Source: Planctomycetaceae bacterium (GTDB lineage Bacteria; Planctomycetota; Planctomycetia; Pirellulales; Pirellulaceae). From it: a DNA stretch of 57,879 nucleotides. Below the pieces are notes generated by a model, which did no database searches, was not told the DNA's origin, and saw only the letters and a program-made list of their open reading frames with translations. Within the stretch, counting starts at the first letter, position 1. Every line of letters begins with the position of its first letter. Shown piece after piece: positions 1 through 57,879 of this stretch. Made by a program: the position numbers and the translations under genes. The DNA is taken from NCBI GenBank assembly GCA_002862205.1, contig PKCN01000313.1, positions 1 through 57,879 on the forward strand, read 5' to 3'.

Positions 1-1
1 G

Positions 2-3000
2 CTTGATATCGATGATCGGATCGGCGGACGGGTGCATGTGATTGGGCAACCAGGATTCCCCGTCATCATGACATCGATCAACGACACCAGTGTTGGTGCT
101 GGCTTCACTCCCGAGGGACGCGTGCAGAAAGAGACGCGTCCGGGGGGCGGTGCAGCGCAATCTGGTGATTGGCAAGGGCTGAGCTTCGATCCGTACAGCA
201 ATGACCGTAATGTTGCTGTGCATACTGAGATCGAGGGTAATATTGGTGGCTTTGGCGACGCCAATGCATTTTTGGGCGTGGAAGAATCCGTTGGACTTTT
301 GGCTGCGAACGAAAAATCAGGTGATGAAAATCTTAGACTTGGTTTCAAAATTCATGGTGCGATCGCAGCCGATCGTGACGTCGATCTGTTCAGCTTTGAA
401 GGTGCTGCTGGATCAATGGTGTGGATCGATATCGATGAAACGGATCCAAGACTCGATACCATTCTGGAATTGATTGATGGAGCTGGACGAGTTCTGGCGG
501 TGAGTCAGAACTCACGCGAAGAATCCAATCAGGGTGAGTTGGCATTCGTCAATGATGACCTGCTGCGAGATGGGCATGCCTTGCCCATGCAACTTGATCA
601 TGACGCACCAGAAAACGCAGACGGCAGTTATCGCGACCTTTACACCACCAATGATGGTGACTCGGGAATGCGGGTTGTGTTACCTGGCGTGACTGGAACG
701 AGGAATGACTTCTTTGTTCGTGTTCGGAGCAACAACCTTGATAGTAATATCGGTGGATTCCAGATGTCTTACTCTGGAGTGGCTGCTGTTGCTGTTGGTG
801 ACGAAGTGGTCGGGCTGATTTCGGGTGCCAAAGGTGTGGTCACCAAGGTCGACTCGATTGCGGAAACATTAACCTATGTTCTGAAGACGCAAATGCAGTT
901 CTCCACCGGTGAGGATCTGGTGTCCCACCCCGGCAATGGCGTGAATGGGGTTTCAAGTCTGATTGCAGACGGAGCAACACGTGGTTCTTACCAGTTGCAG
1001 TTGCGACTGCGTGAAGTGGATGAGTTTGCTGGCTCGGTGGTTCGTTACGCCGACCTGCGCTACGCCACCGATGCTATTGTGGCAACCGGGTTGCCCGCGC
1101 ACTCACCGCTGACAGGTGAGCTTACGCATCTAGGACCAGGCTTGTCCTTGGGTAATTTTTCAAACACAGATCGGGGTGCTGTTTCTACCGCTGGCTTCCT
1201 CGCTTCGATTGACGATCAGGATTATTACGGTTTCACGATTGCCCGCGACCCACTGGCAACCGATGGCAATGAGGCCGTCAGTGTCTCGTTGGATATCGAT
1301 TGGGCTGATGGATTAACGCGACCCGATACGGCGATTTATGGCTTGAGAGAGAATCCAGATGGTACGTTCAGCCTGATATCAAGAGGAAATGATTCGAATG
1401 TCGCTGACGATGTCATCACACCCATCGTGCCTGGTCAATCCACGACTCAGGATGATTTGAGTCGCGGGTCTCAGGGAACTCGGGATGCCTTGGTAGGCCC
1501 CATGAAACTGCCACCGGGGCGCTACTGCATTGTGGTTGCTCATGATGGAAAGATGGATGTTCGCCTGACCCAGTTCACCCAGTTCAATGCACCCGCCGGA
1601 TTGGATCCTGCTGCTTGGGCTGCAACCCGTGTGCAGCCATTGGCCGACACCGAAACGTTGGACTTGACCCCCAACCGAATCGATTTCCAGTTCGGTGATA
1701 TTCCGTTTTTGATTGTCCCACCTGCTGCGGACGCTGATATTCTTGTGGCGAATCCTTTCACTGGGCGTCACGATGCAACCATCGATACTGAGGTGCGAGA
1801 TTCCTACGGCGGAGTTGCTGCTTCGGAGCGAAGATTTCAGGTTTTGGCGATTGAACGCAACGATGGTGGAACAGACGCCAATTCTGATAGTGTCTACGCC
1901 ATTAGCACTGAGGGGCTTGAATCAGAACTCGGTCTTACTGGCATCGAAACTTTCACAACCAACGGGACAACCAACGAACGCCAGAACAACGGGAATGGTG
2001 TCGGTATTAATTGGCGTGCGCTAAGTTTTGCTGGCACGAACCCAGGCAATCAAGAGGATGAGTTTCTCTACGGTTTGGGTGATCGTGCTGGCTTCAATGG
2101 AGGTACGCTTGATGCTAATTCCGCTATCAACGGCTCAGTCCCGCGGCCACCGCTCAATAACCTTATCTACCTGATGGATCCAGAGACGGGCGCAGCTGTA
2201 GGTCGAAACGGCGTCACGTTGAATGATGGATTTCAAAGTGTGAATCCACTGAACGTACTACATCCCAATTTCGGCAGCTTTGACCTGAATGATGCTCTTA
2301 CGCCGTGGGCAGGTACAAACGTTGTTGCCCAAGTGGAAGCTCCTGAGGACATCGTCAGCCTTGTTGGCCTGGGGAATTCACTTTATGCATTTGGAGTAAG
2401 CGGAACTTACTATCGCTACTTGATCCAAGATGATGGTGATCTTGTTCAGATCCCAGTCCAAACGCTTAATCCGCCACAGGCTCTTAATCATACCCCTGGA
2501 AGTTTGGCGTTTGCGAGTGTTACCAGGGGACCTCATGAATTTGGGATCGGGAACCTGTTCTTTGGGATCGAGCAGGGTACGAGTCGAATGTATGCGTTCG
2601 CGCCAGGTGGTGCCGCCCAACCAATCATGGAGTTTGGACGGGAGTTTGCCGACCTGGATCCTTCACTTGTTAACAACGCTGATGCAGCGAATGTCGCCGG
2701 TATGTTCTTCGGCCATTTCCAGACTTCATGGCAGGGCGGTTCGCTTGTTGGCCAGACCAATGCTGTCAATGGAAATGATTTTGATTTCCTTGGTGGTGGT
2801 CATGGATCGGTTCAACTTGATCCGATCGATTTGTCGGGTTTCGGCGCTGACGATCTGCCAACGTTCTACTTCGATTATCGGCTGCACTCGGACGACCGCA
2901 ATGATGTCAATCCGAATACAGTCCTAGTGCCAGGTGGGGTAAGTGATGACCCGGCTGATACGCTTCGCGTCTCGATTGCTGGTGATGATGGCGTTTGGCG

Positions 3001-6000
3001 GATGGTCGCGACTAATAATATGACCGATGGACCAGCTGGTCGTGTTTGGCAGACCGGTGGCAGTGCTACGACGACTGGTGGTCCCTCTCCGAATGCCCCC
3101 GTGGAGTATGACCCCGCAGGAAGTCGTGGTTACACCAATGTGTTCACGCAGACTTTCGTTCAGGAGCTCTTTGACGACAGTGTAGATCGACAGGCACGGA
3201 TTGATCTGGGCCCATGGGCAGGAGACGAAAATGTCCAGATTCGTATCGATTTCACAACTGCTGGTGAAGCACGACCTGACCAGACCGAGATCAATTTACT
3301 GCCGGGTTACCAAGTAGCTGACGGCCACCAGCTAACGCTGACGGGTCGTATGCCGAATGGTGACCAGCATGATCCATTGACGGCCCCTACTGCTACCGAG
3401 ACCTTCGAATTCGAGCACGGCTTGCTCGTCGATCTGCCTGCCGGTGCTGCTGTTACCGAGAAAGTTACTCTCCGTTCTGGGCCCGACACGATCTTGACGT
3501 TGCTGCCGGACGACGGTGACCCAATCACTAACGGCAATCCTGCGAATAGGGAACTTGAGGTTTCTACGAGTGACTCGGCAGCGGAGGTCGCCGACAAAGT
3601 GCAGGAACTGCTTGCTTTGGAATTGCCGGCGGCCTTTCCGGCGCTGACATTGACATTGCATCGCTCGAGCGAACGTCCCGGTTGGCTGCAAATCAAGGGT
3701 TTGCCATCGGGTACGGTTAGCTTTAGCGGAGGAAGTCTGAATTTTGGGGACAAGATCCTTGGCGAGCCGGGAGTGAGTGCTGGCAGCACTGCGATTGAAA
3801 TCGGCATCGACGTTGAGTGGGCAAAAGAACGTGTTGCAGAGCAGGTTCAGGAAGTATTCGCAGATACGATTAAATTCAATGATGTCTCTGCGGCTAACGG
3901 TCTGCTTTTGGATAGTTTTCCTCTCGTGGAGGGACAGAACGGTAACATCGGTTCCTTGCGAGTTTACAAACTGATCGTTGAGCAGTCTGGTGCTGTTCCA
4001 TCACATGCCAAACCATTCACCATGATTCACGGGCAGTATGTTGATCCCGCTCCATTTGATCCTACGACTGATTACCCTGGTGAGGAGTTTGGTGTCTACG
4101 GGAACAATCCAACTGAGCAGCTTTTTGCGGGACAACGCTCCAAAGGCGTTGGAGGCGGATCCACTAGTCAGGCTCCCGCGCCTACGACCAAACAGGGAAT
4201 GGGTCTCGGTAATTATCAATTCGGCTTGGCCGAGCGTGGCGAAAGGGTGATTTCGGCGATCACAACGGGTAATACGTTAACGCTCGTTGATGATCCCTTC
4301 TTTGAGGCTCTTTACCAGTCAATAAGTGGTAATCGTCCCGTTGCACAGGAGGTGGAATCTGGGCCCTACCAGTTCGAGGTCCGGCTGGCGCGTCAAACGG
4401 TCGATGCCAACCCTGTACTGTTCAACGAGCGTTTGGCGGACGGATTCAACTTGCAGGTTGATAGTGCCGGTTCCGATATCGTGGATGGAGATGTATTCAC
4501 TTTGTCCAACGGCTACGAAACGATCACGTTTGAGTTCAATGATGTCACCGGTACCAATGATGGTGTAACACCTGGCAACGTGGAGGTTCCCTATCTCCGT
4601 ACTTTCAGTGGTGGTCAGCTTGCGGACGCAATCCGTACCGCCGTGAATCGGGGTGAAGTTCGCGATGTCCTGAAAGTTCAAGCAACCAGTCAAGGTGGAC
4701 GCTTGAACGATCCGTCCGACCCAGTGGTTTTCTTCCATGGCTTTGCCGCCGCCGATAATCTGGGTGGCGTTTTCTTTGAATCGAGTAATGCCGACTTGGG
4801 AGCCTATGCCGGCTTGCTGGATGAGAAGTTTGAGCACAACAAGATTTCCAGTGCACAAAATCTCAATGCGGGTATCTGGTCCGAGGTGGCGGGCGTGCCA
4901 ACGCTGAGCATTGATGGAACACGCGCTGACAGCGAGGTCGATTACTACTCGTTCAATGTTGGTTCGGTTGGTGTGACGGGCGCTTTCGAAGTGGACACGA
5001 ACGGATTTGACCCGCAATTGTTCCTGCTTGAGAGTGATGGAGCTTTGTTGAATTTTGGGTCAGACTCCATGACGCACACCTTCAATGAATCCGGCACTTA
5101 TTTTCTGGCTGTTGCTCGCGTCCTGCCGGCTGGGGCAACCATCCTGAATCCAACTTTCCCCGTCCCTGCGTCAACCCTCTTCGGTACGCCTGATGAGCCA
5201 GTGAGCTATAGTCCAGGATTTCCGCAGCCAGCGGGACCCGATGATCTTTACGAATTGAACATTGGCCTTGAGAACAAGTCGCGGCACTTTAGCAGCATCA
5301 TCACCGGTCAGGATGTTGGTCCCGGGTTTGATAATGGCGACCGTAACCGCTTCCGGGATCAGGGAGTCTTCATTGTTGACTCGAACGTGGTGAGCTTTTC
5401 ATCCGGTGATGGAGTCACGATTGCAGCAGCTCCCACCGCTTCCGGTCCGAGAGTACCCGCCGAGGGAGCCCGTCCAAAGCCGGGATCGAGCCAAAATCTG
5501 CCACTGCTCAATGCAGAGAACGAGATTTATGGGGCGGTTGTCGAGAATAATCTGTTGATTGGTAACAATCGCGGAATTGTGCTCGATGGAGATCTTGGCA
5601 TGAACGGACCGAATATTCATTCACGCCTGATGAACAATACGGTGTTCAACTCAAACGGTGCTGGAATTGATATTCTTGATGGTGCTGCACCGACTCTGTT
5701 GAATAACGTTCTCATTGAAAATGGGATCGGTGTGCGTGGTCAGAATGAGGGTGAGACTGTCTTGCGATCAACGGTGTTTGCAGACAATAACGTGGATGTG
5801 GTCGGGCTCGGAAAGGGAACAGAACAACAGACAATTCCGTCGGGGCAGGCATTATTCGTCAATCCAGATGCAACAGGCTTTAATCTCGCTGCTGGGCGGC
5901 CCAACTTTTATCCATCGGATGGTAGTGCGGTAATCGATCAGAGCATTGCCAGTCAGCCTGATCGCAACAACCTTGTTTCGATCAAGGACGTGATCGGTAT

Positions 6001-9000
6001 TCCACCAAGTCCAATTGTGGTTTCCGATCGTGACCTCGTTGGGCAGTTGCGAGAAAATGGATCAACTAGTTCTGGCCAGGGGCAGAATGTAAATATCGAC
6101 ATCGGTGCGATTGATCGGTCCGATGTCACGGGACCGTTGGCCACATTGATGATTCCAGGTGATAATGATGGTGACGGAATCGATATCGATCCAGCCAATA
6201 CGATCCTGCAGTTGAAGTCAGGCACTTACGGATTCTTTGAAATCCTGATCAGTGAAGGAGCAGGAATTGGGCCAGATGAGTCATCAATCGATTCTGAGCG
6301 AGTGATGCTGGTTGAGAATCGCCGACGCTTGGTGCCGGATACCGAGGTCGTGATCAGTTACAACTCTGCGAACCGTACGCTACGTTTCCAGTCTCCTGCG
6401 GGGTTGTGGCGGCCAGATGCTGTTTATGAAATTTTGCTGTTAAATGAAGCGTTGACATTGCAAGATGGTACGACTCGTACTCCGGTTGCTGACCTCGCTG
6501 GTAACCCGCTGCAGCCTAACCGACCCGATGGTCAATCCAGATTTACGATCGTGATGCCTGAAGTCGGAATTGATTTTGGGGATGCGTACCAGAGTACGAC
6601 CTTCGCAGATTATGCAACAACTCGTGAGCAGGATGGTGCCCGCCACGCGATCATCGACACCTATGATCCAACCACTCAGGAATACCATCTGGCTGAGCCA
6701 CGCTTGGGACGTTACGTCGATGACGATTACTTTGACAGCAAATCGCAATCGCAGATGTTGGTACTTGACCCCAGTGATCCAGCACAATTCATTGGTGACG
6801 ATCTGGTTGTCACTTTGACGGTGGATGGTAACGAACAGGATCCCGCCTCAGATGGGCCGTTCACAATCACGGGCGTTCCCGGTGGCGTTGAGACACAAGT
6901 TGAAATAGATGCCGCTGCAATCGTTCAAGCGGGTGATAATCTGGCGATCAGTGCAGCCCATTCATTCGTGGCTGGCAGTGATGTGCTTGGTCAGGATCGA
7001 CTGGTTTATGAACTCGTGGCACCCGGCACGCAAGCATCCGCCAATCGCATTCCAGTGGAAATCGATCCCTCGGATTCCAACGTTGATGTCATGGGCAAGT
7101 TGGCAGCCACTCTGGACGCCCAATTGGCTGGGCTGAATCTCCAAGTCAGTGTGGTCTACACCGCTGGCAGCAACAGTATGGTTCTGCTGGCACATGATGA
7201 TGAAGAAGGTGTTCCTGTCGGAACTTTCACGGGTGATTCCGATGACTACCTGGTCTTCGGTGAGACCATCGTCGACGATATCAACGAACTCTTGACTTCC
7301 GAGGTTACGGGTTTCCTTAATCCGCTGGATAGTGCAGGTGCTTATGTTGATGTCATGGTGACAGGTACAGGCTTCCTGCGGGCGTGGGTTGACTTCGATG
7401 ATGATGGCGAATTCGAAGCGGATGAACTGGTCATTGATGATGAGTCATTCACAAACGCAGCGGCGGGTGTGGAGACTCGACGTCTGAAAATCGAAACGCC
7501 AAGTGATGCATTGGCGGGACGACGCTGGATGCGTTATCGATTCAGTCAGGACGAGTCCGTTTTGCCTACCGGTCTGGTGGTGGGAGGAGAAGCGGAAGAC
7601 TACCAGATTGATGTCATCCGCATGGCTCTTCCGCAAGCCAATCCCGATCTCTTCACCATTCTGGAAGACGGGATTCTTGACACATCCGCTTTGCCGATCA
7701 ACGAGGATCCGATTGATTCAAACGATGATGACATCCCCGATGAGGATGAATTGCCGGTAGATGTTGAATTTGTCATTGGTGAAATGCCCGAGTTTGGGAC
7801 GCTCGATCTCGATATTTTCGATTTCCTTCAGACCGGCAATTTCAGTTACGATTCCAATGATGACTTCAATGGAATTGATACCTTCACTTATCGTATTGCT
7901 ACTCAAGACAGCAGGGCGGACGAGGATAACGGTGATTTCAGTGGGGATTATACAACGGTCACGATAGATGTCCTGCCAGTCAATGATAAGCCGGATGCCT
8001 CCGCGTCGTTTGTCACCGGTCAGGAAGACCGGTCGAAGGTAATCACGCAGGAAGACTTGCTGGAAGCTGCTGATCCTGACAATGAGGATCCTTCGCCGTT
8101 TGTGTTGCCCCCTGGATCGACCACGTTGAATTCGCGTGACGTGGATTTGATGAACGAGGCGAACCAGACGTTCGTGATTAGTGGCGTGCAGGGAGATGGC
8201 GCGACCTTGATCACTGCGGCAACTCCCGCAACCAGCAAGGGAACTGGCACGAATGATCTCAACAATCTGGAGATCGTTGAAAGTGGTGGTGGCCTGCTCA
8301 CGGTTACGGTAACCGACAACGTGGTCGGTGATGTGTTCAGTCTTGCCTATGCAGGGCACAGTGCGACCTTTGAATTGTTGGATGTCAATAATCCAGAGCC
8401 AAAAGATGGGACAATTTCTGTCTTCGTGGATCCGGCAAGTGATACGACGGATTCGATTGCCAATCGGCTCAGCACGAAGATTGCGGATGCTTTTGCGGGG
8501 AGCGATCCCGCGATCGACATTGTGATCGAACCTTCGAGCCCGAACACGTTGGAATTGTCATTTGTCACACCGACAGTCGATGTGACAGCAATCGGTGCTA
8601 CCTTTGGTGGGATGCAGGTTGCTGATGAAGTGAATGTCGTGGCGGGGCCATTGTCCGGCGATACGGTGTCATTGCAGCTTGGTACCGACACGATTGAATT
8701 TGAAATGGTCGTCGAAGGTGATGCTGCTGCTGCGGGCAGAGTTGCCGTTGAACTGCTTCCCTTTGAGAGTCTTTCAAGTGATGCTGCCAGGGCCGCTGCC
8801 GCCGACAGTCTGATGCGAGCGATGAATCGGGAATTCAAGTCACGCAACTGGGGTGTAGCGGCATCCATCGCCGATCCGATCGCCGAGCCCAATAAAATTA
8901 CGATCGAAGAGACAGCAATTACTGCAGGACGATCGCTTTCGACTGATCGCGGTGAAGCCATTGCACTGTTCGATCATGCGGGCGCATTGATCGAGCTCTA

Positions 9001-12000
9001 TTACATCGGAAAACTCGATTACAACCGGGACAACAATTCACCCGCCCTGGGCAGCGATGCAACGAACTACGATGCACTTTCGTTTGTTGCCACTGATGAT
9101 GGAATCTCGATCGATCTGCACAACAATCGATTTGTTTACGGAGATCCAAAAACAGCGGATCTTGCCACTGCTGACATCGAGATCAAACCCATCAATGACG
9201 TTCCTGTGGTGAATGCAGATGGGCAGGCTGATCTGGTACAGATGGAAGAGGATACGCTGGACCCCACGGTGGTAAGCGCGCAGCCCACGGGCTGGGAATC
9301 CTACTTCACGGGACTCGGCCTTGCTGTGCCAGTGCCCACGGAAGATGAGACGTTGGTGATCCCAAGCAATTTCCTGATTCTGAATGATGAACGGGCACGT
9401 GATTCGGCAGAAGATGAGACGATTGATGCACTGGAAACAGACAATAACGATGCCAGCATTCGTGTATTTGCTGCGACTGCACAATGGGATACAACGCAGT
9501 TTGGTGGAAGTGTCACCGTTGATCCAGTCACCGGCGATGTGACGTTGGTGCCTCCAACCGATTGGTACGGGGATATCATCTTCAAGTACACGATTGAAGA
9601 TGAAGGGATTAACGAGAGCATTGATGGAACCCGTGTTGTTTCACCGCTGGTTTCGCCTTCCAGTGAAGCTGGGCTGGTAACGGTTTCGCTTCAACCGGTG
9701 AATGATATTCCTGTCGCCCACGATCGTGAGATGCGTTTCACTGAAACGGGTGCGGATGTCGCAGATGAGTTTGTTTTCACTGCCGATGACTTGATCGATC
9801 CTGTCGTCGTTGCACCGACCGGTCCCGGCGTGGTTGGCCCCATGCCGCTTGTGGCAAATACTCCCCATGCCAATACGCTCGGTTTGCCGACGCCATTCAA
9901 CGAAGCTGAACAGCAAATGCGAGTCGTCGAATTCTCAAATGCCAATGGTGATACCGTAGGTGTTGTTGACTTGCCAACAGGAGCAGGCAACGAAGAGCTC
10001 ATCCTGAACAGCAATACCGGTGGTCTCTATGTGCTGAGTTTCACCGATTCGGTGTTCACTTCCGGTAAGTTTATCCCTTCACCCAATTACAACGAGCGGA
10101 CGCCATTCGTTGCAACCGATGGCTTCACTTACCGAATCATGGACGATGGCCAGGCTGACGCAAGTGATTTGACTGGGCAAGGTTACATGGATTTCGATCA
10201 GGATGATGAGATTTCTGCCATCTCGGCGCCTGGTGTTGTCACGATTTCAGTGACCGAAACCAACGATGCACCAGGATTTGATATCCCGAATCTGACCCTC
10301 GATATTCTCGAGCGTGATGACAGTCTGGGAACGGTGATTGCAGGTTTTGCTGACGATATTCTGCCGGGACCACCCACCGCAATCGATGAGACGACTCACC
10401 AGAACGTCTCGTTCACCGTGGTGGTTGATGCAAGTACCCCCAACGATCTGATTGAATCGGCGCTGCTTTCACCGACAGGCGATTTGACTGTCGTCACTTA
10501 TCCAGACGCTGTGGGGCAGGTCACCATGATCGTCACAGCGACGGATGCTCCGAAAGACCCGAGCGAGCCTTTCACTCCACGAACCACCGTTGAATCCATC
10601 ACGATCAATGTGCGGCCTGTGAATGATGGTCCGCGTTTGAATGACAACTGGGTCGATAATGAGGGTTTCGTTGGAACGGATGAGGCTTGGAGTGTGGATC
10701 CGGAGAACGCAATCGGTGAAGTTCCAATTACTTACACGCTTCGGGAAGATAATACGCAAGCTTTCGGAGTGATGCAGGACTACACGATCCCTATGAATGC
10801 CGCTGTTGGTGCCGGATACCAGCGAGTGGGTCTGCTGGATGTCTTTACCGTGGGACCTGAAAATGAACTGGTTGATATCTTCCCGGGTGGCGTGCCCTTT
10901 GATACCGCATCTGAACAACGGTTGGAGTTGATTGAATTCGGTTCGCCGTCGGAATTGGATCCAACCGTTTTGATTACCGAACGGGGTGGGGTACTGGTAC
11001 CGGTCGTTGATCCGACGACCGGTTTGATCACGGAACTGAGTTACACACCCCCCTTGGATTTCAACGAAGATATTGGCGGGTTCGACTCATTCCAGTACAC
11101 GGTACAGGACAATAAAGCAGACGAGGGTGAATCCTACGATCTGGCAACGGATGCTCTGTTTGAAGACCGTTTGACGCGTAGCAATCGGGTTTATCTGAAA
11201 CTGAATGCCGTCAATGACCGGCCGGTTTTCACCCCCGAGACCCAAGAAGTTGTGGTGCTGGAAGACAGTGCAGAGTTCACTCGTCCAGGTTATTCAATCA
11301 ATACACTTGGTGGGCCACTGCTGACCGCGTTTGATGAACATTCCCAAGATCTCTCTTTCTCTGTCGATCTGGTTGATCAACCAGCGTTCTACTCTGGTTC
11401 CGGACTGACGCTGAACGATTTCTTCAGCATCGCGCCAAGCATTGACGAGACAACAGGTGCATTGAATTTCAAGCCTGCTGCTGATGTGTTTGGGGCGTTT
11501 GAGTTTGAAGTGCTGCTAGAAGATGGTGGCGTGGATAATGTGAGTCGCGGTGATCTGAATTCATCAATTCCGCTGACCATTACCATCGATATTCGGCCCG
11601 TGAATGATCCGCCGATAGAGGATAATCCCACCGATCTGAATAAGCAGATTCTTGAAGATTCGATGGCTGAATGGGATGAAGCAACACTGCTGGCTCCGTT
11701 CGTGACGGGACCGGACAACGAAAATTTCCTAACTGACGGCGGCAATCAGACGCTGCAGTTGGCACCCACGACATTCCCAACTGACAGTAGAAATGGTGGA
11801 ATCGTCCGGTATGTGGAGGAGAATGGGGACATCAAACTGCGATACACGCCAAGGATCGATTTCAACGGTATCGATGAATTCGTCTATACGGTTATCGATG
11901 ATGGCGAGAGTATTGCAATTGATGGCACGGTTTACTCCGAGCCACGGATTGCGACCAAGACGGTAACTGTCACGGTTGACGCTGTGAATGACAAACCGCG

Positions 12001-14068
12001 ATTCAGTGGCGCTGCCGATCAACAGCATTTGGAAAATGATGGGGTGATCTCTGTTTCTCAGTGGGCGAAAAATGTGCTGCCTGGGCCTGAAACCGCCACG
12101 GACGAGTCCAGTCAGTTATTGACGTTTGTGTTCAATATGGTGCCGGGTTCAGACGACATTTTTGAAACCTTGCCAGCGGTAGCGATTGATTCTGCAACAA
12201 ATGCCGGAACCTTGAACTATGTCCTCAAAGAGGATGTCAGCGGTGTTGCTGTGTTTGATGTGACGCTCGTAGATGATGGCAATATTGACATCAGCATCGG
12301 GGACCAGTGGGTTAGTGATCCACCACGACAGGTGACCATCACCGTTCAAGGTGTGAATAATCCACCCTCGTTTGATCTTGATACTTCCTCCATCAGTGTT
12401 GCCGAAGACAGTGGACCTTATTCCCAAGCCGTGATCAGCAATATCAGCCCGGGACCCGCGGACGAGTCAGCTCAGACTGTCAGTTTTGACATTGCCGAAC
12501 TCACGGCCGAACAGGCGGCGATGTTTGCTGCCGAGCCAACCATCAGTACTGATGGCATCTTGCAATTCACCACGGCAGTGCATCAGAACACTGTGAAGAC
12601 GGGGCCGGTCGTCCTGAGTGTCACCGCACGTGATTCCGAAGGTGCAATTAGTGATCCGGTGGAGGTGTCGATTGCAGTCTCGGAAGTTAATGATGCTCCG
12701 GTCGCTGTGGATGATACGCTTAGCGATACGGATGAGGATTCAGTCGTGCTCATTCCGCAGAGTGCCTTGTTGGACAATGATATTGATCCGGATTTGCTCA
12801 CCAACGATAACGAAACATTGACGGTCGTTCTCAGCACCGCCACCAGTGCCTTTGGTGCAACGCTGACGCTGGATTCTGCTAATGGTCAAATTGTCTATGA
12901 TCCATCTGGTTCACTTGCCATTCAGGCGCTGAAACCAGGGGAATTCCTGACCGACTTCTTCACCTATCAGGCGGAGGACTTCGAAGGACTTCGAAGTGGG
13001 TTTGGAACGGTATCACTACGTGTCGATGGGATCAATGATGCTCCCACGGTCGTGGCTGACGAAGTTGATGTCAATGAAAACGGCCCAACCGTGATCAACG
13101 TGCTCGGCAATGACAGGGATGTGGATGGCGTGATCAGGGAGTCCACGGTTGAGTTCGGGTTGGTTCCGGCTTTCGGAACCGTTTCTGTGAACGCTCAGGG
13201 ACTTGTTACCTATCGACCGTTTGGAGAGCTGGCCAATAACGACACCTTTACCTACAGCGTTAAGGATGACTTGGGAGCTAGAAGCGACACCGCGTTGGTG
13301 ACGATCTCGAGTAATAAACCGCCCGTTGCTGAAGATGACGCCGCTGTGACTTATGTCTCAGAATCGGTCCTGATTAACGTCCTCGAAAATGACTCGGATG
13401 CCGATGGCTCGATCGATGATCAGTCTGTGGACATCCGAATCACAGCTTCGCATGGAACGGCATTGGTTCAGGCTGATGGTCAGGTACTCTATACACCTGT
13501 CATTGGGTTCGTCGGAACTGACAGCTTCCAGTACCAAGTATCGGACAATAGTGGACGCGTAAGTGGCTTGGCCACCGTGACGGTAGAAGTCCTCGCCAGC
13601 CGCTTGCAAAATGCTGCCAATAAATATGATGTGACCGGAGACGGATTGATCACGCCACTTGATCCTCTGCGAATCATCAATTTCCTGGAAGCAGCCAACG
13701 CGGCTTCCGTTCCTGTCGCACCGGGAGCGGTCGGACCCGACTACTTCGATGTTAACGGGGACAGCATCATTTCCGTTAACGATGCCTTGCTGGTCATGAA
13801 TCAGCTGAGCAGTCTCAATAATGGGTCTGGCGAAGCGGCACCTGCGTTGATGCCTCTGGAGGAAGAAGACGCTGGTTTGGTTGAACGAGATCGAGAAGCG
13901 ATGACTTTCGCCCCGAACGACTTGGCTCCAACCGAAAAGGTCATGTTGAGCAACTGCGTGCCGTTGGTCAAAGACGAGGTTGTCGATCTGTTAGCGGCTG
14001 ATCAGGATGGCAAACCAGAGGACGAGAACCTCAAAGCGGTAGACGAGGTGCTTGCCGACCTCATCTGA
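2..14068 (+). CDS. Giant secreted multidomain protein (tandem cadherin/Ig-like repeats, C-terminal dockerin-like module), 5' partial
   Basis: The frame is open to the left edge, so the true start and any signal peptide lie outside the window; the first in-window start codon is a GTG at 32 and residue numbers count from it. Seen in order: PPC/DVUA0089-like beta domains (about 95-170, again near 400 and 1600-1710), a parallel beta-helix stretch rich in asparagine turns (about 1820-1930), a GEVED-type domain (about 2430-2530), then about a dozen cadherin/Ig-like repeats, each introduced by a VNDxP-like linker (about 2650-4500). The end has two Ca-binding dockerin-like EF loops (DVTGDGLITPLD and DVNGDSIISVND, about 4527-4600) and an acidic tail. 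Such proteins are typical planctomycete exoproteins; a surface or adhesive role is inference. About five copies of an unnamed beta module also occur inside it. Confidence 0.9.
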   Translation, partial: LDIDDRIGGRVHVIGQPGFPVIMTSINDTSVGAGFTPEGRVQKETRPGGGAAQSGDWQGLSFDPYSNDRNVAVHTEIEGNIGGFGDANAFLGVEESVGLLAANEKSGDENLRLGFKIHGAIAADRDVDLFSFEGAAGSMVWIDIDETDPRLDTILELIDGAGRVLAVSQNSREESNQGELAFVNDDLLRDGHALPMQLDHDAPENADGSYRDLYTTNDGDSGMRVVLPGVTGTRNDFFVRVRSNNLDSNIGGFQMSYSGVAAVAVGDEVVGLISGAKGVVTKVDSIAETLTYVLKTQMQFSTGEDLVSHPGNGVNGVSSLIADGATRGSYQLQLRLREVDEFAGSVVRYADLRYATDAIVATGLPAHSPLTGELTHLGPGLSLGNFSNTDRGAVSTAGFLASIDDQDYYGFTIARDPLATDGNEAVSVSLDIDWADGLTRPDTAIYGLRENPDGTFSLISRGNDSNVADDVITPIVPGQSTTQDDLSRGSQGTRDALVGPMKLPPGRYCIVVAHDGKMDVRLTQFTQFNAPAGLDPAAWAATRVQPLADTETLDLTPNRIDFQFGDIPFLIVPPAADADILVANPFTGRHDATIDTEVRDSYGGVAASERRFQVLAIERNDGGTDANSDSVYAISTEGLESELGLTGIETFTTNGTTNERQNNGNGVGINWRALSFAGTNPGNQEDEFLYGLGDRAGFNGGTLDANSAINGSVPRPPLNNLIYLMDPETGAAVGRNGVTLNDGFQSVNPLNVLHPNFGSFDLNDALTPWAGTNVVAQVEAPEDIVSLVGLGNSLYAFGVSGTYYRYLIQDDGDLVQIPVQTLNPPQALNHTPGSLAFASVTRGPHEFGIGNLFFGIEQGTSRMYAFAPGGAAQPIMEFGREFADLDPSLVNNADAANVAGMFFGHFQTSWQGGSLVGQTNAVNGNDFDFLGGGHGSVQLDPIDLSGFGADDLPTFYFDYRLHSDDRNDVNPNTVLVPGGVSDDPADTLRVSIAGDDGVWRMVATNNMTDGPAGRVWQTGGSATTTGGPSPNAPVEYDPAGSRGYTNVFTQTFVQELFDDSVDRQARIDLGPWAGDENVQIRIDFTTAGEARPDQTEINLLPGYQVADGHQLTLTGRMPNGDQHDPLTAPTATETFEFEHGLLVDLPAGAAVTEKVTLRSGPDTILTLLPDDGDPITNGNPANRELEVSTSDSAAEVADKVQELLALELPAAFPALTLTLHRSSERPGWLQIKGLPSGTVSFSGGSLNFGDKILGEPGVSAGSTAIEIGIDVEWAKERVAEQVQEVFADTIKFNDVSAANGLLLDSFPLVEGQNGNIGSLRVYKLIVEQSGAVPSHAKPFTMIHGQYVDPAPFDPTTDYPGEEFGVYGNNPTEQLFAGQRSKGVGGGSTSQAPAPTTKQGMGLGNYQFGLAERGERVISAITTGNTLTLVDDPFFEALYQSISGNRPVAQEVESGPYQFEVRLARQTVDANPVLFNERLADGFNLQVDSAGSDIVDGDVFTLSNGYETITFEFNDVTGTNDGVTPGNVEVPYLRTFSGGQLADAIRTAVNRGEVRDVLKVQATSQGGRLNDPSDPVVFFHGFAAADNLGGVFFESSNADLGAYAGLLDEKFEHNKISSAQNLNAGIWSEVAGVPTLSIDGTRADSEVDYYSFNVGSVGVTGAFEVDTNGFDPQLFLLESDGALLNFGSDSMTHTFNESGTYFLAVARVLPAGATILNPTFPVPASTLFGTPDEPVSYSPGFPQPAGPDDLYELNIGLENKSRHFSSIITGQDVGPGFDNGDRNRFRDQGVFIVDSNVVSFSSGDGVTIAAAPTASGPRVPAEGARPKPGSSQNLPLLNAENEIYGAVVENNLLIGNNRGIVLDGDLGMNGPNIHSRLMNNTVFNSNGAGIDILDGAAPTLLNNVLIENGIGVRGQNEGETVLRSTVFADNNVDVVGLGKGTEQQTIPSGQALFVNPDATGFNLAAGRPNFYPSDGSAVIDQSIASQPDRNNLVSIKDVIGIPPSPIVVSDRDLVGQLRENGSTSSGQGQNVNIDIGAIDRSDVTGPLATLMIPGDNDGDGIDIDPANTILQLKSGTYGFFEILISEGAGIGPDESSIDSERVMLVENRRRLVPDTEVVISYNSANRTLRFQSPAGLWRPDAVYEILLLNEALTLQDGTTRTPVADLAGNPLQPNRPDGQSRFTIVMPEVGIDFGDAYQSTTFADYATTREQDGARHAIIDTYDPTTQEYHLAEPRLGRYVDDDYFDSKSQSQMLVLDPSDPAQFIGDDLVVTLTVDGNEQDPASDGPFTITGVPGGVETQVEIDAAAIVQAGDNLAISAAHSFVAGSDVLGQDRLVYELVAPGTQASANRIPVEIDPSDSNVDVMGKLAATLDAQLAGLNLQVSVVYTAGSNSMVLLAHDDEEGVPVGTFTGDSDDYLVFGETIVDDINELLTSEVTGFLNPLDSAGAYVDVMVTGTGFLRAWVDFDDDGEFEADELVIDDESFTNAAAGVETRRLKIETPSDALAGRRWMRYRFSQDESVLPTGLVVGGEAEDYQIDVIRMALPQANPDLFTILEDGILDTSALPINEDPIDSNDDDIPDEDELPVDVEFVIGEMPEFGTLDLDIFDFLQTGNFSYDSNDDFNGIDTFTYRIATQDSRADEDNGDFSGDYTTVTIDVLPVNDKPDASASFVTGQEDRSKVITQEDLLEAADPDNEDPSPFVLPPGSTTLNSRDVDLMNEANQTFVISGVQGDGATLITAATPATSKGTGTNDLNNLEIVESGGGLLTVTVTDNVVGDVFSLAYAGHSATFELLDVNNPEPKDGTISVFVDPASDTTDSIANRLSTKIADAFAGSDPAIDIVIEPSSPNTLELSFVTPTVDVTAIGATFGGMQVADEVNVVAGPLSGDTVSLQLGTDTIEFEMVVEGDAAAAGRVAVELLPFESLSSDAARAAAADSLMRAMNREFKSRNWGVAASIADPIAEPNKITIEETAITAGRSLSTDRGEAIALFDHAGALIELYYIGKLDYNRDNNSPALGSDATNYDALSFVATDDGISIDLHNNRFVYGDPKTADLATADIEIKPINDVPVVNADGQADLVQMEEDTLDPTVVSAQPTGWESYFTGLGLAVPVPTEDETLVIPSNFLILNDERARDSAEDETIDALETDNNDASIRVFAATAQWDTTQFGGSVTVDPVTGDVTLVPPTDWYGDIIFKYTIEDEGINESIDGTRVVSPLVSPSSEAGLVTVSLQPVNDIPVAHDREMRFTETGADVADEFVFTADDLIDPVVVAPTGPGVVGPMPLVANTPHANTLGLPTPFNEAEQQMRVVEFSNANGDTVGVVDLPTGAGNEELILNSNTGGLYVLSFTDSVFTSGKFIPSPNYNERTPFVATDGFTYRIMDDGQADASDLTGQGYMDFDQDDEISAISAPGVVTISVTETNDAPGFDIPNLTLDILERDDSLGTVIAGFADDILPGPPTAIDETTHQNVSFTVVVDASTPNDLIESALLSPTGDLTVVTYPDAVGQVTMIVTATDAPKDPSEPFTPRTTVESITINVRPVNDGPRLNDNWVDNEGFVGTDEAWSVDPENAIGEVPITYTLREDNTQAFGVMQDYTIPMNAAVGAGYQRVGLLDVFTVGPENELVDIFPGGVPFDTASEQRLELIEFGSPSELDPTVLITERGGVLVPVVDPTTGLITELSYTPPLDFNEDIGGFDSFQYTVQDNKADEGESYDLATDALFEDRLTRSNRVYLKLNAVNDRPVFTPETQEVVVLEDSAEFTRPGYSINTLGGPLLTAFDEHSQDLSFSVDLVDQPAFYSGSGLTLNDFFSIAPSIDETTGALNFKPAADVFGAFEFEVLLEDGGVDNVSRGDLNSSIPLTITIDIRPVNDPPIEDNPTDLNKQILEDSMAEWDEATLLAPFVTGPDNENFLTDGGNQTLQLAPTTFPTDSRNGGIVRYVEENGDIKLRYTPRIDFNGIDEFVYTVIDDGESIAIDGTVYSEPRIATKTVTVTVDAVNDKPRFSGAADQQHLENDGVISVSQWAKNVLPGPETATDESSQLLTFVFNMVPGSDDIFETLPAVAIDSATNAGTLNYVLKEDVSGVAVFDVTLVDDGNIDISIGDQWVSDPPRQVTITVQGVNNPPSFDLDTSSISVAEDSGPYSQAVISNISPGPADESAQTVSFDIAELTAEQAAMFAAEPTISTDGILQFTTAVHQNTVKTGPVVLSVTARDSEGAISDPVEVSIAVSEVNDAPVAVDDTLSDTDEDSVVLIPQSALLDNDIDPDLLTNDNETLTVVLSTATSAFGATLTLDSANGQIVYDPSGSLAIQALKPGEFLTDFFTYQAEDFEGLRSGFGTVSLRVDGINDAPTVVADEVDVNENGPTVINVLGNDRDVDGVIRESTVEFGLVPAFGTVSVNAQGLVTYRPFGELANNDTFTYSVKDDLGARSDTALVTISSNKPPVAEDDAAVTYVSESVLINVLENDSDADGSIDDQSVDIRITASHGTALVQADGQVLYTPVIGFVGTDSFQYQVSDNSGRVSGLATVTVEVLASRLQNAANKYDVTGDGLITPLDPLRIINFLEAANAASVPVAPGAVGPDYFDVNGDSIISVNDALLVMNQLSSLNNGSGEAAPALMPLEEEDAGLVERDREAMTFAPNDLAPTEKVMLSNCVPLVKDEVVDLLAADQDGKPEDENLKAVDEVLADLI

Positions 14069-14100
14069 GTTGCCCCGTCTGGCGAGGATTCAAGCCATGT

Positions 14101-14130
14101 CGAATGAGGCAGACAAGTCTGCCTCATTCG
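14101..14130 (+). terminator. Strong hairpin after the giant gene, probable terminator
   Basis: A perfect 13-bp stem (cgaatgaggcaga pairing with tctgcctcattcg) around a 4-nt loop begins 33 nt after the stop codon. There is no long T tract behind it, so it is either a weak intrinsic terminator or a 3'-end stabiliser. Confidence 0.5.
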
Positions 14131-14200
14131 TTCAGACGCTTAACATCAGGGAATCTGATGAAGGCCAGCTTGGTGTGGCCAGCCTTTGGGACTGCACGTT

Positions 14201-14251
14201 ATGGCTCTGTGCATGTTGTGGCTCTGTGCATGTTGTGGCTCTGTGCATGTT
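14201..14251. repeat. Tandem repeat, 3 x 17 bp
   Basis: Three head-to-tail copies of gtggctctgtgcatgtt; the first begins with a instead of g and the others are identical. It is one of several short arrays in this window with locus-specific units. Confidence 0.9.
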
Positions 14252-14399
14252 GATCGGCACGGTTGACCTGCACGGTGGTGGGAACGATCGTCCGGATCAT
14301 GATGTTTGTGGGGGTGAATCGTTTTTTGTGGATTGTGAGGGCTGGCGCGGCCGATAGTACCTGTTGAGGGTCTTTTCTTGGCCGTGGGAGAACGTGGCG

Positions 14400-16088
14400 A
14401 TGAGCCTGATCGGAACAATCCAGCAATCAGCAGGCGCCCTGCAAGCGGCCCAGATTGGATTGCAAGTCGTTGGCAACAATATTGCCAACGCCAATACACC
14501 GGGTTACATCCGTCAGCAATTGGAGCAGGCCTCTGCTTCTGCCGTTCGCGATGGCGGGTTGATCAAGGGGCTGGGGGTTCGGACGACCGGCATCGTTCAA
14601 AACGTTGACAAGGCCTTGATCGAGCGGATGTACCGCGCCAAGTCTGCGTTGGATGGAGCTGAGGCGTTGCAGCAGGCTTATTCCCAGTTGGAGGAAATCA
14701 CGACCGATCTCGATAATTCGGGTTTAAGCCAGCAGCTATCACTTTTCAATAATTCACTTCATGAGTTGTCCGCGCAACCCGCGGACAGGGCATTGCGTGA
14801 ATTTGTTGTGTTGCAGGGTGAGACGCTTGCCTCGAACATCCGCCGCACGCGTGAGTCAGTGTTGGAGCGGCGTGAATTGTGGGATGGTGAATTGGCGAAT
14901 ATGACCAGCAAGATTAATCATCTTTCAAGTCGCATTGCAGATCTCAATATTCAAATTGCCGGCATCGAGGGCGGAGGTCTGATCCAGAGTGATGCCACAG
15001 GTTTGCGTGATCAGCGTTACCGTGACCTGGAAGAACTTTCGGGTATTCTCAATATCAATGTTCAGGAGCAAACGAGCGGAACCGTTTCAGTATTCATCGG
15101 TGGTGATTATCTGATCAATAGTGGTAATTATCGTGATGTCTATACTGCCTACAACGAGAAGCTGAAGGGTACCGAGGTTCGGATTGTGGAGACTGATTCG
15201 CCATTGCAGGCGAAGGAGGGGGTGCTCGTTGCAACCATGAAGGCGCGGGACGAAGTGTTTGGATCCTTCGTTGATACCATCGACTCGATGGCAACAGGTT
15301 TGATTCGCAGCTTCAATGAATTGCATTCACAGGGACAGGGTCGGCGTGGATTCAGTGAGCTGACCGGATTTTCAAGAACCGAACCCGTGGTTCCCTTGTC
15401 CCGGGCTGAATTGCCGTGGAGTCCCAAAAATGGCACCTTCGATATCAATGTGGTTGATGACGCAGGAGAGTTGGTGAGTACTCATCGCATCAACGTGCAG
15501 ATGCTCGACCAGATTAGCGATTCAACGGTTTCGTCGATTGTCGCAGATATTGATGCGATCCCCGGTCTACAAGCAAGTGTCACCAGTGATGGCAGAGTCA
15601 ACATCTCATCCGAATCCCCGGTTGCCCGGTTTACGTTTGGCGAGGATACCAGCGGTTTCCTTGCTGCTGCTGGAATCAATTCATTCTTTACAGGTAAAGA
15701 TGCCGGCAATATGGGGATCAACAGCCAGTTGTTGGAAGATTCCGACTATCTGGCGATCAGTGCCGGCGGTATCGGCGTTGATACGGAAGTCTTGAATCAA
15801 CTGGTTGATCTGGTTGATACTCCACTGGACACATTGGATGGCAGGACCGTCCGAGAAACCTACGAAGATACGGTGGCGTCTTTGGGGCAGCAGATCAGTT
15901 TGCAGCAAAATGCCACGATCGGTTTGAAGGATTTTCATGCCACGCTTCAGAGCCAGCACCTAGCGATCACAGGTGTCAATATTGATGAAGAATCGATTCG
16001 TATGATCGCCTATCAACGTTGCTTTCAAGCATCTTCTCGAGTCATCGCCGCTGCGAGCGAAATGCTTGAGTTACTGGTTGCCCTTTAG
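14400..16088 (+). CDS. flgK: Flagellar hook-associated protein 1 FlgK
   Basis: FlgK joins the flagellar hook to the filament and is exported through the flagellar type III apparatus. The N-terminus has the rod/hook signature (SAGALQAAQ, then NNIANANTPGYIRQQ) and the C-terminus the matching helical pair (GVNIDEESIRMIAYQR, then QASSRVIAAASEML). The start at 14400 is chosen because GGGAG lies at 14386-14390; the open frame extends 12 codons further upstream without a better site. The 562-aa length is normal for the family. No flgL, fliD or other flagellar gene is adjacent, so the gene is isolated here, and flgL is expected elsewhere. An imperfect 18-bp duplication (ttactggttgccctttag) spans the stop codon. 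Confidence 0.93.
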   Translation: MSLIGTIQQSAGALQAAQIGLQVVGNNIANANTPGYIRQQLEQASASAVRDGGLIKGLGVRTTGIVQNVDKALIERMYRAKSALDGAEALQQAYSQLEEITTDLDNSGLSQQLSLFNNSLHELSAQPADRALREFVVLQGETLASNIRRTRESVLERRELWDGELANMTSKINHLSSRIADLNIQIAGIEGGGLIQSDATGLRDQRYRDLEELSGILNINVQEQTSGTVSVFIGGDYLINSGNYRDVYTAYNEKLKGTEVRIVETDSPLQAKEGVLVATMKARDEVFGSFVDTIDSMATGLIRSFNELHSQGQGRRGFSELTGFSRTEPVVPLSRAELPWSPKNGTFDINVVDDAGELVSTHRINVQMLDQISDSTVSSIVADIDAIPGLQASVTSDGRVNISSESPVARFTFGEDTSGFLAAAGINSFFTGKDAGNMGINSQLLEDSDYLAISAGGIGVDTEVLNQLVDLVDTPLDTLDGRTVRETYEDTVASLGQQISLQQNATIGLKDFHATLQSQHLAITGVNIDEESIRMIAYQRCFQASSRVIAAASEMLELLVAL

Positions 16089-16144
16089 TTACTGGTTGCG
16101 ATCGAAAGGTTCCGATCCTTCATCATCTCCCAAAGTCACTTGAG

Positions 16145-16273
16145 TTGAGCTCCTTCTATCGCAACGACGCTCTCCTGCTGGCTGCCTTTACGATGCTCAT
16201 TGTCGATCTGGCATCGTTGCTATTCATGCTGGTTCTGACTGTTTCGGTGGTTTCAGTCAGGCTCATTGACTAG
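16145..16273 (+). other. Possible small hydrophobic ORF, unproven
   Basis: A TTG-initiated frame of 42 codons, with an internal ATG at 16193, encodes a peptide whose second half is one hydrophobic stretch ending in VSVRLID. It has no visible ribosome binding site and its last 4 bases overlap the 3' end of the convergent phosphatase gene. It may be chance; it is recorded because it is too short for usual gene callers. Confidence 0.12.
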
Positions 16274-17046
16274 TCAGAAGATGATGAGTCGTCACCTGCA
16301 GTTGACGTTTGATCCTGTTTTTTTCCATTCACTGTCGTGATCCAGTTTTTGCATCCCTTGCTGATATCGAGCATTTTGCTCTTGAAAGCAAGCATCGGTG
16401 AAGACTTCACATGTCCATGCCGGTTGGCTTGTATGATTGCCTTACCACCAATTTCGTAGGCGGTCAGGTATCCATACCCAAAGCAGTAGGTGTCGATGCA
16501 TACCAGGTGCCCGAGATTCATGACTTGTCCATTGGGTTGCGGTGTATGACCGACAATGACGCGTTTGCCGCTCTTGTGGGGAGCCGGGAATGGGGCCGTC
16601 AGGTGAGTCCAGTACGTCATTATCTCAGGCTGTTCAAACATCGCAACGTCAGGATCGTACGATGCGTGTACAAAGATGGTGTCGTCGATTTCATGGTGTG
16701 GAAGCAACTCATGGAAAAAGGCAAGATGATTCGATGGAATCCTCGACAGTGAACCACCGTAGCTTGCCAGAGTCGAGTTTCCTCCGTTAGCACGCCACAC
16801 CGAGTCATCGAGGCCATTGATGGCGACACCCATGAGCATGATCTCGTGATTGCCCCGCAATGCGACCACTTGGGTACGTGTCTGCAAGTCGATGATTTGA
16901 TCGACTGCATCACGACTGTCGGGCCCGCGGTCGACATAGTCCCCGAGGAATACGATTTCATCCTCGGGTTGTGGATCAATGGCCTCGATTACCGAGCGAA
17001 GTGCTTTAGCGCATCCATGGATGTCGCCGATTGCGAATCGACGCAT
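16270..17046 (-). CDS. PPP-family metallophosphatase (serine/threonine phosphatase or ApaH-like)
   Basis: A cytoplasmic calcineurin-like phosphoesterase of 258 aa. The metal-site motifs of the PPP family are all present in order: GDIHG (Asp8, His10), GDYVDRGPDS (Asp36, Asp39), RGNHE (Asn66, His67), then the later histidines in FVHASYDPD and VGHTPQPNG. Family members either remove phosphate from proteins (PrpA/PrpE type) or hydrolyse diadenosine polyphosphates (ApaH type); the sequence does not decide between these. The C-terminal tail is a charged, low-complexity serine-rich stretch. The gene converges with flgK and lies downstream of the algH-like gene on the same strand, about 110 bases away. 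No partner kinase is visible nearby. Confidence 0.88.
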   Translation of the reverse strand: MRRFAIGDIHGCAKALRSVIEAIDPQPEDEIVFLGDYVDRGPDSRDAVDQIIDLQTRTQVVALRGNHEIMLMGVAINGLDDSVWRANGGNSTLASYGGSLSRIPSNHLAFFHELLPHHEIDDTIFVHASYDPDVAMFEQPEIMTYWTHLTAPFPAPHKSGKRVIVGHTPQPNGQVMNLGHLVCIDTYCFGYGYLTAYEIGGKAIIQANRHGHVKSSPMLAFKSKMLDISKGCKNWITTVNGKKQDQTSTAGDDSSSSD

Positions 17047-17160
17047 TTAGAGCCTCTTTGGCTGCAGAGCACGACTTGCTGGGCGACCGTGAGGCGACAT
17101 TGTCTTCAGAACAAGGAATGAAAAAGGTATCGATGTGAAGTTGAAATCAGCAGGATTCGT

Positions 17161-17832
17161 TCAATTCAGGTTGGGGTCACCAAAGCGGACACCCGGTGCC
17201 ATTTCGTTCAGGATTTCATGCCCGCATCGTTTGACCGCTTCTTCCCAAACTTCGTCAGTGTTTCCAAAGATGACTTCGGGATCGGGTGTTCCTGCTAGCC
17301 ACCCGCCTACACGCAATTCTTCATCCAGTTGACCCGGTCCCCAACCGCTGTAGTGCGAAATGTATCGCACTTTTGCATCCGGCCGCCTTAGCAAGATACG
17401 AAGATGATCATCGTCACCTGTGATCCATGCAGGTGGGTTGCCCAGATCAATCGACATCGAACCCCAAGGTTCCGCTGGATGATCGTGAACTGTGTACTTG
17501 ATGCCCTGATGGTTGGTTTGTTCGGGGGTTAAGAGTTCACCAGCAGGATCATACGGGCCACATGGTTCACCTATTCCTGGCAAGTCATGAAGAGCCAGCA
17601 ATGGGCCCTCGACCGGGCCACCACAATGGATCGTGTCATCTTCCCGCAATGGTTTGTCGTCGCCACCATCCTCAATCAACTCTCGAAATCGTCGCTCGGT
17701 GGGGCGATTGATTGCCAAACCAAATGCCCCCTGAACGTCGTGTCGGATGATGAAAATCACCGAACGCATGAAATTTCCATCGGTCAGGTAAGGAGATGCA
17801 ATCAGTAGCTGACCGGAAAGATTGGTTGTCAT
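17161..17832 (-). CDS. YqgE/AlgH family protein (DUF179)
   Basis: A 223-aa protein with the family N-terminus (GQLLIASPYLTDGNFMRSV) and the following FGLAINRPT segment, then the conserved GGPV and the late SGWGPGQLDEEL motif. The fold is known; the biochemical function is not settled, and in some proteobacteria it is linked to alginate regulation. The ATG start at 17832 fits the family N-terminus. It is followed on the same strand by the PPP phosphatase, and a 542-base gap separates it from the FabH-like gene upstream. Confidence 0.9.
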   Translation of the reverse strand: MTTNLSGQLLIASPYLTDGNFMRSVIFIIRHDVQGAFGLAINRPTERRFRELIEDGGDDKPLREDDTIHCGGPVEGPLLALHDLPGIGEPCGPYDPAGELLTPEQTNHQGIKYTVHDHPAEPWGSMSIDLGNPPAWITGDDDHLRILLRRPDAKVRYISHYSGWGPGQLDEELRVGGWLAGTPDPEVIFGNTDEVWEEAVKRCGHEILNEMAPGVRFGDPNLN

Positions 17833-18374
17833 CTGGCATTCCCAAAATTACGAGAATTACATGGATTGAAAGTCGTGCATGTGACTGTGGTGACAGCGCT
17901 GTGATGGATCCCAGTGCAGCTTACACGTTTGGATTCATCCAGTCCTGATCGCGTCAACGCCCTGATTGAAAAAATGAGACATCGACAGCATATACGTAAC
18001 GATAAATCAGCGTGGTTGCGATTTGAGCGGGGGAATGGCGATGTCCTCATGTTGGAATGCTTCCCGCAAGTCTGGAGTTGGATCAAGACGGCGGAGATGT
18101 TCATGAGGCGGTGTGATCGATCGTTTCTGGTCGACCGACACGCTCTTTCACTCAAACTCTGTCTTGGGAATTTCCTCATTCGTAAGCGTCTCGTCAGCGT
18201 CTCGTCATCACTGGTGATGCGTCAAGCGTGTCGATTCGGATTCAAGTCGGTGGATTGGCTCCTGATTGAACGCCATCACGCTTGAGTTCCCAGCTATCAG
18301 TGGTAGGTGCTGATTGCGAGGGGATGGAGTCGAGGTGGCAGACAGGAAGGCAGCGAGGCGTTCTCGCCGCTGGA
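17833..18374. other. Intergenic region between FabH-like gene and algH-like gene
   Basis: 542 bases. Open frames on both strands (for example plus 17914-18285) show no domain, no ribosome binding site and no composition like the neighbouring genes, so I call none of them. A short direct duplication, agcgtctcgtc twice, lies near 18190-18211. The region should contain the promoter of the algH-like gene, but I could not identify one with confidence. Confidence 0.5.
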
Positions 18375-19385
18375 TTACCGCAGGTGCTGGTCTTGCCAAA
18401 GGCAACCCGCCCACGACAGTCCGACACCGAAACCAATCAGCATGTTAACCGATTCGGGGTCAATTTCCCCTCGTTTTCTCAGTCGATCGATCAAAATCGG
18501 CAGTGTGCAGGAAACGGTATTTCCGATATCAGCCAAATCAATGGGGAGACGTTCCGGAGCGATGTCCATCCTTGTCCGCAGCTGGTCAAGCATTTTCCAT
18601 GTTGCCTGATGCATCAAATATTTGTCAATTTCTGCATCGGTCATCTGGTTGGCTGTCAGAATTTCGTCGACGAGTCTGGGGATCGCATCGACCGTAAAAT
18701 TGATCAGGCTGGGGCCGTCCATGTACAGTCGGCTCTTCCAGCGTTTCCTGTGCCTCGGTTTGATGGCATGTTCGGCTGAGCGTTGACCACCCTCGGAAAC
18801 CAGCAGCATGTCGCCGCCACTGCCATCACTTCCGAATTGGAATCCACGCAGTGACTGGCGTTGTGAGCTGTTGATCAGCGTGGCACTCGCTCCATCGCCG
18901 AAGATAGTCCGCAGGCTTCGATCATCTGCATCGATGTATTTGCTGTAGGTCTCGGCCGTCAGCAACAGGATGTTCTTGGCGGCCCCCGATTGAATCAGGC
19001 CATCGGCAAGTGCCAGTCCGTATACGTAGCCGCTGCAACCCAAATTGAAGTCCAGAGCACCACAACTGGTTTTCAGCCCCAAACGATCTTGAATCAGGCA
19101 GGCAGTGGTTGGGAGGGGATAATCGGGGGTTTGTGTGCAAAGAAGCAGAAAGTCGATTGATTCGGGTTGAATCGATTCGGTTTCAAATAATTTCTGGACC
19201 GCCTTGACCGCCAGATCGCTGGCCGTCTCGTCCGGGCCGGCGATGTGTCGCTGGCGGATTCCGGTCTTCTCTTCAATCAACGCCAAGTCCCAACGCGGAA
19301 ATTGCTCCTGGAGCATCTCGTTGGTTTCCACCCTTTCAGGAAGGTGGATGACGATGGGGCCAAGTTGAGCGTAAGGCACGGTCAA
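18375..19385 (-). CDS. 3-oxoacyl-ACP synthase III-like enzyme (FabH family)
   Basis: A thiolase-fold ketosynthase of 336 aa that would condense an acyl-CoA with malonyl-ACP. The Cys-His-Asn triad is visible: Cys117 in NLGCSGYVYGLA, His259 in LMHQATWKML and Asn289 in DIGNTVSCTLPI. The GFGVGLSWAG motif near the C-terminus is typical. The gene is not in a fatty-acid cluster (no fabD, fabG or acpP nearby), and the HQAT and GNTVSCTLP segments differ slightly from the housekeeping consensus (HQAN, GNTxxASxP), so it may be a paralogue for a special lipid or secondary product. The start is TTG at 19385; a GTG two codons on is the alternative. It is transcribed in the same direction as the tRNA gene upstream. 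Confidence 0.85.
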   Translation of the reverse strand: MTVPYAQLGPIVIHLPERVETNEMLQEQFPRWDLALIEEKTGIRQRHIAGPDETASDLAVKAVQKLFETESIQPESIDFLLLCTQTPDYPLPTTACLIQDRLGLKTSCGALDFNLGCSGYVYGLALADGLIQSGAAKNILLLTAETYSKYIDADDRSLRTIFGDGASATLINSSQRQSLRGFQFGSDGSGGDMLLVSEGGQRSAEHAIKPRHRKRWKSRLYMDGPSLINFTVDAIPRLVDEILTANQMTDAEIDKYLMHQATWKMLDQLRTRMDIAPERLPIDLADIGNTVSCTLPILIDRLRKRGEIDPESVNMLIGFGVGLSWAGCLWQDQHLR

Positions 19386-19611
19386 TCCAGTTCCGAGTGT
19401 CGTGAGCTACGGTGCTTCGTGCCCCGAGGATATGCAAATTCCGCCCCCGAAGAATAGTCAATCGTAACCCAGTCGGAGTCCAGCAAAAGCCGCACCCAGC
19501 GAAAATTCCGGTCAGTGCCTTCAGCAGGCCTAGCGGCCCGATCCGAAACCATTACCCCGGGCGACTGGGAACGGAAGAGGTGTTCTCAGGACCGAAATCA
19601 AACTAAGCGAG

Positions 19612-19684
19612 AGCGGCTGATGGGATTCGAACCCACGACAATCACGTTGGCAACGTGATGCTCTGCCAACTGAGCTACAGCCGC
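19612..19684 (-). tRNA. tRNA-Gly (anticodon GCC)
   Basis: Reading the minus strand gives a full cloverleaf of 73 nt: acceptor GCGGCTG pairing with CAGCCGC, D arm with AGCTCAGTTGGCAGAGC, anticodon stem ATCACG/CGTGAT around loop TTGCCAA (anticodon GCC), and T arm GTGGGTTCGAATCCCAT. The CCA end is not encoded. A good promoter lies just upstream. Confidence 0.97.
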
Positions 19685-19709
19685 ATAATCTGTTCCAGAT
19701 CGAGACGAG

Positions 19710-19737
19710 ATTATAGGCTGCAAGCCCTGCACGGCAA
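19710..19737 (-). promoter_or_regulatory. Sigma-70-type promoter of tRNA-Gly
   Basis: On the minus strand, TTGCCG (19732-19737) and a perfect TATAAT (19710-19715) are separated by 16 bp. Transcription would start near 19703, leaving a leader of about 19 nt before the tRNA. Confidence 0.6.
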
Positions 19738-19773
19738 GGCCTGATTTGAAAGCGGGTTTTCTGAGCTCCCCGC

Positions 19774-19803
19774 TTGCTGTTTTTCCGCTGTTCGGGATAG
19801 ACT
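19774..19803 (+). promoter_or_regulatory. Candidate promoter of tig
   Basis: TTGCTG (19774-19779) and TAGACT (19798-19803) with an 18-bp spacer face trigger factor. They would give a leader of about 190 nt up to the ATG at 19999. Nothing else gene-like lies between the tRNA and tig. Confidence 0.35.
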
Positions 19804-19998
19804 GGAGGGCTTCCATGTATCTGCCCCCGAAGGCTGTCTCCGTGAAATCCGAGATAGGCTGAATTTCGGGCCGAAGCAGCAGCCATTGGAGCCCCAGACA
19901 CTGGGACGGTGTGTGAACGCATCTTCCTGGTTTCGCCCCGAGTGTTCGGGACGGACGAACCCCTAAAAAACGCATAAGAAACCAAGGCCTGTCGCAGG

Positions 19999-21498
19999 AT
20001 GTCCACCTCCACTGAGCCCCAATCGGCTGACGAGATCGAAGAAAAACAGCCGATCCAACTTGAAGTGCAAGTTGAGAGCCCCCAAGCGTGTTTGCGTGAG
20101 GTTGTCGTGACCATTCCGCAATCCGAAGTACAGCGTTACCTCAAAGACGCCTACGACGAGTTGGTGCCTGAGGCTCAGGTTCCGGGATTTCGCAGCGGTC
20201 GTGCACCCCGCAAACTTGTCGAAAAGCAGTTCAAGGATCGTGTCACCGACCAGGTGAAAGGGTCGCTGCTGATGGATAGCCTTGCTCAAGTCACTGATTC
20301 GCAGGACTTCTCCGCGATTGGTGAGCCAGACTTCGACTACAACTCGATCAATATTCCTGACACGGGTGATTTCAAATACCAGTTTCAAATCGAAGTGCGG
20401 CCCAATTTCGATACGCCCACCTGGAAAGGTGTTGAGCTCAGCAAGCCTGTTGAAGAAATCACCGACACAGATGTTCAGGAAGCTCTTGACCGCGTTCTCG
20501 CCAAGTACGCATCGCTTGAGGCCACCGATGAGCCGGCAGCTGCAGGCGACAAGCTTCTGCTGACAGCGAAATTTGAGCACGATGACAAGGTCCTGTCAGA
20601 AATGGACGAAGAGAGTGTAACCCTTGAAGGTCGGCTGAGCTTTAGTGACGGAGTTTGCGAAGGCTTCGGCGAACTGATGACAGGCGCCAAAGAGGGTGAT
20701 ACGTTGACCGGCAAAGTGATGGTTGCCGAAGGCGTTGAAAATGAGGAAATGCGAGGCACTGAGATTGATGCCACCTTCCATCTTGTTGAGGTCATGAAGC
20801 GAGAGAATCCGGAACTGACTCCAGCCTTCCTCGAAGAGTTGGGTGATTTCGATTCCGAAGAGGAACTGCGTGATTTTGTTCGTGACTCGCTCACCAGACA
20901 GGCTGATTATCGAACTCAGCAGGAGTTGCGAAAAGCAGTCGTAAGCTTGCTGGCAGAGTCGGCAAGCTTCGAGTTGCCAGAAAGTCTGGTCAAGCGACAG
21001 ACCATGCGGGAATTGGAACGCAAAGTTCTGGAACTGCGAAGAAGCGGTTTTGATGAAGACAGCATCCGTGGTTTCGTCAATGCGTCCAAACAAAACGCTC
21101 AGGCCACTACCGAGTCGGCGTTGAGAGAACACTTTATCCTCGAGCAGATTGCTGAGGAGGAAAATGTTGATGCCGATGATTCTGATTACGATGCAGAGAT
21201 CGCGTTGATCGCTCAGCAAAGCGATACGCCTGAGCGTCGTGTTCGAGCAAGGCTCGAGAAGCAAGGACAAATGGATGCCTTGCGTAATCAGATCGTTGAA
21301 CGAAAGGTCATCGAGATGATTGTGGAATCAGCCGAGGTGACTGAGGAACCTGTGGAGAAGAAGGCGGGTGAAGAGGCTGGAGAGTTTGCCGTCTATCACA
21401 GTGTCTTGGACACCAAAGACGCCGACATAATCCCCGAGGCCAAGTACGAAGACAACACGCCAGCGGGTGCAGAAACCGATACCGAGAAAAAGGATTGA
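19999..21498 (+). CDS. tig: Trigger factor, ribosome-associated chaperone and peptidyl-prolyl isomerase
   Basis: Trigger factor docks on ribosomal protein L23 and shields nascent chains. The N-terminal ribosome-binding domain carries the signature GFRSGRAP (about 63-70, the GFRxGKxP motif) followed by KLVEKQF. A central FKBP-like domain (about 160-255) and a long helical C-terminal domain (about 265-440) follow. At 499 aa it is longer than the usual 430-450 because of an acidic N-terminal extension and an acidic, low-complexity tail after about residue 445. It is a single gene divergent from the tRNA, closed by a strong intrinsic terminator; clpP and clpX, often neighbours, are not seen here. 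Confidence 0.95.
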   Translation: MSTSTEPQSADEIEEKQPIQLEVQVESPQACLREVVVTIPQSEVQRYLKDAYDELVPEAQVPGFRSGRAPRKLVEKQFKDRVTDQVKGSLLMDSLAQVTDSQDFSAIGEPDFDYNSINIPDTGDFKYQFQIEVRPNFDTPTWKGVELSKPVEEITDTDVQEALDRVLAKYASLEATDEPAAAGDKLLLTAKFEHDDKVLSEMDEESVTLEGRLSFSDGVCEGFGELMTGAKEGDTLTGKVMVAEGVENEEMRGTEIDATFHLVEVMKRENPELTPAFLEELGDFDSEEELRDFVRDSLTRQADYRTQQELRKAVVSLLAESASFELPESLVKRQTMRELERKVLELRRSGFDEDSIRGFVNASKQNAQATTESALREHFILEQIAEEENVDADDSDYDAEIALIAQQSDTPERRVRARLEKQGQMDALRNQIVERKVIEMIVESAEVTEEPVEKKAGEEAGEFAVYHSVLDTKDADIIPEAKYEDNTPAGAETDTEKKD

Positions 21499-21612
21499 GG
21501 CGACCTGCAGGCGGGCCTCACCCGCTGAAACGCAATCTCGAGTACAGGCTCGTCGCTTGCTAGGCCCCCCCTGCAATCGGCGGCCCCTGCAACCTCTCGA
21601 ATGTTCACACTG

Positions 21613-21647
21613 AAAAACCTGGAACTGGTTCAGTTCCGGGTTTTTTT
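21613..21647 (+). terminator. Rho-independent terminator of tig
   Basis: Stem cctggaact (21618-21626) pairs with agttccggg (21632-21640, one G-U pair) around a 5-nt loop, flanked by AAAAA and a run of seven T (21641-21647). It lies 115 nt after the tig stop codon and is the clearest intrinsic terminator in the window. Confidence 0.87.
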
Positions 21648-22069
21648 ATGGGAATCAAAATCAGGCTGCCAGGCTCAGATTCCACGGAAGCATGAGTTGA
21701 GTGTGCGCTTGATTCAGGTGCTGCCCTGGCATGGGGGGAATAGCTCGGAGAAAAAGTGCATTTTCCCCGTCCGAAGTTGTGAAGCGTGGCAGGGGAGTTG
21801 TCGGAGCATCGGTTTTTTCAGGTCTTATCCGTCTGAAACGTCAAAACGCGATTTTTTCCACTTTCGGGGGATGTGGGGCACTCAGTGGGGAGTGGTAGAT
21901 TATGGGTTTGATTCATCGCCACGCTAGCAGCGAGCTGAAACCGGAAATGTGGTAACATGCTGCACGGGTGGATCAGGGAGCATGGCAGATCGCCCATCAC
22001 CGAGTTGAAAACTACCATGCCTGCGACGGTCGGGCAGGTAGTAAAGAAGCCAACAGTTGAGAATGAAAT
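21648..22069. other. Intergenic region upstream of floA
   Basis: About 420 bases without a convincing gene, repeat or RNA fold that I can see. Open frames on both strands here have no family features. It presumably contains the floA promoter. Confidence 0.5.
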
Positions 22070-23119
22070 ATGCTTGATATTATTTTGGTCGCACAATCCA
22101 AACCCGGGATCATCGGCTTGGTGGTTGTGATTGTTGTTATGTTGGTGGTGCTCTTCATCATCTCCCGTTATTTCGGACTGTGGATTCAGTCGATGTTGAC
22201 GGGGGCTCAAGTCACCATCTTTGATTTGCTCGGAATGACCTTTCGAAAGGTCAATTCGCGGGCCATTGTGCGGAGCAAAATCATGTCCACTCAAGCGGGA
22301 TTGGTTGATCCGGAACTGACGAGTAAGGCATTGGAAGCTCACTACCTCGCCGGCGGAAATGTACAGCAGGTCATTCGTGCGTTGATCGCGGCGAAGAAAG
22401 CAAAAACAATTTCGTTGACGTTTCGTGAAGCGACCGCAATCGACTTGGCTGGTCGAGATGTGCTGGAATCAGTCCAGACCAGTGTTTATCCCAAGGTCAT
22501 TGATTGTCCTCCTCGCGGCGCGGCGAAGTCATCGCTCGATGCTGTTGCAAAAGATGGTATTCAGTTGAGGGTCAAGACGCGAGTTACGGTTCGTGCGAAC
22601 CTGCAACAGTTGATTGGTGGTGCAACCGAGGAAACAATCATCGCTCGCGTTGGTGAGGGAATTGTGAGTGCGATCGGATCTGCAGAGAACCACAAAGCCG
22701 TTCTGGAGAATCCGGATGTGATCAGCAAGGCTGTGTTGGCAAAGCGTCTGGACTCTCAGACAGCGTTTGAAATTGTTTCCATTGATATTGCGGACATTGA
22801 CGTGGGTGCCAACATTGGGGCGAGGCTTCAGGCTGATCAAGCAGAAGCAGACACCCAGGTTGCACGTGCACGTGCAGAAGGAAAGCGTGCCTCGGCAGTT
22901 GCTGAGGAGCAGGAGAATCAAGCGAAGATCCAACAAAGCAAAGCTTCGGTTGTACTCGCGCAGGCTGCCGTGCCACATGCCATGGCGGAAGCATTTCAGA
23001 CTGGAAAACTGAATATTCTCGACTACTACAAATTGCAGAATGTTGCCGCCGACACGGAAATGAGAAAATCATTGGCTGTCGGTGCGAATACGGACAATAA
23101 TCCGGCCGGTCCAAAGTAG
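22070..23119 (+). CDS. floA: Flotillin-like protein FloA (SPFH family)
   Basis: FloA scaffolds functional membrane microdomains in bacteria. An N-terminal hydrophobic helix (about 13-36, rich in Val and Ile) anchors the 349-aa protein. It is followed by the family segments [32 protein letters not shown] and the SPFH region ([18 protein letters not shown], then [16 protein letters not shown]). A coiled-coil stretch rich in Ala, Glu and Gln (about 245-310) supports oligomers. Length and order match the YqfA/FloA group across the whole protein. A small gene starts 39 bases downstream and is probably co-transcribed. Confidence 0.93.
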
Positions 23120-23158
23120 GACCAAGCATGCTCACGCTTTCACATAGGGACCGACATC

Positions 23159-23653
23159 ATGTCAGGTGATCTTGAAGATTTTCTGAAGCGGGCAGCCGAG
23201 CGTCGTCAGGCCAAGGCAGCGCAGCAGCAGGCACCGCCAAAACGCGTGCCGCCGCAGTATTCCGACAGTCGAACGGAACGTGTACCACGACCGGCACCGA
23301 CGAACGACGTCGTTGAGGCACAGATCGTCTCGGCATCAGGCGCCGAGGATGTGGTGGTCGCGGAAGCCGTGCCTGTGTCCCAGAATCGCTCCGACAAAGC
23401 AAAGTCGGCCCGACGGAAAAAAACCGCCAAGAAAGCTGCAGCGTCACGCCAGACGCTTTCAGGTCGAGAACAACGGAGAGCTGAGACAGAGACCATGTCG
23501 ACGCCCTACGATCAAGTCCAGAAAAGCACTGGCAATCGTCTGTCGACCGGATTCTCGGGGGAAAGTCTGGTCGAAATGCTGAAGCGTCCGGGTGGCTTGC
23601 AGCAGGCGTTTTTGCTGCGAGAAATACTTGATAGGCCAGAACACCGTTGGTAA
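23159..23653 (+). CDS. Hypothetical protein encoded after floA
   Basis: A 164-aa protein without a recognised domain. The N-terminus (GDLEDFLKRAAERRQAK) is a charged amphipathic helix; the middle is rich in Pro, Ala and Val, then comes a basic Lys/Ala/Arg patch (about 80-98). The C-terminus ends in a compact helical motif (LVEMLKRPGGLQQAFLLREI) followed by LDRPEHRW. It has no signal peptide or membrane helix. The short distance to floA suggests one transcript and a role at or near the flotillin assembly; this is inference. The C-terminal motif is the part most likely to be conserved. Confidence 0.7.
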   Translation: MSGDLEDFLKRAAERRQAKAAQQQAPPKRVPPQYSDSRTERVPRPAPTNDVVEAQIVSASGAEDVVVAEAVPVSQNRSDKAKSARRKKTAKKAAASRQTLSGREQRRAETETMSTPYDQVQKSTGNRLSTGFSGESLVEMLKRPGGLQQAFLLREILDRPEHRW

Positions 23654-23680
23654 GCATGTTTGGCTGGCGCGGTCGTTGGT

Positions 23681-23736
23681 GCCAGCGTCGTGATCCCAGC
23701 GTCGTGATCCCAGCGTCGTGATCCCAGCGTCGTGAT
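23681..23736. repeat. Tandem repeat, 4 x 14 bp
   Basis: Four copies of cccagcgtcgtgat; the first starts with g. It begins 28 bases after the stop codon of the floA-partner gene. The rest of the gap up to the glycosyltransferase start (23737-24140) has no gene I can support and contains a second array at 24029-24098. Confidence 0.92.
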
Positions 23737-24028
23737 CGCTGAGGGTGCCTCAAACCCGTTCATTGCCCCCTCCCAAGCCAGTAAATGTTCCGTCTGCTTT
23801 GCTGAACCCTTGCTGGCTTGCCACAGCGGGCATGCATGGCATGGGGGCCGGTTGGTTCGCAGGATGATCGGGGTGAGAGTGTCACCATTTCTTTCAGTGT
23901 CACGCGATTTCCGGCCACGTGCATGGGTTCCCGTTCCGGTAAATGGGGCCCACAATGTCCGTTCCGGGTCAAGCTCGTAAAGCTGACATGTTCCATGTTC
24001 TGTTCATCCTGAAATGAATTGCTTTGCC

Positions 24029-24098
24029 TCAGTCACCGTCCAAGTCTCAGTCACCATCGTCTCAGTCACCATCGTCTCAGTCACCATCGTCTCAGTCG
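24029..24098. repeat. Tandem repeat, 3 full copies of 15 bp plus partial flanking copies
   Basis: The unit tcagtcaccatcgtc occurs three times exactly (24047-24091), with a degenerate copy before and a 7-nt partial copy after. It lies just upstream of the chosen glycosyltransferase start. Because the unit is five codons long it keeps the upstream frame open, where it would read as repeats of Ser, Gln and Pro. Confidence 0.9.
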
Positions 24099-24140
24099 TT
24101 GCCTGGCTCTTGCGTTGCAAGTCAGGATGGACCACGAGCG

Positions 24141-24848
24141 ATGGTGGCTATTTGCACGTTCAATGAAGCCGAAAATATTGAGCTGATGATTTCCGGGCTC
24201 CGGCAGGCTTTGCCGCATGCAGACGTGATTGTGGTCGATGACAACTCACCCGATGGCACGGCTCAATTGGTCAAAGCGATGTCCGAGAATGACGCGTCTG
24301 TCCGTCTTTTGGTGAGGCAAGATGAACGAGGTTTGGGGAGTGCGATTCGCTTTGCGATGCAGCATGCCATTGATCATGATTACGATTATTTCATGAATCT
24401 TGATGGTGATTTGAGTCACAATCCCAAGCAGATGCAATTGTTGTTCAGCAGGGCGTTGCAAGACAGCGGTTTGGCTGTCGTTGTGGGATCACGTTATGTC
24501 ACAGGTGGACAAATCGTTGGTTGGCCGGTTCGTCGCAAACTCATGAGTCGAATGGTCAATGGTTTCGCAACAACCTGCTTGCGTTTGCCCGTTCGAGATT
24601 GCAGTGGATCGATGCGATGTTACCGGGTTGATGCTCTGGCCAAGCTTGGTCTGAAGAACTTGAGAGTGAATGGCTATGCCATTCTGGAGGAGGTTCTGTT
24701 GAGGCTGCATCAGCAGGGTGAGCAGATCGTTGAGGTTCCAATCACTTTCACTGAACGCGAACGCGGCCATAGCAAACTCACGATGTCAGAGGCGATGCGG
24801 TCGATGCTTCAAATCATTTCTTTGGCATTTCGCCGAAAAGTGGCTTGA
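24141..24848 (+). CDS. Family 2 glycosyltransferase, polyprenol-phosphate mannosyltransferase-like
   Basis: A GT-A fold enzyme that would transfer a sugar from a nucleotide donor to a polyprenyl phosphate at the inner membrane face. Motifs: an ICTFNEAENI start, VIVVDDNSPDGT for nucleotide binding, the NLDGDLSHNP acidic metal site, GSRYVTGG and RDCSGSMRCYR. It lacks the C-terminal transmembrane helices of some family members. I place the start at ATG 24141, where the family N-terminus begins and an AGGATGG lies upstream. The frame also runs back to a TTG at 24024 through the 15-bp tandem array, which would add 39 Ser/Gln/Pro-rich residues; I consider that less likely. Confidence 0.88.
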   Translation: MVAICTFNEAENIELMISGLRQALPHADVIVVDDNSPDGTAQLVKAMSENDASVRLLVRQDERGLGSAIRFAMQHAIDHDYDYFMNLDGDLSHNPKQMQLLFSRALQDSGLAVVVGSRYVTGGQIVGWPVRRKLMSRMVNGFATTCLRLPVRDCSGSMRCYRVDALAKLGLKNLRVNGYAILEEVLLRLHQQGEQIVEVPITFTERERGHSKLTMSEAMRSMLQIISLAFRRKVA

Positions 24849-24948
24849 GGGTTGGGTGGTATGGCAGAGTTTGTGCGGGGCTCCATTTGGGATTTTTTCC
24901 ATTTTCCTGGGCTTCCGTCTCAGGCTTGGTGGTGTCATCCATCATGCC

Positions 24949-25001
24949 GCGACAGACTGTCGCATTGGCCCCAATGCGATCAATCATTCCCCTGCTATAA
25001 T
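24949..25001 (+). promoter_or_regulatory. Two adjacent inverted repeats and a perfect -10 box before the CcoN-CcoO gene
   Basis: The repeat gcgacag-a-ctgtcgc (24949-24963) abuts cgcattgg-cc-ccaatgcg (24961-24978), and a perfect TATAAT follows at 24996-25001. The second palindrome sits where the -35 region should be and no good -35 hexamer is seen, so activator or repressor binding at the palindrome is plausible. I saw no FNR-type box. Confidence 0.4.
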
Positions 25002-25072
25002 TTGAGGCTGCGTGGGGCATGAGCAAAAAGCCTTCAATTGGCTGATCACTGACAAAAACATAGGCAAACGGC

Positions 25073-27448
25073 GTGTTGAGCGGTACTCCCTCTGACGATC
25101 CATCTGGAACCGATGCAATGATGATGGACGGTGCTCCTGAGGAGTCTTACTCCTATGACGACGTGATCGTTCGTGGTTTCGTTGCGGCGACACTTTTTTG
25201 GGGTCTGTTGGCAGCCATCGGTGCTGTCTTTGTGACTCAAACTTTGTTGCATCCACGGCTTGATGCTGGGGTGGATTGGTTGAGCTTTGGGCGAATGCAG
25301 CCAGTCGGTGAAATGCTGTTTTTCACGGCATTCATCGGCAACGGCATCTTTGCTGGAATCTACTACAGTACTCAACGTCTCTGTAAGGCACGGATGTGGA
25401 ATGGGATGTTGAGTTGGATGCACCTTTTGAGCTGGCAAGCAATCATCGTTGCCGCTCTGGTAACCTTGCCCATGGGGATCACTCAAGGACGCGTCCATGG
25501 TGAAGCAGAGTGGCCGATCGATTTGGCGATAACACTCGTCTGGATTCTGTTCTTTGCGTCGAATTTTTTCATGACGTTGAGGCACCGTCGAGTGCCACGA
25601 ATGTATGTCTCGCTGTGGTTTTATGTTGCTGCTGTGGTGGCAATGGGGCTTGTCAATCTTTGTACACTTTTCGTTTTTCCTACGGGATTGTGGGAGAGTG
25701 ATTCATTGGCGACTGGCATGCAGGACGCATTACTGCAGGAATGGTATGGCCATAATGCTTTCCTGTTCCTGTTTATCGTGCCGGTTCTGGGGCTGGCTTA
25801 TTACTTTGTTCCCAAGGCACTGCAGCAGCCACTCCACAGTTACAAACTCACGATTGTCGGTTTTTGGACTCTGATATTTGCAGGTGCATGGGCTGCGCCT
25901 CAGCATTTGCATTACACGGCTCTGCCGGAATGGGCCTCAACTCTGGGAATGTTGTTTGGAGCCTTGCTTGGTGTGGCCGTGCTTGGCAACGTCAGCAATC
26001 TTCTGTCCACATGTCGCGAGTCACAGGTTCAGAAGCCTGCTGATCCCGCGATTCGTTTCATGAAGTGGGGAGTCGTGTTGCTGGGTCTGTATGCCTTTGA
26101 CGAAATTCTGTTAAGTGTAAAGACCATCCATGCACAAGTGGATTACACCGAGTGGATGACCGCGCACTTCCAGCTGGGCTGTCTTGGCTGCGGCGGAATG
26201 TTGGTTCTCGGCATGGCTTACTGGATGATACCAAAGTTGTTTCAAACCCAAATTGCGAGCAACAGAGCTGTTGGTTTGCATTTTTGGTTGGCAGCCACTG
26301 GGGTATTGCTGTGTGTGTTGCCAGGTTACGCCGCAGGCGTAGTTCAAAGTGGTGTTTGGAATGCCATGGATGATCTTGGGAACTTGAGATATGACTTTGC
26401 TGAGTCAACATCCTTCCTGAAAATGATGTGGTCGCTGCAAATGCTGGGTGGCTTGGCTTATGTGATGGGCTTTGTTGTGATGCTGGCCAACTATGCCAGA
26501 ACCTGGTGGAATCATGCGACTCCCTATGAAGTGCCACTCTATCATCAGGAGTCCAGTGACAAACAAAAGCGATTGATTTCATCTTTGGAGCCGGCCAGTG
26601 TGTTGGAGGCAGCTCCTGTCCTGAATCTTGCCAAAAAGGTAGATGTCTGGACGAGATTGGGTTGGCATCGGAGGTGGGAGGATGCTCCCCGAAAAATTGG
26701 CGTTCTTGTGGCCATGTTTGTTTTGCTGGCCTTCACCGTTGAAGTCGTGCCCATGTTCGTTTTTGCCAACAGCAACGCCCCGAAAATTGCTTCGGTCAAG
26801 CCGTTTACTCCTTTGGAATTATTGGGTCGACACATTTACCTCGAGGAAGGTTGTTCCAATTGCCATACCCAGATGGTCAGACCGCTCATGGCTGAGACAA
26901 AGCGGTATGGTGAATTCAGCCAACCGGGTGAGTTCATTTACGATCAACCTGCGCAATGGGGAAACCAGCGAATCGGACCTGACTTGGCGCGGGAATCAGG
27001 GAAGCAGACAAGTTTTTGGCATTGGCAGCATCTGGAAAATCCACGGCACAGTGATCCGGATTCCGCCATGCCCTCGTATCAATATTTGCTGGATCGACCC
27101 ATCAATCTCGAGCAAGCCAATGAGTTGGTGCAGGCGGCCCGAGAAAGTGGAATTCCTTACGATATTGATTTGGACGGCATGCAGGCAAGTATCAGCAAGC
27201 AGGCAGAGCGGATCGCAGCAGATATCGTTTCAAAAGGTGGAACGTTTCGACGCGGTAATCTGATGACTTTCGATGCTCAAGCCGTTGCGCTCATCGCTTA
27301 TCTGCAGAGGTTGGGCGCAGATCTTACAGCACCGGCGGTGGCTGAAAAAACAGACGATGCTGCCAAAGTAAATGATCAGGATGTTAGTGATGCCATCGAT
27401 CCCTCGGCAGGTTCTGATAGGAACAAGGTGGTCAGTTTCATACCGTAA
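25073..27448 (+). CDS. Fused CcoN-CcoO (cbb3 oxidase subunit I/II) homologue with altered active site
   Basis: An integral membrane protein of 791 aa. Residues about 28-480 follow CcoN nearly gap-free (WYGHN, HLHYTALPEW); about 575-760 follow CcoO with an intact heme c site (Cys594, Cys597, His598) and the SAMPSY methionine segment. Compared with canonical CcoN, the low-spin heme b histidines are Gly79 (in GRMQPVGEM) and Gln367 (in WMTAHFQLG), one CuB histidine is Gln277 (APQHLHY), and the cross-linked tyrosine is Gly271. His227, His278 and the heme b3-type His365 remain. Normal O2 reduction is therefore doubtful; another redox role or electron transfer through CcoO is possible. The start is GTG 25073; ATG 25118 is an alternative. 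The CcoP-like gene follows. Confidence 0.9.
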   Translation: MLSGTPSDDPSGTDAMMMDGAPEESYSYDDVIVRGFVAATLFWGLLAAIGAVFVTQTLLHPRLDAGVDWLSFGRMQPVGEMLFFTAFIGNGIFAGIYYSTQRLCKARMWNGMLSWMHLLSWQAIIVAALVTLPMGITQGRVHGEAEWPIDLAITLVWILFFASNFFMTLRHRRVPRMYVSLWFYVAAVVAMGLVNLCTLFVFPTGLWESDSLATGMQDALLQEWYGHNAFLFLFIVPVLGLAYYFVPKALQQPLHSYKLTIVGFWTLIFAGAWAAPQHLHYTALPEWASTLGMLFGALLGVAVLGNVSNLLSTCRESQVQKPADPAIRFMKWGVVLLGLYAFDEILLSVKTIHAQVDYTEWMTAHFQLGCLGCGGMLVLGMAYWMIPKLFQTQIASNRAVGLHFWLAATGVLLCVLPGYAAGVVQSGVWNAMDDLGNLRYDFAESTSFLKMMWSLQMLGGLAYVMGFVVMLANYARTWWNHATPYEVPLYHQESSDKQKRLISSLEPASVLEAAPVLNLAKKVDVWTRLGWHRRWEDAPRKIGVLVAMFVLLAFTVEVVPMFVFANSNAPKIASVKPFTPLELLGRHIYLEEGCSNCHTQMVRPLMAETKRYGEFSQPGEFIYDQPAQWGNQRIGPDLARESGKQTSFWHWQHLENPRHSDPDSAMPSYQYLLDRPINLEQANELVQAARESGIPYDIDLDGMQASISKQAERIAADIVSKGGTFRRGNLMTFDAQAVALIAYLQRLGADLTAPAVAEKTDDAAKVNDQDVSDAIDPSAGSDRNKVVSFIP

Positions 27449-27508
27449 ACTCAGGCACAGCACGGGCTGAAATGCTTGTGCCGATGTCTGCTCACCTGCT
27501 GCCTGAGT
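27449..27508 (+). repeat. Inverted repeat directly after the CcoN-CcoO stop codon
   Basis: A perfect 9-bp outer stem (actcaggca with tgcctgagt) encloses a second, imperfect stem (ggcacagca with tgcttgtgcc). It starts on the base after the stop codon, has no T tract, and may be a processing or stability element between this gene and the CcoP-like gene. The rest of the gap up to 27697 has no gene I accept. Confidence 0.5.
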
Positions 27509-27650
27509 GATTGGGAGGGAAGCACGGAAGCCATTGGCAGACAAAAGGTCGACAGCGGAGAAAAGTAGTGGCATGACAAGGACCACTGTCCTTGACCGAA
27601 TGGATTTTGAAGTAGACGCAATAATCAAACAAGTTGTTAAACCCAGTTTT

Positions 27651-27676
27651 CAAGCCTCGTCATCAAGCCTCGCCAT
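27651..27676. repeat. Tandem repeat, 2 x 13 bp plus a partial copy
   Basis: Two copies of caagcctcg(t/c)cat followed by a partial third (caagcgagg) that supplies the GAGG of the ribosome binding site for the gene starting at 27698. Confidence 0.7.
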
Positions 27677-27697
27677 CAAGCGAGGAACTTTCAAGTC

Positions 27698-28351
27698 ATG
27701 AACGATTCAAATCCGGAATCCTCCGAATCAAACGAAGTACCGCCAGCAACCCAGTTGACTGATGATTCGTTTGATGGGATTCAACAGTACGACCATCCAC
27801 TACCCAGTTGGTGGATATGGCTGGTTTTTGGGTGTCTCGCTTTCGCACCCCCGTACATCTGGTTCTATCACAATGGCACCGAAGGTCGGTCACTCGCGGA
27901 ACAACACGACCAGCAATTGGCCAAAAACCTGAAATTGCAATTCAGTCAAATGGGTGAACTGACCGCAGACCGGGAAACGTTGGTTCGTTTCCTGAATGAA
28001 GAATCATGGTTAAGAGTGGGACGTTCTATCTTCAAAACAAATTGTGTTGCCTGTCACGGCCGTGATGGTGCTGGGCAGGTAGGACCAAATCTGCAGGATG
28101 ACCATTACAAGAACGTCAGTGACATTGCCGACATTCTTACCGTGTTGAACAACGGGGCCAATGCGGGTGCCATGCCGGCATGGAAGTCAAAGTTGTCGTC
28201 CAATGAAATTGTTCTGGTTTCTGCTTACGTTGCAAGTTTGCGCGGGACGAGTGATGGATCCGGCAAGCCAGCGGAGGGAAGAAAAATTCCATCCTGGCCG
28301 CAGCCTTCTCCCAAAAACGAGATAGGCGGAGAATCAGGCACGCAGGGGTAA
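27698..28351 (+). CDS. CcoP-like membrane-anchored cytochrome c, single heme
   Basis: A 217-aa protein with the CcoP N-terminus: DGIQQYDHPLPSWW followed by one membrane helix (about 35-52). A periplasmic cytochrome c domain has CVACH (about 118-122) and the distal ligand segment GAMPAW. True CcoP has two heme c domains; this one has a single CxxCH and ends soon after the SLRGT motif in a Pro-rich tail. It follows the CcoN-CcoO fusion by about 250 bases, and GAGGAA lies before the ATG. The two probably form one complex. No ccoQ, ccoG, ccoH, ccoI or ccoS gene is nearby, so assembly factors would have to come from elsewhere. Confidence 0.87.
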   Translation: MNDSNPESSESNEVPPATQLTDDSFDGIQQYDHPLPSWWIWLVFGCLAFAPPYIWFYHNGTEGRSLAEQHDQQLAKNLKLQFSQMGELTADRETLVRFLNEESWLRVGRSIFKTNCVACHGRDGAGQVGPNLQDDHYKNVSDIADILTVLNNGANAGAMPAWKSKLSSNEIVLVSAYVASLRGTSDGSGKPAEGRKIPSWPQPSPKNEIGGESGTQG

Positions 28352-28693
28352 CATGGATCGCTGCTGAAGACAGTTGACCTGCGTGACGCGTGTTGCGTGA
28401 TTATGCTTGGTTACTTTGTGGGCGACGGATTCGCCAAACACACCTGCTGCTGGCATGCAGGTGTCTGGTATGCAGGTGTCTGGTATGCAGGTGTCTGGCA
28501 TACAGGTATCTGGCATACAGGTAACTGGCCGGAAATTTCCATCATCATGCGGCCAGAGGTTTTGAAACCATCTGTTTGATGGTTCGGTGTCTTGTGAATT
28601 TGTGCGTTAAAATCGGGGCTGATTGAGGGCACCAGCGTATTGCACTGGTCCCTCCTTGGATTTCCACACACTTGGTGAGCACGAGGTGAGCTG
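28352..28693. other. Intergenic region with tandem array between CcoP-like and Tat CE4-like genes
   Basis: 342 bases holding the 5 x 15-bp array described separately. Because that unit is five codons long, frames stay open on both strands, but I see no start signals that support a gene. Confidence 0.5.
28451..28525. repeat. Tandem repeat, 5 x 15 bp, diverging
   Basis: Copies of tggcatgcaggtgtc: the first three differ only at c/t in the fourth base, while the fourth and fifth have further changes (tacaggtatc, tacaggtaac). The graded divergence from one end to the other suggests growth at one side. Confidence 0.92.
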
Positions 28694-30070
28694 ATGCAGA
28701 CTCGACGGTCTTTCCTGGCAACCGGGATCAGTGTTGCAGCGAACAGTGGACTGGTGAGGTTGGTCGCAGAGGATGACGCTCGAATCACATCCCGGCGGCC
28801 GGCGGGAACTGGACGGGAAGCACAGGGGCTGGAGGTGTTGATGCCTCGGAATCGTGTTCCCTTGTCCTTTGTCATTGATGACTCAACCTGTCTCGTGAAT
28901 ATGGGGCACTTCTGCACTCCTCAGTTCGCCGAAGCCCTGCCCCATCGGACTGAATATAAAAAGCCATGGCGTGAGTGGCCGCGTGAAATCCCTGATCAGT
29001 TTGTTCGCAAGTTCGGTGAGTGGTGTGCGGATCGGGGAGTACGGGGAAAGTACAGCATTGTTCCCTACCCCGCCTGTGTCGGCTGGGTTGATCGTGAGAT
29101 GCCCGGTTGGTCGCGTCATCAGTTACAGGAAAGTTTGAAGCTGGTACGCGAATTGATGGTTCCCAACTGGGATATTCATCCTGAAATGATCACGCACACT
29201 CGCGTCATTGATTTGAAGACGGGGCGACCCATGAACACCATCAATGCCGGGACGATGGAGAATTCGTATCCGCAGGAAAAGAAAAGTGTCGATGAGCTGG
29301 CTTCCTATCTGGCGTACGCCTTGCGCATTCTCGAACGCTGCGAGCTTCCTTGTGAGGGAATCACTACCCCGGGAGGGTTTGGAAACCTTGTGAAGAGTGA
29401 ATTGTCCCTAGCGGTGGATCAAGCCGTGCGAGATGTTTACGCTGTCGATCTGCCGCATTACTTCAAATACGTTCGCACGGGAGACCAAAGCACCGAGCCG
29501 ATACTGGAACATTTGCGCGGAGTGGGCACCGACGGACTGAGATTGACGGTTAATGTGCCCGCTGGAACGGGAGACTGGTTTGGAGGTTGGCAGGGTGACC
29601 GTGTTCCCGAAGCAGATCGCTACTGCAATCAAGACGCAACCGCAGGCAGGATGGTTGAGCTGATTGAACGTCGGCAACCCGCCATCATGCTGTGCCATTG
29701 GCCTGGAATCTACAGCAATGGTACGGAAGCGGGATTTAAAGCGTTTCAGAAAATTGTCACTTCAATCGAGGCACGCTACCGGGACCGGACACTGTGGATG
29801 AAAATGAGCGAAATTGGCCGCTATTGGGCCGCACGAGAATTGACCAGGTTGAATCGTATTGGGAAGCAGATGACGTTCGATGCTCCATTTGCTGTGGATA
29901 ACTTCACGTTTCGGATTGCGAATGCAAACGGTCCGGCACACTTGGATCTGAATTTGAACGAGGTCACTGACATGTCCGCACTTGCTGCAGGAACTTGGTA
30001 TCAAGCAGAGCAGGATCAGATTGTCTGCATCAACTTGCCGCGGGGGCGAACCTTGCTGCAGTGGGATTAA
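28694..30070 (+). CDS. Tat-exported protein resembling CE4 polysaccharide deacetylases
   Basis: A 458-aa protein with a twin-arginine signal (TRRSFLATG), so exported folded. The body has the layout of the NodB/CE4 fold: an acidic pair in LSFVIDDST (Asp62, Asp63), a histidine pair in DIHPEMITHT (His162, His168), TTPGGFG (about 224-230) in the place of motif 3, and IMLCHWPG late in the sequence in the place of motif 5. These match CE4 only loosely, so activity as a deacetylase or related carbohydrate hydrolase is tentative. A good GAGGTG site precedes the ATG. The gene is alone, with a DUF1559-type gene on the opposite strand downstream. Confidence 0.75.
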   Translation: MQTRRSFLATGISVAANSGLVRLVAEDDARITSRRPAGTGREAQGLEVLMPRNRVPLSFVIDDSTCLVNMGHFCTPQFAEALPHRTEYKKPWREWPREIPDQFVRKFGEWCADRGVRGKYSIVPYPACVGWVDREMPGWSRHQLQESLKLVRELMVPNWDIHPEMITHTRVIDLKTGRPMNTINAGTMENSYPQEKKSVDELASYLAYALRILERCELPCEGITTPGGFGNLVKSELSLAVDQAVRDVYAVDLPHYFKYVRTGDQSTEPILEHLRGVGTDGLRLTVNVPAGTGDWFGGWQGDRVPEADRYCNQDATAGRMVELIERRQPAIMLCHWPGIYSNGTEAGFKAFQKIVTSIEARYRDRTLWMKMSEIGRYWAARELTRLNRIGKQMTFDAPFAVDNFTFRIANANGPAHLDLNLNEVTDMSALAAGTWYQAEQDQIVCINLPRGRTLLQWD

Positions 30071-30211
30071 GTCGCTGGTTGCTCGAGTCTGCAACTTGAC
30101 CCAAACCGAGGTGGGGGATCGAGTCATGTTTTCACGCTGTTGCCATCAAATGGCAGATCAGTTCGCTTACCACAGGAGCAAAAGAATTCGTTGTCCAAGT
30201 CCCTGCATTGC

Positions 30212-31864
30212 CTAGAAATCCGAGCGTTTGACGGTTTCACCGCCTTGAGCTGTGAGAATCGACTTGAGTGTCATGTTGTTCAGGTCATTTTTAAGAAAGA
30301 TCACGGCACCATCACCCATTAGAGCATTGAAGCCGAGGCGTTTTGCGTCGAACAAATTGGTCTTGGGTGTGTCCAGATTGACCGAAACATCTTTCGGTTG
30401 GGTCCATGCAACAGCGACATCGGACCGCGTTTCCAGCACCATCACGGTATTCGATAGCCCATCAAGAATTTCGCGAAAATGTCTACCATGATCAGAATTC
30501 ATTATCAGCTTGGCACCGCGCGGACGCTGGTATACCGTCATGCCAGGTTCGGTGACGAGTGCCGGGTGCCGGTACACGTCAGGCATGAGTTTCATCAACT
30601 TGATATTGTGTTCGCTGTCCCATGGCTCATCCTGATGAAAGCGGTGGTACAGTGCTTTTTCTCCGATGAAGGGCAGCAGTTTGACTCGCCAGCTTAGCAT
30701 CGGTTTTTCATTTCGATCACTTGTGTTTCCAGGCAGTTCATGGTGCACCAAATGATGATTGTGCATCGCAAGTCCAATCTGCTTCAAGTTGTTTGCTGAA
30801 GACGTGCGTGCCGCAGCGCCTTGTGCTGATTGGATGGCGGGTAACAACATGCCAACCAAGGCGCCACTTGAGGCCATGTTGTAGTTCATGACGCCTTCAA
30901 TCACGACTTCCCGTCCACTCTGCTTGGGCGCGACTGCTTCTACCATGTAGTTGGCTATTCGTTTCATGTATTGTTGGCTTGCCACAGCGATGGGGTCATC
31001 CTGATTTGTCTCAGCGTTCGACATCTCTAATACCATGTCTCGAGTTGTCATAATTCCTTTCATCAACGTGCGCTCAAGTTCTTCTGCTGTTGACACGTCA
31101 CGTGCCAGTATTTGAAGACGCTGTGCAGCAGTGTCGCTTTCAATGTCAATCGATAGAACCAATGCATCGACCAGTTTCAGCACCGGGGCGAATGTCAGCA
31201 CGGGAACGGGGAGGGCAGAACCCTGTTCGAATGCCATTGTTTCCAGATTGCTGATCAGGGGGCGCAATGGTTCCATCGAGACCAACAATGAGAGTTGACC
31301 AGAGGTCATCGTTTCATCAGCCAATGTTGCCAGTGGACCACGTTCACGATCATCTGTTCCCGCACGCAAAACGGTGTCCATGTAATTCGTTGTTGCCAGC
31401 ACGACTGTTTTGGAATCGTATTCGTGTAGCATCGCCGGCAGGGGGGTGTTGATCCGATAGCAGGACCTGCCGTCCAAATCGACTGGCTCATTGGCGTTTA
31501 CCATCTCAGGACTGACCTTGGACAACTCAAAGGCTTGCTTCAATCGGATCACTGCGGCAAACATTGGTCCTGTGGGACCCGGGGGTGCAGCAATGACTTG
31601 AACTGTTTCAATGGACTCTGCTGGCACACCAATATTTTGAACGCACCAAGCATTGGCAATTTCGATGGGGTACAACTCTGCTTTCGGGCTGGCAAGAGTC
31701 TCTGATACCCGCATGACGACCGTTGCCGCTGCATCAGGAGGCAGGAATGCATTGCCGAATGGTTTTTCGCTTTCTTGGGCCACCGCCGGCAGTGCGGAGA
31801 CAAGGAAACAGCAGATCGCTCCAGCAAATGCGAGTGAATGGGTTTTCCGAATTTGGGTACTCAT
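30212..31864 (-). CDS. Secreted DUF1559-type planctomycete protein
   Basis: I start at ATG 31864, which gives a clear signal peptide (SLAFAGAICCFLVSALPAVAQ); the open frame goes 26 codons further up without a signal. About 550 aa. The N-terminal two thirds have no recognised domain. The C-terminal third carries the DUF1559 hallmarks: the AARTSSANNLKQIGLAMHNHH helix, HHELPGN, LSWRVKLLPFIGEKALYHRF, EPWDSEHN, TNLFDAKRLGFNALMGDGA and a terminal KSILTAQGGE. Most DUF1559 proteins have a pilin-like N-terminal helix next to that domain; here the domain is joined to a longer exported N-terminal part. The function of the family is unknown; it is greatly expanded in Planctomycetes. It converges on the Tat CE4-like gene. 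Confidence 0.85.
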   Translation of the reverse strand: MSTQIRKTHSLAFAGAICCFLVSALPAVAQESEKPFGNAFLPPDAAATVVMRVSETLASPKAELYPIEIANAWCVQNIGVPAESIETVQVIAAPPGPTGPMFAAVIRLKQAFELSKVSPEMVNANEPVDLDGRSCYRINTPLPAMLHEYDSKTVVLATTNYMDTVLRAGTDDRERGPLATLADETMTSGQLSLLVSMEPLRPLISNLETMAFEQGSALPVPVLTFAPVLKLVDALVLSIDIESDTAAQRLQILARDVSTAEELERTLMKGIMTTRDMVLEMSNAETNQDDPIAVASQQYMKRIANYMVEAVAPKQSGREVVIEGVMNYNMASSGALVGMLLPAIQSAQGAAARTSSANNLKQIGLAMHNHHLVHHELPGNTSDRNEKPMLSWRVKLLPFIGEKALYHRFHQDEPWDSEHNIKLMKLMPDVYRHPALVTEPGMTVYQRPRGAKLIMNSDHGRHFREILDGLSNTVMVLETRSDVAVAWTQPKDVSVNLDTPKTNLFDAKRLGFNALMGDGAVIFLKNDLNNMTLKSILTAQGGETVKRSDF

Positions 31865-32416
31865 AGCGATTGTCTCTCTGGGATTGGCACGAAGTATTTT
31901 GTGCTGTGTGAGTGGGCAGGTTTGAATTCGAGGAACCACCAATGGTGGCGTTGCTAAAATTGAAGGTGGTGAGCGATTCCTGCGGCCCGGTCATGGGCGA
32001 TGGAGGGCTGCGAGCAAATGACCATGGTTCGTAAGCACTGCAGTCCAAGGAGGCTCAGCGTTGAAATGTTGCAGTACGTGGATTCTGCGTTCTAGCCAAC
32101 GGTTGCTGAGTGCAGTTATTAGGTGTTTACCGATGAAGAATTTGGATTTCAGCTACTTCTGGTTTGTGGTGCCTGAGGAAAGTGAGTTGCTGTTTTCCCT
32201 TCGTGGGCGGTGTTTCAATCTTGGCGAATCTGCATCGGTTTATTCCGTTTAAACGTTGCGTCTGAGTTCCACTGTGGCGGGATAGTGTTCCGGTATTACG
32301 TGTGAGCGAGCAGATCAGCGTGGTTATCACGACGGCTGGAGTGTTTGCGTTGAATTTGTGCTGCTGTTGGCAGGTCGAGACCAACGTGGACCATTGAATT
32401 GACTAAAATACGGGGC
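31865..32416. other. Divergent intergenic region, DUF1559-type gene / PSCyt1 gene
   Basis: 552 bases between divergent genes, which should hold promoters for both. Small open frames (for example plus 32061-32252) lack ribosome binding sites and family features, so I call none. I see no repeats. Confidence 0.5.
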
Positions 32417-35359
32417 ATGAGTGATCATGTTCCAATATCGCCACCGGGTTGCGGGCGACGCCCAGCGTCATTTCCCGTTACGGGAACCGGCCGCTGGAGT
32501 ATTCAGCAGAGCTTTCTGCTGCGCTGTTGTTTGCTGGTTTCGCGGTGTTTGCTGGTTTGCCTAGCCTTGCGGGTGCCGGTATTGCTTGCCGCAGAGGACG
32601 TTGTGTTGACGGGGTCTGAGCAACAGGAAGCGGCGAGTCCGGCACAGCTTGAATTCTTTGAAAAGCAGGTGAGGCCGGTCCTGGTTGAGCATTGTTATGA
32701 GTGTCATGGCGAGCGATCCGACGGTGGATTGCACGTGAACTCGCGTGAAAGTCTGCTTCGCGGCGGTGATTCTGGTCCTGCGCTGGTTCCAGGTGATCCG
32801 GATTCCAGCTTGTTCGTGGAAGCAATTCGCTATGAGAATCTGGATTTTCAGATGCCACCGCAGGGCAGGTTACCGCAAGCCCAGATCAAGGTTCTGGAGA
32901 AGTGGGTGGAAATGGGAGCACCTGACCCGCGGGATGACACGACCAGAACGGGCTTGCCGGTTGGCATGAGTATCGAAGAGGGCAGGGAATTCTGGTCGTT
33001 TCGGCCTGTTGCCAATTCACCTGTTCCCGATCTTGGGACGCATGCCTTTGTGAAAAATCCCATCGACGCCTTCATTTTGCACCGATTGATTGAGCAAGGT
33101 TTACAGCCCGCACCACCAGCTCAACCTCGAACTTTGGTTCGACGGTTGTACATGAATCTCATTGGCGTGCCGCCAACTGCTGAGCAAGTCGATGCCTATC
33201 TCTCGGATGCTTCCCCTCGATCGACACAAAGGTTAGTTGATCAATTGCTGCATTCACCCGCCTATGGCGAACGTTGGGGACGGCACTGGTTGGACGTTGC
33301 CCGATATGCAGATTCAAACGGTTTGGATGAGAACCTTGCGTTTGGTAACGCTTGGCGGTATCGCGACTATGTCATCAACGCATTCAATGCAGACAGGCCG
33401 TTCAATCGTTTTCTGATCGAACAGCTTGCCGGTGATCTTCTCCCTGACGCGACTGCGGAAACAAAAATTGCAACAGGTTTTCTTGTGCTGGGTGCCAAGG
33501 TTCTGGCCGAGCCCGATCGAGAGAAACTGACAATGGACACAATCGATGAGCAAATCGATGCCACGGGCAAGGCATTCATGGGAATGAGTCTGGGTTGTGT
33601 CCGTTGTCACGATCACAAGTTTGATCCGATCAAACAACGTGACTACTACGCGCTGGCTGCAATCTTCAAGAGTACGAAAACATTCGGAGACACCAATACT
33701 GGTGCAATCAAGCATTGGCACGAATATTCTCTGGAATCGGTTGATGACATGGATGAATTCAAACTCATCGATGCGGAAATCGCGAGGCTGAAGAAAGAAG
33801 CAAGCGACTGGAAGAATTCAGCGATTACCAAATTGCGGGCTGCCGCCAATGACAAAGCAACCGAATACTTGATGGCTTGCACAAAATTGAGCGTGACAGA
33901 TTCGCTGGTTCGAATCAGCGAAGTGGCTGGGCAGTATGATTTGCACCCTCGAATCCTGCACCATTGTCGCCGTCATCTCGAGTTCAATCAGCAGCATGAG
34001 GTGTTTAAGCCATGGCATCAATTGCAGCAGGGTGTTTCAGATCCAGACCAAAACGCCGATGCGGTGGAAAAATTCTATCGTCCACTCTTTGCGGCGGCAT
34101 CGGGTGGGCAGGTTGTCAGTGAACCATCGGCTCAGGATGCCAAAATCAAGTCGATTGTCTTGCCCGATGCAAAACAGGTTGCGGCGGCGTTGAAAGATCA
34201 TTCCGGTTTCTTGACCATTCCACCCAAGCCTGAGTTCGCTTTCGATGACGAAACGCTGGCGGAGTACAACCGGCGTATGGAGGCTGCAAGGATCTACGAG
34301 TCCAATGCTCGTGATGTTCCGGCGGCGATGGGCGTGTCTGATAACACGGTTCTCACGCGATTGCCGATTCATATTCGAGGAAGTCATCTGAATCTCGGTG
34401 AGGGTGTGGCTCGTGAGTTTCCCACGGTGATGCGAAGTTCGGAGGTGCGCCCGGTCTTTCCCCGGCATCAGAGTGGAAGACTGGAATTTGCGAATTGGAT
34501 GGCCAGTACACGACATCCCCTCACCGCTCGCGTTTATGTGAATCGGGTTTGGCGTTGGCATTTTGGAGAGGGGCTTGTCCGGACGACTGAGAATTTCGGT
34601 GTGCTTGGTGACCGTCCCTCACATCCTGAATTGCTCGACTGGCTGACACGCTGGTTCATGGAATCGGGTTGGTCGACCAAGAATCTCAATCGCTTGATCC
34701 TCGCTTCCAGCACTTACCGCATGTCTGCCCTCCATCCACAAAAGTCAATCGCCAGCAAAATCGATCCTGGAAATCGTTCGTTGTGGCGGTTTCGAATCCA
34801 GCGGATGGAGCCTGAGCAGATTCGGGATTCAATTCTTTCGATCTCCGGCCGTCTTGATGCAGTCATGGCGGGAAAAACGGTTCCCCTGCGGAACCGTCAG
34901 TTTGTATTCAATCACACTTCAGTCGACCACACACGTTATGACAGCTTGCGACGGGCAGTCTATTTGCCTGTCATTCGCAACAATCTCTACACCATGTTTG
35001 AGCAGTTCGATTTTCCTGATCCGACCATGCCAACGGGGAATCGTAGCGAGACTGTGGTGGCTCCCCAGGCATTGTTGTTGATGAATTCCGATCTCGTGAT
35101 TGATTCAGCCGATGTTCTTGCGCAAAGTCTGCTCAATTTGTCGGTGAGCGATGCCTCACGAGTTGAAATGGCGTACCAACGAGTGTTGGGACGTCCCCCA
35201 ACAGGACGTGAGGCCCGTCGAGCGGTCGACTTTGTGTCGCAGGTGGTGTCGGGTGCCAAGGTGAATGCCGCAGCGGTTGACGAAAAAGGGGCGCGCAGGG
35301 GATGGTTACTGTTTTGTCAAAGTCTGTTTGCCAGTAATGAATTCATGTATCAAAGGTGA
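32417..35359 (+). CDS. PSCyt1-DUF1549-DUF1553 planctomycete cytochrome protein
   Basis: A large exported protein of about 980 aa typical of Planctomycetes. A hydrophobic segment (about 35-58) acts as signal. The PSCyt1 domain has HCYECHG (Cys93, Cys96, His97) for heme c. DUF1549 (about 215-430) contains [31 protein letters not shown] and a second heme-like site, [11 protein letters not shown] (Cys394, Cys397). DUF1553 fills the C-terminus ([38 protein letters not shown]). The function is not established; genes of this type usually pair with DUF1501, as here, with 4 bases between stop and next start. A short duplication (tgtttgctggttt twice) lies in the signal region. I use ATG 32417; a TTG six codons earlier is possible. 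Confidence 0.93.
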
Positions 35360-35363
35360 AAAC

Positions 35364-36806
35364 ATGCTGAAAGCATCATTGCAATCCAGACGAAGCGTTT
35401 TGTGTAATTCCGCGGTGGGGTTTGGGAACCTTGCCTTTTTGCATCTGTTGCAAAAAAATTGCCGCGCACAAGACGGCGCTCCGACGACAAGCGGTGCGGT
35501 TGAGCCTTCCGGGCCGCTGGCTCCCAAGCCAACCCATTTGGAGGCCCGTGCCAAACGTGTGATCTTTCTGTTCATGAAAGGTGGCCCTTCGCACGTCGAC
35601 ACGTTTGATCCCAAGCCATTGTTGGATCGGGATCATGGCAAACCTTTGCCATTTGATTTGCCCAGAGTCACCTTCGCAAAACAGGGGAACCTGCTGCGAT
35701 CGCCGTGGCAATTCAAAAGGTACGGCCAGAGTGGATTGCCGGTCAGCGAGCTGTTTCCCAATGTTGCCAGGCACGTCGATGATTTATGCATGCTGCGCTC
35801 CGTTCATGGTACCAATCCCGCTCATGGTGGTGCATTGCTCAAGTTGCACACGGGAAGTGATCAGTTTGTGCGGCCGAGTCTGGGATCCTGGCTGACGTAC
35901 GGATTAGGAACTGAAAACGAGAACCTGCCTGCCTTTGTTACCATCTGTCCAACTCTGGCACACGGTGGTGTCAACAACTGGGGAGCTGCGTTTTTGCCGG
36001 CTCATTGCCAGGGGACACCCATCGGTAACGCATCGCTCAATGCCAGATCGGTTGGTGTCAAGCATATCCGTAACCAACGAATTGACCCTCGCAATCAACG
36101 TCGCCAGTTGGATTTGATTCGTTCCATGAATCAGGAACACTTGGACACAGTGGGAGCCAATGATGCATTGGAAGGAAGGCTGAATTCCTTCGAGCTCGCT
36201 TATCGAATGCAGGCATCAATGCCTGAGTTGCAGGACCTGACCCGAGAAACATCTGCCACCCAGCGCATGTATGGAATCGATGATCCAGTGACGGAAGACT
36301 TTGGACGACAGTGCTTGATGGCCAGAAGGTTCCTTGAGAATGGAGTCCGCTTTGTTCAAGTCACGCATAGTGACAGCGAAGTTCAGTGGGATCAGCACGG
36401 CAATCTGTATGCTGGGCACACCAAAAATGCCGGGGAAGTCGATAAACCGATTGCGGGACTCTTGCAGGACCTCAAGAGCCGAGGTTTGCTGGAAGATACA
36501 TTGGTGATTTGGGGGGGCGAGTTTGGACGAACACCAACAGCCCAGGGAAATAATGGTCGTGATCATAACCCGCATGGTTTCACCATGTGGATGGCTGGAG
36601 GCGGTGTGAAGGGTGGCTATGCATACGGAGCAACCGATGATTACGGATATTATGCTGCCGAGAACAAGATGCATGTGCACGATCTGCATGCAACCATTTT
36701 ACATTTGATGGGTTTGGATCACCAACGCCTGACCTATCGGTATGCCGGACGGGATTTTCGGCTGACCGATGTCGCTGGGCAGGTCGCTGATGACATTCTT
36801 GCCTGA
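35364..36806 (+). CDS. DUF1501 family exported protein, partner of PSCyt1 protein
   Basis: A 480-aa alkaline-phosphatase/sulfatase-fold protein. It starts at ATG 35364 just after the upstream stop, with AGGTGA in front; the open frame extends upstream into the other gene but without reason. The N-terminus has a Tat-like signal ([17 protein letters not shown]). Conserved DUF1501 segments: [92 protein letters not shown] and [18 protein letters not shown]1501 proteins are related to sulfatases by fold; no substrate is proven. It is almost certainly translated from the same transcript as the PSCyt1 gene. Confidence 0.93.
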
Positions 36807-36811
36807 TACCA

Positions 36812-36854
36812 TGCTGGTGAAATGATACCAGCACGCATGACACTTGATGTGTCA
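36812..36854 (+). terminator. Double hairpin after the DUF1501 gene
   Basis: Two stems follow the stop codon within 50 nt: tgctggt/accagca (36812-36833) and tgacac/gtgtca (36838-36854). No T tract follows, so termination is likely but not certain. Confidence 0.4.
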
Positions 36855-36937
36855 CACCATGCTGGGGCAGGGCCGCCGGAGCAGAGGCGTGCTCTGGCTA
36901 GCAAGATTCGCCCAGAGCATGAACGGAAACATCAGAC

Positions 36938-37708
36938 ATGAGTGAACCAAGCATCCCTGTTCATCCATTGACGGACGAGGAAAAAGCTGTCTTTGAATGG
37001 CAAATGTGGATTCCGGATTTGGGCGAGCAGGGGCAGCAGCGTTTGAAAGATGCTTCTGTCATGATTTCGCGAGTGGGAGGGGTCGGCAGTGTTGTCGCTT
37101 ATGAACTGGCTGCTGCTGGCATCGGAAAACTCGTCTTGGCACACGCGGGCAATGTCAAACCCAGTGATCTGAACCGCCAATTGCTAATGACCCACGATTG
37201 GATCGGTAAACCACGCATCGAGTCGATCAGACGGCGATTGTTGGACCTCAATCCAAGACTCGAAATCGTTTCAGTTGCCGAGAATGTGAGTGAAGAAAAT
37301 GCCGCGAGCCTGGTCGATCAATGTGATTTGATCGTCGATTGTGCGCCGCTGTTTCCAGAACGCTTTGCGATGAACCGCCAAGCCGTGCTGCAGAATAAAC
37401 CATTGGTCGAATGTGCCATGTTTGAGATGGAAGCGCACATCACGACCGTGATCCCCGGGCAATCGCCCTGTTTGCAATGCATCTTTCCCAAAGATCCCCC
37501 TACCTGGAAACGACAGTTTCCTGTGCTTGGGGCCGTGTCAGGCACGGTGGCATGCATGGGGGCAGTCGAGGCGGTCAAAGTGATTGCAGGATTAGGTGAC
37601 CCATTGTCCGGACGTTTGTTGCGAATGGACCTCAGACGGATGAACTTCCATACCATGAATGTCAGTCGACGCGCGGGTTGCCCGATCTGTGGAACGAACT
37701 CGGACTGA
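36938..37708 (+). CDS. ThiF/MoeB/HesA-like protein with altered adenylation site
   Basis: A Rossmann-fold, E1-like protein of 256 aa. Retained family features: the GGVGS glycine loop, AAAGIGKLVL, LNRQ (the arginine of MoeB LQRQ), WIGKPRIES (the lysine position), and both zinc pairs, CLQC and CPIC. Lost: the Asp-x-Asp after the third strand (MoeB LLDFD reads LAHAG here) and the Asp of the CTDN motif (here DCAPLF), and the N-terminal RQ arginine segment is EWQMW. These aspartates bind Mg-ATP in MoeB, so adenylation of a ubiquitin-like partner is doubtful. No MoaD- or ThiS-like gene is nearby. The gene stands alone and converges with the ExeA-like gene. Confidence 0.8.
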   Translation: MSEPSIPVHPLTDEEKAVFEWQMWIPDLGEQGQQRLKDASVMISRVGGVGSVVAYELAAAGIGKLVLAHAGNVKPSDLNRQLLMTHDWIGKPRIESIRRRLLDLNPRLEIVSVAENVSEENAASLVDQCDLIVDCAPLFPERFAMNRQAVLQNKPLVECAMFEMEAHITTVIPGQSPCLQCIFPKDPPTWKRQFPVLGAVSGTVACMGAVEAVKVIAGLGDPLSGRLLRMDLRRMNFHTMNVSRRAGCPICGTNSD

Positions 37709-37803
37709 CAAGCGAGAATGAAATTTGGAAATGTAGCACCCGTGCAGCTGTATCAAACATGACGGTTTGTTGGCAGTTGTGTGCAGATGCTCAGGGACTT
37801 TGG

Positions 37804-38643
37804 TCATGCAACCCGCTTTGCGGGTGACTCGTCATTGACCGATTGCTTTGGGGGACACCGTAGCTTGTGGTTTTCAACAACCAGATCGATTGTGTCGGGT
37901 GTGATCCTGTTCTGACCGCGACAGGCTGCTGTGGTTAAGGCTGACTCAGCGATGACAGCGATGTCGCCGATCAGGCCCGCACTCGAACGATGCAAACGTG
38001 CGATCGCAGTTTCACTGAAAATTGCTCGCGTGCTGCCCGCCTGCTTTAACGCAGTATCGACATAGGCGACCGTGTCCTCGGGGCTCAATGGAGTAAGTTG
38101 AATCTGCATGCCACACACGCCAGCGCTCAACTGCAGGGATGAGCGTTGATCAGGCTGTGTTGTGGCGACGACCGAAAAATTCCGGTGACGCCGCGCATAA
38201 TCCATGGCGACGCCAATGGTCGATGCAGTGCAGTTCTCGATGAACCATAAAGTGCGAATCCCCTGCCTGTCACTCTGTTGGATTGCGGTGTCAATCATTT
38301 GTCCCACAGGTAAGTCGTGGCAACCCTGCCCCAACACAGAACCGAGTTGTTGGATTGCTGTCGAGCCTTCGCCGTGACTCCGGGTCAGAATGACATCCAG
38401 TGGACATGTGCCGAGTCCACGCATTGAAACCATGTGATCCAGAAGATGGCTGATACCGGATCGACTGACCGCGGTCAGGAATGCAAGTTTCCAGTTACTT
38501 GTGGCAAAGTATTGGAGTGCAGCGAGTACTTCACGTTGTGGCTGACCTGAAAAAAAGAAATCAGGACCGCTGAGGAACGGAGGACGTTCGAGTGACCAAT
38601 GGTGCAGGTAGCCAGAAAACGGCTGATGTGCGAACAGCGACAA
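37804..38643 (-). CDS. ExeA/GspA-like AAA protein without a functional nucleotide-binding motif
   Basis: A 279-aa protein. The N-terminus matches the ExeA pattern (HHWSLERPPFLSGPDFFF, then QREVLAALQY). Aligned without gaps to ExeA, the Walker A site GEVGTGKT reads AVSRSGIS (58-65), so the P-loop lysine is Ile64, and the Walker B IDEAQ reads IENCT. The later region keeps the AAA layout: VVATTQPD (sensor 1), IQLTPLSPEDTVAYVDTAL and FSETAIARLHRSSAGLIGDIAVIAE. ExeA couples ATP to assembly of secretion pores; this version probably acts as a binding subunit beside active paralogues. It starts with TTG at 38643, backed by AGGAA six bases upstream. Confidence 0.8.
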   Translation of the reverse strand: MSLFAHQPFSGYLHHWSLERPPFLSGPDFFFSGQPQREVLAALQYFATSNWKLAFLTAVSRSGISHLLDHMVSMRGLGTCPLDVILTRSHGEGSTAIQQLGSVLGQGCHDLPVGQMIDTAIQQSDRQGIRTLWFIENCTASTIGVAMDYARRHRNFSVVATTQPDQRSSLQLSAGVCGMQIQLTPLSPEDTVAYVDTALKQAGSTRAIFSETAIARLHRSSAGLIGDIAVIAESALTTAACRGQNRITPDTIDLVVENHKLRCPPKQSVNDESPAKRVA

Positions 38644-38801
38644 TTCAGTTCCTGCGCAAGGTGTGGAGGGTGACGTGTCGGGGAGAACCCCCGGTTTTGA
38701 ATCTCTGGGTCCTCTGTTAGATCGGCTAACGTGTAGTATCTTCTTGAGAATGCCTGAAACAACGGGATGATCAAATTAGCCAGTGGGTGGTGCTGTAAAC
38801 G

Positions 38802-39497
38802 ATGACACGACGATACTTTATCCCTGATTTGCCCGCTTTAGGCGGCTTGGTCAGCCTGCCTGAGGCTGAAGCGCAGCACGCCAGCCGTGTCATGCGCGTC
38901 CAGGTGGGTGAGGATCTGGTCCTGTTTGATGGTCAGGGCAATGAGGCGACCGCAAAGTTTGTGCATGTTGGACGCAAGGAATGCCACTGCCAAGCCGATC
39001 CGGCCCAGGCGATCAACCGAGAACCCAAACGCGAGATTCATCTAGCGATCGCACTCCCCAAGCCCGATCGTGCCCGAGAGTTGATCGAGCGTTTGACGGA
39101 AATCGGTGTGTGCTCGCTGACTCCATTGATGGCTCAGCGTACGCAGCGTCCACCCACCAATTCATTGCTTGCAAAACTCAGACGGGGTGTGATTGAGTCG
39201 TGCAAACAATCAGGCCGAAATCAATTGCTGGAGTTGAACGAGCCAGTGCACGCCGATACTTTTTTCCGGACCTGTGAGCAGAATACGCGTTGGATCGCTC
39301 ACCCTGCCATGGACGACATCATCCGAGATGCCTCACCCTCCGGTACTTTTCATGTGGCGATTGGGCCGGAAGGCGGATGGACCGATGACGAGGTGCAACT
39401 GGCCCTGTCGCAGGGGTTTCAGGCGGTTGATTTGGGGGCACGCATCTATCGAATCGAAACCGCAGCAACAGCGATTGCTGCGATTTTGGCAACCTGA
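38802..39497 (+). CDS. rsmE: 16S rRNA (uracil-1498-N3)-methyltransferase RsmE
   Basis: RsmE methylates U1498 of 16S rRNA using S-adenosylmethionine. The 231-aa protein has an N-terminal PUA-like domain (MTRRYFIPD start, AEAQHASRVMRVQVGE) and a C-terminal SPOUT knot: ALPKPDRARELIERLTEIGV, then AIGPEGGWTDDEV and LGARIYRIETAATAIAAIL, where the cofactor binds. Length and order are standard. It is a single gene divergent from the ExeA-like gene and followed by a hypothetical gene after about 180 bases. Confidence 0.95.
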   Translation: MTRRYFIPDLPALGGLVSLPEAEAQHASRVMRVQVGEDLVLFDGQGNEATAKFVHVGRKECHCQADPAQAINREPKREIHLAIALPKPDRARELIERLTEIGVCSLTPLMAQRTQRPPTNSLLAKLRRGVIESCKQSGRNQLLELNEPVHADTFFRTCEQNTRWIAHPAMDDIIRDASPSGTFHVAIGPEGGWTDDEVQLALSQGFQAVDLGARIYRIETAATAIAAILAT

Positions 39498-39675
39498 CCG
39501 GAGCGGGCATCAACGAGCAGTCTGTTGGTGACGTGTTTCCTGCCCATCTTGCGCTGATCCGCAATGCTTCGGATTGTTCTGCGGAGCTGCTCGGTGGTGT
39601 ACGCGGTTGAGAAGGTATGGGGGTTGTCTCAGCCGAGCGACAACACAATTCCAAACCTCGAAGAAGGACCAGTGT

Positions 39676-40224
39676 ATGTATGGCCAATCGCGGGACCACG
39701 AAAGTGACTCAATTACCGGGTCACGCAGCGGGCCCGCTTTTTTTCAGTCACCATCGCCATCAAAGAAAAAGAATCAGCGTTCTTCTGAACATGAAAAAGA
39801 ACATGGCCCGACTGCCAGCAGCGGGGCCGCAGTGGATCGCCAAGTCCCCATTGTGGGTTCCACCTTATTGGCTGTCTACGAAAGGGAACACGAATTTCGG
39901 GCAGGAATTCTATTGGTTGATGAGGTAACGCTGGCGGAGGAATCCGCGATCCACCGCAGTGCTCAGTGCGATCCATCTTCAGACGCAGTTCAAGAAGCCA
40001 GTCCTTGGTTGCTCAAGGTGGCCGAGCTGCGACTTGAGAGCGAACATTTGCCCGGTCAAGCGTTGCAGTGGAAACCGGGAATTGAATTGTCCAGTGACCA
40101 GCTTCTGTTTACAGAAGTTCTGACCTGTAAATTGAAAAGTGAGCATGTCGCGGCTTGCCGCCAGGGGCTCAGCCGTCTTCACGCGGTTGCGAAAATGCTG
40201 GAATTGAGTCGTGATGGCGAATAA
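39676..40224 (+). CDS. Hypothetical protein downstream of rsmE
   Basis: I start at ATG 39676 with AAGGA a few bases upstream; the open frame reaches further left into sequence with no coding look. The product is 182 aa. The first 60 residues are a polar, low-complexity Ser/Lys/Glu-rich linker (QSPSPSKKKNQRSSEHEKEH). The rest is a compact predicted alpha/beta part (VPIVGSTLLAVYEREHEFRAGILLVDEVTL). No signal, membrane helix or known motif is present. It converges with the kelch gene and is followed by a hairpin. Confidence 0.6.
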   Translation: MYGQSRDHESDSITGSRSGPAFFQSPSPSKKKNQRSSEHEKEHGPTASSGAAVDRQVPIVGSTLLAVYEREHEFRAGILLVDEVTLAEESAIHRSAQCDPSSDAVQEASPWLLKVAELRLESEHLPGQALQWKPGIELSSDQLLFTEVLTCKLKSEHVAACRQGLSRLHAVAKMLELSRDGE

Positions 40225-40232
40225 AGATTCAC

Positions 40233-40257
40233 GACGCGAATTGATTTGAATCGCGTC
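40233..40257 (+). terminator. Hairpin between the hypothetical gene and kelch gene
   Basis: A perfect 7-bp stem, gacgcga with tcgcgtc, around an 11-nt loop starts 9 bases after the stop codon, between two converging genes, and may serve either. A weaker stem (cttcg/cgaag) follows. No T tract is present. Confidence 0.33.
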
Positions 40258-40385
40258 CTGACTTCGAAAATCCCGAAGTACAGGACGAGTATCCTCAGCG
40301 GCGAGTTGTGACCGATCTTTTACGGCTCAAGTGCCTATTCACGGCTGATTGGTTGTTGGCGGATGATTGATTGTTCGCCTGCGAT

Positions 40386-41432
40386 TCAGTCGGTTGTGAT
40401 TTCGACGGAATCCAACTCAGTAAACTTGCCAATTGACATGTTGGCACCCCCAACGAGCAGCATCTGTTTGTTGGTCCAAGGCACCATCACGTGAAAGAAA
40501 CGTGCTGGATCATAATCGGCCACAATCTCCCATTTTCTGCTCTGTTCGTTCAGCCTTTGCACGTTGCCGTCAATGGTGCTGACGTACAGATGACCACCCA
40601 GACTGTGAGCGGCTGCGCCAAAGCCGGTGATCGGTTTACCATCCAGATTTGGCCCTTGGGACCAACTGTCGGATTTTGGATCATAAACATCCGTTCTCGT
40701 GGTTGGCCCACCGTCCGCATTCATGCCGCCAATCACATGGATTTTTCCATCATGGGCGGTCGAGAAAAGAGCGCGTCGTTTGAAGGCTGGATTGGCAAGC
40801 GGTTGCCAAGTTGCATTGGGGTCGGCAAGATCCAGTTTCCATGCGGTACCGTGCCATTGGGTTGCTTCTCCCTTGAGTGCCCAGCCACCAATAACAAAAA
40901 TATGATCGTCGGCAACAGCAGCGCTCAAGGATGACCGTGGTTCAGGAAGTGGCGGCAGGTCCAACCAGCGGTTCTTTTCCACGTCAAACCGGCTGACACC
41001 GCTTTGTGAATGCAGGTCATGTTCCTCGCCCTCGGCGTTGCGGGCGGTGAAGCCACCGATACGCACGACGGAGTCTTTGTAGGGAAGCATCACCAAGCCC
41101 TGTAAACGTGGGCCTGACGGCAGCTGTTTCCACTCCTTGGGGGCCTTCAAGTCCAACGCCCAGAATTGATCGGATTGTTCTGCGGTCGAATAGGAATGCG
41201 CCGTTCCTGAGTGGCCGCCGTAAATGAAGAGGGTGCCATTGGCAACGGCGCCACCAAAACTGGTGAGCTCCAACGGTAGTTCCGGGAGGTCTGTGGTTGT
41301 CACTTGTACTTTGGGGGACGAGTGCGGAGGGGGTGTTGCGGTGTCAGGTTCCTCGGCAGAACTTGCGAGGGACCCTGTCAACAGACAGAGGGCAAGAAAC
41401 AAGAGCAGCGCGATTTGGTACTTGTTGTTCAT
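40386..41432 (-). CDS. Secreted kelch-repeat beta-propeller protein
   Basis: A 348-aa protein with a clean signal peptide (YQIALLLFLALCLLTGSLASSA). At least five kelch-type blades are visible by their double-glycine turns: FIYGGHSG, VRIGGFTARN, IFVIGGWALKGE, IHVIGGMNADG and MLLVGGANMS, each followed by the usual Trp and aromatic positions (WHGTAWKLDL, TRTDVYDPKSDSW). Kelch propellers in bacteria include sialate epimerases (NanM) and galactose-oxidase-like proteins; the catalytic residues of those are not clear here, so it is called a binding or structural propeller. It lies on the minus strand between converging and unrelated neighbours. Confidence 0.87.
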   Translation of the reverse strand: MNNKYQIALLLFLALCLLTGSLASSAEEPDTATPPPHSSPKVQVTTTDLPELPLELTSFGGAVANGTLFIYGGHSGTAHSYSTAEQSDQFWALDLKAPKEWKQLPSGPRLQGLVMLPYKDSVVRIGGFTARNAEGEEHDLHSQSGVSRFDVEKNRWLDLPPLPEPRSSLSAAVADDHIFVIGGWALKGEATQWHGTAWKLDLADPNATWQPLANPAFKRRALFSTAHDGKIHVIGGMNADGGPTTRTDVYDPKSDSWSQGPNLDGKPITGFGAAAHSLGGHLYVSTIDGNVQRLNEQSRKWEIVADYDPARFFHVMVPWTNKQMLLVGGANMSIGKFTELDSVEITTD

Positions 41433-41805
41433 GGTACAGATGTCAGGAGTGGGTGATCAGATCAAGGACGCGTGAAATAGCGGAATGTGCATTGGCTGAA
41501 TCTCCAAGCTGCATATCACCTGCCCCCATTAGATCATGGAATCGTGTTTGTTGGTGCATCAAAATCAGATTGCAATCGTCTGTGGCATCGCACTTCAAGG
41601 GTCGTGTTGGGCTGACCGAGTGCCAAGGTTGGTGCGAGTCCTGGTTGCGAGTCCTGGTTGCGAGTCCTGGTTGCGAGTCCTGGTCGTGATCAGCAGGCAG
41701 CCGTTCAAAAGAACAAGCGGTGTCACAGTTTGAACCGTGCACCGCTTGTTGTCGTGATCGCTGATCGTTGTGCACCGCGATATTATCGGGTGTTGGCAAC
41801 GAACG
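41433..41805. other. Intergenic region with tandem array between kelch and LTxxQ-like genes
   Basis: 373 bases. It contains the 4 x 13-bp array at 41634-41685. The 13-nt word tcgtgatcgctga near 41753-41765 also occurs right after the array at 23681-23736. No open frame here is convincing. Confidence 0.5.
41634..41685. repeat. Tandem repeat, 4 x 13 bp
   Basis: Four copies of gcgagtcctggtt; only the last base of the last copy differs. The array is directly followed by gtgatcagc. Confidence 0.92.
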
Positions 41806-42270
41806 CTATTTATTTGCAGGACTTGATGTTTGGCGATTTGCCGAAGATTCAGATTCCGGTAAATCGTTCGCTGCCTCGTTTGGAAGGCGGGGATCACCCT
41901 TGGTGGTCCCGGAACTGCGTTTCTTGCGGGAACTATCGCGGAAATCGAATAGTTTTTGCCGCTGGTCAGTCGTCAGTACGGCTTCGATATCTTGCATCTG
42001 TTGTGATTCAAGCTTTTCCAGTTCCAGTTTGAGTTTGGATATCTGGTCACGAAATTTCGCCTGGATCAGGTAGATCTCGATTTTCTGCTCGCTGTTTACC
42101 AGCGATGCAAAATACCGAGGCAGCCTGCCCTTGATCGTTTCGCGTTTGACTGACGTTGCTCCCCGTTCAGAATTGGTTGCCGGATTCTCGCCCTTCTCCT
42201 GTGCGGCTGCGGTTAAACAGACAGCAGTGAAAGCGACAACTAGAACATTACGGCCCCATGCATTGATCAT
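41806..42270 (-). CDS. Small exported helical protein with LTxxQ-like motif
   Basis: I start at ATG 42270, which gives a signal peptide (GRNVLVVAFTAVCLTAAAQ); the open frame extends 40 codons upstream without one. The mature part is about 130 aa: a helical segment (FASLVNSEQKIEIYLIQAKF), a heptad-like coiled coil (QISKLKLELEKLESQQMQDIEAVL) ending in LTTDQRQKLFDF, then a Lys/Ser-rich disordered tail. LTxxQ at the end of a helix recalls the Spy/CpxP class of periplasmic chaperones, but similarity is limited to the motif. Similar small proteins occur in other Planctomycetes as unnamed products. It is divergent from the ceramidase-fusion gene. Confidence 0.72.
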   Translation of the reverse strand: MINAWGRNVLVVAFTAVCLTAAAQEKGENPATNSERGATSVKRETIKGRLPRYFASLVNSEQKIEIYLIQAKFRDQISKLKLELEKLESQQMQDIEAVLTTDQRQKLFDFRDSSRKKRSSGTTKGDPRLPNEAANDLPESESSANRQTSSPANK

Positions 42271-42975
42271 GACTCTTTTGCCCCAAGAGTGTGATGAAAA
42301 TGTTGACCAGCCAAACATTGACCGGTCTCGATTCGCCACGAATGACGACTGGTGAACAAATGTATATTCAGCGTCGTTTCTGTCAAGCAAAAACTCGAAG
42401 ATTTATCCATTGCTCCCGGAAAGACGTTTTCTGAACTGACGTTTCGCGAACTGGCGTGTCGTGAATCCGGGTGTCGTGAATCCGGGTGTCGTGAATCCGG
42501 GTGTCGTGAATCCGGGTGTCGTGAATCCGGGTGTCGGCGGCCAAAAAGCTAGCAAAGCATGACTTGCTCAGAGTCTGGTGAACTCAAGTCACTGGTCGAG
42601 TTTGGCAACGCCGTGCCATCCAATGATTGCCTTGCGTGACCTTGGAGTTTTCCGTGACAGTTCTTCTTTCCATGTCGGCCTCGCCTCGACCTCCAGTCTT
42701 GCTGTGCTGTTGGAGCCTTCTCTTTTTGATGGGGTTGCATGATGTGTGGTTGTTGACGTGATACGACCTCGCTTGCGGTCCGGTATGCTTTGACTACCGA
42801 CCAAGTCTGTGGGCAAGTTGGGGCAACTCAATCGTGTCGCGAGTACCAGCATGTTGGTGTGATCGAGTTTGCTAGGCGTTGTTCTGTCTCAAGCATTATT
42901 CGAGGCACCCTGCTTTGTGATTTGGACGAATCCATTTTGGTGCGAAAAGATCAGGTGAAACATTTTGGAGCTTAC
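42271..42975. other. Long divergent intergenic region upstream of the ceramidase-fusion gene
   Basis: 705 bases. It holds the 15-bp array (42426-42536), and the rest shows no gene. The frame of the downstream gene is open back to 42790, but the ribosome binding site GGAG (42967-42970) and the signal peptide place the start at 42976. I could not fix a promoter. Confidence 0.5.
42426..42536. repeat. Tandem repeat, 5 perfect plus 2 degenerate copies of 15 bp
   Basis: Five exact copies of gtgtcgtgaatccgg (42456-42530) plus a 6-nt partial copy follow two older-looking copies, gttttctgaactgac (42426-42440) and gtttcgcgaactggc (42441-42455). Read in one frame, from a GTG at 42352, this gives pentapeptides such as FSELT, FRELA and CRESG, but there is no supported start. 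Confidence 0.93.
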
Positions 42976-45900
42976 ATGAGATCTCTGTTGAGCCTTGGCT
43001 GCTGTCTTTTTTTATTCATGATGGGGGCCACATCGCGTGGCGCTGAGGGGGCCACACTCAGCGCTGGTGCTGCGTCAGTGGATATCTCACCGCAAACATT
43101 GCCCGCGTTTCAGAATGGAGGATTCCTGCAGGCCAAGTCAGGCCGTGTAGTCGATCCGCTGCACGCGCGTTCGCTGGTGATCAGTGATGGATCGGAGACC
43201 ATTGCCATTGTGATCGTCGATTCGTGCATGTTGCCGACTCCGTTGTGCGATCAGATCAAACAAATGGCAAAGCAGGAAACAGGGATACCAGACGATCGTA
43301 TTTTGATCAGTGCAACGCATACCCACATGGCTCCGGCTGCCATGCGGTGTCTTGGTTGTCCTGCTGATCAGTCTTACGTGCAAAATCTTCCTGGACGCGT
43401 AGCGAAGTCCATCATTGAGGCGTACAGAAATCAGCAGCCTGCAAAAATCGGATGGGCGGTCGTCGATGGTGGTGACTTGACGAACTGCCGTCGGTGGATC
43501 ACTCGCAGTGATCAAATGGGGGTTGATCCATTCGGTCAACGGACGGTCCGAGCGATGATGCATCCCGGTTATCAAAATCCATCCTACACAAGTCCAGCTG
43601 GACCGGTTGATCCATGGTTGTCGGTGTTGAGTGTGGTTTCAAGTGAGGATCAGTCACCGATTTGCGTGATGGCCAACCTCTCGATGCACTACTTTGGAGG
43701 TGGAGGTTTTTCCGCTGATTACTTTGGGGAGGTTTCACGTTTGCTGAAACAGCGTACCGAAGAAAAGCTCAACAAAAAGTTGCCCAGGTTTGTGGGAGTG
43801 ATGTCTCAAGGTACCAGTGGTGATTTGCACTGGATGGACTACAGCAAACCACGGCAGACAATCAGTCGACAGCAGTATTCCGAGCGTGTTGCAAGCCGTG
43901 TGATGGAGGCCCTGTCCTCGATCGAGTATCGATCAGACCATGTTCTGGCCATGGCCGAAAAACGTTTGGACATCGGCTTGCGACTGCCTTCCAGGGATCG
44001 TCGCCAGTGGGCCCGGCCGCTGAATGCTGGCCGGGGTGATTTGCTGCCACGAAATCGACCGGAAGTGTATGCCCAAGAGGTCGAGTGGATTCATGCGAAT
44101 CCGGTGGCTGAGGTGGTGTTGCAAGCCGTTCGGATTGGTGAACTTGGAATCACGGCGATTCCCAACGAGGTCTACGGGATCACCGGGCTCAAACTCAAGC
44201 GTCAAAGCCCACTGAAGTCCACTTTTAACCTGGAACTTGCCAATGGGGCAACCGGCTACATCCCACCTCCCGAACAACATTTGTTGGGCGGCTATACCAC
44301 ATGGCCCGCACGTACGGCTGGCCTCGTCAAGGAAGCTGAGCCATTGATTGTGGACTCACTGTTGACGTTGCTGGAAAAGGTGGCCGGAAAAAAACGCAAA
44401 GTGTTGGCGACTCCTCCGTCACCCTACACTCGCGCGATCAATCAAAAAAAACCGCTGGCGCATTGGTCGTTCAGTGATATGACGTCGGATCAAGTGGTGG
44501 ATCAGACCCAGGTGAATCCGGGCGAATACAAGGGTGGGGTCGCTTTGTTTCTGCCCGGTATCGACAGCGAAGGTTTGGCTAGCGATGACTACGGGAACCG
44601 TGCCGTTTATCTTGCCGGTGGGCACATCGAAGCCACGGTCAGGCAGCAACCAGAACAATACAGCGTGACCCTGTGGTTTCAGAATCGTTTGCCCGTCAAC
44701 ATTCGCGACATCACCTGCGGTTTATTGGTGACCAGAGCAGAGACTCTTGAAGTTGCCGGTGTTGATGCAGGAGAGCATGCTGGGAAGTTGATTTTACGGC
44801 ATGGCGGTCAAGTCTGGATGGGAAAGACGGCGATCTCAACAGGTCACTGGCAATGTGTCACTTTGACCAAGGATCGCCAATCCATACGTGTCTATTTGGA
44901 TGGTCGTTCTGAACCCGAAATGGAGGCACCTGTTGCGGCGACAACCCCTTTGACTCGTTTGATCCTGGGAAGTGATGGCTACGGTTTGACGTTGGATGGT
45001 AAGGTCGATGACGTTGCTCTCTTCGATTACGCATTGAGCGGTGAAGATGTGGTTGCCTTGTATCAGGCTTCAAAAATGATTCGACCACCTCGCCCCAAGC
45101 CGATCATTGTGCTTGGGGCGAAGTCCGTTAAGGCGGAGTCGCGCCAACAGTACGGCGAGGCCGTTCTGGCTTCAAAACCGATTGCATATTGGCGGTTGCA
45201 TGATGATTCGCCATCCATTGCCAATGATTCCGTCGGTGGTCGCAAAGCCAGATACGAAGCTGGCGCAAAACCGTTGGGCAATCAGACGAATATGCCAAAT
45301 TTTTTGGGAGGTCGGATCAAAGCCGAGATCGATACTTTGCAAGATAACTACAGTGTCGAACTCTGGTTGCGAAATGAACTGCCACTGCAGAATCGGCCGG
45401 TCACAGCCTACGTTTTTTCACGGGCGATTGATGGCATTGCAGGAGCTTTTGGGGACAATCTCGGGATTGGCGGCACCCATTCCGACATGGGAAAGTTGAT
45501 TGTCTTCAACGGAAACCGCAAGAATCAATTGCTCGCCGGCCAAACGCAGATTCCTGTGGGTGGTTGGTGCCATGTGGTGATGGTGCGGCAGAACCAGCAA
45601 GTTGCGGTTTACCTTAATGGCGATCCCGAACCTGAAATCCTTGGCGATTTGCCGGTTGAGTATCCAGCTGGCTGTGAGCAGATTCTGATTGGCGGACGGG
45701 CTGACAATTTTGCCAACCTGCAAGGCATGATCGAGGAAGTCGCGGTGTACGACCGTGCGTTGACCACTGACGAGATCAAAAAACATTTCACTGCTGCTGC
45801 AGTCAAACAGGTTGCACAAGCAGTCAATGCAGTTTCAGTCACCGAGGCTGAGCCACAGCCGATGCAGGTTGAGCAGGCAATCCAATCCATCCACGTGCCC

Positions 45901-48669
45901 CAAGGGTACAAGCTGGAACTTGTAGCAGCCGAGCCACTGGTGCACGATCCCGTCGCCATCGATTGGGGAGCTGATGGAAAATTGTGGGTCGTGGAGATGG
46001 CCGACTATCCCCTTGGCATGGACGGAAAGGGCAAGCCAGGGGGACGTGTGCGTTTTCTTCAGGATACGGATTCTGATGGAAAGTACGACAAGTCCACGTT
46101 GTTTGCGGAGGGATTGAGCTTTCCGACTGGCGTGCTGGTGTGGGGTAATGGAATCCTTGTCACCGCCGCTCCACAGATACTCTATCTCGAAGATACTACC
46201 GGCGATGGAAAAGCCGATGTGCAACGTCCCCTGTATGCCGGTTTTCTTGAGGGGAACCAACAACTGCGAGTCAATGGGCTTCGCTGGGGACTCGATAATT
46301 GGGTCTACTGCGCCAGCGGAAGCCACCATGGTGGTTACGGCAAAGACAGTAAAATCACGTCATTGCAAACCGGTGCCGAATATCGTGTCGGTAGTCGCGA
46401 TTTTCGGCTGCGTCCTGACACGGGGCTCATGGATCCACAGAGCGGTCCTTCGCAATACGGACGTGTTCGTGATGACTGGGGGCATTGGTTTGGAGTCCAG
46501 AATAGCCACCCTCTTTGGCACTACGTCCTGGCGGACCAAAACATCCGTCGGAATCCACATTATGCACCGCCAGATCCAAAGCATCAGGTCGTTACTCCGA
46601 ACAATCCGCCTGTTTATCCTGCCAGCAAGTTGCAGAAACGCTATCACAGTTTCAGCCAATCGGGACGATTCACATCCGCATGTTCTCCCTTGATTTACCG
46701 TGATGACTTGCTGTTTGAACGTGGCCCCCAGCAGCATGCATTTACCTGTGAGCCGTTTCACAATCTTGTACAGCACAATTTGATCAGTGATGACGGAGTC
46801 AGTTTCAAGGCCACTCGTGATCCGGCTGAGGGGAAGACGGATTTCTTCGCCAGTGAAGATCGTTGGTGCCGGCCAGTCATGGTGCGGACCGGTCCCGATG
46901 GAGGCCTGTGGGTTGTTGACATGTATCGCTACATGATCGAACACCCACAGTGGCTGCCAGAAAATGGACAGAATGAGCTGCGGCCGTGGTTCAGAGCGGG
47001 TGAGGACCACGGGCGAATTTATCGAGTGGTTCCCAGTGATCAGCCGCCACGGCCAGTAAAGCAATTCGCTGGTCGCTCGGCAACAGAACTTGTTGCGATG
47101 CTTGAAAGCTCCAACGGCTGGCAGCGGGACATGGCCCAGCGAATGCTGGTGCGAGGAGACTATCAGAAAGCTGTTCCGGGACTTGAAAAATTATTGCAAA
47201 CCAGCCAGCAACCTCTCGCTCGTCTGCACGCGCTCTGGACACTGCAAGGGCTTGGGAAACTTTCGGACGACAGCCTTGAACGCCTGTTGTCAGATCAGCA
47301 TCCCGGGGTACGCCGCAATGGGGTTCGCGTCACATCAATGACCCAAACGGATGTAGAGCGTTTGGTTCCACTGATTGACGATCCTGATCCCAAGGTGCGC
47401 TTGGAACTTGCTTCCAGCTTGGGTAACTATGATCAGCCCATTGCTGCAGCAGCACTTGGGCAATTGATGGCGGCCAACCCAGAGAACAAATATTTACTTG
47501 CAGCTGCCATGAGTTCGTTGAATCCACGCAATGTTTCAGGTGTGTTGGCTGCGCTGGTTGCGTCCTCCACACGACCTGAACTGGTGCGTGAAGTGATTGG
47601 TCAGGCTGTTGCGATGGGTGACGCAGAGACAATCCAACGTGTCATGGAGGTTGTCGGTGCTTCACCACCAAGGCAGGCCGGCAAAGAGGATTTTGCTTGC
47701 TTGGCAATGGCACTCGATGGTCTTGAGAGTCGTCAGTGGTCAATCCAACGTATCTCCGATGATTCCCGTCGCAGGATTGCACGTAGTATTCAGTGGGCAC
47801 GCCAATGTGCTACCGATCAGGCATCCAACGCCGGTACCCGGGCTGCGGCTGTTGGTTTGCTGGGGCGTGAAGTGCAGACCCAGGCATCCGACTTTGAATT
47901 GATGACGCAGTTGTTGAGTGCGCGGTCGCCGGCGATGGTTCAACAGCAAGTCGTTTCACGCCTTGCACAGATCGGCAAGCCTGAACTAGCCAACGTTCTG
48001 TTGCAGGGATGGCAGTCGCACAGTCCCGAACTGAGAAAGCTGATACTCGAGGCAATTGTGACTCGCCCAGCCTGGTCAGAAAACCTGCGTGGTCACGTTC
48101 AGGATGGAATCATCAGTGTGAGTGAGTTGACAGCACCGGTTCGGCAGCGATTGTTGGCCGACAGCAAAAATGCAGTGTCATGGAATCAATTGTTTGAAGC
48201 AAAAGTGACAACCGATCGTGCGGATGTTTTAACCCGTTTCAAACCGGCAATCAAACTTGACGGCAATGCCAGACGAGGACATTTGCTGTTTAAAAAATTG
48301 TGCATCAACTGTCACAATGTGAAGGACGAGGGGCACCACGTCGGACCCCAGTTGGCATCCATCACCAACAAAACAAAGGATGCATTGCTGGCTTCGATTA
48401 TTGATCCCAGTGCAGTTGTCGATGCAAGCTATTTCAACTATTCCATCTTGACTGCGGATGGTAGAACCTACAGTGGCAAACTGGAAACTGAAACTGCCAC
48501 CAGTATCACGCTGCTTGCGGCTGAGGGAAAACGGACCACGGTGTTGCGTGATGACATCGAAATGCTCAAGGCATCCCGGAAATCTCTGATGCCCGATGGA
48601 CTGGAGCAGGATCTTGGATTGCAGGACGTTTCTGATTTGATTCAGTATGTGCAGGAAACTTTCCGTTAA
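42976..48669 (+). CDS. Ceramidase-like / double LamG / PVC-type dehydrogenase / HEAT / cytochrome c fusion protein
   Basis: A secreted 1,897-aa protein with a signal peptide (SLLSLGCCLFLFMMGATSRGA). Parts in order: a neutral/alkaline ceramidase-like domain (about 28-470) with zinc-site motif SATHTHMAP (His115, His117) and QGTSGDLHW; two LamG/concanavalin-like domains (about 492-697 and 729-939, each with a YSVxLWxxNxLP strand and a VALFDYAL-type end); a PVC-type membrane-bound dehydrogenase beta-propeller (about 972-1355, start VPQGYKLELVAAEPL); HEAT-like repeats (about 1362-1715); and a Pirellula/Verrucomicrobium-type cytochrome c domain with CINCH (Cys1776). Propeller-HEAT-cytochrome proteins are common in this phylum; the added ceramidase and LamG parts suggest one secreted enzyme acting on lipid or glycan with electron transfer. 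An esterase gene follows by 17 bases. Confidence 0.92.
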   Translation: MRSLLSLGCCLFLFMMGATSRGAEGATLSAGAASVDISPQTLPAFQNGGFLQAKSGRVVDPLHARSLVISDGSETIAIVIVDSCMLPTPLCDQIKQMAKQETGIPDDRILISATHTHMAPAAMRCLGCPADQSYVQNLPGRVAKSIIEAYRNQQPAKIGWAVVDGGDLTNCRRWITRSDQMGVDPFGQRTVRAMMHPGYQNPSYTSPAGPVDPWLSVLSVVSSEDQSPICVMANLSMHYFGGGGFSADYFGEVSRLLKQRTEEKLNKKLPRFVGVMSQGTSGDLHWMDYSKPRQTISRQQYSERVASRVMEALSSIEYRSDHVLAMAEKRLDIGLRLPSRDRRQWARPLNAGRGDLLPRNRPEVYAQEVEWIHANPVAEVVLQAVRIGELGITAIPNEVYGITGLKLKRQSPLKSTFNLELANGATGYIPPPEQHLLGGYTTWPARTAGLVKEAEPLIVDSLLTLLEKVAGKKRKVLATPPSPYTRAINQKKPLAHWSFSDMTSDQVVDQTQVNPGEYKGGVALFLPGIDSEGLASDDYGNRAVYLAGGHIEATVRQQPEQYSVTLWFQNRLPVNIRDITCGLLVTRAETLEVAGVDAGEHAGKLILRHGGQVWMGKTAISTGHWQCVTLTKDRQSIRVYLDGRSEPEMEAPVAATTPLTRLILGSDGYGLTLDGKVDDVALFDYALSGEDVVALYQASKMIRPPRPKPIIVLGAKSVKAESRQQYGEAVLASKPIAYWRLHDDSPSIANDSVGGRKARYEAGAKPLGNQTNMPNFLGGRIKAEIDTLQDNYSVELWLRNELPLQNRPVTAYVFSRAIDGIAGAFGDNLGIGGTHSDMGKLIVFNGNRKNQLLAGQTQIPVGGWCHVVMVRQNQQVAVYLNGDPEPEILGDLPVEYPAGCEQILIGGRADNFANLQGMIEEVAVYDRALTTDEIKKHFTAAAVKQVAQAVNAVSVTEAEPQPMQVEQAIQSIHVPQGYKLELVAAEPLVHDPVAIDWGADGKLWVVEMADYPLGMDGKGKPGGRVRFLQDTDSDGKYDKSTLFAEGLSFPTGVLVWGNGILVTAAPQILYLEDTTGDGKADVQRPLYAGFLEGNQQLRVNGLRWGLDNWVYCASGSHHGGYGKDSKITSLQTGAEYRVGSRDFRLRPDTGLMDPQSGPSQYGRVRDDWGHWFGVQNSHPLWHYVLADQNIRRNPHYAPPDPKHQVVTPNNPPVYPASKLQKRYHSFSQSGRFTSACSPLIYRDDLLFERGPQQHAFTCEPFHNLVQHNLISDDGVSFKATRDPAEGKTDFFASEDRWCRPVMVRTGPDGGLWVVDMYRYMIEHPQWLPENGQNELRPWFRAGEDHGRIYRVVPSDQPPRPVKQFAGRSATELVAMLESSNGWQRDMAQRMLVRGDYQKAVPGLEKLLQTSQQPLARLHALWTLQGLGKLSDDSLERLLSDQHPGVRRNGVRVTSMTQTDVERLVPLIDDPDPKVRLELASSLGNYDQPIAAAALGQLMAANPENKYLLAAAMSSLNPRNVSGVLAALVASSTRPELVREVIGQAVAMGDAETIQRVMEVVGASPPRQAGKEDFACLAMALDGLESRQWSIQRISDDSRRRIARSIQWARQCATDQASNAGTRAAAVGLLGREVQTQASDFELMTQLLSARSPAMVQQQVVSRLAQIGKPELANVLLQGWQSHSPELRKLILEAIVTRPAWSENLRGHVQDGIISVSELTAPVRQRLLADSKNAVSWNQLFEAKVTTDRADVLTRFKPAIKLDGNARRGHLLFKKLCINCHNVKDEGHHVGPQLASITNKTKDALLASIIDPSAVVDASYFNYSILTADGRTYSGKLETETATSITLLAAEGKRTTVLRDDIEMLKASRKSLMPDGLEQDLGLQDVSDLIQYVQETFR

Positions 48670-48686
48670 AAAACAGGTGTCAAGCG

Positions 48687-49685
48687 ATGCAGAGAGATCA
48701 AATGTTACCGTCTGTTCCTGTTTCCCGAGCAAAAAGGGTGCGAACCCAGTGGAGGGTCATGCACACAAAACGGGTGATGACGAGTTGCCGATTCAGTTTG
48801 CAAAGTGTGATGTTGATCGCGATGTTGATCATGGTGTGCACGCTGGGGATCTCTGCTTTGTCAGGTTCGACAAACGCACAGGATCCGGGTTTCAACGCAT
48901 TGAATTCTGTGGTGCTCCGCCCCGGCACGAACGAAGTTCGCGTTCAACATCAATCTGAGTTGCGGCGAATCATGGTGATCACGCCGTCAAACTATGACAG
49001 CAATAAATCCTACCCTGTCCTGTTCTGTTTTCACGGTGCTGGCGGGAGAGCAGAAAATCAAAGTGAGCGTTGGAAGCGTCACGTGGATCGTCGACGCTTG
49101 ATTCTGGTCAGTGTGGATGCCGTGCAATCTCTGAAAAAATGGAACTTCAAGGAGGACTTTCATGAGGTCAATCACGACGACGTTGATTTGATTCGCAAGG
49201 TCACCCATGCGTTGGTGTCCGGTGGGGTTGCTGACTCAAAAGCGGTTTATGCAACGGGGCATTCCAGTGGAGGCCTGTTCTGTTATCGATTGGCCAAAGA
49301 GACCTCATTGTTCGCTGCGGTTTGTCCCATGAGTTGTGGCATGGCCAAGGATGCTCATGATCCTGACAAGCACACGAAGCCGGTTCACCTGATGCAAGTC
49401 ATTGGTGATCGTGACAAGAGTTACCAAGGCACTACGAACCCCAAAGTCACGATGCATTCAGCTGAAAAACGGATGGCTGTCTGGCGAGCGTTTTATGAAT
49501 GCGAGGTCGCGCCGGTCACCCAATCGCACGGTAAAGAACTTACGGTCCGGACGTATACCAATGGTGACGGCATCGAGCTTGCGATTTGTGAAGCGAAAGG
49601 ACAGGGGCATCATCTTCGACGTGACCTGCGAGATGCAGCAGACGTCATCGCTCTCGAGTTCATGCTGAGCCACCGTAAGAAATAG
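48687..49685 (+). CDS. Secreted alpha/beta-hydrolase, PHB-depolymerase/esterase type
   Basis: A 332-aa hydrolase. The hydrophobic segment at about 40-60 is a signal or anchor; it is preceded by an unusually long basic N-terminus, so a start further in (ATG 48759 or 48777) is possible, though AGGTG sits before the ATG at 48687. Catalytic features: oxyanion segment FCFHGAGG (about 113-120), nucleophile elbow GHSSGG with Ser193, a charged DRDKSYQGT region that may hold the acid, and the late histidine in GQGHHLRRDL. This is the layout of LpqC/PHB-depolymerase-like esterases. The short 17-base gap from the large fusion gene implies one transcript and possibly a shared substrate such as an acylated glycan or lipid. 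Confidence 0.87.
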   Translation: MQRDQMLPSVPVSRAKRVRTQWRVMHTKRVMTSCRFSLQSVMLIAMLIMVCTLGISALSGSTNAQDPGFNALNSVVLRPGTNEVRVQHQSELRRIMVITPSNYDSNKSYPVLFCFHGAGGRAENQSERWKRHVDRRRLILVSVDAVQSLKKWNFKEDFHEVNHDDVDLIRKVTHALVSGGVADSKAVYATGHSSGGLFCYRLAKETSLFAAVCPMSCGMAKDAHDPDKHTKPVHLMQVIGDRDKSYQGTTNPKVTMHSAEKRMAVWRAFYECEVAPVTQSHGKELTVRTYTNGDGIELAICEAKGQGHHLRRDLRDAADVIALEFMLSHRKK

Positions 49686-50091
49686 TGCGATTCCGGTTCG
49701 CGATCCAATGCCTGCACTGCAGATCCCTGGCCAGTGTCATTGCTGCAAGTTCGAGGCAAATTAACAGGAAATTGTCTGTCCTTCCTCAGAGTGACGGGGA
49801 AACCAATTCAGATCACGATTCCGGCAAAATGGGAGATGCCTGAAACGGATCGTCGTATCCCGGTTGTGTCACTTCAAGGGACCGGGCCAATGGTGCCGGG
49901 GCAACTTCAAAATCTCCAGGCCGCGAATTGGATTTTCATGATCTCCAGACTCCAGCAGAACGCAACCGACTAAGGTAGGTATTTCAGAATTCATGCAGGG
50001 GAGCGCATTGATACGGCCGTATTCATCTGGGATGGGCACGATGAATCGCTTAATATCATGCCTGGCGGTTAAAATCACTTAGAGACCTCGC
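49686..50091. other. Intergenic region upstream of the MBOAT gene
   Basis: 406 bases. An open frame at 49734-49973 has no ribosome binding site or family feature and I do not call it. No repeat or clear promoter is seen. Confidence 0.5.
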
Positions 50092-51549
50092 ATGCTTTTC
50101 AATAGCTACACCTTTCTGGTCTTTTACGCCATCGTCTTTGTTGCCTACGTGGTACTGAGTCGGAAAACTTCGGCGCAAAATCTGTTGCTGCTCGTTTCCA
50201 GCTATGTTTTTTACGCGGCTTGGGACTATCGTTTTTTGTCCCTGATCCTGCTCTCAACCGTAGTCGACTTTTTTGCCGGTCTCCGAATCGAAAAGGGAAC
50301 TGACAGGTCTCGCAAGCGATGGCTGATATCCAGTCTGGTGATCAATCTTGGCGTGCTGGCAATGTTCAAGTACTTCGATTTTGCAGCGGAGAGTTTTTGC
50401 CAGCTGACAGCGATGTTTGGTGTTGGGCTCTCGGTCCCAATGGCCGAAATTATTTTGCCGGTGGGAATCAGCTTTTACACTTTTCAAACGCTCAGCTACA
50501 CGATTGATGTGTATCGTGGCCGCGTGGCGGCTTGCACCAGTCCGCTTGGCTTTGCCGTCTATGTTGCCTTCTTTCCACAGTTGGTTGCCGGTCCAATTGA
50601 ACGTGCCACCCACTTTTTGCCACAGGTGCTGGGATCGCGGAACATCCGCCGCGTTGATCTGGCAGTCGGAGCACAGTTTGTACTGCTGGGTTATTTTTAT
50701 AAAGTCGTTCTGGCTGATTCGATTGCACCGCTGGTCAATCAGTTTTACGCGTCTCCGGAACGCTATGGCGGGTCCATTGCCTGGCTGGCGAATTTGGGAT
50801 TTGCGGTCCAGATTTATGGCGACTTTGCTGGTTACAGTATGATCGCGCGTGGCATTTCGCGTTGGATGGGGTTTCGGTTGATGGCAAACTTCCGTCAACC
50901 GTTTCTGGCTTCCAGCCCACGCGATTTCTGGACTCGCTGGCATCGCTCACTTTCACAATGGTTGCGTCGTTATCTGTACTTTGAATTGGGGGGAAGCCGA
51001 CGTGGTTTCACCGTCACCTGTCGCAACTTGATGCTCACAATGCTGTTGGGAGGGTTGTGGCATGGCGCATCGTGGAACTTTGTGATTTGGGGTGGCTTTC
51101 ATGGGATCCTGTTGATGGGCCAGCATGCCTGGATGGTGGTGCGTCCAGTGCGGGGGACCGAACATTCAGATCATGTCCATGCAGGCCAGGTCCGTTCAGA
51201 GCCATGGTCCGGAAAATCCCTTCACATTGCCAAAATCCTGATCACCTTTGTCCTGATGCTCATTGGCTGGACCTTGTTTCGTTGCGAATCTTTTTCGGAC
51301 ATCACTGTGACGTTTTCCCATATGTTCGCGAAACCGCTGGCCGATCCGCGATGGATGTCGTTTGCTGCTCCCATCGCAACAGCGTTTGCGATCATGTTGG
51401 CGATTGATGTATGGAAAGAGAAACTCAAGAGTGAACTTGTATTTTTGCGTGCCCCCGTGATGGTGCGTTGGAGCGTTTACTCAATGATTGTATTTTCTCT
51501 GTTATCCGTCGGATTTCGGCCGACAAGCTTCATCTATTTTCAGTTTTAG
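50092..51549 (+). CDS. MBOAT-family membrane O-acyltransferase (AlgI-like)
   Basis: A polytopic membrane protein of 485 aa that would move acyl groups, usually acetyl, across the membrane onto exopolysaccharide. Family features: the N-terminus LFNSYTFLVFYAIVF, YVFYAAWDYRF, ILPVGISFYTFQTLSYTIDVYRG, FFPQLVAGPIERATHFLPQ, DFWTRWHRSLSQWLRRYLY and the catalytic region LLGGLWHGASWNFVIWGGFHG (His324 and a second histidine at 337). It resembles AlgI over the full length. The next gene, an SGNH-like protein, starts 11 bases later; such pairs (as AlgI with AlgJ/AlgX) carry out polysaccharide O-acetylation. No polymer synthase gene is nearby. Confidence 0.93.
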   Translation: MLFNSYTFLVFYAIVFVAYVVLSRKTSAQNLLLLVSSYVFYAAWDYRFLSLILLSTVVDFFAGLRIEKGTDRSRKRWLISSLVINLGVLAMFKYFDFAAESFCQLTAMFGVGLSVPMAEIILPVGISFYTFQTLSYTIDVYRGRVAACTSPLGFAVYVAFFPQLVAGPIERATHFLPQVLGSRNIRRVDLAVGAQFVLLGYFYKVVLADSIAPLVNQFYASPERYGGSIAWLANLGFAVQIYGDFAGYSMIARGISRWMGFRLMANFRQPFLASSPRDFWTRWHRSLSQWLRRYLYFELGGSRRGFTVTCRNLMLTMLLGGLWHGASWNFVIWGGFHGILLMGQHAWMVVRPVRGTEHSDHVHAGQVRSEPWSGKSLHIAKILITFVLMLIGWTLFRCESFSDITVTFSHMFAKPLADPRWMSFAAPIATAFAIMLAIDVWKEKLKSELVFLRAPVMVRWSVYSMIVFSLLSVGFRPTSFIYFQF

Positions 51550-51560
51550 GCGGTGGCAAC

Positions 51561-52601
51561 ATGATGGCGAAAGAAAAGGGATCGCAACCCATGCGACGCA
51601 TCGCTTCGATGATGTTTGCGATCATGATTGGTTGGGTGCTTTGTGAGTCTGTACTGCGTGTGCTGGTGCCGTCGCCGATTTTCTATTCGACCTGGTTTAC
51701 CGAAGGAGTACACCAGCGTGATCCACGTTTTGGATTCGTTTTCCGTCCCGAGTATGATGGCGCGATGCGGAATGTGGATCAGGTTTGGATGGAACCGGTC
51801 CGCTTGGATGCGCGAGGTTTTCGGCAGTCGGCGGTGCACGGCGATGGTCATTCGTCGAGCCTTGAAAATTCCGCGAAGCAACCGGTGCGGATTGTCATGC
51901 TGGGAGGTGCATCGATGGGGTTTGGTTATGGCCTCGCGGATGATGAAACGCTGCATCATCAGGTTGCCCAACGGTTGTCGGAGGCGTGCCAGATCGACCT
52001 GATTTCCTGGCCCGGCTTCACGCTTGGGCAAGACGTCCAGAAACTGACGCAGATGTTGGAGCCAAACCAATACGATGTCGGAGTGATTCTGGCTTATGCC
52101 CCCGACGATTACGTTTCTCGAGCGGATTGGGACACGCTGATTCCTCCAGGCGACTTGCCGATGATTGATTCCGTCGTGATTCCCAACGATCCAGCGGCTC
52201 AGTGGGGCGGTGAGCTTTACTGGAACAGTTACGTGGTGGCCGGGATGTGCCGTTTGTTGCGTGTGCCAGCCAATTTGCTTGGCGGACACGTGCATGAATT
52301 GGATGCACCACAAGAGAGTGCTTCGAACGAGAATTTGGAGGATGGCAAGCCACAGATATTGATGGCTTCAGAGCGGCTTAAGTCCCTTGGGGTGGATTCA
52401 GTGCTGATTGTGGCGCTGCCGCGTCAGGCTGGAATGTCGGGGCCAGCGGTTTTACCCGATTCCGCTGATGCGACCATGATTGATTTACGTCAGGAGCCAA
52501 AGAAAGAGCAATTCGACTGGATTGCTTACGGTCACTATGGACCCGATTCAGCCAAACGCTTGGCTGAGAAGATTGCCCGCGTGATTGAATCGCTGGACTG
52601 A
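51561..52601 (+). CDS. SGNH/GDSL-like protein, partner of MBOAT acyltransferase
   Basis: I start at ATG 51561, 11 bases after the MBOAT stop; an adjacent second ATG at 51564 is equivalent. The open frame extends into the upstream gene without a signal. The product is 346 aa with one N-terminal membrane helix (about 14-36), placing the rest outside. The block I serine lies in VMLGGASMGFGYG (Ser118); the C-terminal segment DWIAYGHYGPDSAKRLA holds the likely histidine of the SGNH site. Sequence match to the family is modest. As with AlgJ/AlgX, it probably takes acyl groups passed by the MBOAT protein. The left edge of a decayed insertion element begins directly after its stop codon. Confidence 0.78.
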   Translation: MMAKEKGSQPMRRIASMMFAIMIGWVLCESVLRVLVPSPIFYSTWFTEGVHQRDPRFGFVFRPEYDGAMRNVDQVWMEPVRLDARGFRQSAVHGDGHSSSLENSAKQPVRIVMLGGASMGFGYGLADDETLHHQVAQRLSEACQIDLISWPGFTLGQDVQKLTQMLEPNQYDVGVILAYAPDDYVSRADWDTLIPPGDLPMIDSVVIPNDPAAQWGGELYWNSYVVAGMCRLLRVPANLLGGHVHELDAPQESASNENLEDGKPQILMASERLKSLGVDSVLIVALPRQAGMSGPAVLPDSADATMIDLRQEPKKEQFDWIAYGHYGPDSAKRLAEKIARVIESLD

Positions 52602-52602
52602 A

Positions 52603-53256
52603 TGACCTCCCCCCATAGAATTGCACCCTTGTGAGTGAGAGGATCTTGATCGGGCGTATTTCCCGGAGAGGACTTTCACAATGCCTCAGGAACGTCACGC
52701 AGTGGATCAGATCGTTGCCAAGCTGCGTAAAGCCGATGTGGAACTCGGCAAGGGTAAGAAGGTGCCCGAAATTTGCAAGCTGCTGGAGATCACCGCACAG
52801 AACTATTATCGCTGGCGGCAGAAGTAGGGTGGCATGAAGCCGGAGATGGCCAAGCAACTCAAGGCTCTGGAGAAAGAGAACGCACGGCTGAAGAAGATGG
52901 TTGCCGAGCAGGCTCTCGATATGGAGATCCTTAAGGAGGCTGCCGAGTGATACAGGTAGGCCCTGAACGTCGTCGACGCACAATGTCTGCCGTGCGCAGC
53001 AGAAAGAGTCTCGGAACGTCGTGCCTGCCGCGTTCTGGGGCAACCACGCAACACCCAGCGATATCAGTCGCAGCGGGCGGACGATGAAACGGGCCTACTG
53101 CGCGAGATGCGTTTACTGGCTCGACAACGTCCACGTTTCGGATCCGGACGTATTTATCAGTTGCTGAAGCAGCGAGGCTGGACAGTAAACGAGAAACGCG
53201 TACATCGAGTTTGCCATTTGTGGAGCGAAAAGTCAGGGGCATCACCCGTGGCTTGA
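52603..53256 (+). mobile_element. Decayed IS3-family insertion element
   Basis: The element begins near TGACCTCCCCCC (52603), which looks like an IS3-type left end, and contains remains of orfA and orfB. No right inverted repeat or target duplication could be found, and orfB is truncated, so the right end has been lost. Confidence 0.65.
52681..53256 (+). pseudogene. IS3-family transposase orfA/orfB remnant
   Basis: orfA starts at ATG 52681 with a helix-turn-helix region (VAKLRKADVELGKGK, ICKLLEITAQNYYRWRQK). It is broken by TAG at 52825-52827 where intact relatives have Tyr (KYGGMKPE), then continues in frame (QLKALEKENARLKKMVAEQ) to TGA at 52948. orfB follows: PERRRR in one frame, then a frameshift to SERRACRVLGQPRNTQRYQ, RQRPRFGSGRIYQLLKQ and KRVHRVCHLW, ending at 53256 before the DDE catalytic core. 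Only about 100 of some 280 orfB residues remain. With the nonsense codon, frameshift and missing core, it cannot transpose by itself. Confidence 0.85.
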
Positions 53257-53592
53257 CCTGAGAGATACAGCAGGCACCATTGCTCTTGATATCGAGCTGA
53301 AGCTTCGAAAAAACTAGCTCGTTTGGTATCAGAGACGCAGTTTGTAATGTGATTTGATGTTCCAGCTGTTGCTGAAAATTGGGTTCAACATCAACGACCG
53401 CGTGTTTGGCTGCTTCGTCGTCTCTTTCGAGAGAATAGCCCAGACAGTGGAGCTCAATACCGATATTAATGAGGTCTTCTGGGGTGAAGTGAATGAATCG
53501 CTATTGGGCCATTCCGCTGCAAGGTATGAGGACCGCAAATTTCGGGTATAACCTTCGGGTCATGGCTACGGGTTGCAACAGGAAGCTCCAGA
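53257..53592. other. Intergenic region upstream of TRAP transporter operon
   Basis: 336 bases between the IS remnant and dctP. Open frames on both strands near 53330-53550 lack start signals and features. The dctP ribosome binding site AGGAAG is at its end. Confidence 0.5.
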
Positions 53593-54612
53593 ATGAACAA
53601 AATATCTCTGATCGATCGGCGGTTGTGCCTGCTCGTCCTTGTTGCGGTGGTGCTGCTCTGTGGATGTGAATCTGAACAAGCAAGCGACAAACCGTTGACG
53701 TTGCGAATGGCGCATGTTTACGAGGTCTCTGCTCCGACTCATGTTTACGGGACAGAGTTTCTGTCTGAGCGGATTCGTGAAAAAACCAATGACTTGGATG
53801 TGACGGTTTATCCGGCGGCACAACTGGGCAGTGAATCTGAGATACTTGAACAGTTGGTGGCCGGTGAGCTGGATTTGGCAATCACCGGGCCATCTTTCCT
53901 TGCAATGTGGCACCCACCGGTTGGCGTGTTGGATGCCGCTTTTGCAACTCGCGACCTTGATCACATGCTGGAAATTGCCGGCAGTGACAAGATGGCCCCG
54001 GAATGGGACCAACTTCGCAAGAAGTATGATGCGCGCGTTCTGGATACGTGGGCCTATGGCTCACGGCATCTCACGTCGAACAAACCCATTCGTCATCCGG
54101 ATGATCTGGAGGGTTTTCGACTGAGAGCGCCCGGAGCCCGGATCTTTCAGGCATCTGCTGAGGCACTCGGCGCAAGCCCGATGCCGATTGCGTTCAGCGA
54201 AGTCTACCTTGCACTGCAGCAAGGAATTGCTGACGGCCAGGAGAATCCGGTGCCGGTGATCAAATCGATGGGATTCCATGAAGTACAGAAGTGCCTGAAT
54301 CTGACAGGTCACATTCAGTCGTCGTTGCAGATCCTGGTCAACGAACGCACATGGAAGCGACTGTCGGCCGATCAGCAGAAAGCGCTGCTCGAGTCGATTC
54401 AGGAACTGGGTGACGAGGTTTATGAAGGATTGATAAAGGACGAGAAGAAGCTGATCGAAGAATGGCGAAAAGATGGAACGATGGAGGTCATTGAAGATGT
54501 TGACATCGACGCTTTCCGCGAACGATGCCGAAAGTACTTTTCGAAAGGTTTCAAATTCAGCAATGTCTACAATCGCATCACCGCTGAAACGTCAAAAGAG
54601 GATGCTCAATGA
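53593..54612 (+). CDS. dctP: TRAP transporter solute-binding protein (DctP family)
   Basis: The periplasmic binding subunit of a TRAP transporter, 339 aa. The N-terminus is a lipoprotein signal (LLVLVAVVLLCGCES, acylated Cys at about 25), so it is probably tethered to the membrane. Family motifs: AAQLGSESEILEQLVAGELDLAITGP, KPIRHPDDLEGFRLRAPG with the substrate-carboxylate arginine position, PIAFSEVYLALQQGIADGQENP and GFHEVQKCLNLTGHI. The substrate is likely an organic acid, but which one cannot be told. AGGAAG precedes the start, and the last 4 bases overlap the next gene (ATGA). First gene of a three-gene operon. Confidence 0.94.
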   Translation: MNKISLIDRRLCLLVLVAVVLLCGCESEQASDKPLTLRMAHVYEVSAPTHVYGTEFLSERIREKTNDLDVTVYPAAQLGSESEILEQLVAGELDLAITGPSFLAMWHPPVGVLDAAFATRDLDHMLEIAGSDKMAPEWDQLRKKYDARVLDTWAYGSRHLTSNKPIRHPDDLEGFRLRAPGARIFQASAEALGASPMPIAFSEVYLALQQGIADGQENPVPVIKSMGFHEVQKCLNLTGHIQSSLQILVNERTWKRLSADQQKALLESIQELGDEVYEGLIKDEKKLIEEWRKDGTMEVIEDVDIDAFRERCRKYFSKGFKFSNVYNRITAETSKEDAQ

Positions 54613-55250
54613 ACGATAATGACACCGGGTCAGAGAAGTCCGAAGCCGACGACGCATTCATGGATTCCGCCCCACCGGCCAGCAATGCATCCGAATCCAG
54701 CAGTGAAAAACCGCTTCCGTTGGCGACCTGCGTTCGATGGATGGTGCTGGGTGAAAAGACCGTTGCGGGCCTGTTTCTGTTGGTTATCGTGTCAACGATG
54801 GCGGCGCAAGTCGTCGCCCGCTATGTCTTCGGCGCTCCGTTCCAGTGGAGCGAAGAGGTCGCGCGACTCGCGTTGATCTGGATGACTTTTATCTCAGCCG
54901 CATTCGTGATGGCTGAGGGACGGCACATCGCGGTTGACATCATTTCGTCGCGAGTTGGCGACGGCGGAAAGCTGTTTATCGAATGCATGAGCTACGTTGT
55001 GGTCGCAGTCACGTGCCTGTTGCTGCTGATTGGTGGTGCAAATTTTGTGTGGTACGTGGGCAAGGTGGGATCGCCAGCTTTGGGAGTGCCCAAGAGCTGG
55101 TGGTATGGAGCGGGCATGGTGGGATTATTGCTGATGTCAGTGCATTCTCTCGTGAATCTTTTTCAGGTTTGGATGACAGGAAAACCCATTCCGCGTGAAC
55201 CCCATGTTGAAGAAGAAGCCTTTCAACTGGATATGGAGCAGAGCGAATGA
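54609..55250 (+). CDS. dctQ: TRAP transporter small membrane subunit (DctQ family)
   Basis: A 213-aa integral membrane protein with a polar 45-residue N-terminal extension and four hydrophobic helices. Typical DctQ segments: VVARYVFGAPFQWSEEVARLALIWMTF and EGRHIAVDII, then SPALGVPKSWWYG. Its start overlaps the dctP stop, and its own stop overlaps the dctM start (ATGA both times), so the three subunits are translationally coupled. The N-terminal extension is rich in Asp, Glu and Ser and is longer than usual for the family. Confidence 0.92.
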   Translation: MNDNDTGSEKSEADDAFMDSAPPASNASESSSEKPLPLATCVRWMVLGEKTVAGLFLLVIVSTMAAQVVARYVFGAPFQWSEEVARLALIWMTFISAAFVMAEGRHIAVDIISSRVGDGGKLFIECMSYVVVAVTCLLLLIGGANFVWYVGKVGSPALGVPKSWWYGAGMVGLLLMSVHSLVNLFQVWMTGKPIPREPHVEEEAFQLDMEQSE

Positions 55251-56524
55251 TTCTGGGTGTACTTGTCATTGCCATCCTGGTGCTTTTGTGTTTGCGGGTG
55301 CCAGTCGCCATCAGCATGCTATTGCCGAGTCTTGTCTATGTGGCATGTTCACAGGACATCACGCTCGGAGTCGCGCTTCAGCAGACAGTCGGGTCGGTCG
55401 ATTCATTCCCGCTTTTGGCTGTTCCGCTATTCATCATGACCGGTTATCTGAGTAACGCTGGCGGTCTGGCTGACCGACTGTTTCGGATGTTGCTGATACT
55501 GTTCAAAAAAATTCCCGGCAACCTGGGATTTGTAAACGTCTTTAGCAGCCTGATGTTTTCCTGGATGAGCGGTGCCGCCATCGCCGATGCTGCGGGACTC
55601 GGTTCCGTGCTTGTGCCAGCGATGAAGAAACGCGGCTATGACGAAAAGTTTGCGCTCGGTTTGACCGGAGCATCATCGCTCATCGGGCCGATCATGCCAC
55701 CAAGTATCCCAGCGATTGTTTACGCGGTGTCCGCTGGCGTTTCTGTGGGGGCTTTATTCTTTGCAGGAGTGCTACCCGCACTGGTGCTGACATCAATCCT
55801 TTGCATCTTCGTTTATCGAGATGCTCGCAAAAACCCACTGCGTGAAGAAGCAATCACCCAGAATACTCCTGTCACCAAGGCAATCATATCGGCGTTTCCA
55901 GTTCTGCTGACGCCTGTCATCATTCTTGGCGGAATTCTCGGTGGGATCTTCACTCCAACCGAAGCAGCGGCGGCAGCCGTGATGTGGGTGCTGATTTTGA
56001 GCGTCTTTTACCGGTCACTTTCGGTCAAATCATTCCGCGGAGTCCTGGTGAAGACGGCCACCACCACAGGTTCGATCATGCTGATCGTCGCCGCAGCCGG
56101 TCTGTTCGGCTGGGTCATCGCTCGTGAACAAGGACCTCAAGCAGTGACCGAGGCAATGCTGCAGTTCACGGACAATCCGATCGTGTTCCTGTTGCTGATC
56201 AATGTCGTTCTGCTGATCACTGGAATGATTCTCGAGCCAGTTGCAGGACTCCTGATCACCGTTCCTGTTCTGCTTCCCGCCGCCATCGAATTTGGAATCG
56301 ATCCGCTGCATCTTGGAATCGTGATGATTCTCAACTTGGTGCTCGGGCTGTTGACTCCTCCTGTCGGACTCGTGCTGTATGTGCTCAGCAGCGTGACGGG
56401 TAGCTCTGTTCAAACCGTCACTCGCGGAACAGTCCCGTTTCTAATTCCGTTGCTGATCACGTTGCTGATCATCACATTCGTTCCGGCATTCAGCCTCTGG
56501 TTACCAGGACTTCTGTCAAAATAG
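55247..56524 (+). CDS. dctM: TRAP transporter large membrane subunit (DctM family)
   Basis: The 425-aa transport subunit that moves substrate with Na+ or H+ coupling. It consists almost entirely of hydrophobic helices (about 11-13). Family motifs: LLAVPLFIMTGYLSNAGGLADRLF, MFSWMSGAAIADAAGLGSVLVPAM, GASSLIGPIMPPSIPAIVYA, IFTPTEAAAAAVMW and LNLVLGLLTPPVGLVLYV. Its ATG overlaps the dctQ stop. A small hairpin (acctcg-tgaa-cgaggt, 56529-56544) lies just after the stop codon but has no T tract, so it is only a weak terminator candidate. Confidence 0.94.
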   Translation: MILGVLVIAILVLLCLRVPVAISMLLPSLVYVACSQDITLGVALQQTVGSVDSFPLLAVPLFIMTGYLSNAGGLADRLFRMLLILFKKIPGNLGFVNVFSSLMFSWMSGAAIADAAGLGSVLVPAMKKRGYDEKFALGLTGASSLIGPIMPPSIPAIVYAVSAGVSVGALFFAGVLPALVLTSILCIFVYRDARKNPLREEAITQNTPVTKAIISAFPVLLTPVIILGGILGGIFTPTEAAAAAVMWVLILSVFYRSLSVKSFRGVLVKTATTTGSIMLIVAAAGLFGWVIAREQGPQAVTEAMLQFTDNPIVFLLLINVVLLITGMILEPVAGLLITVPVLLPAAIEFGIDPLHLGIVMILNLVLGLLTPPVGLVLYVLSSVTGSSVQTVTRGTVPFLIPLLITLLIITFVPAFSLWLPGLLSK

Positions 56525-56810
56525 GTGAACCTCGTGAACGAGGTACTCAGAGAAGGCGAAAGAAAGTTTTAGAGTAAAACGATGTGAATCAGTTCTGAAA
56601 TTGAACAATGCCATTGCAACCCCTTGATGAAGTTCAGGACGGCATTTTCAGCAAGCTGGCTTCGGTGGGATTGATTTCAAAACCTGGCACGATACGGCTG
56701 TCCGCTTTGATTGAGGTATCCATCCAAAGTGGCAAGGACTTGAAGCGACACAGGGTGATCAAGTTCAACGTGATCGACTCGCTTGAATGAGCAGTCTTTG
56801 GCATCTCTTC
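56525..56810. other. Intergenic region with one uncertain 60-codon frame
   Basis: A 60-codon ATG frame at 56608-56790 (plus) has no domain, no signal and no good ribosome binding site. I record it without calling it a gene. Confidence 0.3.
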
Positions 56811-57239
56811 TCAGTCATGGGTTTGGCTCTCCAAGCGGGTTTGTACGGTCGCGTAGGGTCCTTCTTTCATGTAGGAAGCCAGGCCCATCCACTTGATGTT
56901 GAAGGCCATGGACCGAGGACGTAGGAATTTGCCGTAAATGTCATCCATCTGCTCGATTGTCCACCCATGAGGGTTCTTGAAGGTTGGGTGACCATCTGCA
57001 TTGAGACAGGGCATGTTGCCGCCAGGGCACGTTGCGGATGTCCAGACGATTTGCGGACCATCTTTCCCGTTTGAGGGTAACGCCCGCTTTCCGATTGAAT
57101 CTTTTGTTGCTGTTTGTTTCTTTGCTGTCGGACTCGCAGCACCGGCTGCTTTGCCCGGAAGAAGCGTTGAAGCTATTCCAAGCAGAGTTGCCGAACCAAG
57201 GAAACGTCGACGGCTTAAATTGGCTATGAGCTTGCGCAT
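56811..57239 (-). CDS. Small Tat-exported hypothetical protein
   Basis: I start at ATG 57239, which has AGGAG nine bases upstream and gives a twin-arginine signal (LSRRRFLGSATLLGIAS). The product is 142 aa. The mature part has no known domain; a CPGGNMPC cysteine pair, NPHGWTIEQMDDIYGKFLRPRSMAF and a final WMGLASYMKEGPYATVQ are the notable segments. The two cysteines could form a disulfide or bind metal. The frame is open further upstream to 57464 but without a start that fits. It is transcribed towards the TRAP operon. Confidence 0.65.
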   Translation of the reverse strand: MRKLIANLSRRRFLGSATLLGIASTLLPGKAAGAASPTAKKQTATKDSIGKRALPSNGKDGPQIVWTSATCPGGNMPCLNADGHPTFKNPHGWTIEQMDDIYGKFLRPRSMAFNIKWMGLASYMKEGPYATVQTRLESQTHD

Positions 57240-57879
57240 GTTTTTGTGCTCCTGCGAGTGGCTGCTGATGCAATGAGTGGACGCGTGCTTGCATGCTGAG
57301 ATCATCGCCTGGCCAGCGGCGGCCGAGATGGGATCCGTGGGATTGCCAAAGGCCGCATGTCCGTCAACGACGAATTCCACCTTGCCCGGATCGGGCAGGT
57401 TGGAGAGGGAAGTTCCCTGCTCATCATGCTGGTAGTCGGTGTTTAGCCGTCTGCTTGATTTAGACTATGAAAAACAAGAAAAGGTTCTCTACTTTTTCGG
57501 AATTTCGTGCGTCCTGGAAAGATTCGCTACCGTTGGCTTACACAAATAGAGTTGTCAGAAGTTCGGAAGCCTGGTCATGTTGATCATAAGTCAGTTACAG
57601 GCATTTCGAGGGGATGATTGCTCCAGTGAAAAAGATCCTGTTCGGGACTACAGCACTAGTCGAAATTCACGAGCCTTCTCCTGTGGCTTGGAATCACAGC
57701 GATCTTCCTCGAGAGGGGGAAATGATGCTTCGCAGCGGGGGAAGTCGGAGCATTCTGGAGGGTGTGCGAATCTTGCTGGTGCAGCCTCTGAGCATGGACC
57801 AGGATGGTGCCGGTGTAGCTGAAAGAAAATTGCAACACAGGCGGAAATAGTGAGTTGCCTCAAGCTGCTGAACGCCAAC
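57240..57879. other. 640 bases at the right edge without a supported gene
   Basis: Minus-strand frame continuing from the Tat protein is open to a stop at 57465-57467 and reads LPDPGKVEFVVDGHAAFGN at 57324-57398, which looks protein-like, so a gene remnant is possible. Frames at 57577-57850 overlap each other on both strands, and I cannot choose among them. Confidence 0.35.

Follow-up and report, generated by a model that had tools for sequence, protein, structure and literature searches.

The window, a 57,879-nucleotide stretch of DNA from a Planctomycetaceae bacterium, carries a cbb3-type ccoNO fusion gene in which the metal sites of the CcoN half have been dismantled. Judged from the sequence, both the O2-reducing site and the machinery filling it are gone, while the heme sites of CcoO and CcoP are kept, and the loss of catalysis is strongly supported. 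The protein is probably a pseudo-oxidase, catalytically dead, which would persist as a c-heme complex that transfers electrons at the membrane and leaves O2 reduction to an aa3-type oxidase. The usual view of heme-copper oxidases is that they work all or nothing, and genes annotated as ccoNO or cbb3 tend to be read as evidence of high-affinity O2 respiration; automated models still label the window gene a cbb3 oxidase subunit despite its lost catalytic site. A search of the open-access literature by title and abstract start, with subscription journals and preprints outside its scope, found no description of a ligand-less CcoN. The features of the locus are as follows.

25073..27448, + strand: ccoNO fusion with dismantled CcoN metal sites, 791 aa, GTG start
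25073..26512, + strand: CcoN half, residues 1-480 (Pfam match and invariant-position count)
25307..25309, + strand: Gly79 at the low-spin heme b ligand (His60), from alignment with solved CcoN
25751..25753, + strand: His227 at the CuB ligand (His207), kept; Arg in one relative (alignment)
25883..25885, + strand: Gly271 at the cross-link tyrosine (Tyr251), from alignment
25901..25906, + strand: Gln277-His278 at the CuB ligands (His257-His258), from alignment
26165..26167, + strand: His365, the heme b3 proximal ligand (His347), kept (alignment)
26171..26173, + strand: Gln367 at the second low-spin heme b ligand (His349), from alignment
26660..27328, + strand: CcoO half, residues 530-752, mono-heme c (Pfam match)
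26852..26866, + strand: CcoO heme c motif CSNCH, residues 594-598 (sequence)
27698..28351, + strand: ccoP, 217 aa, FixP_N membrane anchor and one heme c, CVACH (Pfam and sequence)
28352..28693, no strand: site of the missing ccoG-(ccoH)-DsbD_2-ccoI block (comparison with the intact loci L059-L061)
28694..30070, + strand: conserved downstream gene without Pfam or NCBIfam match, marking the junction of the missing block

The open frame of 791 codons at 25073-27448 (+) has no internal stop. A Pfam search matched residues 32-461 to PF00115 (COX1/CcoN) and residues 532-750 to PF02433 (FixO), and PRK14485, the NCBIfam model for bifunctional CcoNO, scored 753 bits over residues 24-760, short of the 1080 bits that it requires. 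The CcoN half aligns near-gaplessly with the solved CcoN chains 9g6b_A and 3mk7_A. The bracketed site numbers above are those of Pseudomonas stutzeri CcoN, with the low-spin heme b, heme b3 and tyrosine positions as in canonical CcoN. The names of the three CuB ligands follow an excerpt of PMC3578206. At these sites, the window CcoN is missing the bis-histidine pair of the low-spin heme b (Gly79 and Gln367) and the cross-link tyrosine (Gly271), and two of the three CuB histidines are present, Gln277 being the replaced one. The heme c site of CcoO is intact in both its CxxCH and Met666, and a CcoP with a single heme c is found in intact relatives as well. The preliminary description had named the same four replacements, the retention of His227, His278 and His365 and an intact CcoO CxxCH, and the alignment with solved CcoN confirms this observation. 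An alignment artefact is ruled out by the near-gapless match to solved CcoN and by MAFFT alignment of the genus, which gave the same columns. Sequencing or assembly error is likewise ruled out, and so is chance: eight assemblies agree, the window's own and seven others of the genus in which the same low-spin pair and tyrosine are lost.

CcoNO was present in 21 of the 22 genomes searched in the window's genus, eight of them intact, eight without the low-spin pair and five that keep the pair but have neither the tyrosine nor the full set of CuB ligands. The branch without the pair consists of the window genome (G000), G002, G005, G007, G008, G010, G017 and G020; Gly or Ala stands at the first low-spin position, Gln, Tyr or Glu at the second, and Gly replaces the tyrosine in all eight. 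In the sister lineage (G004, G006, G009, G015 and G019), His60, His347 and His349 are all kept, the tyrosine is gone, and one to three CuB histidines are gone in differing combinations. The CuB histidines kept by the window also vary within its own branch, with Arg/Leu at 277/278 in four of the eight rows and Arg at 227 in one; the two retained histidines are no conserved feature of the group. The altered sequences form one clade with an SH-aLRT of 100, nested among intact sequences of the genus, in keeping with the monophyletic, conserved group that the preliminary description had envisaged. This tree covers 12 of the 13 altered genomes, with the fragmentary G002 and the very long paralogue rows omitted; when included, the paralogue rows join the altered group, a result for which the program flags possible long-branch attraction. 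All trees were built by a quick method, and the placement of the long-branched rows L148-L152 and L159 is unsafe. Intact, copper-less and heme b ligand-less forms coexist in the clade, a natural series that begins with a complete cbb3 and ends with a complex stripped of heme and copper, making the order of dismantling and the residual selection testable.

Intact loci have the gene order ccoNO-ccoP-ccoG-(ccoH)-DsbD_2 protein-ccoI (families verified on L062). At altered loci, ccoP adjoins ccoNO wherever the locus extends far enough, and immediately after it stands the conserved gene found behind ccoI in L059-L061; at the locus level, the ccoH-type gene is absent as well. In whole-genome searches of the 22 genomes of the genus, we found ccoG (TIGR02745) above its cut-off in 8, a CcoI ortholog at at least 650 bits in 9 (the next best P-type ATPase scoring 308 bits) and CcoS/FixS in 9. 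All three are present in each of the eight intact-site genomes, and the ninth genome with CcoI and CcoS, G014 (74% complete), yielded no CcoNO. In the same searches, none of the 13 altered genomes has ccoG, a CcoI ortholog or CcoS. Two of the 13 are less than 80% complete (G007, 77%, and G009); G000, where none of the three was found, is 98.7% complete with 7.77 Mb in 451 contigs. As the 13 genomes form one clade, the maturation loss counts as one evolutionary event in the genus and not as 13. The five sister genomes keep all three heme b histidines without CcoS, which suggests that heme b is perhaps inserted otherwise.

Eight of the altered genomes (G000, G004, G005, G007, G009, G015, G017 and G019) gave no P-type ATPase resembling CcoI at an E-value of 0.001, with intact relatives giving 4 to 10 matches, and a wider loss of copper ATPases in these eight is possible. 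On the upstream side of ccoNO lies a glycosyltransferase family 2 gene (24024-24848, +) whose longest frame opens with a run of SQSPS repeats; its relatives occupy the same place 5' of ccoNO in many genomes of the genus. Relatives of the downstream gene (28694-30070, +) also adjoin ccoNO in altered paralogue loci of another genus, g47 (L151, L159 and L254).

We found no second, intact cbb3 oxidase in G000, the window gene being its sole PF00115 match. The genome has an aa3-type COX3 gene on contig C221, which starts just upstream of COX3, at ctaE, and no aa3 CtaD was found in it. In relatives, ctaD stands directly before ctaE, so the position of the contig edge would explain why G000 has no second PF00115 gene. 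The aa3-type oxidase is likely the terminal oxidase, and we infer the CtaD of G000 from this edge. Six of the eight genomes of the window's branch (G002, G005, G008, G010, G017 and G020) have a further oxidase cluster, in which COX1 and COX3 are fused and a cytochrome b is encoded; it was not found in G000 or in the 77% complete G007, so replacement by this second, aa3/bc1-like cluster as a general explanation does not account for the window. The cluster is located at L211:4548-11017 and in L213, its cytochrome b carries a CxxCH, and it occurs in only 6 of the 22 genomes of the genus, every one with an altered ccoNO.

The gene is under purifying selection. We obtained dN/dS ratios of 0.09-0.10 (NG86) and 0.13-0.17 (YN00) for the CcoN half in five pairs of the window's branch, against 0.016-0.056 (NG86) in four pairs of intact CcoN; the altered half is 2-6 times less constrained than its intact relatives. 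For the whole ccoNO, two genome pairs gave 0.117 and 0.127, and eight neighbouring genes, six of them available in the second pair, ranged from 0.035 to 0.192 in the same pairs: ccoNO is constrained like ordinary genes and less than an intact oxidase. The lost maturation genes and the lower constraint on the CcoN half are what one would see in the slow decay of a gene released from selection. We hold this to be rather improbable, as dN/dS is near 0.1 and not 1, the frame is open and full-length in all 12 altered loci with the whole gene on one contig (G002 is split by a contig end), and amino-acid identity inside the window's branch falls to about 66%, indicating long persistence. A dN/dS ratio not near 1 and a window gene with no frameshift or stop speak against a pseudogene, and the earlier view that the gene is well kept and not decaying holds with a ratio of about 0.1.

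The two halves of the protein have fared differently. Defining as invariant the positions identical in at least 95% of 35 intact-site sequences, we found 60 of 233 CcoN positions replaced in all eight altered rows and 105 kept, and 4 of 71 CcoO positions replaced in all eight and 59 kept in all, which argues that selection released the b-heme/copper core more than the c-heme part. Summed over the invariant sites that are replaced, side-chain volume changed by a net -357 cubic angstroms, with no net filling of the heme cavity, which speaks against a simple cavity-filling account. Purifying selection on a CcoN with lost metal sites could serve a non-redox role: the complex might be a structural or regulatory part of, for instance, a respiratory supercomplex, or might transmit redox signals. 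Structure alone would not, however, need the two heme c sites (CxxCH and Met), which are kept in all readable altered rows, and we consider such a role unlikely.

The proximal histidine of heme b3, His365, is kept in all eight rows of the window's branch and in all five sister rows. It could hold a five-coordinate heme b whose open face binds O2, NO, CO or peroxide, making the protein a heme-only gas sensor or peroxidase. Yet with the low-spin heme missing, electrons would need to bypass its place, no CcoS was found, and Gln has taken the place of Arg456, a residue that the intact rows conserve, in all eight altered rows; with 105 of 233 CcoN invariants kept anyway, one kept histidine is unremarkable, and the same histidine is lost in four of the eight rows of other degenerate lineages. 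A sensor or peroxidase function therefore appears doubtful.

An AlphaFold2 model built with 91 alignment rows reached a pLDDT of 89.4 and a pTM of 0.90 (pLDDT 34.4 with seven rows only), and Foldseek placed its CcoN half on 3mk7_A with a target TM of 0.97, rmsd of 1.5 and 36% identity. The alignment under the model consists mostly of intact-site proteins, so the predicted fold is no independent evidence; the model indicates compatibility with the CcoN fold and not its retention. The closeness of this model to 3mk7_A is also what could be said for an enzyme that still reduces O2 or NO with other ligands. We regard that as very improbable: histidines at the CuB positions vary among close relatives, ccoG, the CcoI ortholog and CcoS are missing, and a screen of H, M, C, K and Y over CcoN residues 24-480 of the altered group found only Cys197, Cys414 and Lys450 newly invariant and no newly fixed substitute histidine. 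NorB-type nitric oxide reductases have three histidines for FeB at the CuB-ligand positions; the window has two of the three at the aligned positions, and these are not conserved in its relatives. The preliminary description had concluded that the complex cannot reduce O2 in the usual way, which the ligand losses support, and had offered a gas or NO enzyme, a sensor or an electron-transfer module as its function. The module built on the CcoO and CcoP hemes fits best, and a new gas or NO enzyme is unsupported, as the retained ligands vary or are lost in the closest relatives, the group has fixed no new histidine, and the genes for inserting copper and heme are missing. That description had overlooked these missing maturation genes, the sister lineage without the CuB site and tyrosine but with the low-spin pair, and the losses in other genera.

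To place these losses in the family, we tallied 144 CcoNO rows from 138 genomes, out of 170 with a match among 241, at seven columns (His60, His207, Tyr251, His257, His258, His347 and His349, in this order). The 137 rows complete at all seven, G194 and six more being incomplete, comprised 114 intact HHYHHHH rows (112 genomes) and 23 altered ones (23 genomes). The tally omits the distant heme-copper genes L160-L166, L088-L126, L219 and L216 together with duplicates and G251; L088-L126, L219 and L216 were checked apart, and the G251 gene was not extracted. The CcoO and ligand reading omits L001-L053 (short-flank copies or aa3-type genes), and L073-L080 yielded no CcoN. Outside the genus, the altered rows are G185 (QNTRQHQ), G217 (QSTRQHQ), G213 (HEGRLHD), G186 (YQGRLRW), G207 (SQGRYQW), G228 (FHGRSRL), G223 (PHGRWHY), G183 (LHSHQSQ), G109 (HQYHYHH) and G164, where Cys in place of the tyrosine is the sole change. 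Six of these genomes (G185, G217, G186, G207, G213 and G228) carry an intact copy beside the altered one, and the CcoO CxxCH and Met are present in every altered row with a readable CcoO part. The CcoN halves of G185 and G217 gave a dN/dS of 0.14-0.18. In the tree, G183 groups with its intact congeners and G164 falls among intact g11 rows; G109 joins the altered clade of the genus on a long branch, leaving its independence unsure.

We extended the ccoG test to 25 more genomes of the family as independent cases. The four in which the only CcoNO seen is altered (G109, G164, G183 and G223) are without ccoG, and all seven tested congeners of G183 have it. Among the tested genomes with an intact copy read, 15 of 19 have ccoG over the cut-off; it is absent in G213, G117 and G199 and a fragment only in G131, so a genome without ccoG need not have an altered site. 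In g11, the CcoN of L174 (G117) and L171 (G164), both from genomes without ccoG, has AHAHSAA or AHVHTAA replacing AHVHSGA, and these are possibly early steps of the same decay. In g47, a diheme cytochrome c gene comes next after the altered ccoNO-ccoP pair in all four genomes whose sequence extends far enough downstream (G186, G207, G213 and G223). The diheme protein was rejected as a partner of these degenerate paralogues, having relatives in all 22 genomes of the window's genus, whether their CcoNO is intact or not; a linkage of the g47 paralogue to ctaA and SCO1, seen in G207 and not in G186 or G223, was not used. The distant heme-copper genes L160-L163, L164 and L165-L166 (25-30% identity to CcoN) keep all seven ligand columns, and L160-L163 are unfused; the family search placed a FixO-like match near them.

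The pseudo-oxidase reading brings together the ligand losses, the absent maturation genes, the single altered clade, the low dN/dS, the conservation of CcoO, the adjacent ccoP, the similar losses elsewhere in the family and the aa3-type COX3 of G000. The sequences show that the ancestor of the 13 genomes lost the ccoGHIS-type maturation set and the tyrosine, and that the CuB ligands eroded differently lineage by lineage; in the window's branch of eight genomes, the low-spin heme b pair was lost as well, with the heme c sites of CcoO and CcoP retained and the gene held under purifying selection. In the proposed reading, CcoN would now serve chiefly to scaffold the complex in the membrane and would bind one heme b at most, through His365. 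For the relay and its partners, we infer that the hemes c of CcoO and CcoP may be reduced by a quinol:cytochrome c oxidoreductase and may then hand the electrons on to a different acceptor in the periplasm, for which the cytochrome c/CuA side of the aa3-type oxidase is the likeliest candidate. Against this relay, and against a stable complex, stands the loss of the ccoH-type gene from the locus, as CcoH is reported in part of PMC8267372 to be needed for assembly in Rhodobacter capsulatus and Campylobacter jejuni. The weaker constraint on the CcoN half, the non-redox role that the selection could serve, the heme b histidines kept by the sister genomes without CcoS and the CtaD not found in G000 also count against it. 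More generally, though this is a tentative proposal, complex IV might be convertible to a membrane cytochrome complex that is copper-free, poor in heme b and put to a new use, along a reproducible route in which the insertion genes go first, then the tyrosine and CuB ligands and then the low-spin pair, and which has been taken more than once in the family, also by duplication beside an intact oxidase.

Among known systems, the window protein is closest to the cbb3-type (C-family) oxidase of the bifunctional CcoNO kind (PRK14485 / NF011053), which it resembles in fold, length, fusion, CcoO heme c, the neighbouring FixP_N-type CcoP and ancestry, and from which it differs in lacking the low-spin heme b pair, the tyrosine, one CuB ligand, ccoG, CcoI and CcoS. 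The fused cbb3 of Nitrospina gracilis also has an unusual residue at the CuB site, but the change there is at Trp203, and the excerpt of PMC3578206 describes most of the usual sites for heme b and copper as present. The cytochrome bd-like oxidases of Nitrospinae are heme-copper-like with Gln for a CuB histidine and Phe for the high-spin heme histidine, and show conserved synteny with di- and triheme cytochromes c, in the sections of PMC8026999 used here; they belong to another family and have lost the high-spin ligand, whereas the window gene has lost the low-spin pair and the tyrosine. On maturation, CcoG is described as a cupric reductase and CcoI as passing copper towards CuB via SenC (PMC8475189, in part), and heme b, heme b3 and CuB are all reported to depend on CcoS (PMC8267372, in part). 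The same text states that CcoO is still inserted in C. jejuni after deletion of ccoS or ccoI, and that R. capsulatus without CcoS has a CcoNOQP complex that is present but inactive (citing Koch 2000 and Kulajta 2006). That assembled, inactive complex resembles the state of the window, which differs in being natural and fixed in a clade, in the subsequent loss of the ligands themselves and in the loss of the ccoH-type gene; the altered clade is a natural counterpart of the laboratory cbb3 assembly mutants.
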